DNA of 55,498 bases from positions 1 through 55,498 of the forward strand of contig JAFYLZ010000001.1 in assembly GCA_017556795.1 (NCBI GenBank). Reading direction: 5' to 3'. The position numbers were made by a program, and so were the translations under genes. Positions 1 to 55,498 of this stretch are shown here, in pieces. Each line of letters starts with the position of its first letter. The first letter of the stretch is position 1. Below the pieces are notes generated by a model, which saw only the letters and a list, made by a program, of their open reading frames with translations, did not search any database and had not been told where the DNA came from. The DNA comes from Candidatus Saccharimonadota bacterium (lineage in GTDB: Bacteria > Patescibacteriota > Saccharimonadia > Saccharimonadales > Saccharimonadaceae).

Positions 1-77
1 AGAAAGGAAAAGAAAGCGCATACAGAGAAAAAGGGATAAAAAGAAAGAAAAAAGAGTAAAAAAAGACAAAAAAGTTG

Positions 78-106
78 TTGACATGGTGGTAGTGTGATGG
101 TATTAT
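78..106 (+). promoter_or_regulatory. Strong sigma-70 promoter of rRNA type
   Basis: TTGACA at 78-83, a 17 nt spacer and TATTAT at 101-106. The upstream 77 nt are almost pure A/G and could act as an UP element. The identical arrangement (TTGACA-N17-TATTAT) occurs at 13255-13283 before a structured RNA candidate. Followed by an rRNA-like leader. Confidence 0.75.
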
Positions 107-110
107 AAAC

Positions 111-159
111 GAGCGCTCAGGGAACGGAAGTTCACAGAGCGAATCGATCTTTGAAAACT
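111..159 (+). promoter_or_regulatory. boxB-like hairpin plus boxA antitermination leader
   Basis: A hairpin pairs CGCTC (114-118) with GAGCG (137-141) and GAAC (122-125) with GTTC (130-133) around a GGAA loop. It is followed by TCTTTGAAAACT at 148-159, which matches the boxA seen in rRNA leaders of Bacillus-type bacteria (bound by NusB/S10). Such leaders normally precede 16S rRNA; none follows here. The stretch 160-412 has only weak hairpins (for example GAATC-GAAA-GATTC near 207-220) and no gene that I can see. Confidence 0.55.
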
Positions 160-412
160 AAATAGAATTACAAGAAAAAACACAACGTCAATTCAATAAA
201 AAAAGAATCGAAAGATTCTGGATAAATAAAAAAACTGACGATGAAATTAATTGCACAACTAAATTGTTAAGCTATTTCTAAACACTACTAAAAAACAGTA
301 ACCACTCGCAGTAATTTAGACTGTTACCATCTTATCGCATTAAAACAAAAAAGTCAAGGGTTTTTTTGAAGATTTTTTACAATTTTTTCATCGTTTTTCA
401 CCCCAAATGTCA

Positions 413-441
413 TTGACATCTTATTACTCTTATGCTAATCT
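413..441 (+). promoter_or_regulatory. Promoter of BspA-like gene 1
   Basis: TTGACA at 413-418, a 17 nt spacer ending in TGC, and TAATCT at 436-441 (extended -10). The same TGC-TAATCT form is used before the gene at 44231, and related TGCTATAAT before the second BspA-like gene. The predicted transcript starts near 449, leaving a 55 nt leader. Confidence 0.7.
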
Positions 442-503
442 AAATTTAGAGTGTAGAATTCTTGACTAAGGTGCCAATACAAAAACCAAAAAAGAGGTCA
501 TGT

Positions 504-3500
504 GTGAAAACGCAAAACAAACATTTTTGCTTGTCGTCCTATCGGGTACCGATGACCTTTTTGTTCCCTATTAGCATATTTATACTAGTTATTTTCGGCA
601 TCTTATCTCTATCCCCAATCGTTATCCCAGGAGTCAACGCCGAAGGAATCGTGGCCAGCAACTCTATTGCCATCACTGCACCAGATATCGATCTCGACAT
701 CAACCCAGCCAACCGCCTTACCGTTGGCAAAAATACAGTTTCGATTTCCGCTAGCCCGGCCTCTGGTTACGAACTATATATTTCTACTACTGAACAAAAT
801 ATGTATTTAGATGGCGACAACACCGACACCCGCAAAATCTCCCCTACTACTGGCACTTATGAATCGCCAGCTGCAATTTATAGCGAGTCTTTCCCAGCCT
901 GGGGTTATGCCGTTGCCGGACTAGACAACTTTAGTCCAAGCTACAGCACCACGAACCCAAGCTCTTCTTCGAAATTCGCCGCCGTGCCAACCACCGAACA
1001 GCTTATCGCCAGTACCGAATCCGCTATCACCACCGACTCAATCGACGTCTACTATGGTGTCAAAAACAACAACGAGCTTATTGCTGGCGATTATTCTACT
1101 ACCGTTATATATACCGCCGTCGGCACTGCCGAACCATCCACCCCAAAAGCCATCCTCGGCAACAACGGCAACCTTAGTTTCGTCTACGATAATCTCTCCT
1201 ACACGACAGGCGATACGTACACCGACAACATCGGAGATACTACAATTTATAGAGTCTACTCTGTGCCAACTAATTCGAGCTCCAGATACGACACCGCGTG
1301 GGTCGCCCAAGAAAGGGTCACTTCCGTTTATATTAACCCTAATTTCCACGACTTCAAACCAACCAGCACGGCCTATTGGTTCTATAGCTTAAACCGCGTC
1401 ACCTCATTTGTGGGCATCAACAACCTTGACACCAGCGAAGTAACCAATATGGCCTACATGTTCTATAGGCTCAGTTATTCCAATGCCTGGTGCGGCCTCG
1501 ATCTCACCAACTTCTACGTTGGCAAAGTCACTAACATGACCAGAATGTTTGAGTGGGTTTCCCGCGGCGACGGCAATCCTTGGACCATTGGCGATATTAG
1601 CGGCTGGGACGTCAGCAAAGTTCAAGATATGTCATATATGTTTAACTCTGCCGGCAAGGGTGCAGGTTCTTGGTCCATTGGCGACATCAGTGGTTGGGAC
1701 ACTGGTAGCGTCACCAATATGGCCTTTATGTTCATCGAGGCTGGCTACAACGCATCAACCTGGGACATTGGAGACATCGGTAAATGGGATGTCAGCAAAG
1801 TCCAAAACATGTCATATATGTTCAAAGATGCTGGTTACAATGCTACCAACTGGAACATCGGTAATCTAGGCTACGTTGACACCGACCATCCGGGCTGGAA
1901 TACCGAAAACGTCACGACTATGTTATCTATGTTTGAAGAGGTGAACTGTAAAGATGTAGACTGGACTATTGGCGATATCGGCAGCTGGGATGTTGGCAAA
2001 GTAGAAAATATGGCCAACATGTTCAAAAATGCTGCCACCGCCAACAACATGGCATCGTGGACTCTTGGTGATCTTAACGGCTGGGATGTAAGCAGCGTTA
2101 AAGATATGTCCTACATGTTCTATCAAACCGCCTACAGGGCGTCGGCCTGGTCCATCGGCAACCTTGGCTATATCGACGAAGACCACCCTGGTTGGAATCC
2201 TGAAAATGTTACCACCATGGAAAGTATGTTCCAGAACGTCGCCAGAGACAAGACTATGGCTGCCTGGACCATTGGTGATATTGGTAGCTGGAATGTCGGC
2301 AAAGTTACCACTTTCGCCAATATGTTTGCTAGCGCTGGGTACAACGCCTCTAGCTGGAGCGTTGGTAATCTGGGCTACATCGACAATGATCACCAGGGCT
2401 GGGATACTAGTAGCGCCATCTATATGAACGGTATGTTCCAAAGCGCCGGCTATAAGTCATCCAGTGCTAGCCTTGGAGATATCTCTAGCTGGAACGTTGG
2501 CAGCGTAGAAAACATGTCTAATATGTTCAACTCCTTTGGCTGTCTCGCGTCCAGTTGGAGTATCGGAAGCCTGTCTACCTGGGACACTAAAAACGTTAAA
2601 AACATGAGTGGCATGTTCTATAACGCCGGATACTCAGTTACTACATCATGGAGTCTTAATGTCAGTGCCTGGAACGTCAAAAAGGTTTCCAATATGACTG
2701 ATATGTTTAGACGAGCCGGTTATAGCGCTAGACAGTCATTTACTCTAGACGTCTCCAACTGGGAAACCGACAGCGTCACCCAATTAGCCAATATGTTTAG
2801 AGAGGCCGGTTACAAAGCCACTTCTTGGAGCATCGGCAACCTTAACGGCTGGAATGTTAGTGCAGTCCAAAATTTCGAGTCCATGTTCGATTCCGCCGGA
2901 TATAGTGCCGCCTCCTTTAGTCTCGGCAATCTCGGCTATATTGATAGTGACCACCAGGGCTGGCGAACCCTTGCTGCCACCAATATGAAACACATGTTTT
3001 CGGCCTGCGGCCACGAAGCCAGCTCTTGGTACATTGGTGACCTTAGCAAGTGGAGCCTTTCCAATGTTCAATATGCACAAGGCATGCTTAGATATATCGC
3101 TCATTCAGCTACCTCCTGGAGTATTGGCAATATTAAAGACTGGGACACCAGCAACATCACAGATATGAGCTATATGTTCGAGGAAGCCGGTTACAAAACT
3201 ACTGATTGGGCTATTGATGTTTCGAACTGGAACGTTGCCAAGGTCACCACTTTTGAAAACATGTTCTATAAGGCCGGCTATCAATCTGACTCTTGGTCTA
3301 TCACTGGTATCGAAAATTGGAGATTTAACACTACATCGTCAGTCTCTTTTAAACTCATGTTTTATGGTGCAGGGTACGGAGCTACCTCCTGGAGCATCGG
3401 CAGCCTCAACGACTGGAATGTTGGCAAGGTAACAAATATGCAGGCCATGTTCTCTGGTGCCGGACATGGAGCCAACACCTGGACCATCGGCGATATTAGC

Positions 3501-3674
3501 GGTTGGATAGTGAGCAGCGTAACAGCCATGAATTATATGTTTAGTGGAGCCGGAGCCAGTGCCGCCAATGCCGACTGGAGCATCGGCGACATTAGCGTCT
3601 GGACCGTCAATATCTCGAGGCCTACCAATTTCGTCGACGCTGGTCGTCTTGCCGCCGAGCCAAACTGGCGATAA
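504..3674 (+). CDS. BspA-like repeat surface protein 1
   Basis: About 1056 residues if translation starts at GTG 504. That start has AGAGG at 493-497 and aligns with the start of the second BspA-like gene (both read roughly M-x-K-Q-N); a TTG at 462 is also open but lacks this support. A basic N-terminus and one hydrophobic segment (about residues 17-38, then G-V-N-A) form a signal or anchor. A beta-rich stalk follows to about residue 300. The rest is some 27-residue BspA/DUF285-type repeats with the pattern W-x-I-G-D-I-x-x-W-D-V-x-x-V-x-x-M-x-x-M-F-x-x-A-G. There is no C-terminal LPxTG, so anchoring is probably N-terminal. BspA repeats in other bacteria bind host proteins; a role in adhesion here is inferred. 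Confidence 0.85.
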   Translation: MKTQNKHFCLSSYRVPMTFLFPISIFILVIFGILSLSPIVIPGVNAEGIVASNSIAITAPDIDLDINPANRLTVGKNTVSISASPASGYELYISTTEQNMYLDGDNTDTRKISPTTGTYESPAAIYSESFPAWGYAVAGLDNFSPSYSTTNPSSSSKFAAVPTTEQLIASTESAITTDSIDVYYGVKNNNELIAGDYSTTVIYTAVGTAEPSTPKAILGNNGNLSFVYDNLSYTTGDTYTDNIGDTTIYRVYSVPTNSSSRYDTAWVAQERVTSVYINPNFHDFKPTSTAYWFYSLNRVTSFVGINNLDTSEVTNMAYMFYRLSYSNAWCGLDLTNFYVGKVTNMTRMFEWVSRGDGNPWTIGDISGWDVSKVQDMSYMFNSAGKGAGSWSIGDISGWDTGSVTNMAFMFIEAGYNASTWDIGDIGKWDVSKVQNMSYMFKDAGYNATNWNIGNLGYVDTDHPGWNTENVTTMLSMFEEVNCKDVDWTIGDIGSWDVGKVENMANMFKNAATANNMASWTLGDLNGWDVSSVKDMSYMFYQTAYRASAWSIGNLGYIDEDHPGWNPENVTTMESMFQNVARDKTMAAWTIGDIGSWNVGKVTTFANMFASAGYNASSWSVGNLGYIDNDHQGWDTSSAIYMNGMFQSAGYKSSSASLGDISSWNVGSVENMSNMFNSFGCLASSWSIGSLSTWDTKNVKNMSGMFYNAGYSVTTSWSLNVSAWNVKKVSNMTDMFRRAGYSARQSFTLDVSNWETDSVTQLANMFREAGYKATSWSIGNLNGWNVSAVQNFESMFDSAGYSAASFSLGNLGYIDSDHQGWRTLAATNMKHMFSACGHEASSWYIGDLSKWSLSNVQYAQGMLRYIAHSATSWSIGNIKDWDTSNITDMSYMFEEAGYKTTDWAIDVSNWNVAKVTTFENMFYKAGYQSDSWSITGIENWRFNTTSSVSFKLMFYGAGYGATSWSIGSLNDWNVGKVTNMQAMFSGAGHGANTWTIGDISGWIVSSVTAMNYMFSGAGASAANADWSIGDISVWTVNISRPTNFVDAGRLAAEPNWR

Positions 3675-3677
3675 AAA

Positions 3678-3812
3678 TTACCTCTTTTCCCTACCGAAAA
3701 AATATATAAACACCCTATAAGACAACACTAATATCACCGCCATCCACCACGGAAATTTTTCTGGCGTACAAAGGCTCGCTATCACGAGCACCCCGTCCAG
3801 CAAGTAAGTCAT
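3678..3812 (-). CDS. Small membrane protein (44 aa), hypothetical
   Basis: A 44-residue ORF with ATG at 3812, an ideal AAGGAG (3818-3823 on the complement) five nt upstream, and TAA at 3678-3680. The protein has an N-terminal hydrophobic stretch (L-L-D-G-V-L-V-I-A), a W-W pair, a longer hydrophobic helix (M-A-V-I-L-V-L-S-Y-R-V-F-I-Y-F-F) and a basic tail G-R-E-K-R, as in small single- or double-span membrane proteins. It lies downstream of gyrA on the same strand but past the gyrA terminator. A TTGACA occurs upstream at about 3851-3856 without a well-spaced -10. No function can be assigned. Confidence 0.5.
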   Translation of the reverse strand: MTYLLDGVLVIASLCTPEKFPWWMAVILVLSYRVFIYFFGREKR

Positions 3813-3891
3813 AGTTTCTCCTTTTTAACGGCCCTATCTTTAGCAAACTCCTGTCAAAAATCAACCCCCATCAATCTTCACCACTATAAAA

Positions 3892-3925
3892 AGCACCCCA
3901 TCTAGACGGGGCGCTTTTTATTTTT
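3892..3925 (-). terminator. Terminator of gyrB-gyrA
   Basis: GC-rich hairpin (GCGCCCC / GGGGTGC, with one G-U type mismatch) followed on the minus strand by TTTTTA, 15 nt after the gyrA stop. T-runs flank it on both strands, so it may also work for plus-strand transcripts. Confidence 0.75.
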
Positions 3926-3939
3926 GGCTTTTTCTGGCT

Positions 3940-6552
3940 TTATGCTTCCGCTTTGTCGGCCTTTTTCTCGGCTTTCTCGGCGGCCGGCTTTTCAGCCTTA
4001 ACGTCACCTTCAGCAGCGTCTTCTTCCTCTGGTAAGACAATACCGATTGAAGCAACCGTATCACCTTCGGCCATTCTCATAATGCGAACACCTTGGGTAG
4101 CACGACCAAGCGTTGGGATTTCTTTCATCGCTACGCGAATCGCTTGACCCTTAGTAGACATCATAATCACCTCTTTGGCAGCCTGGTCGAGAGTGTGAAC
4201 CGCCACAATTGGGCCAGTCTTATCCGTTACTGCAGCAACCTTGATACCAACGCCGCCACGTTTGTGTGGTGGGAAGTTCGAAACTAGTGTCGCCTTACCA
4301 TAACCGTTAGCCGAGATAGCAAGCAGCTTTTGCTTTGGATCCGTAATCACATCCATGCCAACGATTTCATCCTTTGGACGGAGTCTCATACCAATCACAC
4401 CCCTAGCGGAGCGGCCCATCGCACGCACTTCTTTTTCGTTAAAGCGTGTCGCCTGGCCAGCTGAAGTCGAGATCACGATGTCTTCTTCCCCGGTCGTCTC
4501 TTTCACCCATTTGAGCTCATCACCGTCGTCAAGCTTAATCGCAATCAAACCGTTCGAGCGGATGTTGAAGAAGTCTTTAATTGCGCTCTTCTTGATGGTG
4601 CCCTTCTTGGTAGCCATAAAGAGGAAGCCATTCTCACCGGCATCACCCTGTTTGATGATGGCGGTAATCTTCTCTTCTGGATGCATGTTAAGCATGTTCA
4701 CGGCAGCCGTTCCCTTTGCAGCGAGCGAAGCTTGTGGCACTTCGTAAGCTTTCAATCTAAAGATGCGGCCTTGGTTGGTAAAGAATAGCAAGAAGTCGTG
4801 TGAGTTAGCGGTAATAATCTGGGAAATCACATCTTCTTCCTTGGTGGTCATGCCACGTTTGCCCTTACCACCCCTGTTCTGGCGACGGAAATCGTTCTGT
4901 GGGACGCGCTTCATGTAATTCTCGGTTGTCAGCAAGATCACGCTTTCTTCTTCTGGAATCAACTCTTCCTCAGAGAACTTGCCAACTTCGTGATTAATAA
5001 TTTTGGAGCGACGTGGATCGTCGTACTTCTCTTTCACGGCGAGGAGCTCTTCCTTCACCACGCGAAGCACTTCGTTCTCATCGGCAAGGATTGCCTCGAG
5101 TTTCTTGATGAGCTCGTGAAGCTCTTTGAGTTCTTCTTCGATCTTGTCGCGCTCCAAACCTTGGAGACGGCGAAGTTGCATCTGAAGAATAGCGTTTGCC
5201 TGAATCTCAGAGAGGCCAAAACGCGTCATGAGTTGCTTGTCGGCGTCATCGTAAGAGGCGCGAATCACCTTGATCACCTCGTCGATGTTATCGAGAGCAA
5301 TTTTCAAACCTTCCAAGATATGGGCACGTTCTTTTGCCTTACGGAGGTCAAACTCAGTACGACGACGGATCACCTTCTGGCGATGTTTGATGAACTCAGC
5401 CAAAATCTCTTTAAGACCCAAGATGCGTGGTTGAATACCATCGACCAAAGCCAACATATTATAATGGAATGACGTCTGAAGTGGAGTCAACTTATAGAGT
5501 TGGTTCAAAATCTTCTTCGGGAAGGCGTCTTTCTTGAGCTCAATCACTACGCGAACCTTACCACGAGCAGACTCATCACGAGCATCAGCGATGTGGTCAA
5601 GCTTCTTAGCGAGGACCAAGTCGCGCACCTTCTCGATAAAGTCTTCCTTGCTCATACCATAAGGCACCTCTGTAATCACGATGTTGTAGCGACCATTTTT
5701 GCGCTCTTCGATATTAGCAACGGCGCGAATCACCACTGAACCTTTACCAGTAGCATAGGCCTCTTTCATCGGTTTACCACCGTAGACCTCAGCACCAGTT
5801 GGGAAATCTGGGCCCTTCACGTATTTCATCAAACCTTCGAGGTCGATATCTGGGTTGTCAATTTGAGCAATCGTAGCATCAACCAACTCACCGAGGTTGT
5901 GTGGTGGAATGTTGGTAGCCATACCGACAGCGATACCCATCTGGCCGTTCAAAAGAATGTTTGGCACTGCGGCTGGCAAAACTGCTGGCTCTTTCTCTGT
6001 ACCATCGAAGTTATCACGGAAATCAACGGTTTCCTTCTCGATATCAGCGAGGAGCTCTGCGCCAACCTTATCGAGGCGAGCCTCGGTATAACGTGAAGCA
6101 GCGGCTTCATCACCGTCCATCGAGCCAAAGTTACCCTGACCTTCAACCAGCGTATAACGCATTTTCCAAGGTTGAGCGAGGTTCACCATTGAATCATAAA
6201 TCGAAGAATCACCGTGTGGGTGGTATTTACCCATCACTTCACCAACGATACGAGCAGATTTCACTGTTGCATGTGGGGCTTTCCAGCCGTTCTTGTTCAT
6301 TGCATAGAGAATACGGCGGTTTACTGGCTTAAGACCATCGCGGACATCTGGAAGTGCACGATCCACGATCACCGAGAGCGAGTAACGAAGGAAGTAATCC
6401 TCCATCGTGTTCTCGACGGTACGAAGCTCGATACCGTCTTCGGCCACCACTTCCCCATCAGTAGCTTTCACGGCCTCAACCTGCTCCACGTTTTCGCCAA
6501 AATCAATGTGTTTTCCTTCGTCGGTTTCAAATTTCTTGTCTTTTTCTTCCAT
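3940..6552 (-). CDS. gyrA: DNA gyrase subunit A
   Basis: 870 residues. GyrA cuts and rejoins DNA in the A2B2 gyrase complex to add negative supercoils. The catalytic tyrosine is Tyr155 in A-S-R-Y-T-E. The quinolone pocket [10 protein letters not shown] carries Ser116 and Asp120, the usual drug-sensitive residues. A GyrA box (Q-N-R-G-G-K-G) near residue 555 separates gyrase from topoisomerase IV, and the C-terminal beta-pinwheel is complete. It ends in an acidic and lysine/alanine-rich tail. It starts 8 nt after gyrB, so the two are co-transcribed. Confidence 0.97.
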
Positions 6553-6560
6553 ATTCCTCC

Positions 6561-8555
6561 TTAGAAGTCCAAGTCATCAAGGTTAACCGAAGCGGCCCTT
6601 GCCTGAATAAAGTTTTTACGCATCTCCGCTTGGTCACCCATCAACTTCGTAAAGATGGCGTCGGCCTTTTCGGCATCTTCGATGTTGACACGGATTAGTA
6701 CCCGATTGGCTGGGTTCATAGTCGTCTCCCAAAGCTGAGCGGCGTCCATTTCGCCAAGACCTTTAAAGCGTTGTTGAGCAGTATAACCAGCTTGCTTGAA
6801 ACGCTCGGCGGTCTCATCGATCTTTGTACCGGCAGCTTTGCGCTCTTCAATCTTCTTAGTCAAAGTATCTTCGAGTGCTTGTTCATCATAGATGTAGTCA
6901 ATCTTGCGACCGTTACCGGTACCCTTAATCAAACCAAATAGTGGTGGTTTTGCAAGATAAACGTGACCGGCCTTAATCACCTCTGGCATATAGCGGAAGA
7001 AGAAGGTGAGAAGCAAGGTCGAAATGTGTGAACCATCGACATCGGCATCGGTCATGAACACAATCTTGTGGTAACGAAGACCTTCGATGTTAAATTGATC
7101 GCCAATACCTACGCCAAGACCCTTGATCAAAGAGACCAACTCGGCGTTCGCGAGCATCTTATCAAGACGAGCGCGCTCGGTATTAAGCACCTTACCACGG
7201 AGTGGCAAGATTGCCTGAATCTTCGAATCACGACCTTCCTTGGCCGAACCAGCTGCGGAGTTACCCTCTACAATAAAGAGTTCGCAGTCCTCAGCATTTC
7301 TAGAAGAACAGTCGGCGAGCTTTGATGGCAAGTTCAAACCTTCAAAGGCACCTTTGCGGATAACATTATCGCGAGCAGCACGTGCAGCTTTGCGAGCACG
7401 AGCAGCCAAGGTCGCTTTACCGACGATTTTCTTGGCAATTGCTGGGTTTTCTTCGAGATAGTAACCAAAGTACTCAGTCATAATCTTATCGACATAACCA
7501 CGCACTTCTGGGTTACCAAGTTTGTTCTTGGTCTGGCCTTCAAACTGTGGATCTGGAAGCTTCACCAAGACGACCGCAGTAAGACCTTCTTTAATATCAT
7601 CACCAGTGAGGTTGTCTTCTTTCTCTTTAAGAAGACCGTTTTTACGAGCATAATCGTTCACCGTACGGGTAAGGCCTGTCCTAAAGCCAACCACGTGCAT
7701 ACCACCATCAGGGGTGAGAACGTTGTTTGCGAATGGTTTCAAGATTTCTGAGAAGGTATCATTATATTGAAGCGCGATTTCCACCTCTGAATCTTCAATC
7801 TTTTTCTCAACGTAGAAAATATCGTCCGATAATAGTTCCTTGCCGTTGTTGAGCCTCTTAACATAGCTCTTGATACCACCTTCAAAATAGAAGGATTCTT
7901 TAGCGCCAGTGCGCTCATCTGAAACAGAGATCAAGATTCCCTTGGTCAGATAAGCCTGGTGACGAGCATAGCTCGATACCCAGTCGTAATCAAAGGTAGT
8001 AGTCTCTTTGAAGATGGTTGGATCTGGATAAAAAGTAATCGATGTACCAGATTCCCTTGGGCAGCCCTTTGTAACTTGGAGTTCAGAAGTTGGTTTACCG
8101 GTGTCGAACTCGATGTGGTGAGTCTTGCCATCGCGATAAACTTCCGCCACCATATGAGTGGAAAGGGCGTTCACTACTGATGAGCCCACGCCGTGAAGAC
8201 CGGATGACACCTTGTAGCCGCCATCGCCGAACTTACCACCAGCGTGAAGCACAGTAAGCACCGTTTCAAGGGTTGATTTCTTAGTTTTTGGGTGGATGTC
8301 TACAGGGATACCACGACCGTTGTCGTCTACCCTTACGCCACCGTCATTTGTAATGGTGATGTCAATCTTGTTGGCATAACCAGCGATTGCTTCGTCGATC
8401 GAGTTATCGGCAATCTCTTTGATAAGGTGATGCAAACCGTCGTAGCCAGTCGAACCGATGTACATGCCAGGACGCAAGCGTACTGGCTCCAATCCTTCGA
8501 GCACCCGAATCTCGGAGCTATCATAAGCCCCACCACCTGTTTGTTTTTCGGACAT
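6561..8555 (-). CDS. gyrB: DNA gyrase subunit B
   Basis: 664 residues, the short form without the large insert of proteobacterial GyrB. The GHKL ATPase shows the catalytic E-I-A-D-N-S, D-N-G-R-G-I-P and G-L-H-G-V-G motifs. The TOPRIM domain shows I-V-E-G-N-S-A-A-G and D-A-D-V-D-G-S-H for metal binding. It powers strand passage with GyrA, encoded 8 nt downstream. GAGG lies 6 nt before the ATG. It has its own promoter in the 63 nt gap behind the VirD4-like gene. Confidence 0.97.
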
Positions 8556-8587
8556 AAGTTACCTCAACTTTATATAATATATATAGT

Positions 8588-8615
8588 ATTATACTCCGTT
8601 TTTTGGATTTTTCAA
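8588..8615 (-). promoter_or_regulatory. gyrBA promoter
   Basis: On the minus strand TTGAAA (8610-8615), a 16 nt spacer and TATAAT (8588-8593). The -35 sits just after the stop codon of the preceding ATPase gene. Gyrase promoters are often supercoiling-sensitive, but nothing here shows that directly. Confidence 0.6.
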
Positions 8616-8618
8616 GAT

Positions 8619-11375
8619 TTAGTGCAGAGAAATCGTAGTTTGATTGCCTTCTGGCGCATTTTCAGGCGCTTGAACGGGTGTTTGCGCCGGCATTTGTGAA
8701 CCAACCGCACTTGGAGTTTCAGCCGGCTCTACGGCCGCCGTATTCGCTTCTGACGGCATTTCTAGAGGTGCCGGCGAAGCTGCGGCAGCTTGTCGACTCT
8801 TCCATTTTTCCATAAAATCATCTGCTGGCTGCTCTGCTTCTGGGGCTGGTGCCGGAGCTGGGGCCGGTGCTTCCGAGGCTGGTGCTGCTGGTGCTAGCGG
8901 CGCTACCTCTGGGGCAGACGCTGCTGCCTCCTTCTCGGCTGCCGACCAACGATCAGTAATTTCCTTCTCTACCTCTTCACGCGTCTTGCCAAACCTAGCT
9001 GCCGAATACAGCTTGAGCGACTCCATCAATTCTCTGTTAGGCTGGCCCATTGGGGCTGGCAACTTCATCGTAAAGGCCGAAGAAGGCATACCGTAAATCA
9101 TTACCTTACAGATTGCCTCGTGGTTGGCCGTCTTGGTCAAATCTTCTGCCGTAAAGGTCGGCGTAAAGGCCTTCACCATCAAATCCGCATCTGTTACGCC
9201 CACGCGACCACAGATAATCGTACCTACGTTACCAAGGATTGCTTCCCTGATTTTATCAGTTAGCTGCGTCATGAACTGGTTAGCAACAATCAAATTGAGG
9301 CGATACTTACGAGCTTCCGACAGAATCGACTCAAAGCTCTCTGTTGCAAAGTTCTGGAACTCATCCACGTACAGACAGAAATCCTTACGTTCCTCTTCCG
9401 GCATATCGGCACGACTCATGGCCGCCTGCTGGAACTTCATCACAAAGATCATACCAAGCAATCTAGCGTTCAAGTCACCCAAACGACCCTTAGAGAGGTT
9501 CACGAGGAAAATCTTCTTATTGTCCATGATTTCACGAATATTAAAGCCGGACTTCACCTGACCCAAGGTGTTTCTCATAATGGTATTCGAAAGGAATGGA
9601 CCCCACTTAGAGGTAAACCAGGTAATTACCTCGCCAGCATCATTTGATTTGAGCGAAGCCGGGAACTCTTTCGTCCAATAATCATAGACGGCCTTGTCTG
9701 TTACGTACTTCAATTTCGACTTCACAAACTCCGCGTCAGTAAAACACTGCGGGATATCAACAAAGGTCGCACCCTTCGGATCAGCCATGAGAAGAAGCGC
9801 CGCATTACGGAACATGTGCTGACCGCGCGGGCCAAAGAACCCCTGGTTTGCCGGGTCAAACAAGCTCTGAAGCATGTTAATACCCTCTTGCACGATAAAG
9901 TCTTTCTGGTCCGGATCGGTAAATTCAAACATATTCATGCCTACTGGATGCTCAATATCGGCCGGGTCGAAATAGATTACGTCATCAATTCTATCCTCTG
10001 GTACGAGTTGCAAAAGCTTCTCCACTGCATCACCGTGCGGATCAATAAAGGCGAAACCGCGACCGTCGCACATATCTTGATAAGCAATATTCTCGAGGAA
10101 TACAGATTTACCCATACCGGTTTGACCAATTACATACATATGGCGACGACGGTCATCATCATCGAGGTAAATTTTCTTTTGCTCGCCCCTAAATTCGTTC
10201 ACACCAAGGAATACACCAGAGGTAGCAAGTCTGGCCGGGCCATCTACTTGCTTGGTTAGCTGGCGCTCTACCTGTGCCGTCGGAATTGCATTCTGCTCTG
10301 GCAAGTGATAAATCGAGGCTAGCTCCACGCTGTTCAAAATATTTGATCTCATCTTCAAGGGGAAAAAGCGGAAAACATAGTCCGTAACCAGGCTTTTTTC
10401 GTCCTTCAAGTGGTTCACTTTGAAACTATTCATGGATGTAGAATTAAATTGTGCAAAGGCCGACACGATTCCCGACAAAATTCCGTCGGATCTAACTTTA
10501 TTGTTCGACGCTGCAACCACGCGAATCAAAGTTTCAAAAGCTGGATAACGCATTTTGTTCGTTACGGCTTCGATTTCCTGTTGCTTGATGGTCGTAATCT
10601 GCTCAGTTTTAACTTCTTTATCGTGCTCAGCTGGTGGCTCAAACGGCGCTTTAAGGATATCGATCAGGTATTCACCGAGGTGACCGCTAACAGTCGTCTT
10701 AGTCTTACCCTTTTGTGTAGACTCAACATACTCTTTCGCCTCTTTAGTCCATTCGGTGCTAACCGGGCGAAATAACATCTGCACCACGGCGCCTTCCCCT
10801 TTGCCAACGTTCGAAAGAGCGTTCAAGATCGCCATGCTGGCGTCGCGCTTGGTCTCTTCATAAGTAGCAAGTGGATAATAACCCTTCTTTTTCAGAGATA
10901 GCTCTGCGCCGCTTACAGTCTTAACCGTGTGGTCTTTCTCAAAGATATTATCTGGGCGCCTCTCCTCTAGTCTAGCCGTTGGATAAGCCGACTGAATCGC
11001 CTGCTTGACAGTTTCAACCAACACCACTGGCACCACCGCATAGTATTTAATTAAACCGTCTTTCGCCTCAATCTCGAACGAGAAATGCCTCTGTCCGTAA
11101 AGGTTCGCATTCATGCCCTTCTTAATCGTAGAGGACAAAATCGAATACATCACCTGGGCTTGGGAAATAATTTCAGTATTAATATCGCGCTCATCCCTAC
11201 CGTTTTGCTGAATATCATCGGTGGATGGCGGCAAATGGATAAGGAGTGGTACCATCTTCAGACCACGCTCGTATTTCTTGAGTTTGCGCATATTGCTCAG
11301 CTTCGAGAACAAAATTGCTAGCCCTACCCCTAGGACCACTACTGCAATAACCGCAATTACCACCCAAGAAGCCAT
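8619..11375 (-). CDS. VirD4/HerA-type membrane-anchored ATPase
   Basis: 918 residues. An N-terminal membrane helix (about residues 4-24) is followed by a 380-residue domain and a RecA-like motor. Walker A is G-Q-T-G-M-G-K-S near residue 417, F-A-F-I-D-P-H-G-D follows, and a Walker B-like L-Y-V-D-E-F-Q-N-F lies near 670, as in VirD4/TraG coupling proteins and DUF87/HerA ATPases. The C-terminal 130 residues are proline/alanine-rich and likely disordered. It probably pumps DNA or protein at the membrane; relaxase, VirB and pilus genes are absent from this window, so the machine it serves is unknown. The start overlaps the stop of the upstream gene (TAATG), indicating translational coupling. Confidence 0.8.
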   Translation of the reverse strand: MASWVVIAVIAVVVLGVGLAILFSKLSNMRKLKKYERGLKMVPLLIHLPPSTDDIQQNGRDERDINTEIISQAQVMYSILSSTIKKGMNANLYGQRHFSFEIEAKDGLIKYYAVVPVVLVETVKQAIQSAYPTARLEERRPDNIFEKDHTVKTVSGAELSLKKKGYYPLATYEETKRDASMAILNALSNVGKGEGAVVQMLFRPVSTEWTKEAKEYVESTQKGKTKTTVSGHLGEYLIDILKAPFEPPAEHDKEVKTEQITTIKQQEIEAVTNKMRYPAFETLIRVVAASNNKVRSDGILSGIVSAFAQFNSTSMNSFKVNHLKDEKSLVTDYVFRFFPLKMRSNILNSVELASIYHLPEQNAIPTAQVERQLTKQVDGPARLATSGVFLGVNEFRGEQKKIYLDDDDRRRHMYVIGQTGMGKSVFLENIAYQDMCDGRGFAFIDPHGDAVEKLLQLVPEDRIDDVIYFDPADIEHPVGMNMFEFTDPDQKDFIVQEGINMLQSLFDPANQGFFGPRGQHMFRNAALLLMADPKGATFVDIPQCFTDAEFVKSKLKYVTDKAVYDYWTKEFPASLKSNDAGEVITWFTSKWGPFLSNTIMRNTLGQVKSGFNIREIMDNKKIFLVNLSKGRLGDLNARLLGMIFVMKFQQAAMSRADMPEEERKDFCLYVDEFQNFATESFESILSEARKYRLNLIVANQFMTQLTDKIREAILGNVGTIICGRVGVTDADLMVKAFTPTFTAEDLTKTANHEAICKVMIYGMPSSAFTMKLPAPMGQPNRELMESLKLYSAARFGKTREEVEKEITDRWSAAEKEAAASAPEVAPLAPAAPASEAPAPAPAPAPEAEQPADDFMEKWKSRQAAAASPAPLEMPSEANTAAVEPAETPSAVGSQMPAQTPVQAPENAPEGNQTTISLH

Positions 11376-11863
11376 TACGCTACCTTCCCCCTGACAGCTT
11401 CGCTTGTCTTCTCAATCATATTGGTTGCCTGCTCATAAAATCCGACCAGATCCTTGTCGGCCATATCGATTACTCTATCCATTTCTTTTGCCATCTCTGG
11501 ACTAATCGTATCGCCTTGCATGATCTTTTTTACCGGCAATTCAGAGGTCGTACCAACCGCTTTTATCTCAACTGGCGCTGACCCCACCGGTTCCGCCGCG
11601 GCCGTCTCGGCCATCTCAGTTGGCGACAGTGGCGGCATCTCGCTCAGGAGATCAATCGTTCCGTCCTCTCTGTTTTTCTCTTGGCCAACCGTTTCACCAC
11701 TCATCATCTGCTCAATCTCAGCGTTCGCCGCCGAAGAGCCAATTGCCCCCATTCCCTGTATATCGTGTGGCAAATCGGGCGTCTCCAAATTATTCGGCGC
11801 CACAACATTTTGCCCCATGTCAGGGGTAAGATTTGGATTCACGTTCTGACCTTGATAATCCAT
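11375..11863 (-). CDS. Hypothetical acidic protein coupled to the VirD4-like ATPase
   Basis: 162 residues, soluble, acidic and low-complexity in the first 110 residues, with a predicted helical C-terminus (about 115-160) rich in M, D and E. I recognise no family. The stop codon overlaps the ATG of the ATPase by one base, so it may be a partner or regulator. Start choice is supported by TGGTAAAAT, an extended -10 (11870-11875), six nt before the ATG, which implies a leaderless message. Confidence 0.7.
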   Translation of the reverse strand: MDYQGQNVNPNLTPDMGQNVVAPNNLETPDLPHDIQGMGAIGSSAANAEIEQMMSGETVGQEKNREDGTIDLLSEMPPLSPTEMAETAAAEPVGSAPVEIKAVGTTSELPVKKIMQGDTISPEMAKEMDRVIDMADKDLVGFYEQATNMIEKTSEAVRGKVA

Positions 11864-11880
11864 ATGCTTATTTTACCATA

Positions 11881-12234
11881 TTAAACCTTTTTGTAGACCA
11901 AAAATCCCACCAAAAACAGAAAAATCGCGATTAATCCTATCGTCCAGATAGAAATCGCGCCAAACGACCTCGCCATTAGCAGCATAATTGGCCCAAAAGT
12001 AATCACTGTTGCATAGAGATAATCTTTTCCCGTCAATTCCTTCTTTTTACTAGCCATGCGGCAGAACACGCTCATCAGGAAGCTCACGATGCCAAAGATT
12101 ACAATAAACAATGTTGTAAAAAATAACAAAACCCCGAACGGCCCTACTTCCGTCGGAGATGTTAGGTTAAGCACAAGAATGAGTCCTGCGAGTCCAATCA
12201 TGCTTATGCTTAATATGATACGGCTACGTTTCAT
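11881..12234 (-). CDS. Hypothetical four-helix membrane protein
   Basis: 117 residues from ATG 12234 (119 from ATG 12240). Four hydrophobic segments at about 7-24, 35-60, 75-92 and 95-113, separated by short charged loops. No family recognised. TATAAT lies at 12241-12246, directly touching the first ATG and 6 nt before the second, so the second ATG is probably the 5' end of a leaderless mRNA. It is 17 nt upstream of the next gene and probably forms an operon with the ATPase pair. Confidence 0.7.
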   Translation of the reverse strand: MKRSRIILSISMIGLAGLILVLNLTSPTEVGPFGVLLFFTTLFIVIFGIVSFLMSVFCRMASKKKELTGKDYLYATVITFGPIMLLMARSFGAISIWTIGLIAIFLFLVGFLVYKKV

Positions 12235-12269
12235 AGCCATATTATAACACGTTTATGGTTAATTCCCCC

Positions 12270-12635
12270 AAGTTTATATGGAGAAAGCGGGAGGTTATCC
12301 GGCACCTAAAACATTACTATTGACCGCAACCTTGATCCCGCATTTCTCTTTTGACCGCTTCACGTATAGTGAAGCATTGATCCTTATTAGCCTTTTCTAT
12401 CTACTCTGGTTTATGTTTCCCCCGAATGTGCTAGTAGAAGATTTGCTAACGCGCTCGACGCTTATCTTATGACTCGGTAACGGAGTTACTTGTCATAAGA
12501 CTTAGCGGAGCTTGAGGTTATTCCTATATTGTAATTTATGGCTAGAAATAACCTGTTCGCCCGCTAAGTGTTTTCTATGGTTTTCTCATGTTAAATTGCC
12601 TTTTGTTTTAAGTTTTTATTTTAGTCATCTCGACT
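12270..12635 (-). ncRNA. Candidate large structured RNA (unassigned)
   Basis: Read on the minus strand from a strong promoter (12642-12670). Hairpins in order: E, 8 bp (12561-12568 with 12501-12508) plus 8 bp (12547-12554 with 12515-12522); D, 9 bp (12492-12500 with 12465-12473) capped by 5 bp; C, 5 bp plus 6 bp (12445-12449 with 12387-12391; 12433-12438 with 12400-12405); B, 7 bp with a 5 nt loop (12357-12375); A, 12 bp with one bulge (12336-12348 with 12281-12292). Hairpins D and E abut. No ORF with a ribosome site crosses the region. It is not tmRNA, RNase P RNA or tRNA, and I see no SRP signature. The 3' end is uncertain; no T-run is visible, so it may be processed or read into the 12234 gene. 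Confidence 0.6.
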
Positions 12636-12641
12636 GCCTTC

Positions 12642-12670
12642 ATATTAGCATAAAAACTATGATTTTTCAA
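12642..12670 (-). promoter_or_regulatory. Promoter of the 12.3-12.6 kb RNA candidate
   Basis: On the minus strand TTGAAA (12665-12670), a 17 nt spacer ending in TGC, and TAATAT (12642-12647). An inverted repeat (12680-12696) sits just upstream of the -35. Confidence 0.65.
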
Positions 12671-12679
12671 GGTATTTTT

Positions 12680-12844
12680 GTACAAAAATGTTGTACTTTT
12701 TACATCATTACCCCCGTTAGTGCCTGAACAACTTATTTTTGCCATTGTTGTATTTTCTACAACAATATCATTCTTTTTAGGCTTATTTCTATACCGTTTA
12801 GGCTTTTTTGGACCATTTTTGTTGTACTTGCCACAACAAAAATG
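12680..12844. repeat. Three inverted repeats sharing a GTTGTA core
   Basis: Site 1: GTACAA/TTGTAC with 5 nt between (12680-12696). Site 2: ATTGTTGTA/TACAACAAT, perfect 9 bp arms, 5 nt apart (12744-12766). Site 3: perfect 12 bp arms (12814-12825 and 12833-12844) with 7 nt between. They lie upstream of the RNA promoter, so they could be operator sites or hairpins. Open frames across them are low-complexity and not convincing. Confidence 0.5.
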
Positions 12845-12849
12845 CCAGA

Positions 12850-13254
12850 ACAAACTTTTTAATTGTAAGCTTTTTGGCTTTTGCTACTATTTTGCATTTT
12901 GGCATGTCGTTTTCACGCGTCGCGTTTTATGCAGTCACGCCACGGCCATGCCGCGATCCACGCGTTTTTGTAAAATGCTGTATTTTGAACGCACATATAT
13001 ATGCCACGTGCATTTTCATGCATTTTGCGACTATACAAATTTTCACAAAACCACAACGTACATACTACGCATGCTTTTTCATGCAAAATGATGCCAAATT
13101 TGTTGCAACAAGCACACATTTTTCGTGCATCAGCATATGTCAAACCGCACAACCGCCGCCATGCCCGCGCAGCCATTCCCTAATTAACATTTTTGTTCAC
13201 AAAAACCTGTGGAAAACTCCACAAAAAAATATAAAAAATTGTTCAAAAAAACCA
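12850..13254. other. Gene-free AT-rich stretch with DnaA-box-like sites
   Basis: No convincing gene. The sequence is rich in TGCAT words and short imperfect palindromes (12900-13140). Near its right end are TTGTTCACA (13193-13201) and TGTGGAAAA (13208-13216; complement TTTTCCACA), close to the DnaA box TTATCCACA, and the palindrome TGTGGA-4 nt-TCCACA (13208-13223), followed by 30 A/T-rich bases. This could be an origin-like element, but dnaA and dnaN are not nearby. Confidence 0.25.
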
Positions 13255-13283
13255 TTGACATAAGCATTTTTTCGCGTTATTAT
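13255..13283 (+). promoter_or_regulatory. Strong promoter before plus-strand RNA candidate
   Basis: TTGACA (13255-13260), 17 nt, TATTAT (13278-13283): the same strong form as the rRNA-type promoter at 78-106. Predicted start near 13290-13291, exactly where the first hairpin begins. Confidence 0.7.
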
Positions 13284-13290
13284 AGGGGTA

Positions 13291-13533
13291 GCTTTTGAGT
13301 AAAAAAGTTACTCATAAGCCAAAAACAAACATCTTAGTCAAAACAAAACTTGCTGGGAAATGTAAGCCCAGCGAGCCAAAAAATAACTCCACACTCTACA
13401 CAGAAAGACCGGTTTTCCTCGCAGTTACCGGTCTTTCACTTTGTCTAAAACTACCCGAAAATTTATTCAAAATTCCGATCCAAAATTCAGCCAAAAATCA
13501 CACAAAAAATCGCCCAAACGAGCGATCTTTTTT
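13291..13533 (+). ncRNA. Candidate structured small RNA (unassigned)
   Basis: Three strong hairpins follow the promoter: 12 bp with one T-T mismatch and AAAAG loop (13291-13319); 9 bp with one G-U pair (13349-13357 with 13367-13375); perfect 11 bp (13403-13413 with 13427-13437). A rho-independent terminator closes the unit at about 13533, giving a 240 nt transcript convergent with tmRNA. A lysine-rich frame from a TTG at 13295 is open but starts inside hairpin 1 without a ribosome site, so I do not call it coding. No match to SRP, 6S or known riboswitch signatures that I can recognise. Confidence 0.6.
13504..13533. terminator. Bidirectional terminator (small RNA and tmRNA)
   Basis: ATCGC/GCGAT stem (13509-13513 with 13522-13526) flanked by six T on the plus strand and six A on the left, which become T on the minus strand. 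It stops the plus-strand RNA candidate and the tmRNA, whose 3' end is at 13547. Confidence 0.65.
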
Positions 13534-13546
13534 ATGCAAAATATGT

Positions 13547-13902
13547 TGGTGGAGCTGCCGGATACTGCCTCCGGGTCCGAAAAATCACCTGGATATCATT
13601 CTACGTGCGTAGTTCTCTGTTTTAATCTCGGCTTATACTATCAGCTGCAGATAACGAAACTGACGGCCGCCATGACTAGTTTTTCGAGCCATCTCTTGTC
13701 AATTAGATAACCTTATTCCCGTTGTATGATAATCTCTGCCCTACGGAATCTCAGGTAAAGACCAGCCTAGAAATATAGATTAGGCAAAAGCTGGCATGTA
13801 TGCAACATGCGCAGATTCAGTGTTTTCACTTGTTTAATACTTACGGTATTCAATCGACACGCCTGATATCTGTTAATAATCCGTCTAAGCTTTGTCAGCC
13901 CC
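13547..13902 (-). ncRNA. ssrA: tmRNA (ssrA)
   Basis: 356 nt. The 5' end GGGGCTG pairs fully with 3' CAGCTCC, followed by A-CCA encoded in the DNA. The 5' region keeps the GACGG of the tRNA-like domain. The tag frame ends at TAA (13780-13782) and reads, upstream of it, T-S-E-N-T-E-S-A-H-V-A-Y-M-P-A-F-A; the exact resume codon is not certain. The hydrophobic A-F-A end resembles tags known from mycoplasmas and fits degradation signals. The T-arm is CCGGA-GGCAGTA-TCCGG, an unusual loop. tmRNA with SmpB rescues stalled ribosomes. Confidence 0.92.
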
Positions 13903-13912
13903 AACTACCCTA

Positions 13913-13941
13913 ATTTTACCACAAGCGGCGCCAAATGTCCA
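13913..13941 (-). promoter_or_regulatory. tmRNA promoter
   Basis: On the minus strand TGGACA (13936-13941), 17 nt, TAAAAT (13913-13918), 10 nt upstream of the mature tmRNA 5' end, so a short 5' leader is trimmed. Confidence 0.65.
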
Positions 13942-13985
13942 CCCCTGTAATTCCCGTTGTGGGTTGTTTTTTGAAAAATGTATGC

Positions 13986-13991
13986 TAATAC
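13986..13991 (+). promoter_or_regulatory. -10 element of comM, leaderless type
   Basis: TG-C-TAATAC with the hexamer at 13986-13991 and the ATG at 13999, a gap of 7 nt, so transcription should start at or next to the start codon. A TTGTTT lies 16 nt upstream as -35. This decides ATG 13999 over ATG 13978. Confidence 0.55.
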
Positions 13992-13998
13992 TCTGGCC

Positions 13999-15516
13999 AT
14001 GATTTCCAAGATTTACTCCGCCATCCCCTATGGTTTCAATGGCCGGCTCATAGAGGTCGAAGGCGGCATGAACCACGGCCTCCCTGCATTCAACATCGTT
14101 GGCATGGCCAACAAAACCATCAGCGAAGCCAGAGAACGCGTCAGGAGCGCCCTCATCAGTTCCGGCTTCAGTTTCCCGGGCTACAAGGTCACCATCAATC
14201 TCGCCCCTGCCGACCTCCAAAAAGACGGCTCCCACCTGGATCTGCCCATCGCCCTCTCTGTTCTCACCGTCTCAAAACAGCTTCTAGCAGCAGACACCAA
14301 AGATAAGTTATTTGTCGGTGAGCTCTCTCTGGACGGCCGCCTCAAGCCCGTCAAAGGCATCATTAATATCGTCGAGGCCGCCCGCACCGCTGATCTAAAA
14401 GAGGTCTACGTCCCAGCCGCCAATTTACCGCAGGCTCAGCTCATCCATGGCGTCAAAATCTTTGGCGTAGACACGCTAAAAAGCCTCTTCCTGCATTTAA
14501 AAGGCCAAAAGTCGATAGATTTACCGGCTAAAAACCCAAAGCCGCTAGAAACGGCCAATACGTGCGAAAACGCCGTTTTGCTGGACCATATCAGGGGTCA
14601 GGAGCTCGCCAAGCGCGCCGTCGAGATCGCCGTCGCTGGTCACCACAACCTACTAATCTCTGGCCCACCAGGCGCCGGCAAAACCCTGCTCGCCAGAGCT
14701 GCCGCCAACCTGCTCCCTGGCCTCACCGAAGAAGAAAAGATCGCCGTCACCAAGATTTATTCCCTGGCCAACCTCAAGACCGACAATATCGTTACATCTC
14801 GCCCCTTCAGAAACCCCCATCACACCGCCTCGCCCACCTCTATTATTGGTGGTGGTAACGGCGCTAGCCCCGGCGAAATATCCCTGGCCCACAGCGGCAT
14901 TCTCTTTCTAGACGAGCTCCCAGAATTCCCCAGAGCGGTCCTCGAAGCGCTCCGCCAACCCCTAGAGGACAAGACCATCACCATCTCTCGCGCCAACCAG
15001 AAAGCCACCTACCCTGCCGACTTCATGCTGATCGCCACCATGAATCCCTGCCCCTGTGGCTATCTGGGCGACCCCACCCATAAGTGCACCTGTACCGAAT
15101 ACCAAATCCAAAATTACCGCAAGAAACTCTCTGGTCCCCTCTTCGATCGCATCGATATTTTCGTAAATGTCGACAAAGTAGACAATGCCGAGCTCTTCCA
15201 AAATCTGCCCGAAAATCCATGCAAACATAGTGTTGTAAAAAATACTATAACAGGGGGGCTTTTTCGCCAATACCTCCGTTATAAAAAACCTGGGTTTTTT
15301 AACAGTTCTTTGTCCTCATACCAAGTCACAAAGCTCATAAATCTCACACCAAAAGCCAAAAAACTGCTAGAATCCGCGTCCGGAAAACTTCAACTTTCCG
15401 CCCGTGCCTACTTCAAAATCATCAAAGTCGCCCGCACGATTGCCGATCTCGAACAAGCTGAGGAAATCGACGAGGCCCACATCGCCGAAGCCCTCAGTTT
15501 TAGAAGCAAGAACTAA
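13999..15516 (+). CDS. comM: YifB/ComM-family AAA+ ATPase
   Basis: 505 residues from ATG 13999, where the opening M-I-S-K-I-Y-S-A matches the family start. An N-terminal Lon-like fold (about residues 20-170) precedes a Mg-chelatase-type AAA+ core with Walker A G-P-P-G-A-G-K-T and Walker B L-F-L-D-E-L-P-E-F. A cysteine pair pattern (N-P-C-P-C-G ... C-T-C) and the C-terminal S-A-R-A-Y signature are present. ComM is a branch-migration helicase that extends recombination during natural transformation. That role fits a reduced organism that takes up DNA, but no other competence gene is in the window. The region around 15220-15310 is more AT-rich and variable than the rest. Confidence 0.93.
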   Translation: MISKIYSAIPYGFNGRLIEVEGGMNHGLPAFNIVGMANKTISEARERVRSALISSGFSFPGYKVTINLAPADLQKDGSHLDLPIALSVLTVSKQLLAADTKDKLFVGELSLDGRLKPVKGIINIVEAARTADLKEVYVPAANLPQAQLIHGVKIFGVDTLKSLFLHLKGQKSIDLPAKNPKPLETANTCENAVLLDHIRGQELAKRAVEIAVAGHHNLLISGPPGAGKTLLARAAANLLPGLTEEEKIAVTKIYSLANLKTDNIVTSRPFRNPHHTASPTSIIGGGNGASPGEISLAHSGILFLDELPEFPRAVLEALRQPLEDKTITISRANQKATYPADFMLIATMNPCPCGYLGDPTHKCTCTEYQIQNYRKKLSGPLFDRIDIFVNVDKVDNAELFQNLPENPCKHSVVKNTITGGLFRQYLRYKKPGFFNSSLSSYQVTKLINLTPKAKKLLESASGKLQLSARAYFKIIKVARTIADLEQAEEIDEAHIAEALSFRSKN

Positions 15517-15529
15517 CCTTAAAAAACCA

Positions 15530-15558
15530 TTGCTTTTTCTCAAGATTTTTGCTATAAT
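15530..15558 (+). promoter_or_regulatory. infC operon promoter
   Basis: TTGCTT (15530-15535), 17 nt, TATAAT (15553-15558), with TGC before the -10 (extended). Drives infC-rpmI-rplT-rpmB. Confidence 0.7.
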
Positions 15559-15592
15559 TTGAAACAGGTTAATTCAAGAGAAGGAGAACACC

Positions 15593-16114
15593 ATCAGTAA
15601 TAATTTATCACGCACCAAACTTAACGGAGACATCCGTTATCCTGAAGTTCGCGTAATTGGTACTAATGGTGAGCAGCTCGGTATTATGTCGAGCCGCGAA
15701 GCTCAGCTTCTCGCGAGAGAGCAAGGAGTAGACTTGGTAGAAATTGCTGCCAATGCTAATCCTCCCGTTGTCAAAATCATCGATTGGGGTAAATACCAAT
15801 ATCAAAAGATGAAAGAAGAGGCCAAGAATCGCAAGAAAGCCCGTGAAAAACAATCCGAGCTTAAGCAGATGAAAATCGGTCTCAAGATTTCAGACAACGA
15901 CCTTAACATCAAAATCCGTAAAATCCGAGGCTTCCTCGAGGATGGCGATCGCGTCAAGATCATGGTTATCTTCCGCGGCCGCGAAATGGCTCACAAAGAA
16001 ATCGGTCAAGAACTTCTCGACCGTATCTTAAATGAGATCGGCGACGGCATCGTTGTCGAAGGCAAAGCCCAGTTTAACGGACGTAACCTATCGGTCGGAA
16101 TTCGGAAGAAGTAA
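15593..16114 (+). CDS. infC: Translation initiation factor IF-3 (AUC start)
   Basis: 173 residues starting at ATC 15593, with AAGGAG at 15581-15586. From here the frame reads I/M-S-N-N-L-S-R-T-K-L-N-G-D-I-R-Y-P-E-V-R, the conserved IF-3 N-terminus; the first in-frame ATG (15686) would delete 31 conserved residues. A non-standard AUU/AUC start is known for infC in many bacteria and lets IF-3, which rejects such starts, limit its own synthesis. IF-3 binds the 30S subunit and checks start-codon pairing. First gene of the ribosomal protein operon. Confidence 0.93.
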   Translation: MSNNLSRTKLNGDIRYPEVRVIGTNGEQLGIMSSREAQLLAREQGVDLVEIAANANPPVVKIIDWGKYQYQKMKEEAKNRKKAREKQSELKQMKIGLKISDNDLNIKIRKIRGFLEDGDRVKIMVIFRGREMAHKEIGQELLDRILNEIGDGIVVEGKAQFNGRNLSVGIRKK

Positions 16115-16179
16115 TTTCCTACTTCCACGGTTCCCCGTTCGCACATTCAATATCAATCAATAATCAAAGGAAATAATTT

Positions 16180-16374
16180 ATGCCAAAACTAAAGACGCAT
16201 AAAGGTACCGCCAAGCGTATCAAGATTACCGGCACCGGTAAATTGGTTCGTGAACGTGCCTATGGCAACCACATTCTTGCCAAGAAAAGCAAAGCCCGCA
16301 AACGCAACATGAAAACTGCTGCAGTTATCAACGGCAAAATCAAGAAAAACGTTAAGACTGCATTAGGAGTTTAA
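16180..16374 (+). CDS. rpmI: 50S ribosomal protein bL35
   Basis: 64 residues, strongly basic, with the bL35 opening [20 protein letters not shown] lies 8-10 nt before the ATG. The second gene of the classic infC-rpmI-rplT order, 65 nt after infC and 2 nt before rplT. Confidence 0.95.
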
Positions 16375-16376
16375 TC

Positions 16377-16724
16377 ATGAGAGTAAAACGCGGCGTGGCT
16401 GCTCACGCAAAACACAAGAAGATTTTAACCGCTGCAAAAGGCATGCAACATGCCCGCACCCGCAGCTTCCGTTTAGGTAAACAAGGTGTTATCAAGGCTC
16501 TTCGCTATTCTTACCGCGATCGTCGCAACAAGAAACGCGATCTCAGAGCTCTCTGGATCACCCGTATCAATAATGCCTCTCGCAATCTCGGAATCTCTTA
16601 TTCTCAATTGATTGCCGGCATGAAAGCTAAGAACATCAATTTGGATCGCAAAGTCCTCGCTGACCTCGCTGTTAACAATCCAAAAGCTTTCGAACAAATC
16701 GTTAACATGGTAAAGGAGAAATAA
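16377..16724 (+). CDS. rplT: 50S ribosomal protein bL20
   Basis: 115 residues with typical bL20 features: the basic N-terminal extension M-R-V-K-R-G-V-A-A, then [11 protein letters not shown] and [10 protein letters not shown]. An early 23S rRNA assembly protein that often represses its own operon; no leader element for this is obvious here. Stop is 1 nt before the rpmB start. Confidence 0.96.
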
Positions 16725-16725
16725 T

Positions 16726-16935
16726 ATGGCTATCTGTGAAGTTACCGGAAAAGGCAAAATGTATGGCCACAATGTTTCATTCTCCCAGCGCCATACTCGC
16801 AAAGTTTTCAAACCAAACGTTTCCAAGAAAACCTTGGTCATCAACGGCCAAAAAGTTAAATGCAACGTTTCCGCCTCTGCTCTTCGTACTTTGAAGAAAA
16901 AAGGCTTGATTGAATCAAAGAAAACCAGCAAATAA
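16726..16935 (+). CDS. rpmB: 50S ribosomal protein bL28
   Basis: 69 residues. Opens with A-I-C-E-V-T-G-K and contains N-V-S-F-S-Q-R-H-T-R-K-V-F-K-P-N, the bL28 core. The family often carries CxxC zinc pairs; only single cysteines are seen here (residues 4 and 46), so this is probably a zinc-free form. Its place at the end of the infC operon differs from the usual rpmB-rpmG arrangement. A terminator follows at 16951. Confidence 0.9.
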   Translation: MAICEVTGKGKMYGHNVSFSQRHTRKVFKPNVSKKTLVINGQKVKCNVSASALRTLKKKGLIESKKTSK

Positions 16936-16950
16936 CAACAAAATCAAAAA

Positions 16951-16975
16951 GCCACCCCGTGAAGGGTGGTTTTTT
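16951..16975 (+). terminator. Terminator of infC operon
   Basis: CCACCC/GGGTGG stem with a CGTGAA loop and a run of six or seven T, 16 nt after the rpmB stop. It faces the 3' end of rnpB, which converges at 16981. Confidence 0.85.
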
Positions 16976-16980
16976 GATAA

Positions 16981-17304
16981 CGAGCTCTCAGTAAGCCGGG
17001 TTCTGTAGCCAAAAGGCCGACAATCATCTATCTAGGCCATAGATTGCTCCATGGCTCGAGCGGTAAGCGTGCGTCCTCGAGTCAAGGCTAATAGCACTCC
17101 TTGCAACCGGTAGGGTTTGCCGCCAGAGCGTATCGCTACACCCTGCTGTGGGCTCTTACCCCACTCTTTTCACCATCACCCCGAAGGGCAGTTTTGTTTC
17201 TGTGGTACTTTCCCTATTCTTACGAACGGTCGCCGTTAGCGACTACCGTACTCTGTGTTGCCCGGACTTTCCTCTTTAAAAAGCGATTGTCTTTCGAGCT
17301 CCCC
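16981..17304 (-). ncRNA. rnpB: RNase P RNA
   Basis: About 324 nt. On the minus strand it holds the universal GAGGAAAGTCCGGGC near the 5' end, a central region with GGTAAGAGCCCACAGC-type sequence, and the 3' part with ACAGAACCCGGCTTA. The ends GAGCTC (17296-17301) and GAGCTC (16982-16987) pair as helix P1. This is the catalytic RNA that trims tRNA 5' leaders. Its 5' end touches the stop codon of the upstream Nudix-RNase H gene, so its promoter must lie inside that gene's 3' end or it is cut from that message. Confidence 0.95.
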
Positions 17305-18185
17305 TATATATTATCATATTCGTCGCGATTTTTTAATACCCTATCAATCGCGAGATTGGCCTCTTTATCAGCGGCCGCATTCTGCAACCTCGGGACATGC
17401 GTAAAGACCGCCACATCAAACTGTTTGAGTAACTCCTTGATCTCTTTATTAATCGCCTGGATATCCTCATTCTTTACCTTAAAGATCCCGTTCATCTGGT
17501 TCACCACCATCAAGCTATCAGAGACAAACCGGACCGACTTAAAGCCAAGCCCAATTGCCTGCTCAATCCCCTCTTTAAGCGCATAATACTCGGCCACGCG
17601 TGAGGTTGCAAAGCCGATGAACTCGCCACCTCTCTTGATCAGCTGGCCGTCTTCGCCCACAATATAATAACCAATGCCGGCCGCCCCTGGGTTACCCCTA
17701 GACGAACCGTCCACATATACCGTCGCCGAGTTGACTGCGCTGCGCACGTCACCCTTACGGTCGGCGCCAGATACCACGTGCTCGTCCTCAATCTCAAGCA
17801 CTGACATCGTCGCCGCATCGAGCTTGATCCCGCTACCAACGTAGTCTTTCAAGAATTTATAGGCCGAATAGCGATCTCGCGGCTCCGGCTTAATCGCTTC
17901 TCCCCCTACCGACACATCATATACTATATATAAATTACTCAGCTGCGACGCTCCCTCTGGTGCGAGGAACGTAATGGCGTCCTTAATCTTAATCGAAGAC
18001 ACCGTAAGGCCAGCATATTCAGACAGCGTACGCACCATGGCCTCCTCTGGTTGTTCGCCAAAGGCAATCTTACCGGTAGGAAGCTCCCAAAAAACCGGGG
18101 CCTCACTACGACCACGGTACTTCTTAAACACCAACACTCCGTTGGCGTTACGAATAATTCCTACAACTCGAATTCGTTGTTTCAT
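17304..18185 (-). CDS. Nudix-like domain fused to RNase H type I
   Basis: 293 residues. The N-terminal half (about 1-125) is a Nudix fold whose signature is degenerate: G38, E44, R52, E56 and G59 fit, but the E after R52 is Thr53 and the second E of the E-E pair is Tyr57. The C-terminal half (about 145-285) is RNase HI-like with Y-V-D-G-S-S-R-G-N-P-G, E in A-E-Y-Y-A-L, S-D-S and a final D-K-E-A-N aspartate, so the four acidic catalytic residues are present. It probably cuts RNA in RNA:DNA hybrids; the Nudix part may only bind nucleotides. Translation may be controlled by a structured 150 nt leader. Confidence 0.85.
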   Translation of the reverse strand: MKQRIRVVGIIRNANGVLVFKKYRGRSEAPVFWELPTGKIAFGEQPEEAMVRTLSEYAGLTVSSIKIKDAITFLAPEGASQLSNLYIVYDVSVGGEAIKPEPRDRYSAYKFLKDYVGSGIKLDAATMSVLEIEDEHVVSGADRKGDVRSAVNSATVYVDGSSRGNPGAAGIGYYIVGEDGQLIKRGGEFIGFATSRVAEYYALKEGIEQAIGLGFKSVRFVSDSLMVVNQMNGIFKVKNEDIQAINKEIKELLKQFDVAVFTHVPRLQNAAADKEANLAIDRVLKNRDEYDNI

Positions 18186-18336
18186 CTTTTCCCACCGTTT
18201 AGTCTCGGACCCTACCAGCCTGTTTTCCCCGTAATATATACAAGGTGGGTAAAATCTTATGCGAAACTCCCACGGGAGTTTGCCACGAAATCCCTAAAAC
18301 ATGATTATTCAGGAAAATCATGTCGCCGATAGGGCT
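18186..18336 (-). promoter_or_regulatory. Structured 5' leader of the Nudix-RNase H gene
   Basis: About 150 nt between a TGCTATAAT -10 and the ATG. Hairpin 1: CCCTA/TAGGG (18292-18296 with 18330-18334) around a perfect 8 bp stem (18299-18306 with 18316-18323). Hairpin 2: perfect 7 bp with a CACG loop (18264-18281). CCCACC of the RNA (complement of 18244-18249) can pair with the GGTGGG (complement of 18191-18196) that lies just before the start codon. This looks like a cis-regulatory RNA; no known class recognised. Confidence 0.45.
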
Positions 18337-18342
18337 ACTTTT

Positions 18343-18351
18343 ATTATAGCA
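18343..18351 (-). promoter_or_regulatory. Extended -10 promoter for the leader
   Basis: TG-C-TATAAT on the minus strand with the hexamer at 18343-18348. No good -35; extended -10 promoters can work without one. Confidence 0.55.
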
Positions 18352-18354
18352 CAG

Positions 18355-18972
18355 CTAGAATAGTCCACCCGTAATCATTACAAAGAAATCAATCACGCCA
18401 TTAACGCCATTAACCATGATGTTCGAGAACAAACTGCCACCTACCAAGATCAACAGATATACCAGGAAAATCCCATAGGTTTCCATTGGCTCCAAAATCC
18501 TCCTCACGCCATCTGGCGCAATTGCATAAAGCAGCCTCGAACCATCTAGTGGCGGAATCGGCAACAGGTTAAAAATCATAAAGCCAAGGTTAATATGCAC
18601 AAACTGCACCGCAATATCGCTATAACCGCCAAACCTAAACACCAAGAACCCAATAAAAGCCAAGATAAAGTTCATTAGTGGCCCAGCCAGCGCCACCAGT
18701 GCCATGCCCCACTCTTTGCCCTTCAAATTACGAGAGTTCACCGGCACTGGTTTTGCCCCACCAAACACCGGTGCATTCATAAAATACAGCATCATTGGGA
18801 GCAGTACAGACATAAACGGATCCAGATGTTTCAAAGGGTTCAAAGTTAGACGTCCATCTTCTTTGGCCGTCGTATCCCCTAGCCAGTACGCCACCAACCC
18901 ATGCGACAGTTCATGCAGAACCATCGAAAAAAGAATGATAACAAGGGTAATTACCGCACCCGCAATATTCAT
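18355..18972 (-). CDS. M50-family site-2 protease-like membrane metalloprotease
   Basis: 205 residues, mostly membrane segments. The zinc motif H-E-L-S-H lies in the first helix region (about residues 20-24) and the third ligand motif N-L-L-P-I-P-P-L-D-G-S-R near 135-146. This is the short M50B form without a PDZ domain. Such enzymes cut membrane proteins inside the bilayer, often in signalling. It starts 1 nt after the next upstream gene ends, so it is co-transcribed with it. Confidence 0.88.
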   Translation of the reverse strand: MNIAGAVITLVIILFSMVLHELSHGLVAYWLGDTTAKEDGRLTLNPLKHLDPFMSVLLPMMLYFMNAPVFGGAKPVPVNSRNLKGKEWGMALVALAGPLMNFILAFIGFLVFRFGGYSDIAVQFVHINLGFMIFNLLPIPPLDGSRLLYAIAPDGVRRILEPMETYGIFLVYLLILVGGSLFSNIMVNGVNGVIDFFVMITGGLF

Positions 18973-18973
18973 C

Positions 18974-19423
18974 TTAGTTTAAGACTACCACTTCCCTGGT
19001 AGCTGGCAAAGCGTCAACGCTCTTTACTTTGAGTTTCTTGTCCACGCGGGCAGTAAGTTTAAGTTCTGCCACCATACCATCAACGTTGCCCATTGCTACG
19101 ACGAGCTTTGGCTCAACTTCGCGCACTGCACGCACCGAAGAGGTACAAAGAATATCAGAAACGCCAAGATCATCGAGGCCTTCTTCAATGCCGTCAATAA
19201 TACCAACATGCACGCCACCGACTTCTACGTCGTAGATCGTCTTGCCGCTTTCAGTAGCAATACCACGAATCGTTGCCTCACCGATCTCAAATTCGCCTGG
19301 GCCAGTAATCTTACCAATCTCTAGACCAGCATCAATCACAGCATCAGCGATGTTAAAAGTAATCGCACTCTTCTTGGTGATAATGGTAATTTCGTCTTGA
19401 TTTTTGCTTTCGATATCAAACAT
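18974..19423 (-). CDS. Degenerate metallo-beta-lactamase-like protein
   Basis: 149 residues, predicted all beta/alpha. The segment G-P-G-E-F-E-I-G-E-A-T-I-R-G-I followed by G-K-T-I-Y-D-V-E-V-G-G-V-H-V-G resembles the middle of small MBL-fold hydrolases common in CPR genomes, but the H-x-H-x-D-H zinc site is missing. The family assignment is tentative and catalytic activity unlikely. Preceded by AAGGAG and lying 11 nt after the HTH gene, within the same operon. Confidence 0.55.
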   Translation of the reverse strand: MFDIESKNQDEITIITKKSAITFNIADAVIDAGLEIGKITGPGEFEIGEATIRGIATESGKTIYDVEVGGVHVGIIDGIEEGLDDLGVSDILCTSSVRAVREVEPKLVVAMGNVDGMVAELKLTARVDKKLKVKSVDALPATREVVVLN

Positions 19424-19434
19424 GGCTTGCTCCT

Positions 19435-20037
19435 TTATTTAATAATTCCATCTGGGTCAACGATTTCGGCAATCTCCATCTCTAGCACATCCAAGATGAA
19501 CCTGTCGCGTACGCTCTTTCGATAAATGAAATCGTCGCTTGAAATGATTGCGTAGTTGAGTGGTTTGCCTTGACGCTTTTCAATAACTTCAGCCCACCTG
19601 GATAACTTTTTTGTCTTGTCGTCGCCAATAATTAACAAATCGAGTCCATCTTGTCCAGGCAAACGGTTCGTTACGACCAGGCCGCGCAAATATTTTTTCA
19701 CTGGGCGAACATATTCTTCCCAAGTGCTTTCTTTGACGTCTTTATCTCTGGCCAAATCAACTTTTTTCGAGAAAATATCCATCATTGGACGATAAAAAGG
19801 ATGCTTTGCATTCGCAGAATAGTACACTTTGTTATCAAAAGTTTCGTTTTTGATAATTCCAATACTCTCAAGATTCAGAAGTTCACGACGTACGGAATTA
19901 ATTTGTTCTTCAATTACCCGTGTCATTTCACGCACATAGAATGATTTTCCCGGATTTTCGAAAAACAATCTTAGTAGTTTTGCTCGGGTCTTGGATCCGA
20001 ACAGCTTTTCTACCGGCGTGCTATCTTCTTTGCTCAT
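19435..20037 (-). CDS. Winged-helix regulator with C-terminal nucleotidyltransferase-like domain
   Basis: 200 residues. Residues 10-80 form an ArsR-like winged helix (S-K-T-R-A-K-L-L-R-L-F-F ... F-Y-V-R-E-M-T-R ... N-S-V-R-R-E-L-L-N-L-E). Residues 105-195 contain G-L-V-V-T-N-R ... D-L-L-I-I-G-D-D, similar to the MNT-type domain often found behind such HTHs in CPR. The catalytic G-S motif is not clear, so it may be a sensing domain. It overlaps miaA by 17 nt. Target genes unknown. Confidence 0.7.
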   Translation of the reverse strand: MSKEDSTPVEKLFGSKTRAKLLRLFFENPGKSFYVREMTRVIEEQINSVRRELLNLESIGIIKNETFDNKVYYSANAKHPFYRPMMDIFSKKVDLARDKDVKESTWEEYVRPVKKYLRGLVVTNRLPGQDGLDLLIIGDDKTKKLSRWAEVIEKRQGKPLNYAIISSDDFIYRKSVRDRFILDVLEMEIAEIVDPDGIIK

Positions 20038-20827
20038 CTTGTATATATTTTAGCACGTATGGATAAATTTTTTCAAGCGGCAGCCAAATTATTTCCGGAG
20101 TACGTTTAAACCATGTCATTTGACGCTTAGCTAAATGCCAATCATCGTACACAAAAAGTTCCTTTGCGCGTTCCAAGCTAATCTTTCCCTCCATATATTG
20201 CCAAGCAAATTGATAGATATTGCTCTTCATCGCCTGGGAGTCCCAGCCGTATTTAGTAACGAGTCTCTTGGTTTCTTCGTAAAGTTCCGGACAAAACATT
20301 TGTTCAGCCCTCAACCTCAGTCTCTCTCTTAAAACCTCTGGTTCAGTCTTTACGCCAATCAGTAAATAATTTGAACAGAGTTCCTTGCGATCCGTCATTT
20401 CCTTTTCATTGTCTTTGCGATGATGCGGGTTCACGGCACTTCTTTCGCCGCCCTCCGGACCAAATTGATAATCATAAACCAAAGCGTCGATATAGAGCCC
20501 CGTTCCCCCAGCGATAATCGGTACATGCCCCCGCGCCTGAATCTCAGCAATCTTCTCCTCGGCATACTTCTTAAAGTCTGCTACGGTAAAACGCTCCCCT
20601 GGCTCTACCAAGTCAATGCCAAAATGCGGCACACCGTCTTGCTCTTCTAGAGACGGTTTAGCGGTGCCGATGTCCATTCCCTTGTAAATCGCACGTGAAT
20701 CCGCCGAAATAATCTCGCCACCAATCGCTTTGGCGATTTTAATCGACACCCCAGTCTTGCCCGAACCGGTCGGGCCAAGAATCACAATTGTCTTATTGAA
20801 GTTGTTGGAGGTAGTTTCCGAGCTCAT
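20021..20827 (-). CDS. miaA: tRNA dimethylallyltransferase
   Basis: 268 residues, shorter than the usual 300-310. MiaA adds a dimethylallyl group to A37 of tRNAs that read UNN codons. The P-loop G-P-T-G-S-G-K-T and the substrate motif D-S-R-A-I-Y-K-G-M-D-I-G-T-A-K-P are intact, as are I-A-G-G-T-G-L-Y and the C-terminal K-R-Q-M-T-W-F-K-R motif; shortening is in the insert domain. It overlaps thrS by 35 nt and the HTH gene by 17 nt, a tightly packed operon. Confidence 0.93.
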   Translation of the reverse strand: MSSETTSNNFNKTIVILGPTGSGKTGVSIKIAKAIGGEIISADSRAIYKGMDIGTAKPSLEEQDGVPHFGIDLVEPGERFTVADFKKYAEEKIAEIQARGHVPIIAGGTGLYIDALVYDYQFGPEGGERSAVNPHHRKDNEKEMTDRKELCSNYLLIGVKTEPEVLRERLRLRAEQMFCPELYEETKRLVTKYGWDSQAMKSNIYQFAWQYMEGKISLERAKELFVYDDWHLAKRQMTWFKRTPEIIWLPLEKIYPYVLKYIQDEQRR

Positions 20828-22550
20828 CTAGTTTCACTTTCTCCTCCTTATCGCGTAGTCTCACCGACACCTCACCGGCTTCTGCATCTTTTGGACCAAC
20901 AATCAAAACTGCAGGAATCTTTAGCTCTGTTGCACGCTTAATCTTCTTACCGAGCGAGTCGGTCGAGTCATCAATCGAGTAACGCAAAGCATTGTTTCTG
21001 ATTGGATCATCAAGCACCACCGAGTCAAGCACCTCTTTAATCTTGCCAACATATTCGCTAGTTTGTTCGTTCACGGTTACAATGCGTACCTGTTCTGGCG
21101 CACACCAGAATGGGAACCAGCCAGCCGTATGCTCAATAAACACGCTCATAAAGCGCTCAAGAGAACCCACCAAAGCACAGTGAATCATAATTGGGGTTTT
21201 CTTGGTGCCGTCAGCGGCCGTATACTCGAGGCCAAAACGCTCAGGCATTGCATAGTCGAGCTGGACCGTAGCAAGCTGCCATTCGCGTCCCAAAGCATCC
21301 TCAGCCATGAAGTCCATCTTTGGGCCATACATAGCGGCTTCGCCCATGCCAATAGAATATTCCATGTTAAACTTCTCAGCCATCTTTTGAATCGAATTCT
21401 GAGCTTTCTCCCACATTGCAGCGTCACCGATGTAGCCATCGCCGTCGTCACGGAATGAGAGGCGGAGCCTGAGCTTCATATTGATACGAGCGTACAAATC
21501 TTTAGCTGATTCGATCAATTCACCAAACACGCCCTCAACCTGTTCATCAGTACAGAACACGTGTGAATCATCTTGGGTAATTGAACGTACACGAGAGAGA
21601 CCACCGAGCTCACCTTTGCGCTCATCGCGATAAACCATCGTCGTCTCAAGATACTTGATTGGAAGCTCTTTGTAAGAGCGTGGCACGCTAGCAAAGATCT
21701 GGCTGTGGTGTGGGCAGCTCACTGGTTTTACGGCGAGTTCATCACCTGATTCCGAGCTCACGAAACGGAGCAATTCTGGGAATTTCTCAAAATGGCCAGA
21801 GGTCTTATAGAGGTCAATATTGGCAATGTGTGGAATACAGACCTTTTTGTAACCACAGCGCAAGCGATAACCCTGAGTAAAATCATTGATCAAATCACGT
21901 AGCAAAGTACCGCGTGGAGTAAAGAGTGGCAAACCGGCACCAACCAAATCTGAGAAGCAGAACAAATCAAGCTCCTTACCCAGTTTGCGGTGATCACGCG
22001 CCTTAGCCTCTTCCTGTTGTTTCAGATAAGCGTCAAGCTCTTCCTCGGTGTCAAAGGCCACGCCATAGATACGAGTGAGCATCTCGCGCTTCTCGTCGCC
22101 GCGCCAGTAAGCACCAGCTACGCGGATTAGTTTAAACGCGCCAATTTCTTTCATCGATTCAACATGTGGACCCTTACAAAGGTCAGCGAAAAGCACCTTG
22201 CCGTCTGGGGTGACCATGTCATAGAAAGAAATTTGTTCACCTTCTGGAAGATCATTGATGAGTTCAACCTTATACTTTTGGCTGTTCTCTTTAGCCCAAG
22301 CGAGCGCATTCTCGCGGGATTCTTCCCTGCGCACCATCTTGCATCCCTGTGCAATGATGCCGCGCATCTTTTTCTCGATCTTAGCTAAATCAGCATCAGA
22401 AACTTTGGTATCACCGAAGTCGATATCGTAGTAAAAGCCGTTATCAATCGAAGGACCAACACCAAATGTTGTTGTAGGATAAAGCTCCCGCACTGCAGCT
22501 GCAAGTACATGACTTAGAGTATGTCGCATTTTGTTGATATTATTGTCCAT
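20793..22550 (-). CDS. thrS: Threonyl-tRNA synthetase without TGS domain
   Basis: 585 residues against about 640 for full-length enzymes. It opens directly in the editing domain (M-R-H-T-L-S-H-V-L-A-A-A-V), so the N-terminal TGS domain is missing. The editing site, motif 2 (S-R-V-R-S-I-T-Q-D-D-S-H), motif 3 and the anticodon-binding domain (from Q-V-R-I-V-T-V) are present. It charges tRNA-Thr and clears Ser-tRNA-Thr. Heads the thrS-miaA-HTH-MBL-M50 operon. No T-box precedes it. Confidence 0.95.
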   Translation of the reverse strand: MDNNINKMRHTLSHVLAAAVRELYPTTTFGVGPSIDNGFYYDIDFGDTKVSDADLAKIEKKMRGIIAQGCKMVRREESRENALAWAKENSQKYKVELINDLPEGEQISFYDMVTPDGKVLFADLCKGPHVESMKEIGAFKLIRVAGAYWRGDEKREMLTRIYGVAFDTEEELDAYLKQQEEAKARDHRKLGKELDLFCFSDLVGAGLPLFTPRGTLLRDLINDFTQGYRLRCGYKKVCIPHIANIDLYKTSGHFEKFPELLRFVSSESGDELAVKPVSCPHHSQIFASVPRSYKELPIKYLETTMVYRDERKGELGGLSRVRSITQDDSHVFCTDEQVEGVFGELIESAKDLYARINMKLRLRLSFRDDGDGYIGDAAMWEKAQNSIQKMAEKFNMEYSIGMGEAAMYGPKMDFMAEDALGREWQLATVQLDYAMPERFGLEYTAADGTKKTPIMIHCALVGSLERFMSVFIEHTAGWFPFWCAPEQVRIVTVNEQTSEYVGKIKEVLDSVVLDDPIRNNALRYSIDDSTDSLGKKIKRATELKIPAVLIVGPKDAEAGEVSVRLRDKEEKVKLDELGNYLQQLQ

Positions 22551-22575
22551 GCTTTATCCTTTCTTTTATCTGCTC

Positions 22576-22604
22576 ATTATACCACAATCTCTATAATCTA
22601 GCAA
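22576..22604 (-). promoter_or_regulatory. thrS operon promoter
   Basis: TTGCTA (22599-22604), 17 nt, TATAAT (22576-22581), with TGG before the -10 (extended). Confidence 0.7.
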
Positions 22605-22615
22605 AAACTCCACCC

Positions 22616-22647
22616 CATAAAAAAGAGCCCTGCAAAAGCAGAGCTCT
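22616..22647 (-). terminator. Terminator, copy 1 of an identical 32 nt repeat
   Basis: Ten-position stem with one mismatch and an AAAA/TTTT loop, followed on the minus strand by six T. It ends the 22656 gene. The same 32 bases recur exactly at 25063-25094. Confidence 0.8.
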
Positions 22648-22655
22648 CATTGAGG

Positions 22656-23738
22656 TTAAATAAAGTCTTTTCCGTCCGTAATCCAATAATCTCTCATAAA
22701 ATCCCCAATAAAATCGGGGCGAGTTACGTCGCTAATGGCTTTCTCCCTACGCAGCTTGATAACAAACCGCTCGAAGTACTTGTCGTCTTTCGCAAGGCGA
22801 ATCCTGCCGTAGGCGTTAAAACTGGGCAATCCCACGTCAGCGACAACCAAAGCAATAACAAGCCCAGGCCTCCAACCAAATACGGCCAAACTAAGAAAGA
22901 AGGCTATCGCGCCAGCAATCAGGCTTTTTATAGCACTCATCAGGAATATCCGCTTTTTTGCCATACTTTCCGCCTCGAATCGAGCCGAATAGCTGTCTAT
23001 TCGCGAAAAGTACTTCCTGACTATTTTCTGATGCCGCCCGGTAGCTTCATTTTTCTTCTTTGAGTGATTAGCCTCACGCCTGCTAGTTACAGAGTTCGTC
23101 TTGTCTATTGCCTGGTCAACCTTTTGGATTAATTTCAGGCGCAACCTAAACATCCATTTTGGCTTCCAGCAAAAATATCTAATCAGAATGTTACAGACCC
23201 ATAAGAGGAAGAAAAAGGTTATCACGCACGACTCCTGTGCCCACGGTGACGGATTGTTCCACAATTGAAACCAAATTGTGAAAAGTGCAAGACCGCACCA
23301 TACGACTACCCCAGGAAACGGCACGATGTTGAGAGTTTCGAACTTCCATTCTGCCCTTATCTCTTCTCTCGCATCCTTCATTGGCATCGCGTGACGCATA
23401 ACGTATTCCTCCGGGTCTTCGAGGCCGTATTCATCGGCAATCTCTATATACTCGTTCGCTTTTGGCACAAGCCTCAAGAATGCCACTGGGATAAAACGCG
23501 TGCATAGCTGTGGGGGCGTCCAAGTTTTTCTCTCCTCTTCCTGCTTCTCCAACTCTTTCTGTCTTGCCTCCCGTTCTCTGGCTTCTCGTGCGATTTTCCT
23601 CTCATTTTCCCTCTGTTTCTTACCTAACACCTGGATCGTCTTCTTTTCGTCGACCCCGCCATTAAGTAATGTCAGCACGTCTCCGTATTCGAAGCCATGC
23701 TCGTTCGCAATCCTACTCGCTTCCTGTCCATAATTCAT
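22656..23738 (-). CDS. Paralogue 1 of four: IA-E-GF motif, coiled coil, four-span membrane protein
   Basis: 360 residues. Residues 5-40 hold a helical motif (A-S-R-I-A-N-E-H-G-F ... L-L-N-G-G-V ... K-K-T-I-Q-V-L) shared with three neighbouring genes. A charged coiled coil follows (about 40-70), and then a second, weaker copy of the motif (about 95-127). Two hydrophobic pairs (about 135-190 and 265-305) flank a basic stretch, W-K-P-K-W-M-F-R and R-R-E-A-N-H-S-K-K-K. I recognise no family. GAGGTG precedes the ATG by 6 nt, as in the paralogues. Confidence 0.7.
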   Translation of the reverse strand: MNYGQEASRIANEHGFEYGDVLTLLNGGVDEKKTIQVLGKKQRENERKIAREAREREARQKELEKQEEERKTWTPPQLCTRFIPVAFLRLVPKANEYIEIADEYGLEDPEEYVMRHAMPMKDAREEIRAEWKFETLNIVPFPGVVVWCGLALFTIWFQLWNNPSPWAQESCVITFFFLLWVCNILIRYFCWKPKWMFRLRLKLIQKVDQAIDKTNSVTSRREANHSKKKNEATGRHQKIVRKYFSRIDSYSARFEAESMAKKRIFLMSAIKSLIAGAIAFFLSLAVFGWRPGLVIALVVADVGLPSFNAYGRIRLAKDDKYFERFVIKLRREKAISDVTRPDFIGDFMRDYWITDGKDFI

Positions 23739-23808
23739 TCATATCACCTCAATTCATAAATTTAAGTTTCTATCTCGGTCAGACCAAAAAATCACCTCAA
23801 TCACTATA

Positions 23809-23837
23809 ATTATAGCATAAAAACTTCATTTTGTCCA
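23809..23837 (-). promoter_or_regulatory. Promoter of paralogue 1
   Basis: TGGACA (23832-23837), 17 nt ending in TGC, TATAAT (23809-23814). The 5' leader that follows contains AGATAGAAA-C-TTAAA, nearly repeated in the leader of paralogue 4. Confidence 0.65.
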
Positions 23838-23840
23838 ATG

Positions 23841-23866
23841 AAAAAGCCCTCGCTAACTGCGAGAGC
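23841..23866 (-). terminator. Terminator of paralogue 2
   Basis: Eight-position stem with one mismatch (GCTCTCGC/GCGAGGGC), 5 nt loop and TTTTT on the minus strand. Confidence 0.8.
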
Positions 23867-23876
23867 CTCTTCAAAT

Positions 23877-25019
23877 TCAACGTGCTGGTGATTCTTGCGC
23901 TACCCGTTGCACCGCCTGTTCTTCTGGATCTCGTTTCCCGTACAATACATTATTTCTTATTTTAGTCTTTACGAGCTCCTCGAACATCGGATTCTCTTTC
24001 TTATCCAGCCAGAGCCTAATCGGCCGAACAAGGCAAATGGTCGCATAAAGACTAGCCGGTATAACAATGGTCGCCAAAGCATCCATCGCCACCACAATGG
24101 CAACCGCCGCAAGATTATTTTTAACCACCCATAGCAGAATAGCTGGCAAAAGTCCCCCGCCAATCAAAATGGCCTCCGTCAAAAGGAGTATTTTGCGCAC
24201 TTCGACATTCTTTACAGACTGCGTTACAGAATCGTATATCTCGTAACACTTAGTCTGTTTTTGTTCAAACCAATTCGGAAGTGTAACTTCGCAATATTTC
24301 TCTATGACTTTTCGGCGCAGCATTTCCTGCGCCTTAATCTTGGCTTTAGCCTTGAATCTTCTGCGCTTCCTCTTGACGAGTCGCCTTGCTATTCTTGGTT
24401 TCATTCCTAAATCAGGCAAAATAAACGCACCTGCACTATTCGGTTCCTTATCGCTATTGATGAATGCTCTTCGCCAAAAAAACCGCATAACACGCCTTAG
24501 CAACCATTTTGGCATCTTCATTGAGTCAATCTCTTCGTCTATATAACAATAGATCGTAAATCCTGCCACCCCAGCAACCAAATACGGAAGCACCAATAAC
24601 CCCAATATGGCAGATAGCAGGCCAGACGCAACGCAGCTGCCCCATATGAGACCTATTGTGCCACCAAAAACGAGCAATAAGAGCACAAATCCGACCACTC
24701 CGACGAATACGGCGTTCCAAACCTTTATTACTCCATTTAGAGTCTCATTCAGATTGCCGTCACCAGTATACCATTCCTCAGCCGCAATCAACCGATAGTC
24801 TCTTTTACGTTTCTCTTTCTCTGATTCTATCCACCTCTTTTGTTCTTCTTCGAGCGCTTCATCCCTGCGGTTCTTCTCGGCCAACTCTACCTTTTTCTTC
24901 AAAAGCTCCACGGTTTCTTCCGGGCTAGTATCACAATCTAGCAGCTCGCGCACATCCCTGACATCGAAACCATTTTTCTGTGCTATTTCAACTGCAATCT
25001 GTTGATTGTCCTTATCCAA
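23877..25019 (-). CDS. Paralogue 2 of four: IA-E-GF motif, coiled coil, four-span membrane protein
   Basis: 380 residues from a TTG start (GAGGTGAT upstream). Motif at about 7-42 (I-A-V-E-I-A-Q-K-N-G-F ... L-L ... T-V-E-L-L-K-K-K), then a charged helix (45-75). A first hydrophobic pair (about 98-160) is followed by P-K-W-L-L-R-R-V-M-R-F-F-W-R-R, a very basic helix (K-R-K-R-R-R-F-K-A-K), and a second hydrophobic pair (about 275-330). The order matches paralogue 1 although overall identity is low. Function unknown; the layout suggests a membrane protein with cytoplasmic N-terminal interaction domain. Confidence 0.7.
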   Translation of the reverse strand: MDKDNQQIAVEIAQKNGFDVRDVRELLDCDTSPEETVELLKKKVELAEKNRRDEALEEEQKRWIESEKEKRKRDYRLIAAEEWYTGDGNLNETLNGVIKVWNAVFVGVVGFVLLLLVFGGTIGLIWGSCVASGLLSAILGLLVLPYLVAGVAGFTIYCYIDEEIDSMKMPKWLLRRVMRFFWRRAFINSDKEPNSAGAFILPDLGMKPRIARRLVKRKRRRFKAKAKIKAQEMLRRKVIEKYCEVTLPNWFEQKQTKCYEIYDSVTQSVKNVEVRKILLLTEAILIGGGLLPAILLWVVKNNLAAVAIVVAMDALATIVIPASLYATICLVRPIRLWLDKKENPMFEELVKTKIRNNVLYGKRDPEEQAVQRVAQESPAR

Positions 25020-25062
25020 ACAAAATCACCTCTTTCTTAATGTACGGTTAACCTTATACTAA

Positions 25063-25094
25063 CATAAAAAAGAGCCCTGCAAAAGCAGAGCTCT
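25063..25094 (-). terminator. Terminator, copy 2 of the identical 32 nt repeat
   Basis: Same hairpin as 22616-22647, base for base, here ending paralogues 4 and 3. The T-run overlaps the likely promoter region of paralogue 2 (TATAAG about 25 nt downstream). Confidence 0.8.
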
Positions 25095-25125
25095 TTCTAA
25101 ATTACTGGAAGAGGACCAGCTTGAT

Positions 25126-25470
25126 CTATTTTACTATTACATGCGCCTCTTTGATCCCATTTTTGCAACATACCTTGAATCTCCTTGGCTTTTTCCTGAT
25201 CTGTAATTCTCCCGTTGCATATTCTATTCCTCCTTCATATAAGCCATAGCAAACGCCGCGTCTCCTAGATTTCCAAATCAAACCAGAGCGCAATCCGACA
25301 AATTTTCTAGGATCACCGATCGTATCATAGTATGGAAACTTCTTGTCCTCTTCGAGTATCTCAATCGTCCTTTTCTTACTTACGCCACCGTCAAGTAACC
25401 AGAGTACCTTTTCGTACTCAAGATTGTGTTCCTTGGCGATCCGCGCAGCCTTTCTCTCTATCCTGTTCAC
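25126..25470 (-). CDS. Paralogue 3 of four: short IA-E-GF motif protein
   Basis: 114 residues, GTG start overlapping the stop of paralogue 4 (GTGA, 4 nt). The motif covers residues 6-42 (A-A-R-I-A-K-E-H-N-L-E-Y ... L-L-D-G-G-V-S-K-K-R-T-I-E-I-L). The rest is basic, predicted beta-rich, and without membrane segments. It shares I-G-D-x-R-K and G-L-I with paralogue 4. Hypothetical. Confidence 0.65.
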   Translation of the reverse strand: MNRIERKAARIAKEHNLEYEKVLWLLDGGVSKKRTIEILEEDKKFPYYDTIGDPRKFVGLRSGLIWKSRRRGVCYGLYEGGIEYATGELQIRKKPRRFKVCCKNGIKEAHVIVK

Positions 25471-25670
25471 ACGATCAACCCCTTTCTATAATCACCAATC
25501 GGTTCATTGCATACCTTGGCCCTCTCGGCCTCTTTGCGTGCCTCCGTCAGAATCTGAATTGCCGCTTTCTTACGTACGCCATGTCTAAGCAATCTGGCTA
25601 CATCTGCGCGGTCAAATCCATATTCTTCGGCGATGCGCGCAGCTTTTTTCTCTGTCCTACTGCTACCCAT
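25467..25670 (-). CDS. Paralogue 4 of four: minimal IA-E-GF motif protein
   Basis: 67 residues from ATG 25670, chosen because GAGGTG (25677-25682) sits 6 nt before it just as in the paralogues; an ATG at 25688 would swallow that site. Almost the whole protein is the motif (A-A-R-I-A-E-E-Y-G-F ... L-L-R-H-G-V-R-K-K-A-A-I-Q-I-L) plus a short tail. Translationally coupled to paralogue 3. Confidence 0.65.
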   Translation of the reverse strand: MGSSRTEKKAARIAEEYGFDRADVARLLRHGVRKKAAIQILTEARKEAERAKVCNEPIGDYRKGLIV

Positions 25671-25741
25671 TTTCATCACCTCTTCCATTTTAAATTTCTA
25701 TCTGGACTGAATAAAAAAATATCCGCCCAAGCATCCCTTAT

Positions 25742-25770
25742 ATTATAACATAAAAGGAGAAAAAGAACAA
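25742..25770 (-). promoter_or_regulatory. Promoter of paralogues 4-3
   Basis: TTGTTC (25765-25770), 17 nt, TATAAT (25742-25747). It overlaps the tail of the preceding terminator. Confidence 0.6.
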
Positions 25771-25776
25771 ACAAAA

Positions 25777-25799
25777 AGCCCCCTTTTTATCAGGGGGCT
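25777..25799 (-). terminator. Terminator of the 25807 gene
   Basis: AGCCCCC/GGGGGCT stem with an AT-rich loop, then TTTTTG on the minus strand. Confidence 0.8.
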
Positions 25800-25806
25800 T
25801 CGTTTG

Positions 25807-26253
25807 TTAGGCTTCGTATTTAGCGATAATCTTAGCAAAATTCTCGTTGTGGTAAGGAAGCGTATTATCATCCACCTTCTGATAGAGGTAATATTTCTTA
25901 CCGTCTACCGTCTTGATGATAATTGATTTCCTCTTTTTATCGAGCAAAGCGAATTTCTTCACCTCAATACTCGTGATGTCCTCATTCTTGAGGAAGGTGT
26001 AAGAATCCTTGTTAAGTTTTAGCTTATCGAGAGAAACCATCAAAGAGAACTTGGCAGACACCAAATGGAAAAAGCCGATTCCCTCATCGGTGAAATCCAT
26101 CACCAAACCGAGGAACGGATATTCCATACCGCTCACCATACCGGCGTATTTGCGATTGTCGAGGAGCAAAACATCATAAAGATGTTCTTTCCCCTTGATG
26201 CCCTTCCCTTTGAACAATTTTTCTACTTTTTCTAGTGTATTAAATTCTTCCAT
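25807..26253 (-). CDS. Hypothetical protein, possible PH-like fold
   Basis: 148 residues, soluble, alternating beta strands and a C-terminal helix (F-A-K-I-I-A-K-Y-E-A). The middle, with a hydrophobic strand F-F-H-L-V-S-A-K-F-S-L-M and later K-S-I-I-I-K-T-V-D-G-K-K-Y-Y-L-Y, resembles small PH-like proteins, but this is a guess. TGCTATAAT lies 6 nt before the ATG (hexamer 26260-26265), so the message is probably leaderless. Single-gene unit with its own terminator. Confidence 0.65.
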   Translation of the reverse strand: MEEFNTLEKVEKLFKGKGIKGKEHLYDVLLLDNRKYAGMVSGMEYPFLGLVMDFTDEGIGFFHLVSAKFSLMVSLDKLKLNKDSYTFLKNEDITSIEVKKFALLDKKRKSIIIKTVDGKKYYLYQKVDDNTLPYHNENFAKIIAKYEA

Positions 26254-26259
26254 ATCTGT

Positions 26260-26268
26260 ATTATAGCA
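26260..26268 (-). promoter_or_regulatory. Leaderless-type extended -10 of the 26253 gene
   Basis: TG-C-TATAAT, hexamer at 26260-26265, six nt before the start codon. Confidence 0.5.
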
Positions 26269-26273
26269 TCAAA

Positions 26274-26296
26274 AACCCCGGAAAAATCCGGGGTTT
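26274..26296 (-). terminator. Terminator of the racemase gene
   Basis: CCCCGGA/TCCGGGG stem with an A/T loop and five T on the minus strand; four T on the other strand. Confidence 0.8.
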
Positions 26297-26305
26297 TCAA
26301 AGTTT

Positions 26306-27019
26306 TTACGAAAGGCTGAGCTGCACAATCTTGTCGACGTGAGCCTGGGTCGTATCAAACAGATAGAACCCGTCGCGCTCCAGATACCGATTCCTAATCG
26401 GCTCATCCAGAGCCATCTCGAGCTCCGTACAGCCAAGGATTACGCCATCGAGGTCGTAACCTCCACTGATCAAATCATTGCACAACGTCTGAAGATATAT
26501 CTTAGCGTCGCTCATCACTCTGCCGTGGCAAAGGTCTTCGAAAATAATTTGATCAATCTTGTGGATGTCATCCTCTTTCAGACAATCGACCACTTCGAGC
26601 CCATTCGCTTCGAGGCGCTTCTTCATGAAGTCCTCTTCCATCGTGAACCTCGTGCCAAGCAGAGCGACGCGCTTAGCTCCAACTTCCCTACATTTTTCCG
26701 CTACGCAGTCTCCGATGTGTACCAACGGGTAACCATAAAGCTCGTCGGCCACCTTATGCATGGTGTTTGTGGCAATTGCCACATAGTCGCATTTGTACCC
26801 ATCAACAAGGTTAGACGTCTCGAGCAACAGCCTAAGGCTAATCGTCGCCCAGTCGTCCTTGTCCATCAGGTCGTGATACTTCTGAAAATTCACGCTCCTC
26901 ACTACCAAATCAGCGGAACAGAATCCGCCAGCAAGCTCACTAATCTGGCGATTAATGCGCTCGTAGTAATGAGCAGTGGACTCAAAGCTCATTCCTCCGA
27001 TAATTCCAATACGTTTCAT
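26306..27019 (-). CDS. Aspartate/glutamate racemase family protein (YgeA-like, Thr/Cys site)
   Basis: 237 residues. The opening R-I-G-I-I-G-G-M-S-F-E-S-T and the G-C-T-E-L-E motif place it in the Asp/Glu racemase family. The first catalytic position is Thr84 (T-N-T-M-H-K) instead of Cys, while Cys197 is kept. This Thr/Cys pair is the same as in E. coli YgeA, described as an L-Asp/L-Glu-specific racemase. Products could feed peptidoglycan. A consensus promoter and 90 nt leader precede it; AAAGG lies near the start. Confidence 0.85.
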   Translation of the reverse strand: MKRIGIIGGMSFESTAHYYERINRQISELAGGFCSADLVVRSVNFQKYHDLMDKDDWATISLRLLLETSNLVDGYKCDYVAIATNTMHKVADELYGYPLVHIGDCVAEKCREVGAKRVALLGTRFTMEEDFMKKRLEANGLEVVDCLKEDDIHKIDQIIFEDLCHGRVMSDAKIYLQTLCNDLISGGYDLDGVILGCTELEMALDEPIRNRYLERDGFYLFDTTQAHVDKIVQLSLS

Positions 27020-27117
27020 TCATGCGTACCTACCTTTCATCAAAAATATAAATGTTCTATTCTTAGCTTCACCGTCACGGTCTTCCCCAGAAAGCAAACC
27101 CAAAGAATTAGACTTTA

Positions 27118-27146
27118 ATTATACCGCAAAACCCCTGTTCTGTCAA
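27118..27146 (-). promoter_or_regulatory. Consensus promoter of the racemase gene
   Basis: TTGACA (27141-27146), exactly 17 nt, TATAAT (27118-27123): perfect sigma-70 consensus. The -35 lies inside the loop of the hairpin 27130-27162. Confidence 0.8.
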
Positions 27147-27162
27147 TGTCGTTACAGGGGTT
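27130..27162 (-). terminator. Terminator hairpin of the DHH gene overlapping a promoter
   Basis: AACCCCTGT/ACAGGGGTT, nine bp, followed by only four T on the minus strand. The loop carries the -35 of the racemase promoter. Confidence 0.55.
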
Positions 27163-27166
27163 AGTG

Positions 27167-28081
27167 CTACATAGAAGAGGCTTCTCTTGCCTTCTCCATA
27201 ATCTGTTTTCTGAGTAAAAATTTATCCAATATCAACAACTCATCGTTTTCGCACCTTTTATCAAATAAGTGCTCCAGTCTTTGCTTAACCCCATCGCCAC
27301 CAAAGTAGATATAGCTTTTCCCTTCTTCGAGCAAGACAACATTCATCATCCACTCTGGGTAATCAGCAAAAATTTTATTCATTTTCTCGTGGTCAAAATT
27401 ATCCAAATTCAGCACTATCATCTGCCCGATAACCTCTGGCAACACTCCGGCTTTTTCGACCTTCAAGTCATCTCTGATGGCCTTTTCAAAATCTTTCATA
27501 ACTCCAGATTCGCACGCAGAAAAATACTCTTTGCAAAAATCTTCAGAGACGTTGCCGAGCTTTAACAGCTCGTTATATGCGACGCGATCGCGGTCCGTGG
27601 TAATGCTACTCTTGAGATTAAGAGTATTATCCAAAATACCCGCAATCAGCAACTTACACATGTCAGTATCGAGAATCTCAGTGTGCCCAGATTCAATGAT
27701 TTTTTCATAAATCAGAGTACAGATAGAGCCGATAAACTCAATCTGAGTTTTAATATTAGGGTAACTAGCCCAGTGCTGCTCAAAACCCGTATGATGGTCT
27801 ATAATCTCGACTATCTTATCCACAGTAACTTGAGTATCAAAGAAATCAGGATTAGAGACGTCCAGCAAGATATACTTACAATTCTCATCCTTAGTTAAGT
27901 CATCCAAGCTATACTTTAAATCCAAGATTAATGGCGGAACACTCTGATTGGGTGTGGCTGTCGTTGAAGCAATAACGTTAGCATCGCTCGTAGTTTTGAG
28001 CAATTCGCGATAAGCTATCATGCTGGCGTAAGCGTCGATATCGACGTACTTGCATCCAGAAGTAATAACGATGTTCTGCAT
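27167..28081 (-). CDS. DHH-family phosphoesterase (PpaC-like)
   Basis: 304 residues from ATG 28081. DHH motifs: D-I-D-A-Y near the N-terminus, L-L-D-V-S-N-P-D, then I-I-D-H-H-T-G-F, with a DHHA2-like C-terminal part. The layout resembles manganese-dependent inorganic pyrophosphatase or related phosphoesterases; substrate uncertain. TATAAT (28089-28094) is 7 nt before this ATG, so an upstream ATG and a longer frame to 28156, which run through a hairpin-rich spacer, are not used. Confidence 0.8.
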   Translation of the reverse strand: MQNIVITSGCKYVDIDAYASMIAYRELLKTTSDANVIASTTATPNQSVPPLILDLKYSLDDLTKDENCKYILLDVSNPDFFDTQVTVDKIVEIIDHHTGFEQHWASYPNIKTQIEFIGSICTLIYEKIIESGHTEILDTDMCKLLIAGILDNTLNLKSSITTDRDRVAYNELLKLGNVSEDFCKEYFSACESGVMKDFEKAIRDDLKVEKAGVLPEVIGQMIVLNLDNFDHEKMNKIFADYPEWMMNVVLLEEGKSYIYFGGDGVKQRLEHLFDKRCENDELLILDKFLLRKQIMEKAREASSM

Positions 28082-28195
28082 ATTCATTATTATATCATGG
28101 TAAGCCGGCGCTCTAATAGCTCGCCTTGCGAGCTTTATCGCTTGCCGGCTTTCCACGCAATCGCAGAGGCTACGCTTCTTTTTGTGCTAAAGCAC

Positions 28196-28216
28196 AAAAA
28201 AACGACCTCTGGTCGT
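28196..28216 (-). terminator. Terminator after tRNA-Val
   Basis: ACGACC/GGTCGT stem with a 3 nt loop and six T on the minus strand. A second hairpin, TTGTGC/GCACAA, follows. Further on (28100-28150) are AGCTCGC/GCGAGCT and repeated GCCGGC words but no gene. Confidence 0.75.
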
Positions 28217-28228
28217 TTTGCGATTGTG

Positions 28229-28305
28229 TGGTGGGTCGCAAGGGGCTCGAACCCCTGACCTTCTCGGTGTAAACGAGACGCTCTAGCCAACTGAGCTAGC
28301 GACCC
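28229..28305 (-). tRNA. tRNA-Val (anticodon TAC)
   Basis: 77 nt cloverleaf with CCA encoded. Acceptor GGGTCGC pairs with GCGACCC; anticodon stem TCTCG/CGAGA with loop TTTACAC (TAC, reads GUN codons); T-loop TTCGAGC. The first base is also the last base of the TAG stop of the upstream membrane protein gene, and no promoter intervenes, so it is cut from that operon's message. Confidence 0.95.
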
Positions 28306-28919
28306 TAGTTTTGTTTCTCTATTATACCAGATTTTTTAGGGATTAAGCTATAAAATATCAAATTCGCCAAGATGTAACCAGACTCAAAGAGCAAGACATG
28401 GTCGACAAAGAACCCGACGCTCGCCTTATAGCAGTAGATACTGCCAACCATATAGACAATCAACGCCACCCCAAACGCGATGAATAGCTTCCCCTTCTTG
28501 ATCACTAGCATCGTGCCAAGCGCCACCATCGCCATAATCGCAAACAGCGTCTGCGAGAAGGTGTGATGTAGAGTACTCACAATACCAAAATGGCCCCAAT
28601 ACGGATCAAATAATCCAATCGGGCAAATCGACAGACCAATATATGCCACTACCATTGCAATCACCAGTACTAGCCAGAATGCCGACAACCCGTGCACTCT
28701 GCGCACCTGGAGCAAATATCGTAGCACCAAGTAGACCACAATGAAATTCGTCAAAGCAAACAGAATCGCGCTCCAATAATCCGTGCCCATGTACCTACTA
28801 ATCGACCAATTCAGATGAAATCCGCGTCCAAAAACGAACGTATAAAGTAGCACAACCAACGCTTCAGTTGCCAAAAATACCCCTGTTGCAATATGTATAA
28901 ATTTTTTATTCAATTTCAT
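28305..28919 (-). CDS. DUF998-like multi-span membrane protein
   Basis: 204 residues with about six membrane helices. The pattern of short loops and the C-P-I-G-L-F-D motif between helices 3 and 4 fit DUF998-type proteins; function unknown. The start overlaps the end of the glycosyltransferase gene by 4 nt. Last protein gene of the 31481-28229 operon. Confidence 0.7.
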   Translation of the reverse strand: MKLNKKFIHIATGVFLATEALVVLLYTFVFGRGFHLNWSISRYMGTDYWSAILFALTNFIVVYLVLRYLLQVRRVHGLSAFWLVLVIAMVVAYIGLSICPIGLFDPYWGHFGIVSTLHHTFSQTLFAIMAMVALGTMLVIKKGKLFIAFGVALIVYMVGSIYCYKASVGFFVDHVLLFESGYILANLIFYSLIPKKSGIIEKQN

Positions 28920-30535
28920 TTTTTCACTACCTTTTTCGTTACGTCGAACTTCTCCATGTAGTGACCAGTCATCAGTCTAAACTGCGCATAAAACGCCGCC
29001 AAACTCTGATACAAAATCGACGTCACCGGCATCAAAATCCATTGCAAAATCATAAAGATGCCTTTTCCCTTCTTATATTTCTTCGGGCGCTTCGGTAACA
29101 TGCGAAGCGACACCAAAACCGTAATCAAAAGACCCACCGAGGCAATTGTCTGCACCACGCTCACTACCGTAGGTAGGCTATGCGCCACCATCGCGCGAGA
29201 AGACATATTCATAATCACTGGCACCCAACCGCCAAACGCCACAATCGGCGCCATAATCGCCAGCGTTACGTGCCCGTCGAGCAAACGCCAAAACCTTGCA
29301 AACAGTGGCAAAAACGGCATATTGCGACGCTTCGAGAACAGCCTTACGCCCACATAAGCCACATCGCTCGCCCCATAATACCAGCGCCTTACCTGAATAA
29401 ACTGCGCCTTAATCGTCTTAAAGAACGTTTCGTCCAGCACTGCGTCCTGATAGATCGGCACGCGAATCGGCAACACCGTATAATCCCCGTCAAAGAAGAA
29501 TAAGCTGCGCCAATACTGATGTCCATCCTCCACGATCGTGCGCTTACTCCAAAATTCCATCGCTTTTAGCGCTTGCAGAGGTTGCGAGTGTGAAGCAAAG
29601 TTACGAATCACGTGCGGACGCATCGTCGTAATCACGTTAAAGAACGAGTTAGACACTGCAATCACACGCGTTGGCGCCGGCGCATCCCAAATATTATTCA
29701 TAAATAGCGAAATCGGCTGATAGCTTAGCCTCTGGCGGTTCGGATGCACGATGAACTCATACGCCACCGAATCCAAATATCCAGGCGCCATCTGGTTATC
29801 ACTATCTAGCGACGTCACAATCACGTTCTCAATCGGAATATGTTTCTTCTCGATATACTCAGCCAACACCCAACCCGCGCAGGTCAAGTTCGGCCCCTTA
29901 CCAATCACCTCATTTGGCAAATCCATCGGGTGTTTAGACAAGATAAAATCACGGAACACTCCCTTGTATTTCTCCTTCAACTCCTCGGCCGTTTCCTCCA
30001 TCGCTTCCCCACCGCGCTCTTCGTATGCCAGCACAAAGATAATTCGATCGTTCGGAAAAGACGTCTTCTTCACCGCTTCAATCGATGGTTTCAACGTTTC
30101 CATTCCCTCGTCATAAGCCGTCATAATCACCGCGTGATAAATCTTGCTGGCGTCCGGGTATTCTTCCCTCATCGCCACCACCATCCTCAAGTTCTCGACG
30201 TGCTGATCAAAGTTATATTCTTTCAAATTTTTATCGCGCAATCTCTCAAAAGCTTCGTGCGGATTCTCGAGATCCAGCATTCTTTGACGCCAGTTTGTCT
30301 GCTCGGCTCGTTTCATCACGTTGTAACCCTGAATCGTGCGATAAGCCACGCTCACCGCCTTCACCAAAGTCACCGAAATCACGAAGAACAGATAAATCGC
30401 ACCGAAAATCGGGTCAATAAATGACAACACGAACAGCAAAACAATTGCCAAAATCGAAATCGCCCCTGGCAGAATTTCAAAAAAACGATACAGTTTGGTT
30501 CGCTTCCCTTGTGGAATCTCCAGGTTTTTTCTCAT
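28916..30535 (-). CDS. Family 2 membrane glycosyltransferase
   Basis: 539 residues. Two N-terminal membrane helices (about 22-65), a cytoplasmic GT-A domain, and four C-terminal helices. Motifs: S-L-D-S-D-N-Q (metal-binding D-x-D), V-E-D-G-H-Q (catalytic base) and Q-V-R-R-W (the Q-x-x-R-W of processive cellulose synthase-like enzymes). It likely polymerises or transfers a cell-surface sugar; donor and product cannot be read from sequence. Overlaps both neighbours by 1-4 nt. Confidence 0.88.
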   Translation of the reverse strand: MRKNLEIPQGKRTKLYRFFEILPGAISILAIVLLFVLSFIDPIFGAIYLFFVISVTLVKAVSVAYRTIQGYNVMKRAEQTNWRQRMLDLENPHEAFERLRDKNLKEYNFDQHVENLRMVVAMREEYPDASKIYHAVIMTAYDEGMETLKPSIEAVKKTSFPNDRIIFVLAYEERGGEAMEETAEELKEKYKGVFRDFILSKHPMDLPNEVIGKGPNLTCAGWVLAEYIEKKHIPIENVIVTSLDSDNQMAPGYLDSVAYEFIVHPNRQRLSYQPISLFMNNIWDAPAPTRVIAVSNSFFNVITTMRPHVIRNFASHSQPLQALKAMEFWSKRTIVEDGHQYWRSLFFFDGDYTVLPIRVPIYQDAVLDETFFKTIKAQFIQVRRWYYGASDVAYVGVRLFSKRRNMPFLPLFARFWRLLDGHVTLAIMAPIVAFGGWVPVIMNMSSRAMVAHSLPTVVSVVQTIASVGLLITVLVSLRMLPKRPKKYKKGKGIFMILQWILMPVTSILYQSLAAFYAQFRLMTGHYMEKFDVTKKVVKK

Positions 30536-30897
30536 TAGCCCTCGCTTGATAATCTAATTAACACGATTAATGCCCCAAAAATCAGCATCAGTGTCGTGAT
30601 AAGAAAGAACTTTGCAATGCCCACGCCACGTTTGTCATAAATCTTAATCGCGAGAAAATTATGCAAAACCCCAAACAAAACCATCAAGGTTGGAAAAACA
30701 ATCAAATTGGACCACGCGCCATCACGGTAACCACCGATGTCGCCATAACCAACCTTCACCACTGCGCTCGTTGGGTCGAGCTTGGTCAGAGAGAATATAA
30801 ATACGCCTAGTGCAAACAAAAATGTCAACATCATCAAAGCGAGGAGCGAACGATGCTCACGATAAATCTCAATAAACTTCACCTTTAAATTTTTCAT
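30535..30897 (-). CDS. Hypothetical three-helix membrane protein
   Basis: 120 residues with helices at about 17-37, 65-83 and 95-115. No family recognised. Its stop overlaps the start of the glycosyltransferase and its start overlaps the previous gene, so it is likely a small accessory membrane protein for the same surface pathway. Confidence 0.7.
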   Translation of the reverse strand: MKNLKVKFIEIYREHRSLLALMMLTFLFALGVFIFSLTKLDPTSAVVKVGYGDIGGYRDGAWSNLIVFPTLMVLFGVLHNFLAIKIYDKRGVGIAKFFLITTLMLIFGALIVLIRLSSEG

Positions 30898-31481
30898 TTC
30901 TTCTTACCACCCAACTTCTCTAATAAAGCACTTGTATTCTGCATAAACATCACGTCCGAGAACAGGCCAATCAAACCGGTCACAATCAAGAACCAGCCAA
31001 TCAGGAATGCCATCGCCCCATTAAAGAATGCGAGGAACATACCAAACGTCAGCATAATAATTGCAATTGCCATCACGGCGCTCCAGTTCACTACTCCAGC
31101 CGAGCGGAGTTTCATGGCGTTGTCTAGGCGGATCAAACCTTCATAGATAATCAAAACACCGACTAGCACGCGGAAGACATCAGCAATTTGTTCACCCACG
31201 GCAAAGATCACCACGCCAATCAAAAACGTCACAATAGCTAAAACCAGCTCGCCATTTAGGCCCTTCTTTTGCTCCTTTGAGAACATGTAGCTAGCAATCG
31301 TAAAGCCGCCCTTGAGTAGCAAAAAACCACCCACCAGATAAGCGATAATTCTGACAATGTCGTCTTGCCAAACGACTAAAAGTACGCCGAAAACGATCGT
31401 GAGGATTGATTCGAGCGTCGAAGACCACGCTGTCCTTCTGAGGCCAGACTTGGTCATAATTTCCACCTTTGGTTTTTTCAT
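30894..31481 (-). CDS. DUF308/HdeD-like membrane protein
   Basis: 195 residues with six membrane helices arranged as three G-rich pairs (for example I-V-F-G-V-L-L-V-V and L-I-G-V-V-I-F-A-V-G), typical of DUF308. Function unknown in general. AAAGGAG lies upstream of the ATG. First gene of the glycosyltransferase operon; its promoter (TGTATAAT near 31504-31509, minus strand) is back-to-back with that of tRNA-Thr. Confidence 0.8.
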   Translation of the reverse strand: MKKPKVEIMTKSGLRRTAWSSTLESILTIVFGVLLVVWQDDIVRIIAYLVGGFLLLKGGFTIASYMFSKEQKKGLNGELVLAIVTFLIGVVIFAVGEQIADVFRVLVGVLIIYEGLIRLDNAMKLRSAGVVNWSAVMAIAIIMLTFGMFLAFFNGAMAFLIGWFLIVTGLIGLFSDVMFMQNTSALLEKLGGKKK

Positions 31482-31528
31482 TCGAAAAATAACTCCTTTG
31501 TTCCATTATACAACAGACCCATGAAATG

Positions 31529-31537
31529 TGCTATAAT
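31529..31537 (+). promoter_or_regulatory. tRNA-Thr promoter, extended -10
   Basis: TG-C-TATAAT with hexamer 31532-31537, ten nt before the tRNA. Confidence 0.65.
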
Positions 31538-31547
31538 GGCAAAAGAC

Positions 31548-31623
31548 GCCGATGTAGCTCAGTTGGTAGAGCAGCTCATTCGTAACGAGCAGGTCACAGG
31601 TTCGATCCCTGCCATCGGCTCCA
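31548..31623 (+). tRNA. tRNA-Thr (anticodon CGT)
   Basis: 76 nt with encoded CCA. Acceptor GCCGATG/CATCGGC; anticodon loop TTCGTAA gives CGT, which reads ACG. The inner pair of the anticodon stem is an A-C mismatch and the outer T-stem pair is also A-C. Followed by a T-rich run. Fourteen bases of its 3' end recur at 31669-31682. Confidence 0.92.
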
Positions 31624-31682
31624 TTTTTTTTGCAAAAAAATGTCGCGCGGAGCGTCCCAAGGGGCAAACGGCTCCATTTTTT
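31616..31682 (+). repeat. 14 bp direct repeat of the tRNA-Thr 3' end
   Basis: CGGCTCCATTTTTT at 31616-31629 (tRNA end plus T-run) and again at 31669-31682, 53 bp apart. Possible remnant of an integration or slippage event, or a second T-run terminator. Confidence 0.5.
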
Positions 31683-31701
31683 GTGCTAAAATTAAATTAA
31701 T

Positions 31702-32163
31702 ATGCGCAAATTCGAAAAAATCAGTTTTGAACAATTTAAAAAAGACGTCGCGGACGACCGCGCGCTCTATGATAGCTTTTCCCTTCCTATCCGTAAAACC
31801 GAGAATGCCGCTGGCTACGATTTTGCTTTGCTTCAAGATCTCAAAATCGCCCCTGGCGAGACCGTTAAACTCCCTACTGGCATCAAGGGCCGCTATGGCG
31901 ACGGTGAAGTCCTCTTCATCATCGTGCGCAGTTCCACTGGATTCAAATACAATATCCGCCTGGTTAATCAGGTCGGCGTCATTGATTCAGACTACTATAA
32001 CAACCCAGACAACGAAGGTCACATCTTTATTAAAATCAAAAACGAAGGTGATAAAACCGTTAAATTTAAAGCCGGCGACGCCGTAGCTCAGGGCGTTATC
32101 GTCAGCTTCCTCACTACAGACGACGATCAACCCCTCAGCGCCCCCCGTACTTCGGACTATTAA
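31702..32163 (+). CDS. dut: dUTPase / dCTP deaminase-like protein
   Basis: 153 residues. The trimeric dUTPase motifs can be read in order: A-G-Y-D-F (motif 1), V-R-S-S-T-G (2), G-V-I-D-S-D-Y (3), D-A-V-A-Q-G (4), and a C-terminal P-R-T-S-D-Y in place of the usual glycine-rich motif 5. It likely hydrolyses dUTP to dUMP; a deaminase role cannot be excluded. TGCTAAAAT ends 9 nt before the ATG. Its stop abuts the stop of rel with no base between. Confidence 0.85.
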   Translation: MRKFEKISFEQFKKDVADDRALYDSFSLPIRKTENAAGYDFALLQDLKIAPGETVKLPTGIKGRYGDGEVLFIIVRSSTGFKYNIRLVNQVGVIDSDYYNNPDNEGHIFIKIKNEGDKTVKFKAGDAVAQGVIVSFLTTDDDQPLSAPRTSDY

Positions 32164-33624
32164 TTATTTTTTCTTCGGCGGAATAATGCTTTCGCCCTCT
32201 TGGTTTAGGCGACGCATCAACTTAGAACGCGCGTGCGGAGTAAAGATCTTGCTCAGCCACGAACTCTTTGGCGTCTGATTTTTAGACGTCAAAATCTCTA
32301 CAATATCAAAGTTTTCTAGTGGTTTATTGAGGTTTGAAATCTTGCCGTTAATCTTTACGCCCACCACGTGGTCACCAATCTCAGAATGCAGGCGGTAAGC
32401 AAAATCTAGCGGCAAAGACCCCTTCGGCAAGTCCACAATGTCACCCTTCGGAGTGTAGACGAAAATCTTATCAGCAAACAAGTTAAGTTTCAACTTATCA
32501 AGGTCCACCTTCTTTCCTTCGCGCAGTTTCGCTGCCGTCATCTGAAGCTCCGTAATCCAAAGCAAGTTCATTGGCAAATGCTCAATCTTGCCCTTCTTGT
32601 AATTCTCTGTCACTTTCTGCTCGTTGTAATAGAAGCTTGCCGCAAGACCGCGCTCTGCATATTCGTGCATTTCTTTGGTACGAATCTGGAATTCCACCAC
32701 GCGCTTATCCGACGTGATCACCGTCGTATGGATAGACTGATAACCATTGTGTTTTGGCATGGCGATATAGTCCTTGATACGGCCCGCCATTGGCGTATAA
32801 AGCGAGTGGATGAGGCCCAATACTAAATAACACGTCGTCACATCTTCCACAATGATGCGTAGCGCAATCAAATCATAAATCTCGTTGATGTTTTGATTGT
32901 GTTTAGCCATCTTTTTGTGAAGCGAATAAATCGACTTCACGCGCCCCGAGAGTTCAAAATCAATCTTCTCTTTTTTCAACGCTTCGGTAATCTCACCCTC
33001 AATCTTTTTCAAGCTTTTGCTGGCCGAACGGTTGTATTTATCAAGCAAATCTTTCAGATAGTCGTAGCGTTTCGGGTCCACGTATTTAAAGGCCAAGTCA
33101 GCCAACTCCACGCGGAGAAGACCCATGTTAAGTCGATCCGCTAACGGCGCAAACACTTCAAGGGTTTCCTTAGCGATTTTCTTTTGCTTATCCGGCGTCA
33201 AAGCGGACAATGTGCGCAGATTATGTAAACGGTCAGCTAGCTTAATAATCAACACGCGAATATCATCACCAAGCGCAATCATCAAACGCAAAAAGTTATT
33301 ACGCGTCTCAGGAAGATACGTATCAATATCGCGCATACCAGCACGCGCAGTCGAAAGTTTCGTCACGCCATCCACGAGAAACGCCACCGATTCGCCAAAC
33401 TCTTTGCGAATATCATCAAGCGTCACATCGGTATCTTCTACCGTATCGTGCAAAATACCGGCAATAATCGTGTCTTCATCCATCCCCCATTCCTCAAGAA
33501 TTTTTTTCACCGCCATCGGGTGCACAATATAAGGCTCGCCCGTTTTACGAAGTTGCCCTTCGTGGGCTTTTTTGGCTAATTCAACAGCAGCCAAGATTCG
33601 ATCTGAATCTTTTTTCTTGTCCAT
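32164..33624 (-). CDS. rel: RelA/SpoT-type (p)ppGpp synthetase/hydrolase
   Basis: 486 residues, shorter than the usual 700-740. HD hydrolase domain with H-D-T-V-E-D-T, synthetase domain with K-D-Y-I-A-M-P-K-H-N-G-Y-Q-S-I-H and E-F-Q-I-R-T, then a TGS domain (I-F-V-Y-T-P-K-G-D). The C-terminal helical and ACT regions that sense the ribosome are missing. Probably bifunctional. TATAAT (33631-33636) is 6 nt before the ATG: leaderless. Convergent with dut. Confidence 0.93.
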   Translation of the reverse strand: MDKKKDSDRILAAVELAKKAHEGQLRKTGEPYIVHPMAVKKILEEWGMDEDTIIAGILHDTVEDTDVTLDDIRKEFGESVAFLVDGVTKLSTARAGMRDIDTYLPETRNNFLRLMIALGDDIRVLIIKLADRLHNLRTLSALTPDKQKKIAKETLEVFAPLADRLNMGLLRVELADLAFKYVDPKRYDYLKDLLDKYNRSASKSLKKIEGEITEALKKEKIDFELSGRVKSIYSLHKKMAKHNQNINEIYDLIALRIIVEDVTTCYLVLGLIHSLYTPMAGRIKDYIAMPKHNGYQSIHTTVITSDKRVVEFQIRTKEMHEYAERGLAASFYYNEQKVTENYKKGKIEHLPMNLLWITELQMTAAKLREGKKVDLDKLKLNLFADKIFVYTPKGDIVDLPKGSLPLDFAYRLHSEIGDHVVGVKINGKISNLNKPLENFDIVEILTSKNQTPKSSWLSKIFTPHARSKLMRRLNQEGESIIPPKKK

Positions 33625-33639
33625 ACCTAAATTATATCA

Positions 33640-34479
33640 TCAAAGCTTAGAGATCAGCTCCCTAAGTTCTTTTTCGTTCTTGCACTTAAAGGTGAGGCTG
33701 CGACCAGAAATCTTCACGCCCACACCGTATTTGGCAGACAAAGCGTCCTCGTCCTTGCGATAATTATCTTTCTTGATCAAGCTAGCCGAAGATTTTTTCT
33801 TGTTATCAGCCATGTAGCGCTCTACTTTGCGCGCCGTCCAACCTTCTTCGATAATCTTTGGCAAAACCTTCTTCACCATCTCTGGCTCGGCCGTCACGAG
33901 CGGGCGCATCACGCCTTCAGACAACTTCTCTTTCACAATGGTTTGCTTCACATCATCTGGGAAATTAAGCAATCTCATTGTATTAAACACGGACGATTCG
34001 CTCTTGCCTACACGTGCCGCAATCTCCTTTGCGGTAAGGTTAAACTGGGCCTTCAACTTGGCATAAGCCGTGGCAAGTTCAATCGCGTTTAAATCTTCAC
34101 GCTGAGCGTTCTCGATAATCGCTAGCTCCAAACGTTTTTGCAAATCAATCGAGCGCACAATCGCCGGGATTTTGTCGAGTCCAGCCAATTTCGAAGCGCG
34201 CCAACGACGTTCACCAGCTACGATCTTATACTTATCTTCTTCTTTTGTTACAACAATCGGCTGCAAAACGCCGTGCTCTTTAATCGAAGCGGCCAAAGCC
34301 TCAATGGCTTCCTTGTTGAACTCTTTGCGCGGTTGTTCTTCGTCGCGGACAACCTTGTCGATTGGGAGCTCTTTTAATTCGCTCTCTTTTTTGTCCTCTG
34401 CCGCAGTAATGTCGAACTCGTCATCAAAAAGTTCCGTTGGGATTAAACTGTCAAACCCACGCCCTAAACCACTTTTCAT
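33640..34479 (-). CDS. parB: Chromosome partitioning protein ParB
   Basis: 279 residues. The N-terminal CTPase motif G-E-R-R-W-R-A is intact, a helix-turn-helix follows (T-A-K-E-I-A-A-R-V-G-K-S-E-S-S-V), and a C-terminal dimer domain. It binds parS and loads SMC in other bacteria. Overlaps parA by 4 nt. I saw no TGTTTCACGTGAAACA-type parS site in the window. Confidence 0.95.
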   Translation of the reverse strand: MKSGLGRGFDSLIPTELFDDEFDITAAEDKKESELKELPIDKVVRDEEQPRKEFNKEAIEALAASIKEHGVLQPIVVTKEEDKYKIVAGERRWRASKLAGLDKIPAIVRSIDLQKRLELAIIENAQREDLNAIELATAYAKLKAQFNLTAKEIAARVGKSESSVFNTMRLLNFPDDVKQTIVKEKLSEGVMRPLVTAEPEMVKKVLPKIIEEGWTARKVERYMADNKKKSSASLIKKDNYRKDEDALSAKYGVGVKISGRSLTFKCKNEKELRELISKL

Positions 34480-35249
34480 TTAATTCTGGCCTCCACTTCC
34501 TTAGTAAACTCGCGATATGCCCTAGCCCCTTTTGAAAACTTATCATAATCCCCCACTGGCACACCGTGACTTGGTGCCTCTGCCACACGCACATTGCGTG
34601 GAATAGTCGTCTTAAACGTCAAATCCTTGAAATACTTCTTAATCTCTTCGTAGACCTGGGTCGAAAGCGAAGTGCGCTTGTCATACATGGTTGCGAGCAC
34701 ACCGAGTAATTGCAGTTTTGGATTAGCCTGCTTCATCACGAGTTTCATGCTCTCGAGCAGCTGTGCCACGCCTTCTAGGGCGTAGAATTCGGTCTGCACT
34801 GGCAAAAGTAAGTAATCCGAAGCAATCATGCCGTTCACAGTTAGAAGCGACAAAGATGGTGGCAAATCAATTACGACGTAGTCATAATTATCTGCTACCT
34901 TGCGCACGGCGTCGCGTAGTCTCACGAATTTGCGTTGCATACCGGTAATCTCTACCTCAGCATTAGCCAGCTCTGGAGTGGTTGGAGCAAGATCAAAATT
35001 TTTATACTTGGTTGGACGTACCGCTTCAGCCATCTCGGCCGTGCCGAGCACCACCTCGGTCATCGTCACGCCAAGCGCTTCAGTGTCTGCTTTATCAACG
35101 CCAAGACCAGAGGTAGCATTGCCCTGTGGATCAAAATCAATTAAAAGAGTCTTAAATTTATCCTTAGCAAGATAATAGCAAAGGTTTACGGCAGTCGTAG
35201 TCTTGCCGACGCCTCCTTTTTGGTTAGTAACACAAATCACCTTCGCCAT
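34476..35249 (-). CDS. parA: Chromosome partitioning ATPase ParA (Soj)
   Basis: 257 residues. Deviant Walker A K-G-G-V-G-K-T-T, switch motif D-F-D-P-Q-G-N-A-T and Walker B D-L-P-P-S-L are present. ParA forms a nucleoid gradient that moves ParB-parS complexes. TATAAT (35260-35265) is 10 nt before the ATG, so the 5' leader is only about 3 nt. Confidence 0.96.
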   Translation of the reverse strand: MAKVICVTNQKGGVGKTTTAVNLCYYLAKDKFKTLLIDFDPQGNATSGLGVDKADTEALGVTMTEVVLGTAEMAEAVRPTKYKNFDLAPTTPELANAEVEITGMQRKFVRLRDAVRKVADNYDYVVIDLPPSLSLLTVNGMIASDYLLLPVQTEFYALEGVAQLLESMKLVMKQANPKLQLLGVLATMYDKRTSLSTQVYEEIKKYFKDLTFKTTIPRNVRVAEAPSHGVPVGDYDKFSKGARAYREFTKEVEARIK

Positions 35250-35273
35250 ATATATCAGTATTATAACATAAAA

Positions 35274-35297
35274 AATAAGCCCCGTGAAAGGGCTTAT
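35274..35297 (-). terminator. Terminator of rplU
   Basis: AAGCCC/GGGCTT stem and ATTTTTT on the minus strand, placed between rplU and parA just upstream of the parA -10. Confidence 0.8.
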
Positions 35298-35299
35298 TT

Positions 35300-35608
35300 T
35301 TAAGCGATTTTCGTGATTTGAATCTCACTGTATTTCTGGCGGTGACCAGTTTCAGTGTGAACACGTTTCTTTGAGTGATAACGGATGACACGAACTTTGT
35401 CGCCGGCAACCTTTGGTTCCACCACTTTTGCTGAAACCTTCACGCCCTTAACGGTTGGAGTGCCGACAGTAGTCGTATCGCCATCGATAAGAAGCAAAGC
35501 GTCAGTTTCGAGCTCTTTAGTGCCTTCCGGGAGGAGGTCCACCCGTAGGGTCTCTTTCTCTTCGACGAGATATTGCTTCCCGCCAACGAGGATAACTGCT
35601 TTCTTCAT
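35300..35608 (-). CDS. rplU: 50S ribosomal protein bL21
   Basis: 102 residues with the bL21 opening K-A-V-I-L-V-G-G-K-Q-Y-L-V and the basic segment H-S-K-K-R-V-H-T-E-T-G-H-R-Q. AAGGA precedes the ATG. In most bacteria it is followed by rpmA (bL27), but here a terminator and parA follow. Confidence 0.95.
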   Translation of the reverse strand: MKKAVILVGGKQYLVEEKETLRVDLLPEGTKELETDALLLIDGDTTTVGTPTVKGVKVSAKVVEPKVAGDKVRVIRYHSKKRVHTETGHRQKYSEIQITKIA

Positions 35609-35665
35609 ATTAATCCTTAATTAGTTCCCTGTATTTTATCATACTTTCTGGGATTTGCCAAGGGG

Positions 35666-37867
35666 TTAGTTATTAGCTAGACAACGTATCGCGTTACCGT
35701 AATACTTATATTGACCAGCTATGACAAAATTTGAAGACCATTCTAGCAAAATCCAGTTAGCCTGAGCGTCATTTGCAGCAGTAGACGTCCAATATGCACC
35801 ATAACCACCATTATCACGGTTATACACATCCACAAAGGTACGATACCCACCATAGGCAAAGTTGTTTGGGAAGTTTCTCAGCAAAACGTTAGGAGAAACG
35901 CTTCCGCCCGACTCATTGTAGACTGCCATAGCTAAATCAAACGCTTCATCACCGGCATTGTTACCACCAGTTGGCAAATGCCAACCTGCTGGACAAATAT
36001 CGCCAGTTACACTACCACTTGTAGTTTCATATTTACCATAACCAGCCGTAGCTGTATACCAGTTATAATAGTTGCCGTAGCCGTAACGAGCAAATCTTAC
36101 ACCCCAATAGTTATAGTCACTTCCAGGACTTGGGTCGCTAGGATCACCATCGGCACCTATACGAGAAACGTTTCTCGTATCGTACGCAATCTTGTTGTCA
36201 CACGTTGCATTATTGTCGCTACACCAAGTTTCGAACTTGACCGACGGACCTGGATGTTGCTCATTAACTGCTGTAGTAAACTCTGCGGCTGGGTTGTTAG
36301 TATTCTCTGCACTCATCGGCACCAACAAATCAGAGAGGACCAACCTCAAGTTTTCAGTCATCCAACAGTTGCCATCGGCAAGCTTTGTCACGGTGTATAC
36401 CTGATTATCACGGACGTCTGTCAAAGCAACAAAATCACCCCTTTGCAAATCAGCACAGCCGCTGTAGTTTTGAATATTGCCAACAGAAGCAATCCAGTCA
36501 GCATAGAGCTTCAGTACGCCACTCTCCGGCATGATAATTGTCTGGTTTGGACCATACGAAGTGCCAGAGCCATCGCGCTTGGTGTTCCAGCCTTTAAAAC
36601 CGTAGCCGGAGCGATCAAAGTTTGTTTCTTCAAGGTTCACCTGCTGATTAGCATTGGCTGCCTGATTATCCATAGTACCATTACCGCCATTGGCATAATA
36701 GCAGATATAGCCTTGCGGACAAATTTCTTCGTAGTGAGCAACGTATTCACGGTCGCCAGTCTCACCAAGCGGGACAGTCACTTCCGTGTTTGCCTCGCCT
36801 TCTAGACCAGTACCGCTCCAACCGCCGAACTCATAGTTATCAAGCGTTGGATTGTTGAGCGTAAACGTATCTTCGATCGTGTAAGTACCCGGGTTTCCAG
36901 TAGCCGTACCGTCACCCAAGTCATAAGTGATCGTATAAATAATTGGCGTAAACTGTGCGATGATTTCCATGTCATCCACAATTGGCTCTGTCTTTGACAC
37001 GTCATCGCCATCAGGAGTCTCCCAGCCATCAAAGTCATAGCCAGTAACTTCTGGATCAGCAATTGGCAAAGTATCACCATATGGCACAACTACCGTGCCA
37101 GTCTCACTTCTTACCGTGTATTTCACCTCAAGCAAAGATTTGAGCATAAAATCATTGTCAAACTTAAAGACAAATTGCGTTGCTAAAGCGTTCGCGACCG
37201 AAGAGATTGCCACTGAACCAATCAATACCATGCCAGCAACCTTCACCGGAGCTTTCACCTTGCTCTTAGCCAAAACGATCACGACGATCCCAACGCCAAT
37301 CACGATTGCAACAATCGGTACAATATTTTTAACACCGTCCTTAGTGCTATTCGCACCAGTATTTGGCACCGTTACATCCTCTTCATAATCAACCGTAAAG
37401 TTTAAATCAAACTTTTGATGGCGCTCAGAGATGTCCGTGATTAGTGTTTTATAAGTAGCAACAACTTCAAGCGCCAAGCTTTCGCCGCCCTTAATGGTTT
37501 CATCGCTATGAGTATCATAACTATATGCGATAAAAGCGTTGCTGTTATCGTCAGAGATATTATTGATCGTATAATCTTTTTCGCTCGTATTTTTAATCGT
37601 GACTAAATATTTTATGTTCTCGTCTTTTTTATGGAAAGTAGCGCTAGTTGTAACTTTCGTTTCGTCAAAGTCCGAAATTTCACTAATTACTCCGTCAGAC
37701 GATGCCGTAATCTTAGCGTCTACTATTTCAAATGGGCTTTCTGCCGCCTTGGCAGAGTTTAGCGCGACCAGCGAAACCGCCACCAGCACAAGACCAGCGC
37801 ACATCGCCAACCACTTGGCGACCTGCCCTTTCTGATTAGATATTGTTAACACACCTCTTTGTTTCAT
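35666..37867 (-). CDS. Surface protein with internal VPNTG, InlB-type repeats and FISUMP-like domain
   Basis: 733 residues. Signal segment (about 18-41), a beta domain to about 165, then V-P-N-T-G (about 167) followed by a hydrophobic helix and K-S-K, which has the shape of a sortase sorting signal but sits mid-protein. A second hydrophobic helix ends in A-N-A-L-A, like a signal peptide. Then come two or three Listeria-Bacteroides-type repeats (Y-D-F-D-G-W, Y-E-F-G-G-W, Y-G-F-K-G-W) and a C-terminal domain with D-G-N-C-W-M-T-E-N-L, as in Fibrobacter major paralogous proteins. It reads like two surface proteins fused. Starts 2 nt after the LPKTG gene. Confidence 0.75.
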   Translation of the reverse strand: MKQRGVLTISNQKGQVAKWLAMCAGLVLVAVSLVALNSAKAAESPFEIVDAKITASSDGVISEISDFDETKVTTSATFHKKDENIKYLVTIKNTSEKDYTINNISDDNSNAFIAYSYDTHSDETIKGGESLALEVVATYKTLITDISERHQKFDLNFTVDYEEDVTVPNTGANSTKDGVKNIVPIVAIVIGVGIVVIVLAKSKVKAPVKVAGMVLIGSVAISSVANALATQFVFKFDNDFMLKSLLEVKYTVRSETGTVVVPYGDTLPIADPEVTGYDFDGWETPDGDDVSKTEPIVDDMEIIAQFTPIIYTITYDLGDGTATGNPGTYTIEDTFTLNNPTLDNYEFGGWSGTGLEGEANTEVTVPLGETGDREYVAHYEEICPQGYICYYANGGNGTMDNQAANANQQVNLEETNFDRSGYGFKGWNTKRDGSGTSYGPNQTIIMPESGVLKLYADWIASVGNIQNYSGCADLQRGDFVALTDVRDNQVYTVTKLADGNCWMTENLRLVLSDLLVPMSAENTNNPAAEFTTAVNEQHPGPSVKFETWCSDNNATCDNKIAYDTRNVSRIGADGDPSDPSPGSDYNYWGVRFARYGYGNYYNWYTATAGYGKYETTSGSVTGDICPAGWHLPTGGNNAGDEAFDLAMAVYNESGGSVSPNVLLRNFPNNFAYGGYRTFVDVYNRDNGGYGAYWTSTAANDAQANWILLEWSSNFVIAGQYKYYGNAIRCLANN

Positions 37868-37869
37868 TT

Positions 37870-38754
37870 TTATTGTTTCCCATCACTGGCACCGTCGTGC
37901 TTTTCGTTATTCATTTGCGTCGGTTCGTCAACCGTTGGATTAATCGATTCGTTCATCACGCTATCCGTGGCCTTCTTGAGGGCACGTTTAGTACGATAGA
38001 GGTAGAAGCAGCCGCCGCAAATGCCAAGCACTACAGCCGTTGCCATTACGATTTCGGCTGGACCGGTCTTTGGCAATTCAGATGGAGTAGGTTCTTCTGG
38101 AGGTGTTTCAGTTGGTGTACCTTCTTTGTAGGCTTTAATGCGGTAAATCACATAGCCCGAGAATTCTGCACAGCCAAACACTGTACCGTTGGCTTCTTCG
38201 ACACCAATCATTGCACCGGTTTCAGTAAAAATTGTGTTCGGAAGCTTTGTGCCATCTAGCGCCCAGTCGTTATGAATCGTTGCTGAATCTGCCACATATT
38301 GGATTTTAAGATCCTCATCAGCGGTAATATAGACTTCGTCCCAAACTTCTGCTGGATCAGCCGTCGTAGAAGAGATGATTGCGCTAATCATTTTTTGTTC
38401 GCCCGCAGCGATTTCCTTCGGGAAGGTCGTCATAACTTTAGTGTTCAACGAAATACCTTCGCCAGTTTCGTTAGTCGAAGATGCGGCATCATTGTGATAA
38501 CCAATGTAAATCATATAGATTTTGCCATCTTCGAGTTTAACTTCGTTGGCATAGGTGCCGTTATCTTCGGCAATGCGCACAAAATCACGTTCATCGCCAA
38601 GATACGGGTTATCCGTGATCGAGTTAAATGTTGCATGCGGAGCTGGGACCTCCATTGTATATGTTTCGCGCTCTGGCCCCCAAGCCATTGCGACTGGCGA
38701 CCATAAGGCCGCGAATCCCACCGCCAGCACTGCTGCTATTTTTAATTTTTTCAT
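37870..38754 (-). CDS. LPKTG-motif surface protein
   Basis: 294 residues. Signal peptide ending near V-A-M-A, an extracellular beta-rich domain of about 190 residues, a short P/T/E-rich linker, L-P-K-T-G (about 226), a hydrophobic helix, then R-T-K-R and an unusually long 40-residue tail. L-P-x-T-G proteins are attached to peptidoglycan by sortase; no sortase gene lies in this window. Operon with the next gene. Confidence 0.8.
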   Translation of the reverse strand: MKKLKIAAVLAVGFAALWSPVAMAWGPERETYTMEVPAPHATFNSITDNPYLGDERDFVRIAEDNGTYANEVKLEDGKIYMIYIGYHNDAASSTNETGEGISLNTKVMTTFPKEIAAGEQKMISAIISSTTADPAEVWDEVYITADEDLKIQYVADSATIHNDWALDGTKLPNTIFTETGAMIGVEEANGTVFGCAEFSGYVIYRIKAYKEGTPTETPPEEPTPSELPKTGPAEIVMATAVVLGICGGCFYLYRTKRALKKATDSVMNESINPTVDEPTQMNNEKHDGASDGKQ

Positions 38755-38791
38755 TGACCTCCTTTTTTATTAATCTCTCAATTTTTAAGTT

Positions 38792-41700
38792 TTACGCTGC
38801 GACCTCTTCGTCGTCTAGACCCATTAGTCTTCGATAACTCTCTATTGCTTCATCTCTCGTCTGACCGCTTACGGTTCCGCCCCCTGTGCTAGTCACCTCG
38901 TGGATGTCGACACCCGTCGCTTCGCCGTTACCGATGATTGGTCTTTCGGTGACTGGGCCAATCGGCGTACCCGGCTCAGGTGTTGGCAATTCGCCATCGC
39001 CCGGTCGTGGTTTCATCGGCAAAGGATCAGTCTTTGGCGGTAAGGTTACCGGTGGCGTCGGCTCTGGCTCAGGTGTTGGTGTCGGTGTCGGTGTTGGTGT
39101 CGGTGTCGGTGTTGGTGTCGGTGTCGGCGGCGTATCTTCTACCGGTGGTGGCAACTCTGGCTCTTTTGGAGGAGTCGTCGTCACTGGCGGCGTCTCTTCT
39201 ACCGGTGGTGGCAGTTCTGGCTCCTTCGGTGGAGTCGTCACTGGCGGCTTCTTGATGCCCTTCTGTTCGCAAGCTAGGATATCGTAAACCGGTTTCTTGC
39301 CATCACCGAACATGCCCTTGTTACCAATATAGACTTTCTCACCATTTACGATCTTGTAGTAAGTTACAGCCGTACGAGTTCTCGATGCATCGATGAAGTC
39401 GAGCGCATTGTTGTTGTTGAGGTAGGTTGCATTACGTGCACCAAGGTCAATCACCTCAAATTGTGCACCCTCCAAATCTTCTCTCATTCTACTGAGCGTA
39501 CCGTTGACCAACTTGTCATACAAATCGGCATTGCCAGGTTTCTTCAACTCTTCAATGAGTAAGTTAAGTTCATCCATCGTATCAACCTTACCGTCCATAA
39601 TACCAAGGCGCCTCAAGACGTCAGTGGTAAAGCCGAGGTCATTCATCGTGCTTGGTTCAAGCAAACCATAGGCCGAAGCGTTCTCTGCCAAGACATATGG
39701 GTTAGTCGCCGTACGCACGAACATCTGATTGATATAAGCAGCGCTTTCGGTCGAGTCGATGATACCATCACCATTCACATCAAGCGTCATTGGCGTACCA
39801 ACGTAAGAGGCCTTTTCCTTAAACATGTAGTTCAAGCTGGCATCAAAGTTGTCTTTGTAACCGCCCCTGTATTCCCAGTCAGGAATTTCGGCACCATTTT
39901 CGAGTTTAGCAACATTAGCCGTTACACCAGCAGCCGGAGCTTTCTCTTGCAACATATACGGCACGCGGCTCACTGTCGAGTTCGCAACTGGACGACCGTT
40001 AAAGGCTTCAGACAAATTGCTTACCGTGTGACCTTCACCATCCAAAGCAGTCTGGTTGATTACTGTACCCTTTGTAGCATCCTGTACTGAAATGATTGAA
40101 CCAGTTTCTTCAACTCTCGCGTTAAGCATGTCTTCTGCGGATAATGTCTTCTTGCCGATGTTGGTGGTGTAAGAAATGAACTGGCCATTTTCAACGCTAG
40201 CCACACGTACCGTACCGATGAATTTAGCCGTACCACCAGTCTGGACATCGAGCACGCTAGCTGGGACCAATGCGCGGCCATTATCAATCGTGTATTCAAG
40301 CGGCGCGCCAGGGCCATCGCCATCAAGGTCGATGTAGAGCTTAGCACCAGCAGGAACCTTACCATCGATTGGCACTTCATAAAGCTCAGCACCATCATTC
40401 GGGAATACTTTGATTTCCCTTTCGATACTACAGAGCTGTTGGCTCTTATTCCAGTCAACATCATTGATGTTCATACCTTTCATGGCATTCGGTTGACTAT
40501 CAATGTAGGCAGCGACCTTCATTGGAGAGAGCTTTTCGCCAACCGAAGGATCACGAATAAGTTCTATGCCGTATTTCTCCCTAAGCGTGCTGTTAGCCAA
40601 ACCAAGCTCGGACTCATTATTCAAATTAATTCCCTTAAGTCCGTTTCCGGTTTTGCCACCAAACAAAGTCTCATCAATGGTTCCATTTCCATCATGATCG
40701 ATTTCTATATATTGTCCACCGTCCGGATCATCTTTAATGTAGACTTGGCCTTTTTCACTTAACTTCAGTTGTTCAGTGGCGCCAGGGTTCTGTTCAGGAT
40801 TCTGGCTGAATGGACCCTTGTTTGGATTGTTGTTCATGTTTTGCTGAATCTGCTCTTGCGCTTCTTGACTAGCCTTTTGCCCACTGACCACACCAGCCAT
40901 TGCGGCTTCACTATTCACATCAACAACATGAAGATTCTTCCAGTTAAATTCTTTTCTACCCGCTGCAAGATCATTAATTTCTTGCCTAATCTTGCCGCCG
41001 TGTCTAATTTCGTCCCAAGCAACCGTAGCAATCGCTGCAGCTACAGCTGCAATCGCAGCAGACTTTCCTGCAGCTTTCCACCTATCTTTGAGCTCAGATT
41101 TTACAATTGCACTATACTCTTGCTCGAGTTTCTGATGTTGTCGTTTTTTCGCTCTACCGAACTCGGTTTCCACATCGATACCAGCAGCCCTTAAGCGTTC
41201 CGCAGCTTCATTCATAGCATCGAACAGCTCAGCTTTGCCGCGCTCAATCTTATCTTTACCTTCATACCTAAAGAGGTTAACTTTGCCTTTGCCGTTCTTG
41301 CTTCGTTTTTCATCCTGGAAATCCAACCTTGCAAGAATTTCACCGATTGTTTCAATTGCGTCTTCGTTACTAAGCTCACCACTATTGAGTTTACCAGTAA
41401 TTTCTTTGACGTCGAGCATCAAGCTGTTCATGCCAACTTTGTCAGCCTTTCTCTTGCCTTCTTTGCCTTCCGTTTCAATTCCAAGTGCTGCATCAATATT
41501 CGATTTACGTTGTTGCGTCTTCGTCTTCTGGTAGCCACGCGCGCCACCAACCGCACTAGCCAAAGCCACCTTCGTGACAGCCATTACGATCTGTGAGTTA
41601 GTGAGACGTGTGATTACAGTATTCTTCAATACGCCCTCCAAGAGGCTAGCGCCAAGAGCTACAGAAGCACCGACTATTATATTGCTGTGAATCGTCAACG

Positions 41701-43831
41701 CATCAGTTTTTCTAACAATCTGATTTTCGTCTAGCGCAAGACCAGAATCTTTAACTCTAAATCCTTTCAGCTTAAAGTGGTCATCAATATACTGATCAAT
41801 CGCATTCACGGCCTCTTCATGTTTAGCCTTTGCATCATCGGTCAGCTCTTCGCCCATCTTTATTTCATCTTTAAACACACCACCAAGATTGTTCTCAATC
41901 AAACGTACAATCTCGGCCGCATTACTAATCGAACCCTCCGTTGTTTCATTGATAGTATCAATAATCTTCTCGCGTGCCGCATCACGATCAGCCTGTTCTT
42001 TTTCGCTAAGTTCAGTTTTCTCGGTATCCCAACTTGCGACCAATTTGGCATACTCTTTCAAGTCTTCGGTTAACCTATCCTTCTTCTCAGCGTTAGCATC
42101 AACAAGCTCGATTCCTTTATCCTTGAGCACTGAATCTCCAGCCCTGACGGCTTGTTCAGCACGTTCAACCACGGCCTTATCCGGATCGATTAACCCGCTA
42201 GCTTTATCAACGTCTTCTGAAGTAGTCGCATTGAACAAATCAAGGCTAATTCCTTTTTTCGCATCTTTAATTTTTTCGACAACAGCCTCGCGCCTCTCGC
42301 CTTTATTTTTGAATTTTTCTTTGTTATCGATCGCATTTCTTAGTTCATCAATTGCCATTTGGCCAGCAGACAAATTGCCGGTCTCTTTAATTGCTTGGGT
42401 TGCCGTCTCATAATAGTCCGCTATGGCGGCCTGACGTTGGAGCGCGCCAACAGTCCTATCAAAAATACTGACTGGCATAGATTTTATCGTTTTCGTCACG
42501 ACACCAATCTTTTTGTGATCTTTCAAGAATTTCGCAATGTGAGACTTCTCTTCCTTAGCCTTGGCTTTCTCTTCTCTCTTAGCCTTGATGGCATCATCGC
42601 GCTCCCTTAATGCGCGGTACGTTGCGCTGGCCGCCTCTTTCTTGGCTTCCTTTTCGCTAATCTTCTCAGAAATCACCATGTTGATGTTGCCCGCAGCATC
42701 AAGTACCTTGCTGCCGCGTTGTTGGGCTTTCAACCTACTTGCAATTCTCTGCTCAGGAGTCAGGGCTTTTTCATTCACCTCAGCGCTTGACTTGGTTTCA
42801 TTTACCACAGACCCTTCTGGTGGTTTTGCAGACGTTTTGAATGTTACTGGCTTTGCTTCCGCTTTCGGTGTTCTCACCGGACCAGTTGAAGCATCGGTTT
42901 TAACCTCTTCGTTTTTCACCTCGCCAGTAGCTGGTCGCGGATGAGTTACAAAAGTTTTCCCAGGCTGTTCAGCTGCCTTAGGCTGCTCGACCTTTTTAGG
43001 CTTTTCATTCTTATTTTTCTGTCCATTCGAATTTGGAGTTTGCTTAGGATTCTCTTTTGGCGCCGGAGCCGTCTTAGACGGGTTACCCGCAACGCGCTCA
43101 GCGGCAGACCTAACTGGTCTTTGTGCTGGCTCCACATTTGAGCTAGTGTTGACGCCTCGGCGGCCTATTGGTATTACACCACGTTTATCTTGAGCCAGTT
43201 TGCCATTAACAGCACCCACAACATTCTTAACGGCACTCGCGGCTTTCGAGAAAAAACCGCTTCCGGAGGTTGGTATGCCGGTTGGCTCAACTGCCGCGGC
43301 TCTTTTCTCATCCAAGATACGTTTTGCCTTAGCAAAATATTCTGGATCATGACCAGCAGCAACACTTTCCTCTATTGCTGCGTTAGTGCGTTCATTGATA
43401 TCTTCTCTAGTCGTTAAAGTTCTTTCCCAAATTGGCTTCTGCTCCGTGACCTCAGGCATATCGTTGGCCAACGGTTTAGTTTCGTCGATAATGGTTCCCC
43501 TGCTTTCGGTTAGGCTATTACCCTCAGCAGGGTGTTCAAACATAAAGGCCTCGCCACTACCAGCATTCACGCCATTAACGGCACTACTGATTTCTGGGGC
43601 ATTATGTCTAAATCCTTCTGGGTTATCAAATTTTGAAGTTTTCGGAGTTAAATCGACCGAGTCCTGAACACGACCGCCATCTTGGATGAAGGCGTTCATC
43701 ATCGAGGCATCAGCCTGTTGCTGGCCGTAGTAGTCAGAGGCGTAATCCGTCACGACTTTGCTATTCCAAGTCTGACCTGGATTACCGGCCTGCGCGCTAC
43801 TGCTGGCAACAATTTTTTCAGCTGCGCTCAT
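38792..43831 (-). CDS. Giant envelope protein with EF-hand-like loops and Pro-Thr repeats
   Basis: 1679 residues, no family recognised. About 1-350: disordered, P/K/A-rich. About 350-700: charged coiled coil. Hydrophobic segments at about 710-770 and 930-950. Then calcium-loop motifs D-H-D-G-N-G-T-I-D-E (about 1043), D-L-D-G-D-G-P-G (1170) and D-V-N-G-D-G-I-I-D-S (1353), as in dockerin/EF-hands. Near the end, a duplicated 20-residue P-P-K-E-P-E-L-P-P-P unit and a (T-P)n run (about 1577), then a conserved-looking tail. Likely spans the membrane with a large outside part. Starts 4 nt after the small upstream gene. Confidence 0.75.
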   Translation of the reverse strand: MSAAEKIVASSSAQAGNPGQTWNSKVVTDYASDYYGQQQADASMMNAFIQDGGRVQDSVDLTPKTSKFDNPEGFRHNAPEISSAVNGVNAGSGEAFMFEHPAEGNSLTESRGTIIDETKPLANDMPEVTEQKPIWERTLTTREDINERTNAAIEESVAAGHDPEYFAKAKRILDEKRAAAVEPTGIPTSGSGFFSKAASAVKNVVGAVNGKLAQDKRGVIPIGRRGVNTSSNVEPAQRPVRSAAERVAGNPSKTAPAPKENPKQTPNSNGQKNKNEKPKKVEQPKAAEQPGKTFVTHPRPATGEVKNEEVKTDASTGPVRTPKAEAKPVTFKTSAKPPEGSVVNETKSSAEVNEKALTPEQRIASRLKAQQRGSKVLDAAGNINMVISEKISEKEAKKEAASATYRALRERDDAIKAKREEKAKAKEEKSHIAKFLKDHKKIGVVTKTIKSMPVSIFDRTVGALQRQAAIADYYETATQAIKETGNLSAGQMAIDELRNAIDNKEKFKNKGERREAVVEKIKDAKKGISLDLFNATTSEDVDKASGLIDPDKAVVERAEQAVRAGDSVLKDKGIELVDANAEKKDRLTEDLKEYAKLVASWDTEKTELSEKEQADRDAAREKIIDTINETTEGSISNAAEIVRLIENNLGGVFKDEIKMGEELTDDAKAKHEEAVNAIDQYIDDHFKLKGFRVKDSGLALDENQIVRKTDALTIHSNIIVGASVALGASLLEGVLKNTVITRLTNSQIVMAVTKVALASAVGGARGYQKTKTQQRKSNIDAALGIETEGKEGKRKADKVGMNSLMLDVKEITGKLNSGELSNEDAIETIGEILARLDFQDEKRSKNGKGKVNLFRYEGKDKIERGKAELFDAMNEAAERLRAAGIDVETEFGRAKKRQHQKLEQEYSAIVKSELKDRWKAAGKSAAIAAVAAAIATVAWDEIRHGGKIRQEINDLAAGRKEFNWKNLHVVDVNSEAAMAGVVSGQKASQEAQEQIQQNMNNNPNKGPFSQNPEQNPGATEQLKLSEKGQVYIKDDPDGGQYIEIDHDGNGTIDETLFGGKTGNGLKGINLNNESELGLANSTLREKYGIELIRDPSVGEKLSPMKVAAYIDSQPNAMKGMNINDVDWNKSQQLCSIEREIKVFPNDGAELYEVPIDGKVPAGAKLYIDLDGDGPGAPLEYTIDNGRALVPASVLDVQTGGTAKFIGTVRVASVENGQFISYTTNIGKKTLSAEDMLNARVEETGSIISVQDATKGTVINQTALDGEGHTVSNLSEAFNGRPVANSTVSRVPYMLQEKAPAAGVTANVAKLENGAEIPDWEYRGGYKDNFDASLNYMFKEKASYVGTPMTLDVNGDGIIDSTESAAYINQMFVRTATNPYVLAENASAYGLLEPSTMNDLGFTTDVLRRLGIMDGKVDTMDELNLLIEELKKPGNADLYDKLVNGTLSRMREDLEGAQFEVIDLGARNATYLNNNNALDFIDASRTRTAVTYYKIVNGEKVYIGNKGMFGDGKKPVYDILACEQKGIKKPPVTTPPKEPELPPPVEETPPVTTTPPKEPELPPPVEDTPPTPTPTPTPTPTPTPTPTPEPEPTPPVTLPPKTDPLPMKPRPGDGELPTPEPGTPIGPVTERPIIGNGEATGVDIHEVTSTGGGTVSGQTRDEAIESYRRLMGLDDEEVAA
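39068..39127 (-). repeat. Hexanucleotide repeat encoding (Thr-Pro)n
   Basis: About ten units of GGTGTC/GGTGTT (plus strand), coding for Thr-Pro on the minus strand. Copy-number slippage would keep the frame, so it can change linker length without inactivating the gene. A neighbouring 60-72 bp unit is duplicated at about 39128-39245. Confidence 0.75.
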
Positions 43832-43835
43832 CTAT

Positions 43836-44231
43836 CTATTCCTCAGCTTTATTTTCACCGAGGTAAAGCTCGCGGAGTTTATCCAAGGCTTCACCGGTAA
43901 TTTTTTGTGCATCAATACCAGCCTCTTCGACAGCCGTATTCATCAAAGTCTCAGCATCTTCGCCGTTGTCGATTCTTTCAGAAATTTCAGCCGCCTTGTC
44001 GTCTGGCAAAGCATCAATAATCGAGAAATTAATCATATCGATCGCGCGCTCTTTAAGATCGGCGATCATCTTCGATTCGGTCTCCTCATCTAGGTTAGTA
44101 AAGCCTTTTTCGATCAACAAGCTTTGTACGTAAGCATCGAGGATTTCATCACCCGACATGCTTTCGAGTTGTTGCTTTAGTTCTTCGTCGGTCATAACCT
44201 GACCGCCGTCTTGATAATTAGAATTGTCCAT
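43836..44231 (-). CDS. Small acidic helical protein (DUF5663-like), hypothetical
   Basis: 131 residues, soluble, acidic and helical (E-L-K-Q-Q-L-E-S-M-S-G-D-E-I-L-D-A-Y). It resembles small DUF5663-type proteins of CPR bacteria, though I cannot confirm the family. GAAAGG precedes the ATG. Co-transcribed with the giant envelope protein 4 nt downstream, so it may be its partner. Confidence 0.65.
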   Translation of the reverse strand: MDNSNYQDGGQVMTDEELKQQLESMSGDEILDAYVQSLLIEKGFTNLDEETESKMIADLKERAIDMINFSIIDALPDDKAAEISERIDNGEDAETLMNTAVEEAGIDAQKITGEALDKLRELYLGENKAEE

Positions 44232-44277
44232 GTGGAGACCTTTCTTTTTTGTTGTTATATGCCCTTATTCTTATTTA

Positions 44278-44306
44278 AGATTAGCATAAACTCTTTGGCA
44301 GGTCAA
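44278..44306 (-). promoter_or_regulatory. Promoter of the 44231-38792 operon
   Basis: TTGACC (44301-44306), 17 nt ending in TGC, TAATCT (44278-44283). Same TGC-TAATCT core as BspA-like gene 1, hinting at shared control of surface genes. Confidence 0.7.
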
Positions 44307-44367
44307 CCAAAAATGCGCCCAAAAACCACCAAAAAAGGCCCAATTTTCCACCCAAAATTTGAGCCCA

Positions 44368-44400
44368 CTAAAAAACCGAACGGACTGTTCGGTTTTTTAG
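44368..44400 (-). terminator. Terminator, 14 bp perfect stem
   Basis: CTAAAAAACCGAAC/GTTCGGTTTTTTAG with a 5 nt loop; T-runs in both directions. On the minus strand it ends the small ORF at 44496. Confidence 0.75.
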
Positions 44401-44495
44401 GTAATTTATGTCTAGTCGATAAACTTTTCCCTGTTTAATTGTCTATTTGTTTTGTGTTTTGTCGTTACATTGGCGTAAATTTTTCCTTTCTTTTG

Positions 44496-44648
44496 TTAAG
44501 GCTTGATTCCAAGCAGATCAGTAACCTTACCACCAATCGCACCGTAGTGTTCTCGCCTAAAGGCTGCTATCTTAGCTTCTGTTTTTATTCCTACGTTGGC
44601 TACGTCACTGACGCCGCCTTCGCCTGGATGAAACTGGAATCCCGTCAT
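44496..44648 (-). CDS. Small hypothetical protein (50 aa) with its own promoter
   Basis: 50 residues, ATG 44648 to TAA 44496-44498. It starts M-T-G-F-Q-F-H-P-G-E-G-G-V and ends in V-T-D-L-L-G-I-K-P; glycine-rich and not hydrophobic. An AAGGA lies 12-13 nt before the ATG, a little far. A strong promoter and a strong terminator frame it exactly, which supports a real transcript. I recognise no family. Confidence 0.5.
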   Translation of the reverse strand: MTGFQFHPGEGGVSDVANVGIKTEAKIAAFRREHYGAIGGKVTDLLGIKP

Positions 44649-44719
44649 ATTTTTTGTTTTCCTTATTGTTTATTTTTGTTATTTGTTAGATTTTTTATTT
44701 TATTGTCTAACTATTTTCT

Positions 44720-44748
44720 ATATTAGCACACTTTGCCAAAAAAGTCAA
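44720..44748 (-). promoter_or_regulatory. Promoter of the 50-residue ORF
   Basis: TTGACT (44743-44748), 17 nt ending in TGC, TAATAT (44720-44725). Leader about 64 nt. Confidence 0.65.
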
Positions 44749-44823
44749 TACTACTTATGCTTATTTTTCCCCACTTTGTCAAATTAACAGAGATAAAAAT
44801 GTATAAAAAATAAAGCTGGTTAC

Positions 44824-44913
44824 TCTTTTTCGAGACAATATCCCGGAAAAACCCGAAAAGTCAACAACCTTTAGGTCTTTACTTTTCGGGTTTTGTAGGC
44901 GTCTCGAAAAAGA
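44824..44913. repeat. Large nested inverted repeat
   Basis: Outer perfect 13 bp arms (44824-44836 and 44901-44913) and inner perfect 14 bp arms (44848-44861 and 44881-44894), with a short ACCT/AGGT apex. It begins 22 nt after the ileS stop. The inner stem ends in five T on the minus strand, so it may be the ileS terminator, but the outer arms exceed what a terminator needs. Confidence 0.7.
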
Positions 44914-44934
44914 TGCAACTAGCTTTGTTTTGTT

Positions 44935-47844
44935 TTACGCTTTTTCTAGCGAGATCGTTACATTCTCCCCATTAATCTTCGCAACCTCATCATAAGCAAA
45001 GTTACCATTTAGAACAATCTCATCAGCCAAAACCTCAGCCTTGATAAAGTCTACGTGCTCTTCTGGAGCTTCCACGGATAGCGAGAGACGAATCTTGTCG
45101 CCAGGAGCCAGACCAGCCTTCTTACGGGCCGCCTGGATGGCACGTACGAGCTCACGAGCATATCCTTCCCTCTTCAGCTCATCCGTCAAAGTCTTGTCTA
45201 GGAACAACTCTTCGCCATTCTCAACAGTCTTAACATTAACTTCCTCAGCGATAATCTGCTCATAAAACTCAGGTAGCTTTTCGCCAGCATAAACCAACTT
45301 TGAGAGTGGCTGACGAATCTTAATCTGGTCTTCAGTCTCAGACTTCTGCATGCGTAGAGCCAGCGCATCGGTAATAATCTCGCGGCAGCGCTTCATGTCT
45401 CCCAAAATATCCTTATCATCGATCTCGGTAGTCTTCGGGAAGTCTAATAGATGAACAGACTCTTCCTTGCCGGTCATCTTCTGGTAAAGCTCTTCAGCGA
45501 GGAACGGCGTAAATGGTGCCAAAATCATCGCTACGCGCACCAATACCATATGAAGTGTCCAGAAAGCCTCTTTCTTATCTTCTTCGTCCTCATTCTTACT
45601 ACTAAAACGACGGCGCGAGCGACGCACAAACCAGTTAGAGAGGTCATCCACGAACGGCAAAACGCCCTCTAGGGCCTTTGGAATATTATATTCTTTCATA
45701 CCGTCGATAATCTCGGCTTTCACCTCATAAAGACGAGCCAAAATCCAGCGATCTAGTGGGTTCTTTAGATCAGCGATCAACTTACCAGCTGGCCTCCAAC
45801 CATTTTCCGAATCCCAACCTTCTACCTCTGCGTAAGTAGTAAAGAAGTCGTAGACGTTCCAAATCATCGAAATCTTGCGGTTCACATCAGAGACGTCCTT
45901 ATCTAGGAGCGCGAAATCCTCACCGGACAACACTGGAGAGCTAAGGAGCAAGAAGCGCAAAGAATCAGCAGAATACTGATCCATCAAGATGTTCGGATCG
46001 GTGTAGTTGCCAAGCGATTTACTCATCTTGCGGCCATCATTACCGGCCAAAGTACCAGTAGTAATCACGTTCTTATAAGCATTCTTTGGCCCGTTCTTGG
46101 CCTTCTCGCCAAAGGCGCCAATCGAAGCCAATGCAGTGTTCACGCAGTGTACGTAATAGAACCATGCACGTACCTGGCCGACATATTCCACGATAAAATC
46201 TGCCGGGTAATTGCTCTCGAACTTCTCTTTATTCTCGAATGGATAATGCATCTGAGCGAACGGCATTGAGCCAGATTCAAACCAACAGTCCAAAACCTTT
46301 TCAATGCGCTTAAAATGCTCGCCGTCAATATCAAATTCAATCTCATCCACCCATGGACGGTGATAATCTTCTAGCCTTACACCGGAAAGCTCGTATAGCT
46401 CGTCGTAAGAACCCACTACCTTCACGGTTCCCTTGTCGCCCTTCCAGACCGGCATTGCCGTCGCCCAGAAACGATCACGAGAGAGGTTCCAATCCGGAGC
46501 AGCTTCGATGTTTTTGGCAAAACGACCGTGCTTCAAATACTCTGGGAACCAGTTAATATTCTCGTTCTCTTCGAGCATCATTTCCTTCTGACCCTCTACG
46601 TCAAAGAACCAAGATGGAAATGCGCGGTACATAATGCGTTCTTTGGAACGTGGGTTAAACGGATACTCGTGCTGGATATATTCAATCTTGTAGACGATAC
46701 CTTTTTCCTCTAGGCACTTAGCGATAAACTTATTGCCAGCCCAAATTTGAATACCATTTTCATCAGTGTCGCGCACGCCAAGCCCATGAAGTCTGTCGGC
46801 ATATTCTGGCAGATAGTAGCCATTTTCATCTAAGACATCAACAAAATCAATTTCATCTTCGTGAGCCTTATAGAGCTCGTAATCATCCTCACCATAAGCC
46901 GGGGCAATATGGACGATACCGGTACCATCTTCTTCGCCAACGAAGTCCGCAGCAAAGACTTTGCAGGTCGTGCCATCCAAAGATTCATAAGCCAAACCGG
47001 CCAACTCCGAACCTTTGACTACATTTTCTGGCTCCGCTGAACCAAAAATTTGCTCAGCACGTTTTACGGCTACAATTAATTTTTCGCCGTCTATATTATA
47101 TATGCCATATTCCAGGTCTTTTGATACCGCGAGCGCACGGTTTGCCATCAAAGTCCAAGGAGTAGTAGTCCAGGCCAAGAAGTAATTACCATCCTCCGCC
47201 TTAAACTTCACGAAGGCAGATGGATCAGTTACGGTCTGATAAGCATCGTTATCCATCGTTACTTCAGCCTTCGAAACTGGGGTCGCAAACTTCGTATCAT
47301 ACATCAAAACCTTACGACCTTCGTAGATCTTTCCTGCTTCATAAAGCTGTTTAAAGGCCCACCATACCGATTCCATAAAATCTTTGTTCATGGTGCGATA
47401 GCAGTTATCAAAATCTACCCAGCGACCGATACGGTCAATCGTGCTACGCCAAGTTTCAGAGTTTGCCACCATCGACTCACGCGCCTTAATAATGTAATCC
47501 TCAAGAGACCATTTAGTGCCAATTTCGCGGCGATCGGTAATGCCAAGCTGCTTTTCCACGAAATTTTCAGCAGGGAGACCATGGCAATCCCAACCCCAAC
47601 GACGCTCGACATGTTTGCCGTTCATCGTCCAAAAACGCGGCACTGCGTCCTTCACGATTGAAGAAAGCAGCGTACCATGATGTGGGTTACCAGTAATAAA
47701 CGGAGGGCCGTCATAAAAGACATACGAGTTATCAATCGGACGATTCTCTACCGACTTCTCAAATGTTTTGTTTTCTTTCCACCACTCAACGAGTGCCTTT
47801 TCGTACTCAATAGCGCGGCGGCGTTCGCCTGCTTTATATTTCAT
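44935..47844 (-). CDS. ileS: Isoleucyl-tRNA synthetase
   Basis: 969 residues. Class I signatures are G-N-P-H-H-G-T (HIGH) near residue 56 and K-M-S-K-S near 610; the connective editing domain and anticodon-binding region follow. The form resembles the longer type shared with eukaryotes. It charges tRNA-Ile and edits Val. AAAGGAG precedes the ATG by about 6 nt. Expression is controlled by the T-box leader at 47862-48030, which senses uncharged tRNA-Ile. Confidence 0.96.
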   Translation of the reverse strand: MKYKAGERRRAIEYEKALVEWWKENKTFEKSVENRPIDNSYVFYDGPPFITGNPHHGTLLSSIVKDAVPRFWTMNGKHVERRWGWDCHGLPAENFVEKQLGITDRREIGTKWSLEDYIIKARESMVANSETWRSTIDRIGRWVDFDNCYRTMNKDFMESVWWAFKQLYEAGKIYEGRKVLMYDTKFATPVSKAEVTMDNDAYQTVTDPSAFVKFKAEDGNYFLAWTTTPWTLMANRALAVSKDLEYGIYNIDGEKLIVAVKRAEQIFGSAEPENVVKGSELAGLAYESLDGTTCKVFAADFVGEEDGTGIVHIAPAYGEDDYELYKAHEDEIDFVDVLDENGYYLPEYADRLHGLGVRDTDENGIQIWAGNKFIAKCLEEKGIVYKIEYIQHEYPFNPRSKERIMYRAFPSWFFDVEGQKEMMLEENENINWFPEYLKHGRFAKNIEAAPDWNLSRDRFWATAMPVWKGDKGTVKVVGSYDELYELSGVRLEDYHRPWVDEIEFDIDGEHFKRIEKVLDCWFESGSMPFAQMHYPFENKEKFESNYPADFIVEYVGQVRAWFYYVHCVNTALASIGAFGEKAKNGPKNAYKNVITTGTLAGNDGRKMSKSLGNYTDPNILMDQYSADSLRFLLLSSPVLSGEDFALLDKDVSDVNRKISMIWNVYDFFTTYAEVEGWDSENGWRPAGKLIADLKNPLDRWILARLYEVKAEIIDGMKEYNIPKALEGVLPFVDDLSNWFVRRSRRRFSSKNEDEEDKKEAFWTLHMVLVRVAMILAPFTPFLAEELYQKMTGKEESVHLLDFPKTTEIDDKDILGDMKRCREIITDALALRMQKSETEDQIKIRQPLSKLVYAGEKLPEFYEQIIAEEVNVKTVENGEELFLDKTLTDELKREGYARELVRAIQAARKKAGLAPGDKIRLSLSVEAPEEHVDFIKAEVLADEIVLNGNFAYDEVAKINGENVTISLEKA

Positions 47845-47861
47845 ATGGTCTCCTTTTTATT

Positions 47862-48030
47862 AAAAAAATCCAATGTTTTACCATTGGAACTCCTTTGGAG
47901 CGGTACCATCCAATTTCCAAGACTTGCTTGGCTCTCAATTAATCTCTTACGCGGACTCACGGATGGTTCTACTAGGTTTCCCGTTCTTCCATCAGCTCGC
48001 AGGTGATAGCTGCTTCTAACGCCTTTCCTA
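47862..48030 (-). promoter_or_regulatory. T-box riboswitch (tRNA-Ile), transcriptional
   Basis: On the minus strand the T-box TGGATGGTACCGC lies at 47900-47912. Antiterminator: TTGGA (47909-47913) with TCCAA (47884-47888) around an inner CTCC/GGAG helix (47897-47900 with 47890-47893). Competing terminator: TCCAATG/CATTGGA (47882-47888 with 47869-47875) plus seven T (47862-47868). The shared TCCAA strand is the switch. An ATC triplet at 47962-47964, followed by CGTGAG, is a plausible specifier codon for Ile. Uncharged tRNA-Ile would stabilise the antiterminator and switch ileS on. Confidence 0.88.
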
Positions 48031-48031
48031 C

Positions 48032-48037
48032 ATCATA
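48032..48037 (-). promoter_or_regulatory. -10 of the ileS T-box transcript
   Basis: TATGAT at 48032-48037 (minus strand), with only a weak -35 (TTTTAT at 48055-48060). Confidence 0.4.
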
Positions 48038-48104
48038 ACACATTTGATATATAAATAAAACTGCTTGCGCTTTGCAAAAAAGTGTTCCATTCCCTTTCCG
48101 CTTA

Positions 48105-48113
48105 TGCTATAAT
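48105..48113 (+). promoter_or_regulatory. Promoter of BspA-like gene 2
   Basis: TG-C-TATAAT, hexamer 48108-48113. Its surroundings, with the leader and start codon, are repeated downstream of the gene at 49998-50078. Confidence 0.65.
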
Positions 48114-48135
48114 CATAAGTACAAAAAGGTCATAT

Positions 48136-49980
48136 ATGAGAAAACAAAATAATTTTCGTCTGTCCAAGACAAAAAATAATATATTATATATTCTTTCTGG
48201 TGTCTCGCTAGCTTTGTTCGCCGGCTTAATGTTATTTCCAACAATTAATGAGACTACTCATGCCGAAGGCGATGAACCAGATGATGGTATTGCTATCACA
48301 GTAAACAATGAAGTATCTGCTAATCTAGTGCTATTTGATGAAGGTGATTATAAAATAGCAAAAGATACTGTTACGGTTTCTTCTAGCGCTCCATACGGCT
48401 ATGAATTATTCTTAACTACAGATTCAGAAGCCCATCAATCTATTTATCTTAATGATGATCCAACTAGCAGCAGTGTTATTTCTCCAGTATCTGGTACTAT
48501 TGCTGAACCAGCAGTACTAACAAGTAATACTTGGGGCTTTGCTATTGCTGGACAAGGTAACTTTGATAACGAATATGACCCAGCAAATCCAGACCCAGCA
48601 TCTAGATTCGCCATTATCCCAACCGCGGACAACCAACAAGCAGTCTTCGAAAATAATGCTGCTACTGCAGAAGACGATATAGATTTCTATTATGGTATTA
48701 AAGTAGAACCAACATTGGAGGTTGGTGAGTATACGACTAGTGCGGAGTATACAGCAACAGCTAAGTTGCCGCCATTAACGGCAAAAGCGATACTGGGAGA
48801 TAATGGGAATCTTAACTTCGTCTACGATCGTAACACCTATACCGTTGGCGAAACCTACACGGATAATATCGGAGAGACCGAAATCAGTGCCATCTATAGT
48901 GTGCCGATGGAATCAAGTGAGGATAATGAGCCTGGATGGGTGAGCAATAACGATATTCTGACAGCTAACTTTGGCGACAGTTTTCGCGGTTTTAAGCCAT
49001 TAAGCACCGCTTTTTGGTTTAATAACGACAGATATCTTAACACTATTACTGGAACAACGAATCTCGATACTAGCCCAGTGGTTAATATGAGCGCAATGTT
49101 CTATAATGCCGGATACAAAGCCACCTCTTTTAATCTGGATCTTAGTAGCTTAGATACTGGCAACGTCGTGAATATGAGCGGCATGTTCGGCCATGCCGGT
49201 CAAAGCGCCACTACCTGGAGCATCGGTGACATTAGCGATTGGAATACGGACAACGTCATAAATATGTCCAGCATGTTTGCTCTTGCCGGTCGCAGAGCTC
49301 CTTCCTTCATTCTAGATCTCAGCGGCTGGAATACTGGCAACGTCGTGAATATGAGCGGCATGTTCGACCAAAGCGGATCCACTACGGCCTGGAGCGTTGG
49401 TGATATTTCTGGCTGGAATGTTAGTAAAGTAGAAAATATGTCCTTTATGTTTCAGGATGTCGGCAGCGAGGCTTCCTTTTCTATGGATCTCAGCGGCTGG
49501 AATACTGGCAATGTAACCAATATGTATCGCATGTTTTCGGGCATCGGCAGCAAGGCTTCCATATCCCTGAATCTTAGCGGTTGGAACACCAGCAATGTAA
49601 CTAATATGAGTTCCATGTTTGATTCTGCTGGTCTCCACGCCACCGACTTCAATCTCAATCTCAGCGGCTGGAATACGGGCAACGTTACCGATATGTCTCA
49701 AATGTTCTACCAAGCCGGTTACAGCGCCACTACCTGGAGCATCGGTGATCTTAGCGGTTGGGATACTAGCAATGTAACTGATATGAATGGAATGTTTTAC
49801 GATGCCGGCCGCGTTGCTACTACTTGGGATATTGGCAATCTCAACTATGTAGATGAAGGCCATAAGGGATGGGATGTGTCCAAAGTTACAAGCCATAATG
49901 ACTTCGTGAATTACATGTGGATAGACTTTGGCATACAAACCAATGTTGACCTATCTAAGCTCCCATGGCAATCTGACTAA
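48136..49980 (+). CDS. BspA-like repeat surface protein 2
   Basis: 614 residues from ATG 48136 (AAAAAGG upstream; an ATG at 48082 is open but precedes the promoter). N-terminal hydrophobic anchor (about 18-38) ending near T-H-A-E-G, a stalk domain with clear similarity to BspA-like protein 1 (Y-G-Y-E-L-F ... W-G-F-A-I-A-G), then about ten BspA/DUF285 repeats, several nearly identical to those of gene 1 (L-S-G-W-N-T-G-N-V-x-x-M). No C-terminal anchor. The first 640 bp are clearly more AT-rich than the repeats, pointing to a mosaic origin. Likely an adhesin. Confidence 0.88.
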   Translation: MRKQNNFRLSKTKNNILYILSGVSLALFAGLMLFPTINETTHAEGDEPDDGIAITVNNEVSANLVLFDEGDYKIAKDTVTVSSSAPYGYELFLTTDSEAHQSIYLNDDPTSSSVISPVSGTIAEPAVLTSNTWGFAIAGQGNFDNEYDPANPDPASRFAIIPTADNQQAVFENNAATAEDDIDFYYGIKVEPTLEVGEYTTSAEYTATAKLPPLTAKAILGDNGNLNFVYDRNTYTVGETYTDNIGETEISAIYSVPMESSEDNEPGWVSNNDILTANFGDSFRGFKPLSTAFWFNNDRYLNTITGTTNLDTSPVVNMSAMFYNAGYKATSFNLDLSSLDTGNVVNMSGMFGHAGQSATTWSIGDISDWNTDNVINMSSMFALAGRRAPSFILDLSGWNTGNVVNMSGMFDQSGSTTAWSVGDISGWNVSKVENMSFMFQDVGSEASFSMDLSGWNTGNVTNMYRMFSGIGSKASISLNLSGWNTSNVTNMSSMFDSAGLHATDFNLNLSGWNTGNVTDMSQMFYQAGYSATTWSIGDLSGWDTSNVTDMNGMFYDAGRVATTWDIGNLNYVDEGHKGWDVSKVTSHNDFVNYMWIDFGIQTNVDLSKLPWQSD

Positions 49981-49997
49981 AATTCTACACGCAATTA

Positions 49998-50078
49998 TTC
50001 CGCTTATGGTATAATAAGTACATAAAAGGGCCATATATGGGAAAACAAAATAATTTTCATCCGCTCAAGACTACCTAA
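49998..50078 (+). pseudogene. Duplicated promoter and 5' stub of a BspA-like gene
   Basis: Repeats the 5' region of BspA-like gene 2 (48098-48170): CCGCTTATG, extended -10 TGGTATAAT (hexamer 50010-50015), CATATATG, then GAAAACAAAATAATTTTC. The frame from ATG 50037 gives M-G-K-Q-N-N-F-H-P-L-K-T-T and stops at 50076-50078, inside the neighbouring minus-strand gene. Probably what is left of a third tandem copy. Confidence 0.8.
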
Positions 50079-50335
50079 ATCATATAATACAGCACTTCAT
50101 TCATCAGCGGCAGCATCTTTCCCCGCCAGCTCGCCAGCACCCCACCATCATCAGAGAGCGCTAATATGGTTGGGTATTCTACCACGTCATATACTCTACA
50201 AAATTCATCATTTTCATCCGGATCCAAAACTTCAATCTCACGCCCAGTCTGGCGGCGAAAATTTTCCAGCCATTCAAAAACCATTCTAGAATAATCCTGG
50301 TTATCACGAAAAACGCACACCACCCGAGAAGCCAT
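50075..50335 (-). CDS. Thioredoxin-fold-like protein without CxxC
   Basis: 86 residues. Pattern V-V-C-V-F-R ... Y-D-V-V-E-Y-P-T-I-L-A-L with the cis-proline and a strand-helix end suggests a small thioredoxin-like fold, but the C-x-x-C pair is absent (single cysteines at 7 and 46). Stop of nrdR and this start overlap by one base. The role is unknown; redox activity is doubtful. Confidence 0.6.
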   Translation of the reverse strand: MASRVVCVFRDNQDYSRMVFEWLENFRRQTGREIEVLDPDENDEFCRVYDVVEYPTILALSDDGGVLASWRGKMLPLMNEVLYYMI

Positions 50336-50790
50336 TATTTATCCCTTTTTCTCTTCTGCTCTTTCAAAATCTCTTCGAAGTCATCCAGCGTCTTGAATTC
50401 CCTAAACACACTGGCAAAACGTACATAAGCCACTTCGTTTACCTCAGCAAGAACGTCAAGCACCGCCTCGCCAATTTGTTGCGAACGCACTTCATCCGTG
50501 CCAAGCCCATACAAAAGGTCAATCACGCGGTTGATCACGTTCTCTACCTCGAGTTCAGAATTAAAGAATTTGCCAACGCTACGCTTTACCGCGTGCATCA
50601 ACTTGTCACGATCAAAAATCTCTTTATTGCCATTGCGTTTCAAAACCGTCAGAGCCGGCATTTCAATGCGCTCATACGTAGTGAAACGATGACCATCTGG
50701 CGTCTCACGACGCCTTCTGATCATCTTTCCATCAACCGTCTCACGACTCTCTAAGACTTTACTGTCACCAATTCTAAACTTTGGTTCCAT
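50335..50790 (-). CDS. nrdR: NrdR-like repressor lacking zinc-ribbon cysteines
   Basis: 151 residues. The ATP-cone domain (about 48-140) and the landmark R-R-R-R-E ... R-F-T-T-Y-E-R are clearly NrdR. The usual C-x-x-C ... C-x-x-C zinc ribbon is replaced: the N-terminus reads M-E-P-K-F-R-I-G-D-S-K and the second pair is T-P-D-G-H. The whole protein has no cysteine. NrdR represses ribonucleotide reductase genes when dATP/ATP binds; DNA binding must here work without zinc or be lost. Upstream of the Trx-like gene and downstream of ftsZ. Confidence 0.85.
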   Translation of the reverse strand: MEPKFRIGDSKVLESRETVDGKMIRRRRETPDGHRFTTYERIEMPALTVLKRNGNKEIFDRDKLMHAVKRSVGKFFNSELEVENVINRVIDLLYGLGTDEVRSQQIGEAVLDVLAEVNEVAYVRFASVFREFKTLDDFEEILKEQKRKRDK

Positions 50791-50805
50791 AGTTAAGTCT
50801 CCTAA

Positions 50806-51984
50806 CTAGTTTTTCTTCTTCTTTCCAAAGAGTTTGTCCCTTAGTGAAGGTGGGACGTCCATCTCGTCATCATCTGGGGTAGATTCGGCTTCTGGCTCGG
50901 CCTTTGGCTCGTCCTTAATCGAATCCCACATGTTACCTTTGTTGTCGAGGGCAAAATCTTTTTCTTCAGCTTCTGGTTTTTCGTTCTCCATTGAGACGGC
51001 TGGCTTCTCGCTCACAGCCTCAACTGGTTCTTGGCGATAATCTGAATCAAAGCCAGTAGCAACCACGGTCACCACAATTTCGTCACCAAGCTCTGGACGG
51101 ATAGCAGCACCAAAGATGATGTTAGCATCTGGAGAAACCGAACCAGTAATCACCTCGGCAGCCTCTTGAATTTCAGACATTGACATATCGTAACCACCAG
51201 CGACCGAGAAGAGCACACCACGTGCGCCTTCGATGCGAACCTCGATAAGAGGCGATTCAACTGCTTGTTGAGCAGCGAGCACTGCGCGGTTCTCACCAGA
51301 AGCGCGGCCAATACCCATAAGGGCGGAACCAGCGTTCTTCATAATAGCCTTCACATCGGCGAAGTCTAGGTTAATCAAAGAATGTTCGGTAATGAGCTCG
51401 GAAATGCCTTGCACGCCCTGACGAAGCACATCATCAGCAATCTTGAAAGTTTCAAGAAGCGGGGTGCGTGGATCAATCGTTTGGAGCAATCTATCATTAG
51501 GGATGGTGATAAGAGCATCAACTTGGTGAGCGAGCTTATCGATAGCGAGCTCAGCGTTGTCGCGACGCTTAGCACCTTCAAAGGTAAATGGTTTGGTTGC
51601 AACACCAACCGTTAAGATATCTTTCTTGCGAGCTTCTTCGGCCACGATTGGACCGGCACCAGAACCAGTACCACCACCGGCACCGAGCGTAATGAAGACC
51701 ATATCTGCACCATCAAGCGCCTTGTCGATCTCTTCACGGCTCTCGTCAGCGGCCTCACGACCCTTTTCTGGATCGCCACCGGCACCTAAGCCTTTGCCAA
51801 TATGAACTTTTGTATCTGCTGCTGAGTGATGCAAAGCTTGCGCATCAGTATTAACAGCCACAAATTCAACGCCCGAAAGCCCAACCTCTTTCATGCGATC
51901 AATAGCCGAACCACCAGCGCCACCGACACCGACGACCTTAATACTTGCTGTGCTCTCCACCTCAGTTGGTTTAATTTCAGGCAT
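50806..51984 (-). CDS. ftsZ: Cell division protein FtsZ
   Basis: 392 residues. Tubulin signature G-G-G-T-G-S-G-A-G-P and T7-loop N-L-D-F-A-D-V are intact. A 70-residue acidic linker leads to a conserved C-terminal peptide D-V-P-P-S-L-R and a basic end K-L-F-G-K-K-K-K-N, which bind partners and membrane anchors such as FtsA. GAGGG lies before the ATG and TATACT about 35 nt upstream, so it can be transcribed apart from ftsA. Confidence 0.97.
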   Translation of the reverse strand: MPEIKPTEVESTASIKVVGVGGAGGSAIDRMKEVGLSGVEFVAVNTDAQALHHSAADTKVHIGKGLGAGGDPEKGREAADESREEIDKALDGADMVFITLGAGGGTGSGAGPIVAEEARKKDILTVGVATKPFTFEGAKRRDNAELAIDKLAHQVDALITIPNDRLLQTIDPRTPLLETFKIADDVLRQGVQGISELITEHSLINLDFADVKAIMKNAGSALMGIGRASGENRAVLAAQQAVESPLIEVRIEGARGVLFSVAGGYDMSMSEIQEAAEVITGSVSPDANIIFGAAIRPELGDEIVVTVVATGFDSDYRQEPVEAVSEKPAVSMENEKPEAEEKDFALDNKGNMWDSIKDEPKAEPEAESTPDDDEMDVPPSLRDKLFGKKKKN

Positions 51985-52067
51985 ATTTTTCCCTCGCTTT
52001 AAATATCTTTATCTTAGTATAACACAAAAAACCAAAAACAACCTCAAAAGCCCATCAATTAAACAGA

Positions 52068-53309
52068 TTAAAATTTCGAGAAGATTTTCTTAATGAATGA
52101 AGGGCCAGATTTCTTAACCTTGGCAGCCTTCTTGCCAGCCTTAGCCTTCTTTGGTGCTACAAAATTACCATTCTCATCAGCCGCCATCATTGCGAGACCC
52201 ACCGCCGTTGCATACTCTGGCTTAGCCACATCACTCGCTACACCGCCTAGCCCGGTTGGCACACCAACCTTAGCCGAAGCTTCTAGAGCGCCTTTTACAA
52301 ACACATCGATATCACGCATCTTAGCACCACCACCGACCAAAACTACGCCCTCTGGCAACCTTTGGTCATACTTGGCAGCTTTGAGCTTCTTGCGTACTTC
52401 GCCAAAGATATCTTCAAGACGAGCTTTTACCACCGTCTCAACTTCTTTACGATCAAACACGCGCTCTTCTTTGCCGCGCATAATGCGAATCACATTTCCC
52501 TTTTCAGCTTTGAGATTGCCGGTCACGAAGCGCGTCTTAATTTCTTCAGCAAGTTCTGGCTCAATTGCAAGTACAATTGCAAGATCGTTCGTGATGTTAT
52601 TCGAACCAGCCGGCACTACGCCAACATATTGCAAGTCACCTTCTTCATAAATCGCAATCGAAGTAGTCGCACCACCCATATCAATCACGGCCACGCCGTT
52701 CTCACGCTGACGCTCGGTCAAAACTGCCTTAGCTGCTGCTACGACGCTTGGTACGATGCGTTCTGGAGCCACATCGGCATTCTCGGCCGCCTTACGCAAA
52801 TTCTCTACGTTTGGCGACAAAGCCGAAATCACGCACGCCCTCATCTCGAGACGTGTACCAGCCATACCGATTGGGTCTTTAATGCCACCCTGGCCATCAA
52901 TTGCGTATTCTAGTGGCACCACATCGAGTACTTCGCGGTTGGCTGGGATTCTACCCACCACCGCCACGTCCTCTACGCGGGCCAAATCTTCATCATCAAT
53001 CTCATGATCAACCACACCAACAGCAATCATACCTTCGGTGTTAGTCGACAGGATTTGTGAACCATTCGTCGAAATATAAGCTGAGTCGATATTACGGCCA
53101 CACATATGCTCGACTTCGCCAAGCATCTTGTCGATTGCGCCAGCCGGGCCAGCCAAATTGGCCACCACGCCTTTGCGCATGCCTACTGATTTACCTTCGT
53201 TATAACCAACTACGGCAAGTTCGCCGCTTTTTGATACAGAAAGCACAACTGCTCGAACATTTTCTGTTCCAACATCTAGTCCTACTGCATATCGACTAGT
53301 TTCATCCAT
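52068..53309 (-). CDS. ftsA: Cell division protein FtsA
   Basis: 413 residues, actin-like. Phosphate loops G-L-D-V-G-T-E-N and I-D-M-G-G-A-T-T-S, adenosine motif L-V-G-G-G-A. The C-terminal F-I-K-K-I-F-S-K-F is a short amphipathic membrane-binding helix. It tethers FtsZ to the membrane. TATAAT (53317-53322) ends 7 nt before the ATG: leaderless start. Upstream of ftsZ in the usual order. Confidence 0.96.
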   Translation of the reverse strand: MDETSRYAVGLDVGTENVRAVVLSVSKSGELAVVGYNEGKSVGMRKGVVANLAGPAGAIDKMLGEVEHMCGRNIDSAYISTNGSQILSTNTEGMIAVGVVDHEIDDEDLARVEDVAVVGRIPANREVLDVVPLEYAIDGQGGIKDPIGMAGTRLEMRACVISALSPNVENLRKAAENADVAPERIVPSVVAAAKAVLTERQRENGVAVIDMGGATTSIAIYEEGDLQYVGVVPAGSNNITNDLAIVLAIEPELAEEIKTRFVTGNLKAEKGNVIRIMRGKEERVFDRKEVETVVKARLEDIFGEVRKKLKAAKYDQRLPEGVVLVGGGAKMRDIDVFVKGALEASAKVGVPTGLGGVASDVAKPEYATAVGLAMMAADENGNFVAPKKAKAGKKAAKVKKSGPSFIKKIFSKF

Positions 53310-53316
53310 AAGCTTT

Positions 53317-53322
53317 ATTATA
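53317..53322 (-). promoter_or_regulatory. Leaderless-type -10 of ftsA
   Basis: TATAAT preceded by GTG, 7 nt before the start codon. Confidence 0.5.
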
Positions 53323-53327
53323 CACGC

Positions 53328-54095
53328 TTATTTCGGTAAAGTCAAAACTTCGTAACCATCTTCGGTCACCAAAATCGTATGCTCACAGTGACAGCCAATC
53401 GAGCCATCTTTCATCTTTACAGACCAGCCATCTTCCTTGTCGACATAATTGGCCGGCTTGCCAAGACACGACATCGGTTCAATACAAATTGTATCGCCGA
53501 CTTTTAGCACATAGCCAGTTCCCTTGCGTCCATAGTTTGGCACTTCCGGTGCCTCGTGCATTGTCTTTCCAATGCCATGGCCAATGTAATTTTCAATCAC
53601 GCCAAGATGCCCCGCGCGGAGAACCTTTTCTACTGCATGGCCAATGTCGCCAATGTGTGCACCTGGCTTAACCTGTTCGATACCTTCCCAAAGTGCCGAT
53701 TCTGTCACCGAAATCATCTTCTTCACGGCCGGGCTCCCCTTACCAACCAGCATCGTAAAGGCCGAATCGGTAAAATAACCCTTGTAATAAATCACTAAAT
53801 CAAACGAAACCTTGTCGCCTTCTTCGAGTGGCTCATCTTTTGGCGCGCCGTGTACCAACTGATCATTAATCGAAATACAGATTGCCCCCGGGAATTCTTC
53901 CTCGAGCATGTCGTAAGCCACACCAGCGCCACGCGCCACAATTTCCTTGCGCACCCAAGCGTCAATCTCTTTGCCAGTCATCCCTGGCTTTACGTATTCC
54001 TTAAGATCTGCGAGCAAACGACCAAGAATCTGGCCGCCCTCACGCATTGCCGTTAGTTTATCATTCGCCATAGCTACGCTCGATTTCTCCGCCAT
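53328..54095 (-). CDS. map: Methionine aminopeptidase type I
   Basis: 255 residues from ATG 54095; an internal ATG at 54071 is equally possible, as neither has a clear ribosome site. Metal ligands can be placed: D in S-F-D-L-V, D in F-T-D-S-A, H in G-H-G-I-G, E in C-I-E-P-M and E in C-E-H-T. Removes the first methionine of new proteins. Overlaps adk by 35 nt (or 11 nt for the internal start). Confidence 0.94.
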   Translation of the reverse strand: MAEKSSVAMANDKLTAMREGGQILGRLLADLKEYVKPGMTGKEIDAWVRKEIVARGAGVAYDMLEEEFPGAICISINDQLVHGAPKDEPLEEGDKVSFDLVIYYKGYFTDSAFTMLVGKGSPAVKKMISVTESALWEGIEQVKPGAHIGDIGHAVEKVLRAGHLGVIENYIGHGIGKTMHEAPEVPNYGRKGTGYVLKVGDTICIEPMSCLGKPANYVDKEDGWSVKMKDGSIGCHCEHTILVTEDGYEVLTLPK

Positions 54096-54654
54096 TTACA
54101 TCAGCCGTTTGCACGCGTGCACCCGGCACAATTTCTTTCATCACATCTACCAAACGATTGGTCACTTCTTCTACCGAACCCACGCCGTTCACCTTTATGA
54201 TATCAATATCTTTCGCTTTTAACAGATTAGAAATTGCATAAAAGTTTTGCTCAGAAATTTCAAAACGACGCTCGACGCTTTCGCGGCTCAAATCGTCGTC
54301 GCGTCCGCGCAAAGCCAAGCGCTCATAGAGTTCGTCTTTTGGCACGTCTAGAAAAATCGCGCCATCAATCTTATCGGCAATGTTCTCTACTACCCATTTT
54401 GCCTGATATTCATCACGTGGGTAGCCATCCAAAATCACATCAAAACCTTCAGCTTCAGCCTTTTTAATCTGCGCATCCATCAAGCGGTTCACATCGTCAT
54501 CATTGATCAGTTCGCCACGGTTAATAATCTCTGTGTATTCACCGGTATCACGAATCACCTGCCCTACCGAAATCCAGCGCCAACCAAAAATCTCTGAGAG
54601 CGCTTTTCCCTGCGTTCCCTTTCCTGAGCCAGCTAAGCCGAATAGTATTATCAT
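54061..54654 (-). CDS. adk: Adenylate kinase
   Basis: 197 residues. P-loop G-L-A-G-S-G-K-G-T-Q, nucleotide motif D-G-Y-P-R-D and R-G-R-D-D-D. The LID is short and has no zinc cysteines. Converts ATP and AMP to two ADP. AAGGAG lies before the ATG. The adk-map pair is typical of many bacteria (often in the ribosomal protein cluster with infA, not seen here). Confidence 0.9.
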   Translation of the reverse strand: MIILFGLAGSGKGTQGKALSEIFGWRWISVGQVIRDTGEYTEIINRGELINDDDVNRLMDAQIKKAEAEGFDVILDGYPRDEYQAKWVVENIADKIDGAIFLDVPKDELYERLALRGRDDDLSRESVERRFEISEQNFYAISNLLKAKDIDIIKVNGVGSVEEVTNRLVDVMKEIVPGARVQTADVNGGEIERSYGE

Positions 54655-54687
54655 GATTTTCTCCTTAATTTCCTTAATTATTATACC

Positions 54688-54713
54688 AAAAAACCTCCCG
54701 AAGGAGGTTTTTA
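54688..54713 (-). terminator. Terminator of rpsU
   Basis: AAACCTCC/GGAGGTTT stem, CGAA/TTCG tetraloop and six T on the minus strand, between rpsU and adk. Confidence 0.85.
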
Positions 54714-54932
54714 TTATTTAAGACCGAGTTTGATGCGTTCTGCTTTCTCTGCCTTACGTTGTTCACGCAAGATTGCCTTCAAACGGCGTTCACGCTTCGA
54801 AATTGGTTTTGAAAAACGCATTTGTTCCTTCTTAAGAGGCATGACTCCGCTCTGGAGAACTTTGCGGTTAAAGCGACGAATGATGTTTTCGTTTGCTTCG
54901 CCCTGGTCTTTTCTACTAACTTTGATTGCCAT
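54714..54932 (-). CDS. rpsU: 30S ribosomal protein bS21-like
   Basis: 72 residues from ATG 54932; the longer frame to 55058 runs into the tRNA. Basic, with I-I-R-R-F-N-R-K-V-L-Q-S-G-V and K-P-I-S-K-R-E-R-R, matching the bS21 pattern (R-R-F-K-R ... G-V ... K-P). bS21 helps the 30S subunit with mRNA binding. Extended -10 TGCTATAAT (hexamer 54943-54948) ends 10 nt before the ATG, so the leader is about 3 nt and there is no Shine-Dalgarno. Confidence 0.88.
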   Translation of the reverse strand: MAIKVSRKDQGEANENIIRRFNRKVLQSGVMPLKKEQMRFSKPISKRERRLKAILREQRKAEKAERIKLGLK

Positions 54933-54969
54933 ATTGGGATAAATTATAGCACCTATAGAGTAAAAAAAC

Positions 54970-54988
54970 AACCCCAAAATGGGGATGC
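54970..54988 (-). terminator. Terminator of tRNA-Asp
   Basis: CCCC/GGGG hairpin followed on the minus strand by TTGTTTTTTT, just upstream of the rpsU promoter. Confidence 0.65.
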
Positions 54989-54996
54989 TATAAAAA

Positions 54997-55073
54997 TGGC
55001 GGACACGACGAGACTCGAACTCGCGACCTCCGCCGTGACAGGGCGGCGCTCTAACCAACTGAGCTACGTGTCC
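54997..55073 (-). tRNA. tRNA-Asp (anticodon GTC)
   Basis: 77 nt with encoded CCA. Acceptor GGACACG/CGTGTCC, anticodon stem CCGCC/GGCGG with loop CTGTCAC (GTC), T-loop TTCGAGT, discriminator G73 as expected for Asp. Confidence 0.95.
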
Positions 55074-55107
55074 ACGTTCACAATTATATCTAATTTGAAC
55101 AAAAATT

Positions 55108-55131
55108 CAACCCCTAATCTTGTTAGGGGTT
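55108..55131 (-). terminator. Terminator of the proline-rich gene
   Basis: AACCCCTAA/TTAGGGGTT, nine bp with a 5 nt loop, then GAATTTTTG on the minus strand. Confidence 0.7.
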
Positions 55132-55137
55132 GGTTTC

Positions 55138-55498
55138 TTACATACCTGGGATGTGGAAGGCGGTTGGATCGTTGGCTTGATCATTGTAGATCTGATCCTG
55201 CATCGCTGGCTGTGGGCCAAGCGGCTCTGGTGCTGGTGGCACCACTGGTTGAGCTGGCTCAATCGGTACAACTGGACCTTCTGGCACTTCTGGCACCACT
55301 GGAGCTTCCGGAATTACTGGAGCTGCCGGTGCATCAGCAGTAATCGAAACATCTGAAACTGGCGTTTCTGGAATCGTAGCCTGAACTGGCATCTCTGGCA
55401 TTGGTGGAATCGCACTAGACATTGGTGCTGGGCCGTCCATTGGTGGCATCGGCATCTGATCAAAACCAGAAATTGGTGCTGGTGGCGGTGGCAAAATG
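55138..55498 (-). CDS. C-terminal part of a proline-rich protein (partial)
   Basis: At least 119 residues, cut by the window end; the frame stays open to base 55498, so the TTG at 55494 is unlikely to be the real start. The visible part is almost all P, A, V, M and E (repeats like P-E-A-P-V-V-P-E-V-P), a disordered tail similar in style to the tail of the VirD4-like ATPase. The function lies outside the window. Confidence 0.6.
   Translation of the reverse strand, partial: ILPPPPAPISGFDQMPMPPMDGPAPMSSAIPPMPEMPVQATIPETPVSDVSITADAPAAPVIPEAPVVPEVPEGPVVPIEPAQPVVPPAPEPLGPQPAMQDQIYNDQANDPTAFHIPGM

Follow-up and report, generated by a model that had tools for sequence, protein, structure and literature searches.

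A conserved structured RNA of Saccharibacteria with a loop complementary to the infA start region, a probable antisense repressor of IF1 synthesis

The window analysed here is a 55,498-nt stretch of a Candidatus Saccharimonadota bacterium (assembly GCA_017556795.1, contig JAFYLZ010000001.1). Is an RNA encoded in its gene-free part at 12270–12635, where a preliminary description placed an unassigned multi-hairpin RNA of the minus strand behind a strong extended -10 promoter, and what might such an RNA do? Folding of the minus strand 12250–12640 gave -106.6 kcal/mol, compared with -78.0 ± 5.9 kcal/mol for 100 dinucleotide shuffles, none of which reached it (z = -4.85); the plus-strand fold was weaker (z = -3.3). 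According to the fold, the alignment of homologues and the covariation, it is near certain that a real structured RNA of ~370 nt is encoded on the minus strand from 12635 to ~12262, the 3' end being approximate. The promoter (12642–12670, minus strand) consists of the -35 element TTGAAA (12670–12665) and the extended -10 TGCTAATAT (12650–12642) with a spacer of 17 bp; it is of the consensus type and is kept across the genus homologues in the alignment. Its spacing predicts A12635 as the RNA start, which agrees with the upper bound proposed initially, while the lower bound of 12270 falls slightly short, as the last conserved element ends at 12265. No poly-U terminator was seen at the RNA 3' end, and no conserved ORF spans the region.

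The RNA sits between the tmRNA gene (13902–13547, minus strand) and a small membrane-type gene (119-aa ORF, 12240–11881, minus strand), and the RNase P RNA gene is located at 17302–16977 (minus strand); it is thus neither of these two RNAs, as had been supposed. The tmRNA gene is found by Rfam (80.7 bits) and missed by ARAGORN. Two TTGTTGTA..ACAACAA inverted repeats (12745–12765 and 12819–12839) precede the RNA promoter, and relatives carry similar TGTTGTA/TACAACA repeats; these may be terminators or operator sites.

Within the window, the search against Rfam 15 identified tmRNA, RNase P RNA and three tRNAs, but no meaningful match at the RNA, even at a relaxed E-value; at the gathering threshold, no family was assigned to the window RNA or to its family or order homologues. 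The RNA has no tRNA-like domain and no RF00023 match (tmRNA class), no RF00010 match (RNase P RNA class) and neither a long hairpin with a central open bubble nor an RF00013 match (6S class). The proposed lack of an SRP motif also holds, with no match to the SRP models and no domain IV motif seen in this RNA, and neither SRP nor 6S models gave a sub-threshold match in 20 minimal homologues. In the whole genome of this bacterium (G000, 96.6% complete), RF00169 and RF01854 found no match at E <= 0.001; the SRP RNA of this genome is either left out of the assembly, divergent in sequence or truly absent.

Homologues were searched with a 420-nt query in 40 genomes using BLAST. The locus was found in 21 of the 24 same-genus genomes examined, with 66–75% identity for near-full-length matches. 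A pattern scan of named genomes yielded 117 stretches; almost all carry the label Candidatus Saccharibacteria, and most come from metagenomes of animal gut and rumen. Two pattern matches, L244 and L267, came from MAGs labelled Aenigmatarchaeota and Nomurabacteria and may represent mis-binning or chance. In the 80 loci examined for synteny, wherever the contig is long enough, the genes keep the order comM – (tmRNA) – RNA – 119-aa protein – TraG/VirD4-like ATPase. No match pointed to a phage or plasmid origin: three 18-mer matches in viral contigs are about the chance expectation, and these contigs have no gene in common with the window.

A 75-pair structure was evaluated over 56 homologues. In this set, 92% of cells pair, and 36 of the 75 pairs are changed on both sides, with a covariation score of 0.267 against 0.142 for shuffled and <=0.10 for slid versions; most of this evidence comes from P3, P4 and P5/P6. 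Compensatory changes in homologous stems, the absence of which the preliminary description named as a refutation, are therefore present, and its reading as a large structured non-coding RNA is supported. All elements below are on the minus strand. A 5' mini-hairpin AGUC-GAGAU-GACU (12623–12635), the order-wide counterpart of which is a 5' hairpin with the loop CACAAAAACAAAAACA, is followed by an A-rich single strand. P1 (12500–12569), supported by covariation, comprises the outer stem ACUUAGCGGGC/GCUCCGCUAAGU and the inner P1b stem AGGUUAUUUCUA/UAGGAAUAACCU; the window's own P1b holds a compensated A-U to U-A swap. P2 (12466–12499) is a variable hairpin CUUAUGAC...GUCAUAAG, and the conserved GCGUCGAGCGC element (12451–12461) was recognised in the alignment and the covariation analysis. 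P3 (12386–12450) is formed by GUUAG/CUAAU and an inner helix with the conserved UAGCACAUU strand, and 14 of its 15 pairs show double-sided changes. The P4 hairpin (12353–12383), GCUUCAC/GUGAAGC with GCGGUCAA, is the counterpart of the order-wide CGCUC..GAGCGGUCAGUC, and the P5/P6 domain (12281–12348), GCGGG..GGUUGCGGUCAAUAGU..GCCGGAUAACC..CCCGC, is that of GGGCGAUAAGCGCU..AGCGGAUUUAUCGCCC. The last conserved part, the 3' element CUUGGGGG (12265–12282), can pair with an upstream CUCC. Two small corrections to the initial description follow: an A-rich leader containing a mini-ORF makes up the first ~65 nt, and P2 is an insertion that many relatives lack.

What could the RNA act on? The BLAST search, which was unbiased in this respect, showed in most genus genomes, besides the locus itself, a recurrent 15–21-nt match at query positions ~116–131, and all nine such places that were read proved to be the infA start in antisense orientation. 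In the window RNA, the segment CUAGCCAUAAAUUAC (12545–12531, minus strand) is a perfect 15-nt complement of the infA site G000:C4:235152–235166; it is antisense to GUAAUUUAUGGCUAG (-7 to +8 relative to the start codon) and spans, with the start codon, the 15 nt with which the infA (IF1) mRNA is predicted to begin. The segment is predicted to be single-stranded, with its last 12 nt unpaired in the P1 loop and a loop unpaired probability of about 0.9 or more. The predicted RNA–infA duplex has an energy of -22.1 kcal/mol (z = -4.6).

Both partners were read in 27 genomes, and the perfect 15-bp complement is found in 16 same-genus genomes, seven g24 genomes and one g99 genome. The infA start is the same in all 19 genus genomes in which infA was read, with one covarying exception. 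In G231 of the same genus, an RNA with ..CAUAGAUUAC faces infA with GTAATCTATGG: the RNA CUAGCCAUAGAUUAC carries A>G and infA GTAATCTATGGCTAG carries T>C, and the 15 bp are retained. RNA–infA covariation within the genus amounts to this one substitution, which also occurs in L264, perhaps of the same lineage. In g24, the infA start region is still matched despite an N-terminal extension of IF1 of ~22 aa; across L089, L093, L095, L097–L100 and L102, this extension is basic, ranges over ~20–25 aa and is absent in the window's genus. In the sister genus g98 (G148, G196, G220), the RNA GCUUCUACUGGCCAUAAAUUACCAUUUU or GCUUCUGUUGGCCAUAAAUUACCAUUUU forms a predicted 26-bp pairing with infA, with one bulged mRNA base, and the changed positions are retained through G-U or U-G wobble. 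The extension there pairs CUUCU(G) with (C)AGAAG, infA using the synonymous Gln codon CAG, not CAA, and the G148 duplex has a z of -6.8. The complementarity to a distant mRNA is thus conserved and maintained via changes on both sides. RNA–infA duplexes in outgroup genera were no better than shuffles, and a search of other genera for an infA-covarying loop gave none among the hits read, GCCATAAGTTAC and GCCATAAATATAAC mostly finding infA itself.

In 27 of 30 infA loci, the hexamer of an extended -10 ends 6–7 nt before GTAATTT, and the remaining three are probably script mis-calls; the infA mRNA should therefore start there, which places the match at the mRNA 5' end. The predicted leader is about 7 nt long and has no Shine-Dalgarno site. 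Order-wide, infA leaders (L031–L060, L287–L293) are likewise very short, lack an SD and lie behind a -10; TGTAA(C/T)TT is common in those of the family and GTTATATTT is frequent in other families. Since genera without a matching RNA likewise keep the leader (C/T)TGTAA(C/T)TT, its conservation has another cause too.

Since both partners are nearly invariant within the genus, the match might be attributed to coincidence or to a constraint shared by the two sequences. This seems most improbable, because a 15-mer at one specific start site is not expected by chance and recurs in four genera, because the double change of G231 and the 26-bp match of g98, with its wobble pairs and synonymous difference, would be left unaccounted for, and because a shared constraint would yield the same strand, not the antisense one. 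The structure of the RNA, its conservation, the complementarity and its maintenance via two-sided changes are all supported by the sequences, and on this basis the RNA very probably does pair with the infA mRNA.

We consider it likely that the RNA is an independently transcribed, trans-acting antisense RNA of ~370 nt that blocks access to the infA start codon. P1b would present a 16–18-nt loop with GCCAUAAAUUAC, which could be extended to CUAGCCAUAAAUUAC by opening the stem top, and CUAGCCAUAAAUUAC would pair with about +1 to +15 of the infA mRNA (GUAAUUU-AUG-GCUAG). Because the infA leader has only ~7 nt and no Shine-Dalgarno site, such a duplex would cover the entire ribosome entry point and decrease IF1 synthesis. 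As both the mRNA 5' end and the AUG would be masked, repression is the likely outcome, and we infer that the RNA probably represses, rather than activates, IF1 synthesis. It is unlikely that the pairing is real but positive, the RNA shielding the infA 5' end from decay or the infA mRNA titrating the core function of the RNA. The complement does begin at the predicted infA +1, and repression and protection are indistinguishable from sequence alone, but a duplex spanning the AUG and the whole 7-nt leader normally blocks initiation and would leave no separate ribosome entry site. IF1 boosts the activity of the other initiation factors and, in vitro, stimulates the translation of leaderless mRNAs (PMC9031893); its level should therefore matter to a cell with short-leadered genes such as infA.

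The leader of the RNA contains a further element. Between the 5' mini-hairpin and P1, a Shine-Dalgarno-like AAAAGG (12599–12604, minus strand) precedes the mini-ORF ATG AGA AAA CCA TAG (MRKP*; 12575–12589, minus strand), which ends just before P1; both were identified in the leader survey, and the SD-like site in the alignment as well. Among distinct genus-type leaders, 92 of 111 contain a mini-ORF and 85 of 111 the SD-like site too, whereas shuffled leaders contain a mini-ORF in 20% of cases and a mini-ORF with SD in 4%. The mini-ORFs have 2–13 codons, mostly begin with MK, are Lys/Arg-rich and mostly end with P, T or K; the stop is most often 23 nt before the loop motif, adjoining P1. In g24, ORFs of at most two codons occur in 4 of 17 leaders, and the mini-ORF is missing in some other loci; as g24 is mostly devoid of it, the mini-ORF is not essential to the whole group. 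A ribosome initiating or terminating at the mini-ORF would touch the base of P1 and, speculatively, could gate the loop. A broader scheme, in which the mini-ORF reports initiation capacity and thereby switches the P1 loop between open and closed, the loop represses IF1 and the whole acts as an initiation homeostat, with other loops and partners on the same chassis in other genera, is doubtful.

The same mini-ORF could be read as a leader peptide and the RNA as a cis-acting leader or attenuator of the downstream 119-aa membrane protein gene, in so far as an SD and a mini-ORF precede the structured region and this gene follows in family loci with sufficient flank. We regard this as improbable, though some read-through into the gene may occur. 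The gene has its own extended -10 TGTTATAAT (12241–12249, minus strand; conserved in relatives), which abuts its start, an anti-terminator or RBS-sequestering arrangement was not seen, the mini-ORF is absent in most of g24 and some other loci, and the infA match would be unexplained. The first ATG of the ORF (12240) abuts the TATAAT -10, and the second ATG (12234, ATGAAACG) lies at the expected transcription start (window positions 12232–12246), so the gene is probably leaderless and begins there.

The antisense loop is carried by an RNA whose core, P4–GGUCAGU(C)–P5/P6, is shared across the Saccharibacteria order. Genera that lack the infA loop have a homologous RNA at the corresponding syntenic position; in these outgroup genera, P1 is closed by another, longer loop that often contains CACGCACCUU, and P4 is AUGCUCC..GGAGCGGUCAGU. 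The shared, exposed CACGCACCUU of the outgroup P1 loop (L270–L324) resembles an anti-Shine-Dalgarno sequence; an extended target for it was not found. Nor is a target claimed for the outgroup CACGCACCTT loop, as the sole perfect 10-bp match in G121 and G160 is the RNA itself. Many f1 outgroup sequences have an upstream ACUGACCG that is able to pair with CGGUCAGU on the 3' side of P4.

A model of the 3' domain of the RNA from genera without the infA loop (R2) matches once per genome in 105 of the 247 genomes searched in the order; within its family, the core lies near tmRNA. In other families, the RNA is reduced to the 5' hairpin with the CACAAAAACAAAAACA loop, P4 CGCUC..GAGCG, the invariant GGUCAGUC and P5/P6 GGGCGAUAAGCGCU..AGCGGAUUUAUCGCCC; in front of P4 there is often an additional variable stretch. 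In this core, 12 of 22 pairs are changed on both sides (score 0.321 against 0.175 for shuffled and 0.10 for slid versions). A model of the reduced core (R3) finds the genus members L076, L014, L018, L020, L016 and L005 at the expected place (E 0.004–0.09). Neither R2 nor R3 matches the 3' domain of the RNA in the window, which has diverged too far, and the homology of this domain with the core is proposed via these relatives. In the phylum-level search, the core was limited to the class, where another order has one likely member, L383 (approx. 1501–1602, minus strand), where GCGGCCGACC replaces GCGGUCAGUC. Weak matches in other classes occurred at the chance rate, one being a plain terminator, and were rejected.

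In the tree of the neighbouring ATPase, the infA-loop genera and g20 form one well-supported group (100/98). As g20 (G105), inside this group, has neither the infA loop nor the GTAAYTT leader, one gain and one loss fit the distribution. Outside the group, the infA leader is mostly GTAACTT with no match to the RNA, and thus the leader was probably conserved before the RNA gained its loop. The core is order-wide, but only one clade has the infA loop, and control of infA is therefore unlikely to have been the original role of the RNA.

It is accordingly quite possible, if short of an even chance, that the RNA is mainly a housekeeping one that binds a protein, RNA polymerase or the ribosome in the manner of 6S, Ms1 or SRP RNA, with the infA pairing as a one-clade add-on. 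The single-copy core across the order, its strong covariation, the invariant GGUCAGUC linker, the restriction of the infA loop and the lack of RF00169 and RF01854 matches in its own genome all fit such a role. It is weakened by the negative results with the SRP and 6S models given above, by the lack of both a single long hairpin with a central bubble and the SRP domain IV motif, and by the retained infA match, which it does not explain. A housekeeping role is compatible with antisense control of infA and does not exclude it.

The order-wide core, the infA-complementary loop and the mini-ORF go beyond what could be seen in the window alone. They describe a structured RNA family that is absent from Rfam 15, single-copy across much of the Saccharibacteria order and belongs to a large, poorly studied group of tiny host-dependent bacteria. 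If the proposed action is correct, the RNA sets the amount of IF1 in the cell, and initiation capacity would be set in an unusual way, by an antisense loop acting directly at the very 5' end of an mRNA with hardly any leader. The claim is directly testable, G231 being a natural compensatory mutant pair.

The literature search found nothing on this RNA, no infA-targeting sRNA and no sRNA work on Saccharibacteria. The RNA likely represents a new family; antisense action at a start codon has precedents, and the arrangement is likely without precedent in the literature searched. Like trans-encoded antisense sRNAs acting at start-codon regions, it has its own promoter, a structured body, an exposed complementary loop and a match to the translation start of one mRNA that is kept by compensatory change. 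Unlike them, it is much larger and multi-domain, has an order-wide core and a clade-specific mini-ORF, and its putative target, the mRNA of an initiation factor, is almost leaderless. In RNAIII and the loop-antisense RNAs of plasmid copy-number control, hairpin loops contact mRNA 5' regions, and RNAIII carries a small ORF. The likeness to these long structured RNAs with hairpin loops is one of features, and the small ORF here, unlike that of RNAIII, is a mini-ORF of 2–12 codons. With tmRNA (RF00023), its neighbour of similar size in the family, the RNA has no tRNA-like domain in common. With 6S and Ms1 RNA, the latter traced through Actinobacteria by synteny (PMC9130861), it has in common that it is non-coding, occurs as a single copy throughout a clade and has a strong promoter, but it differs from them in having no long hairpin with a central bubble and no Rfam match.
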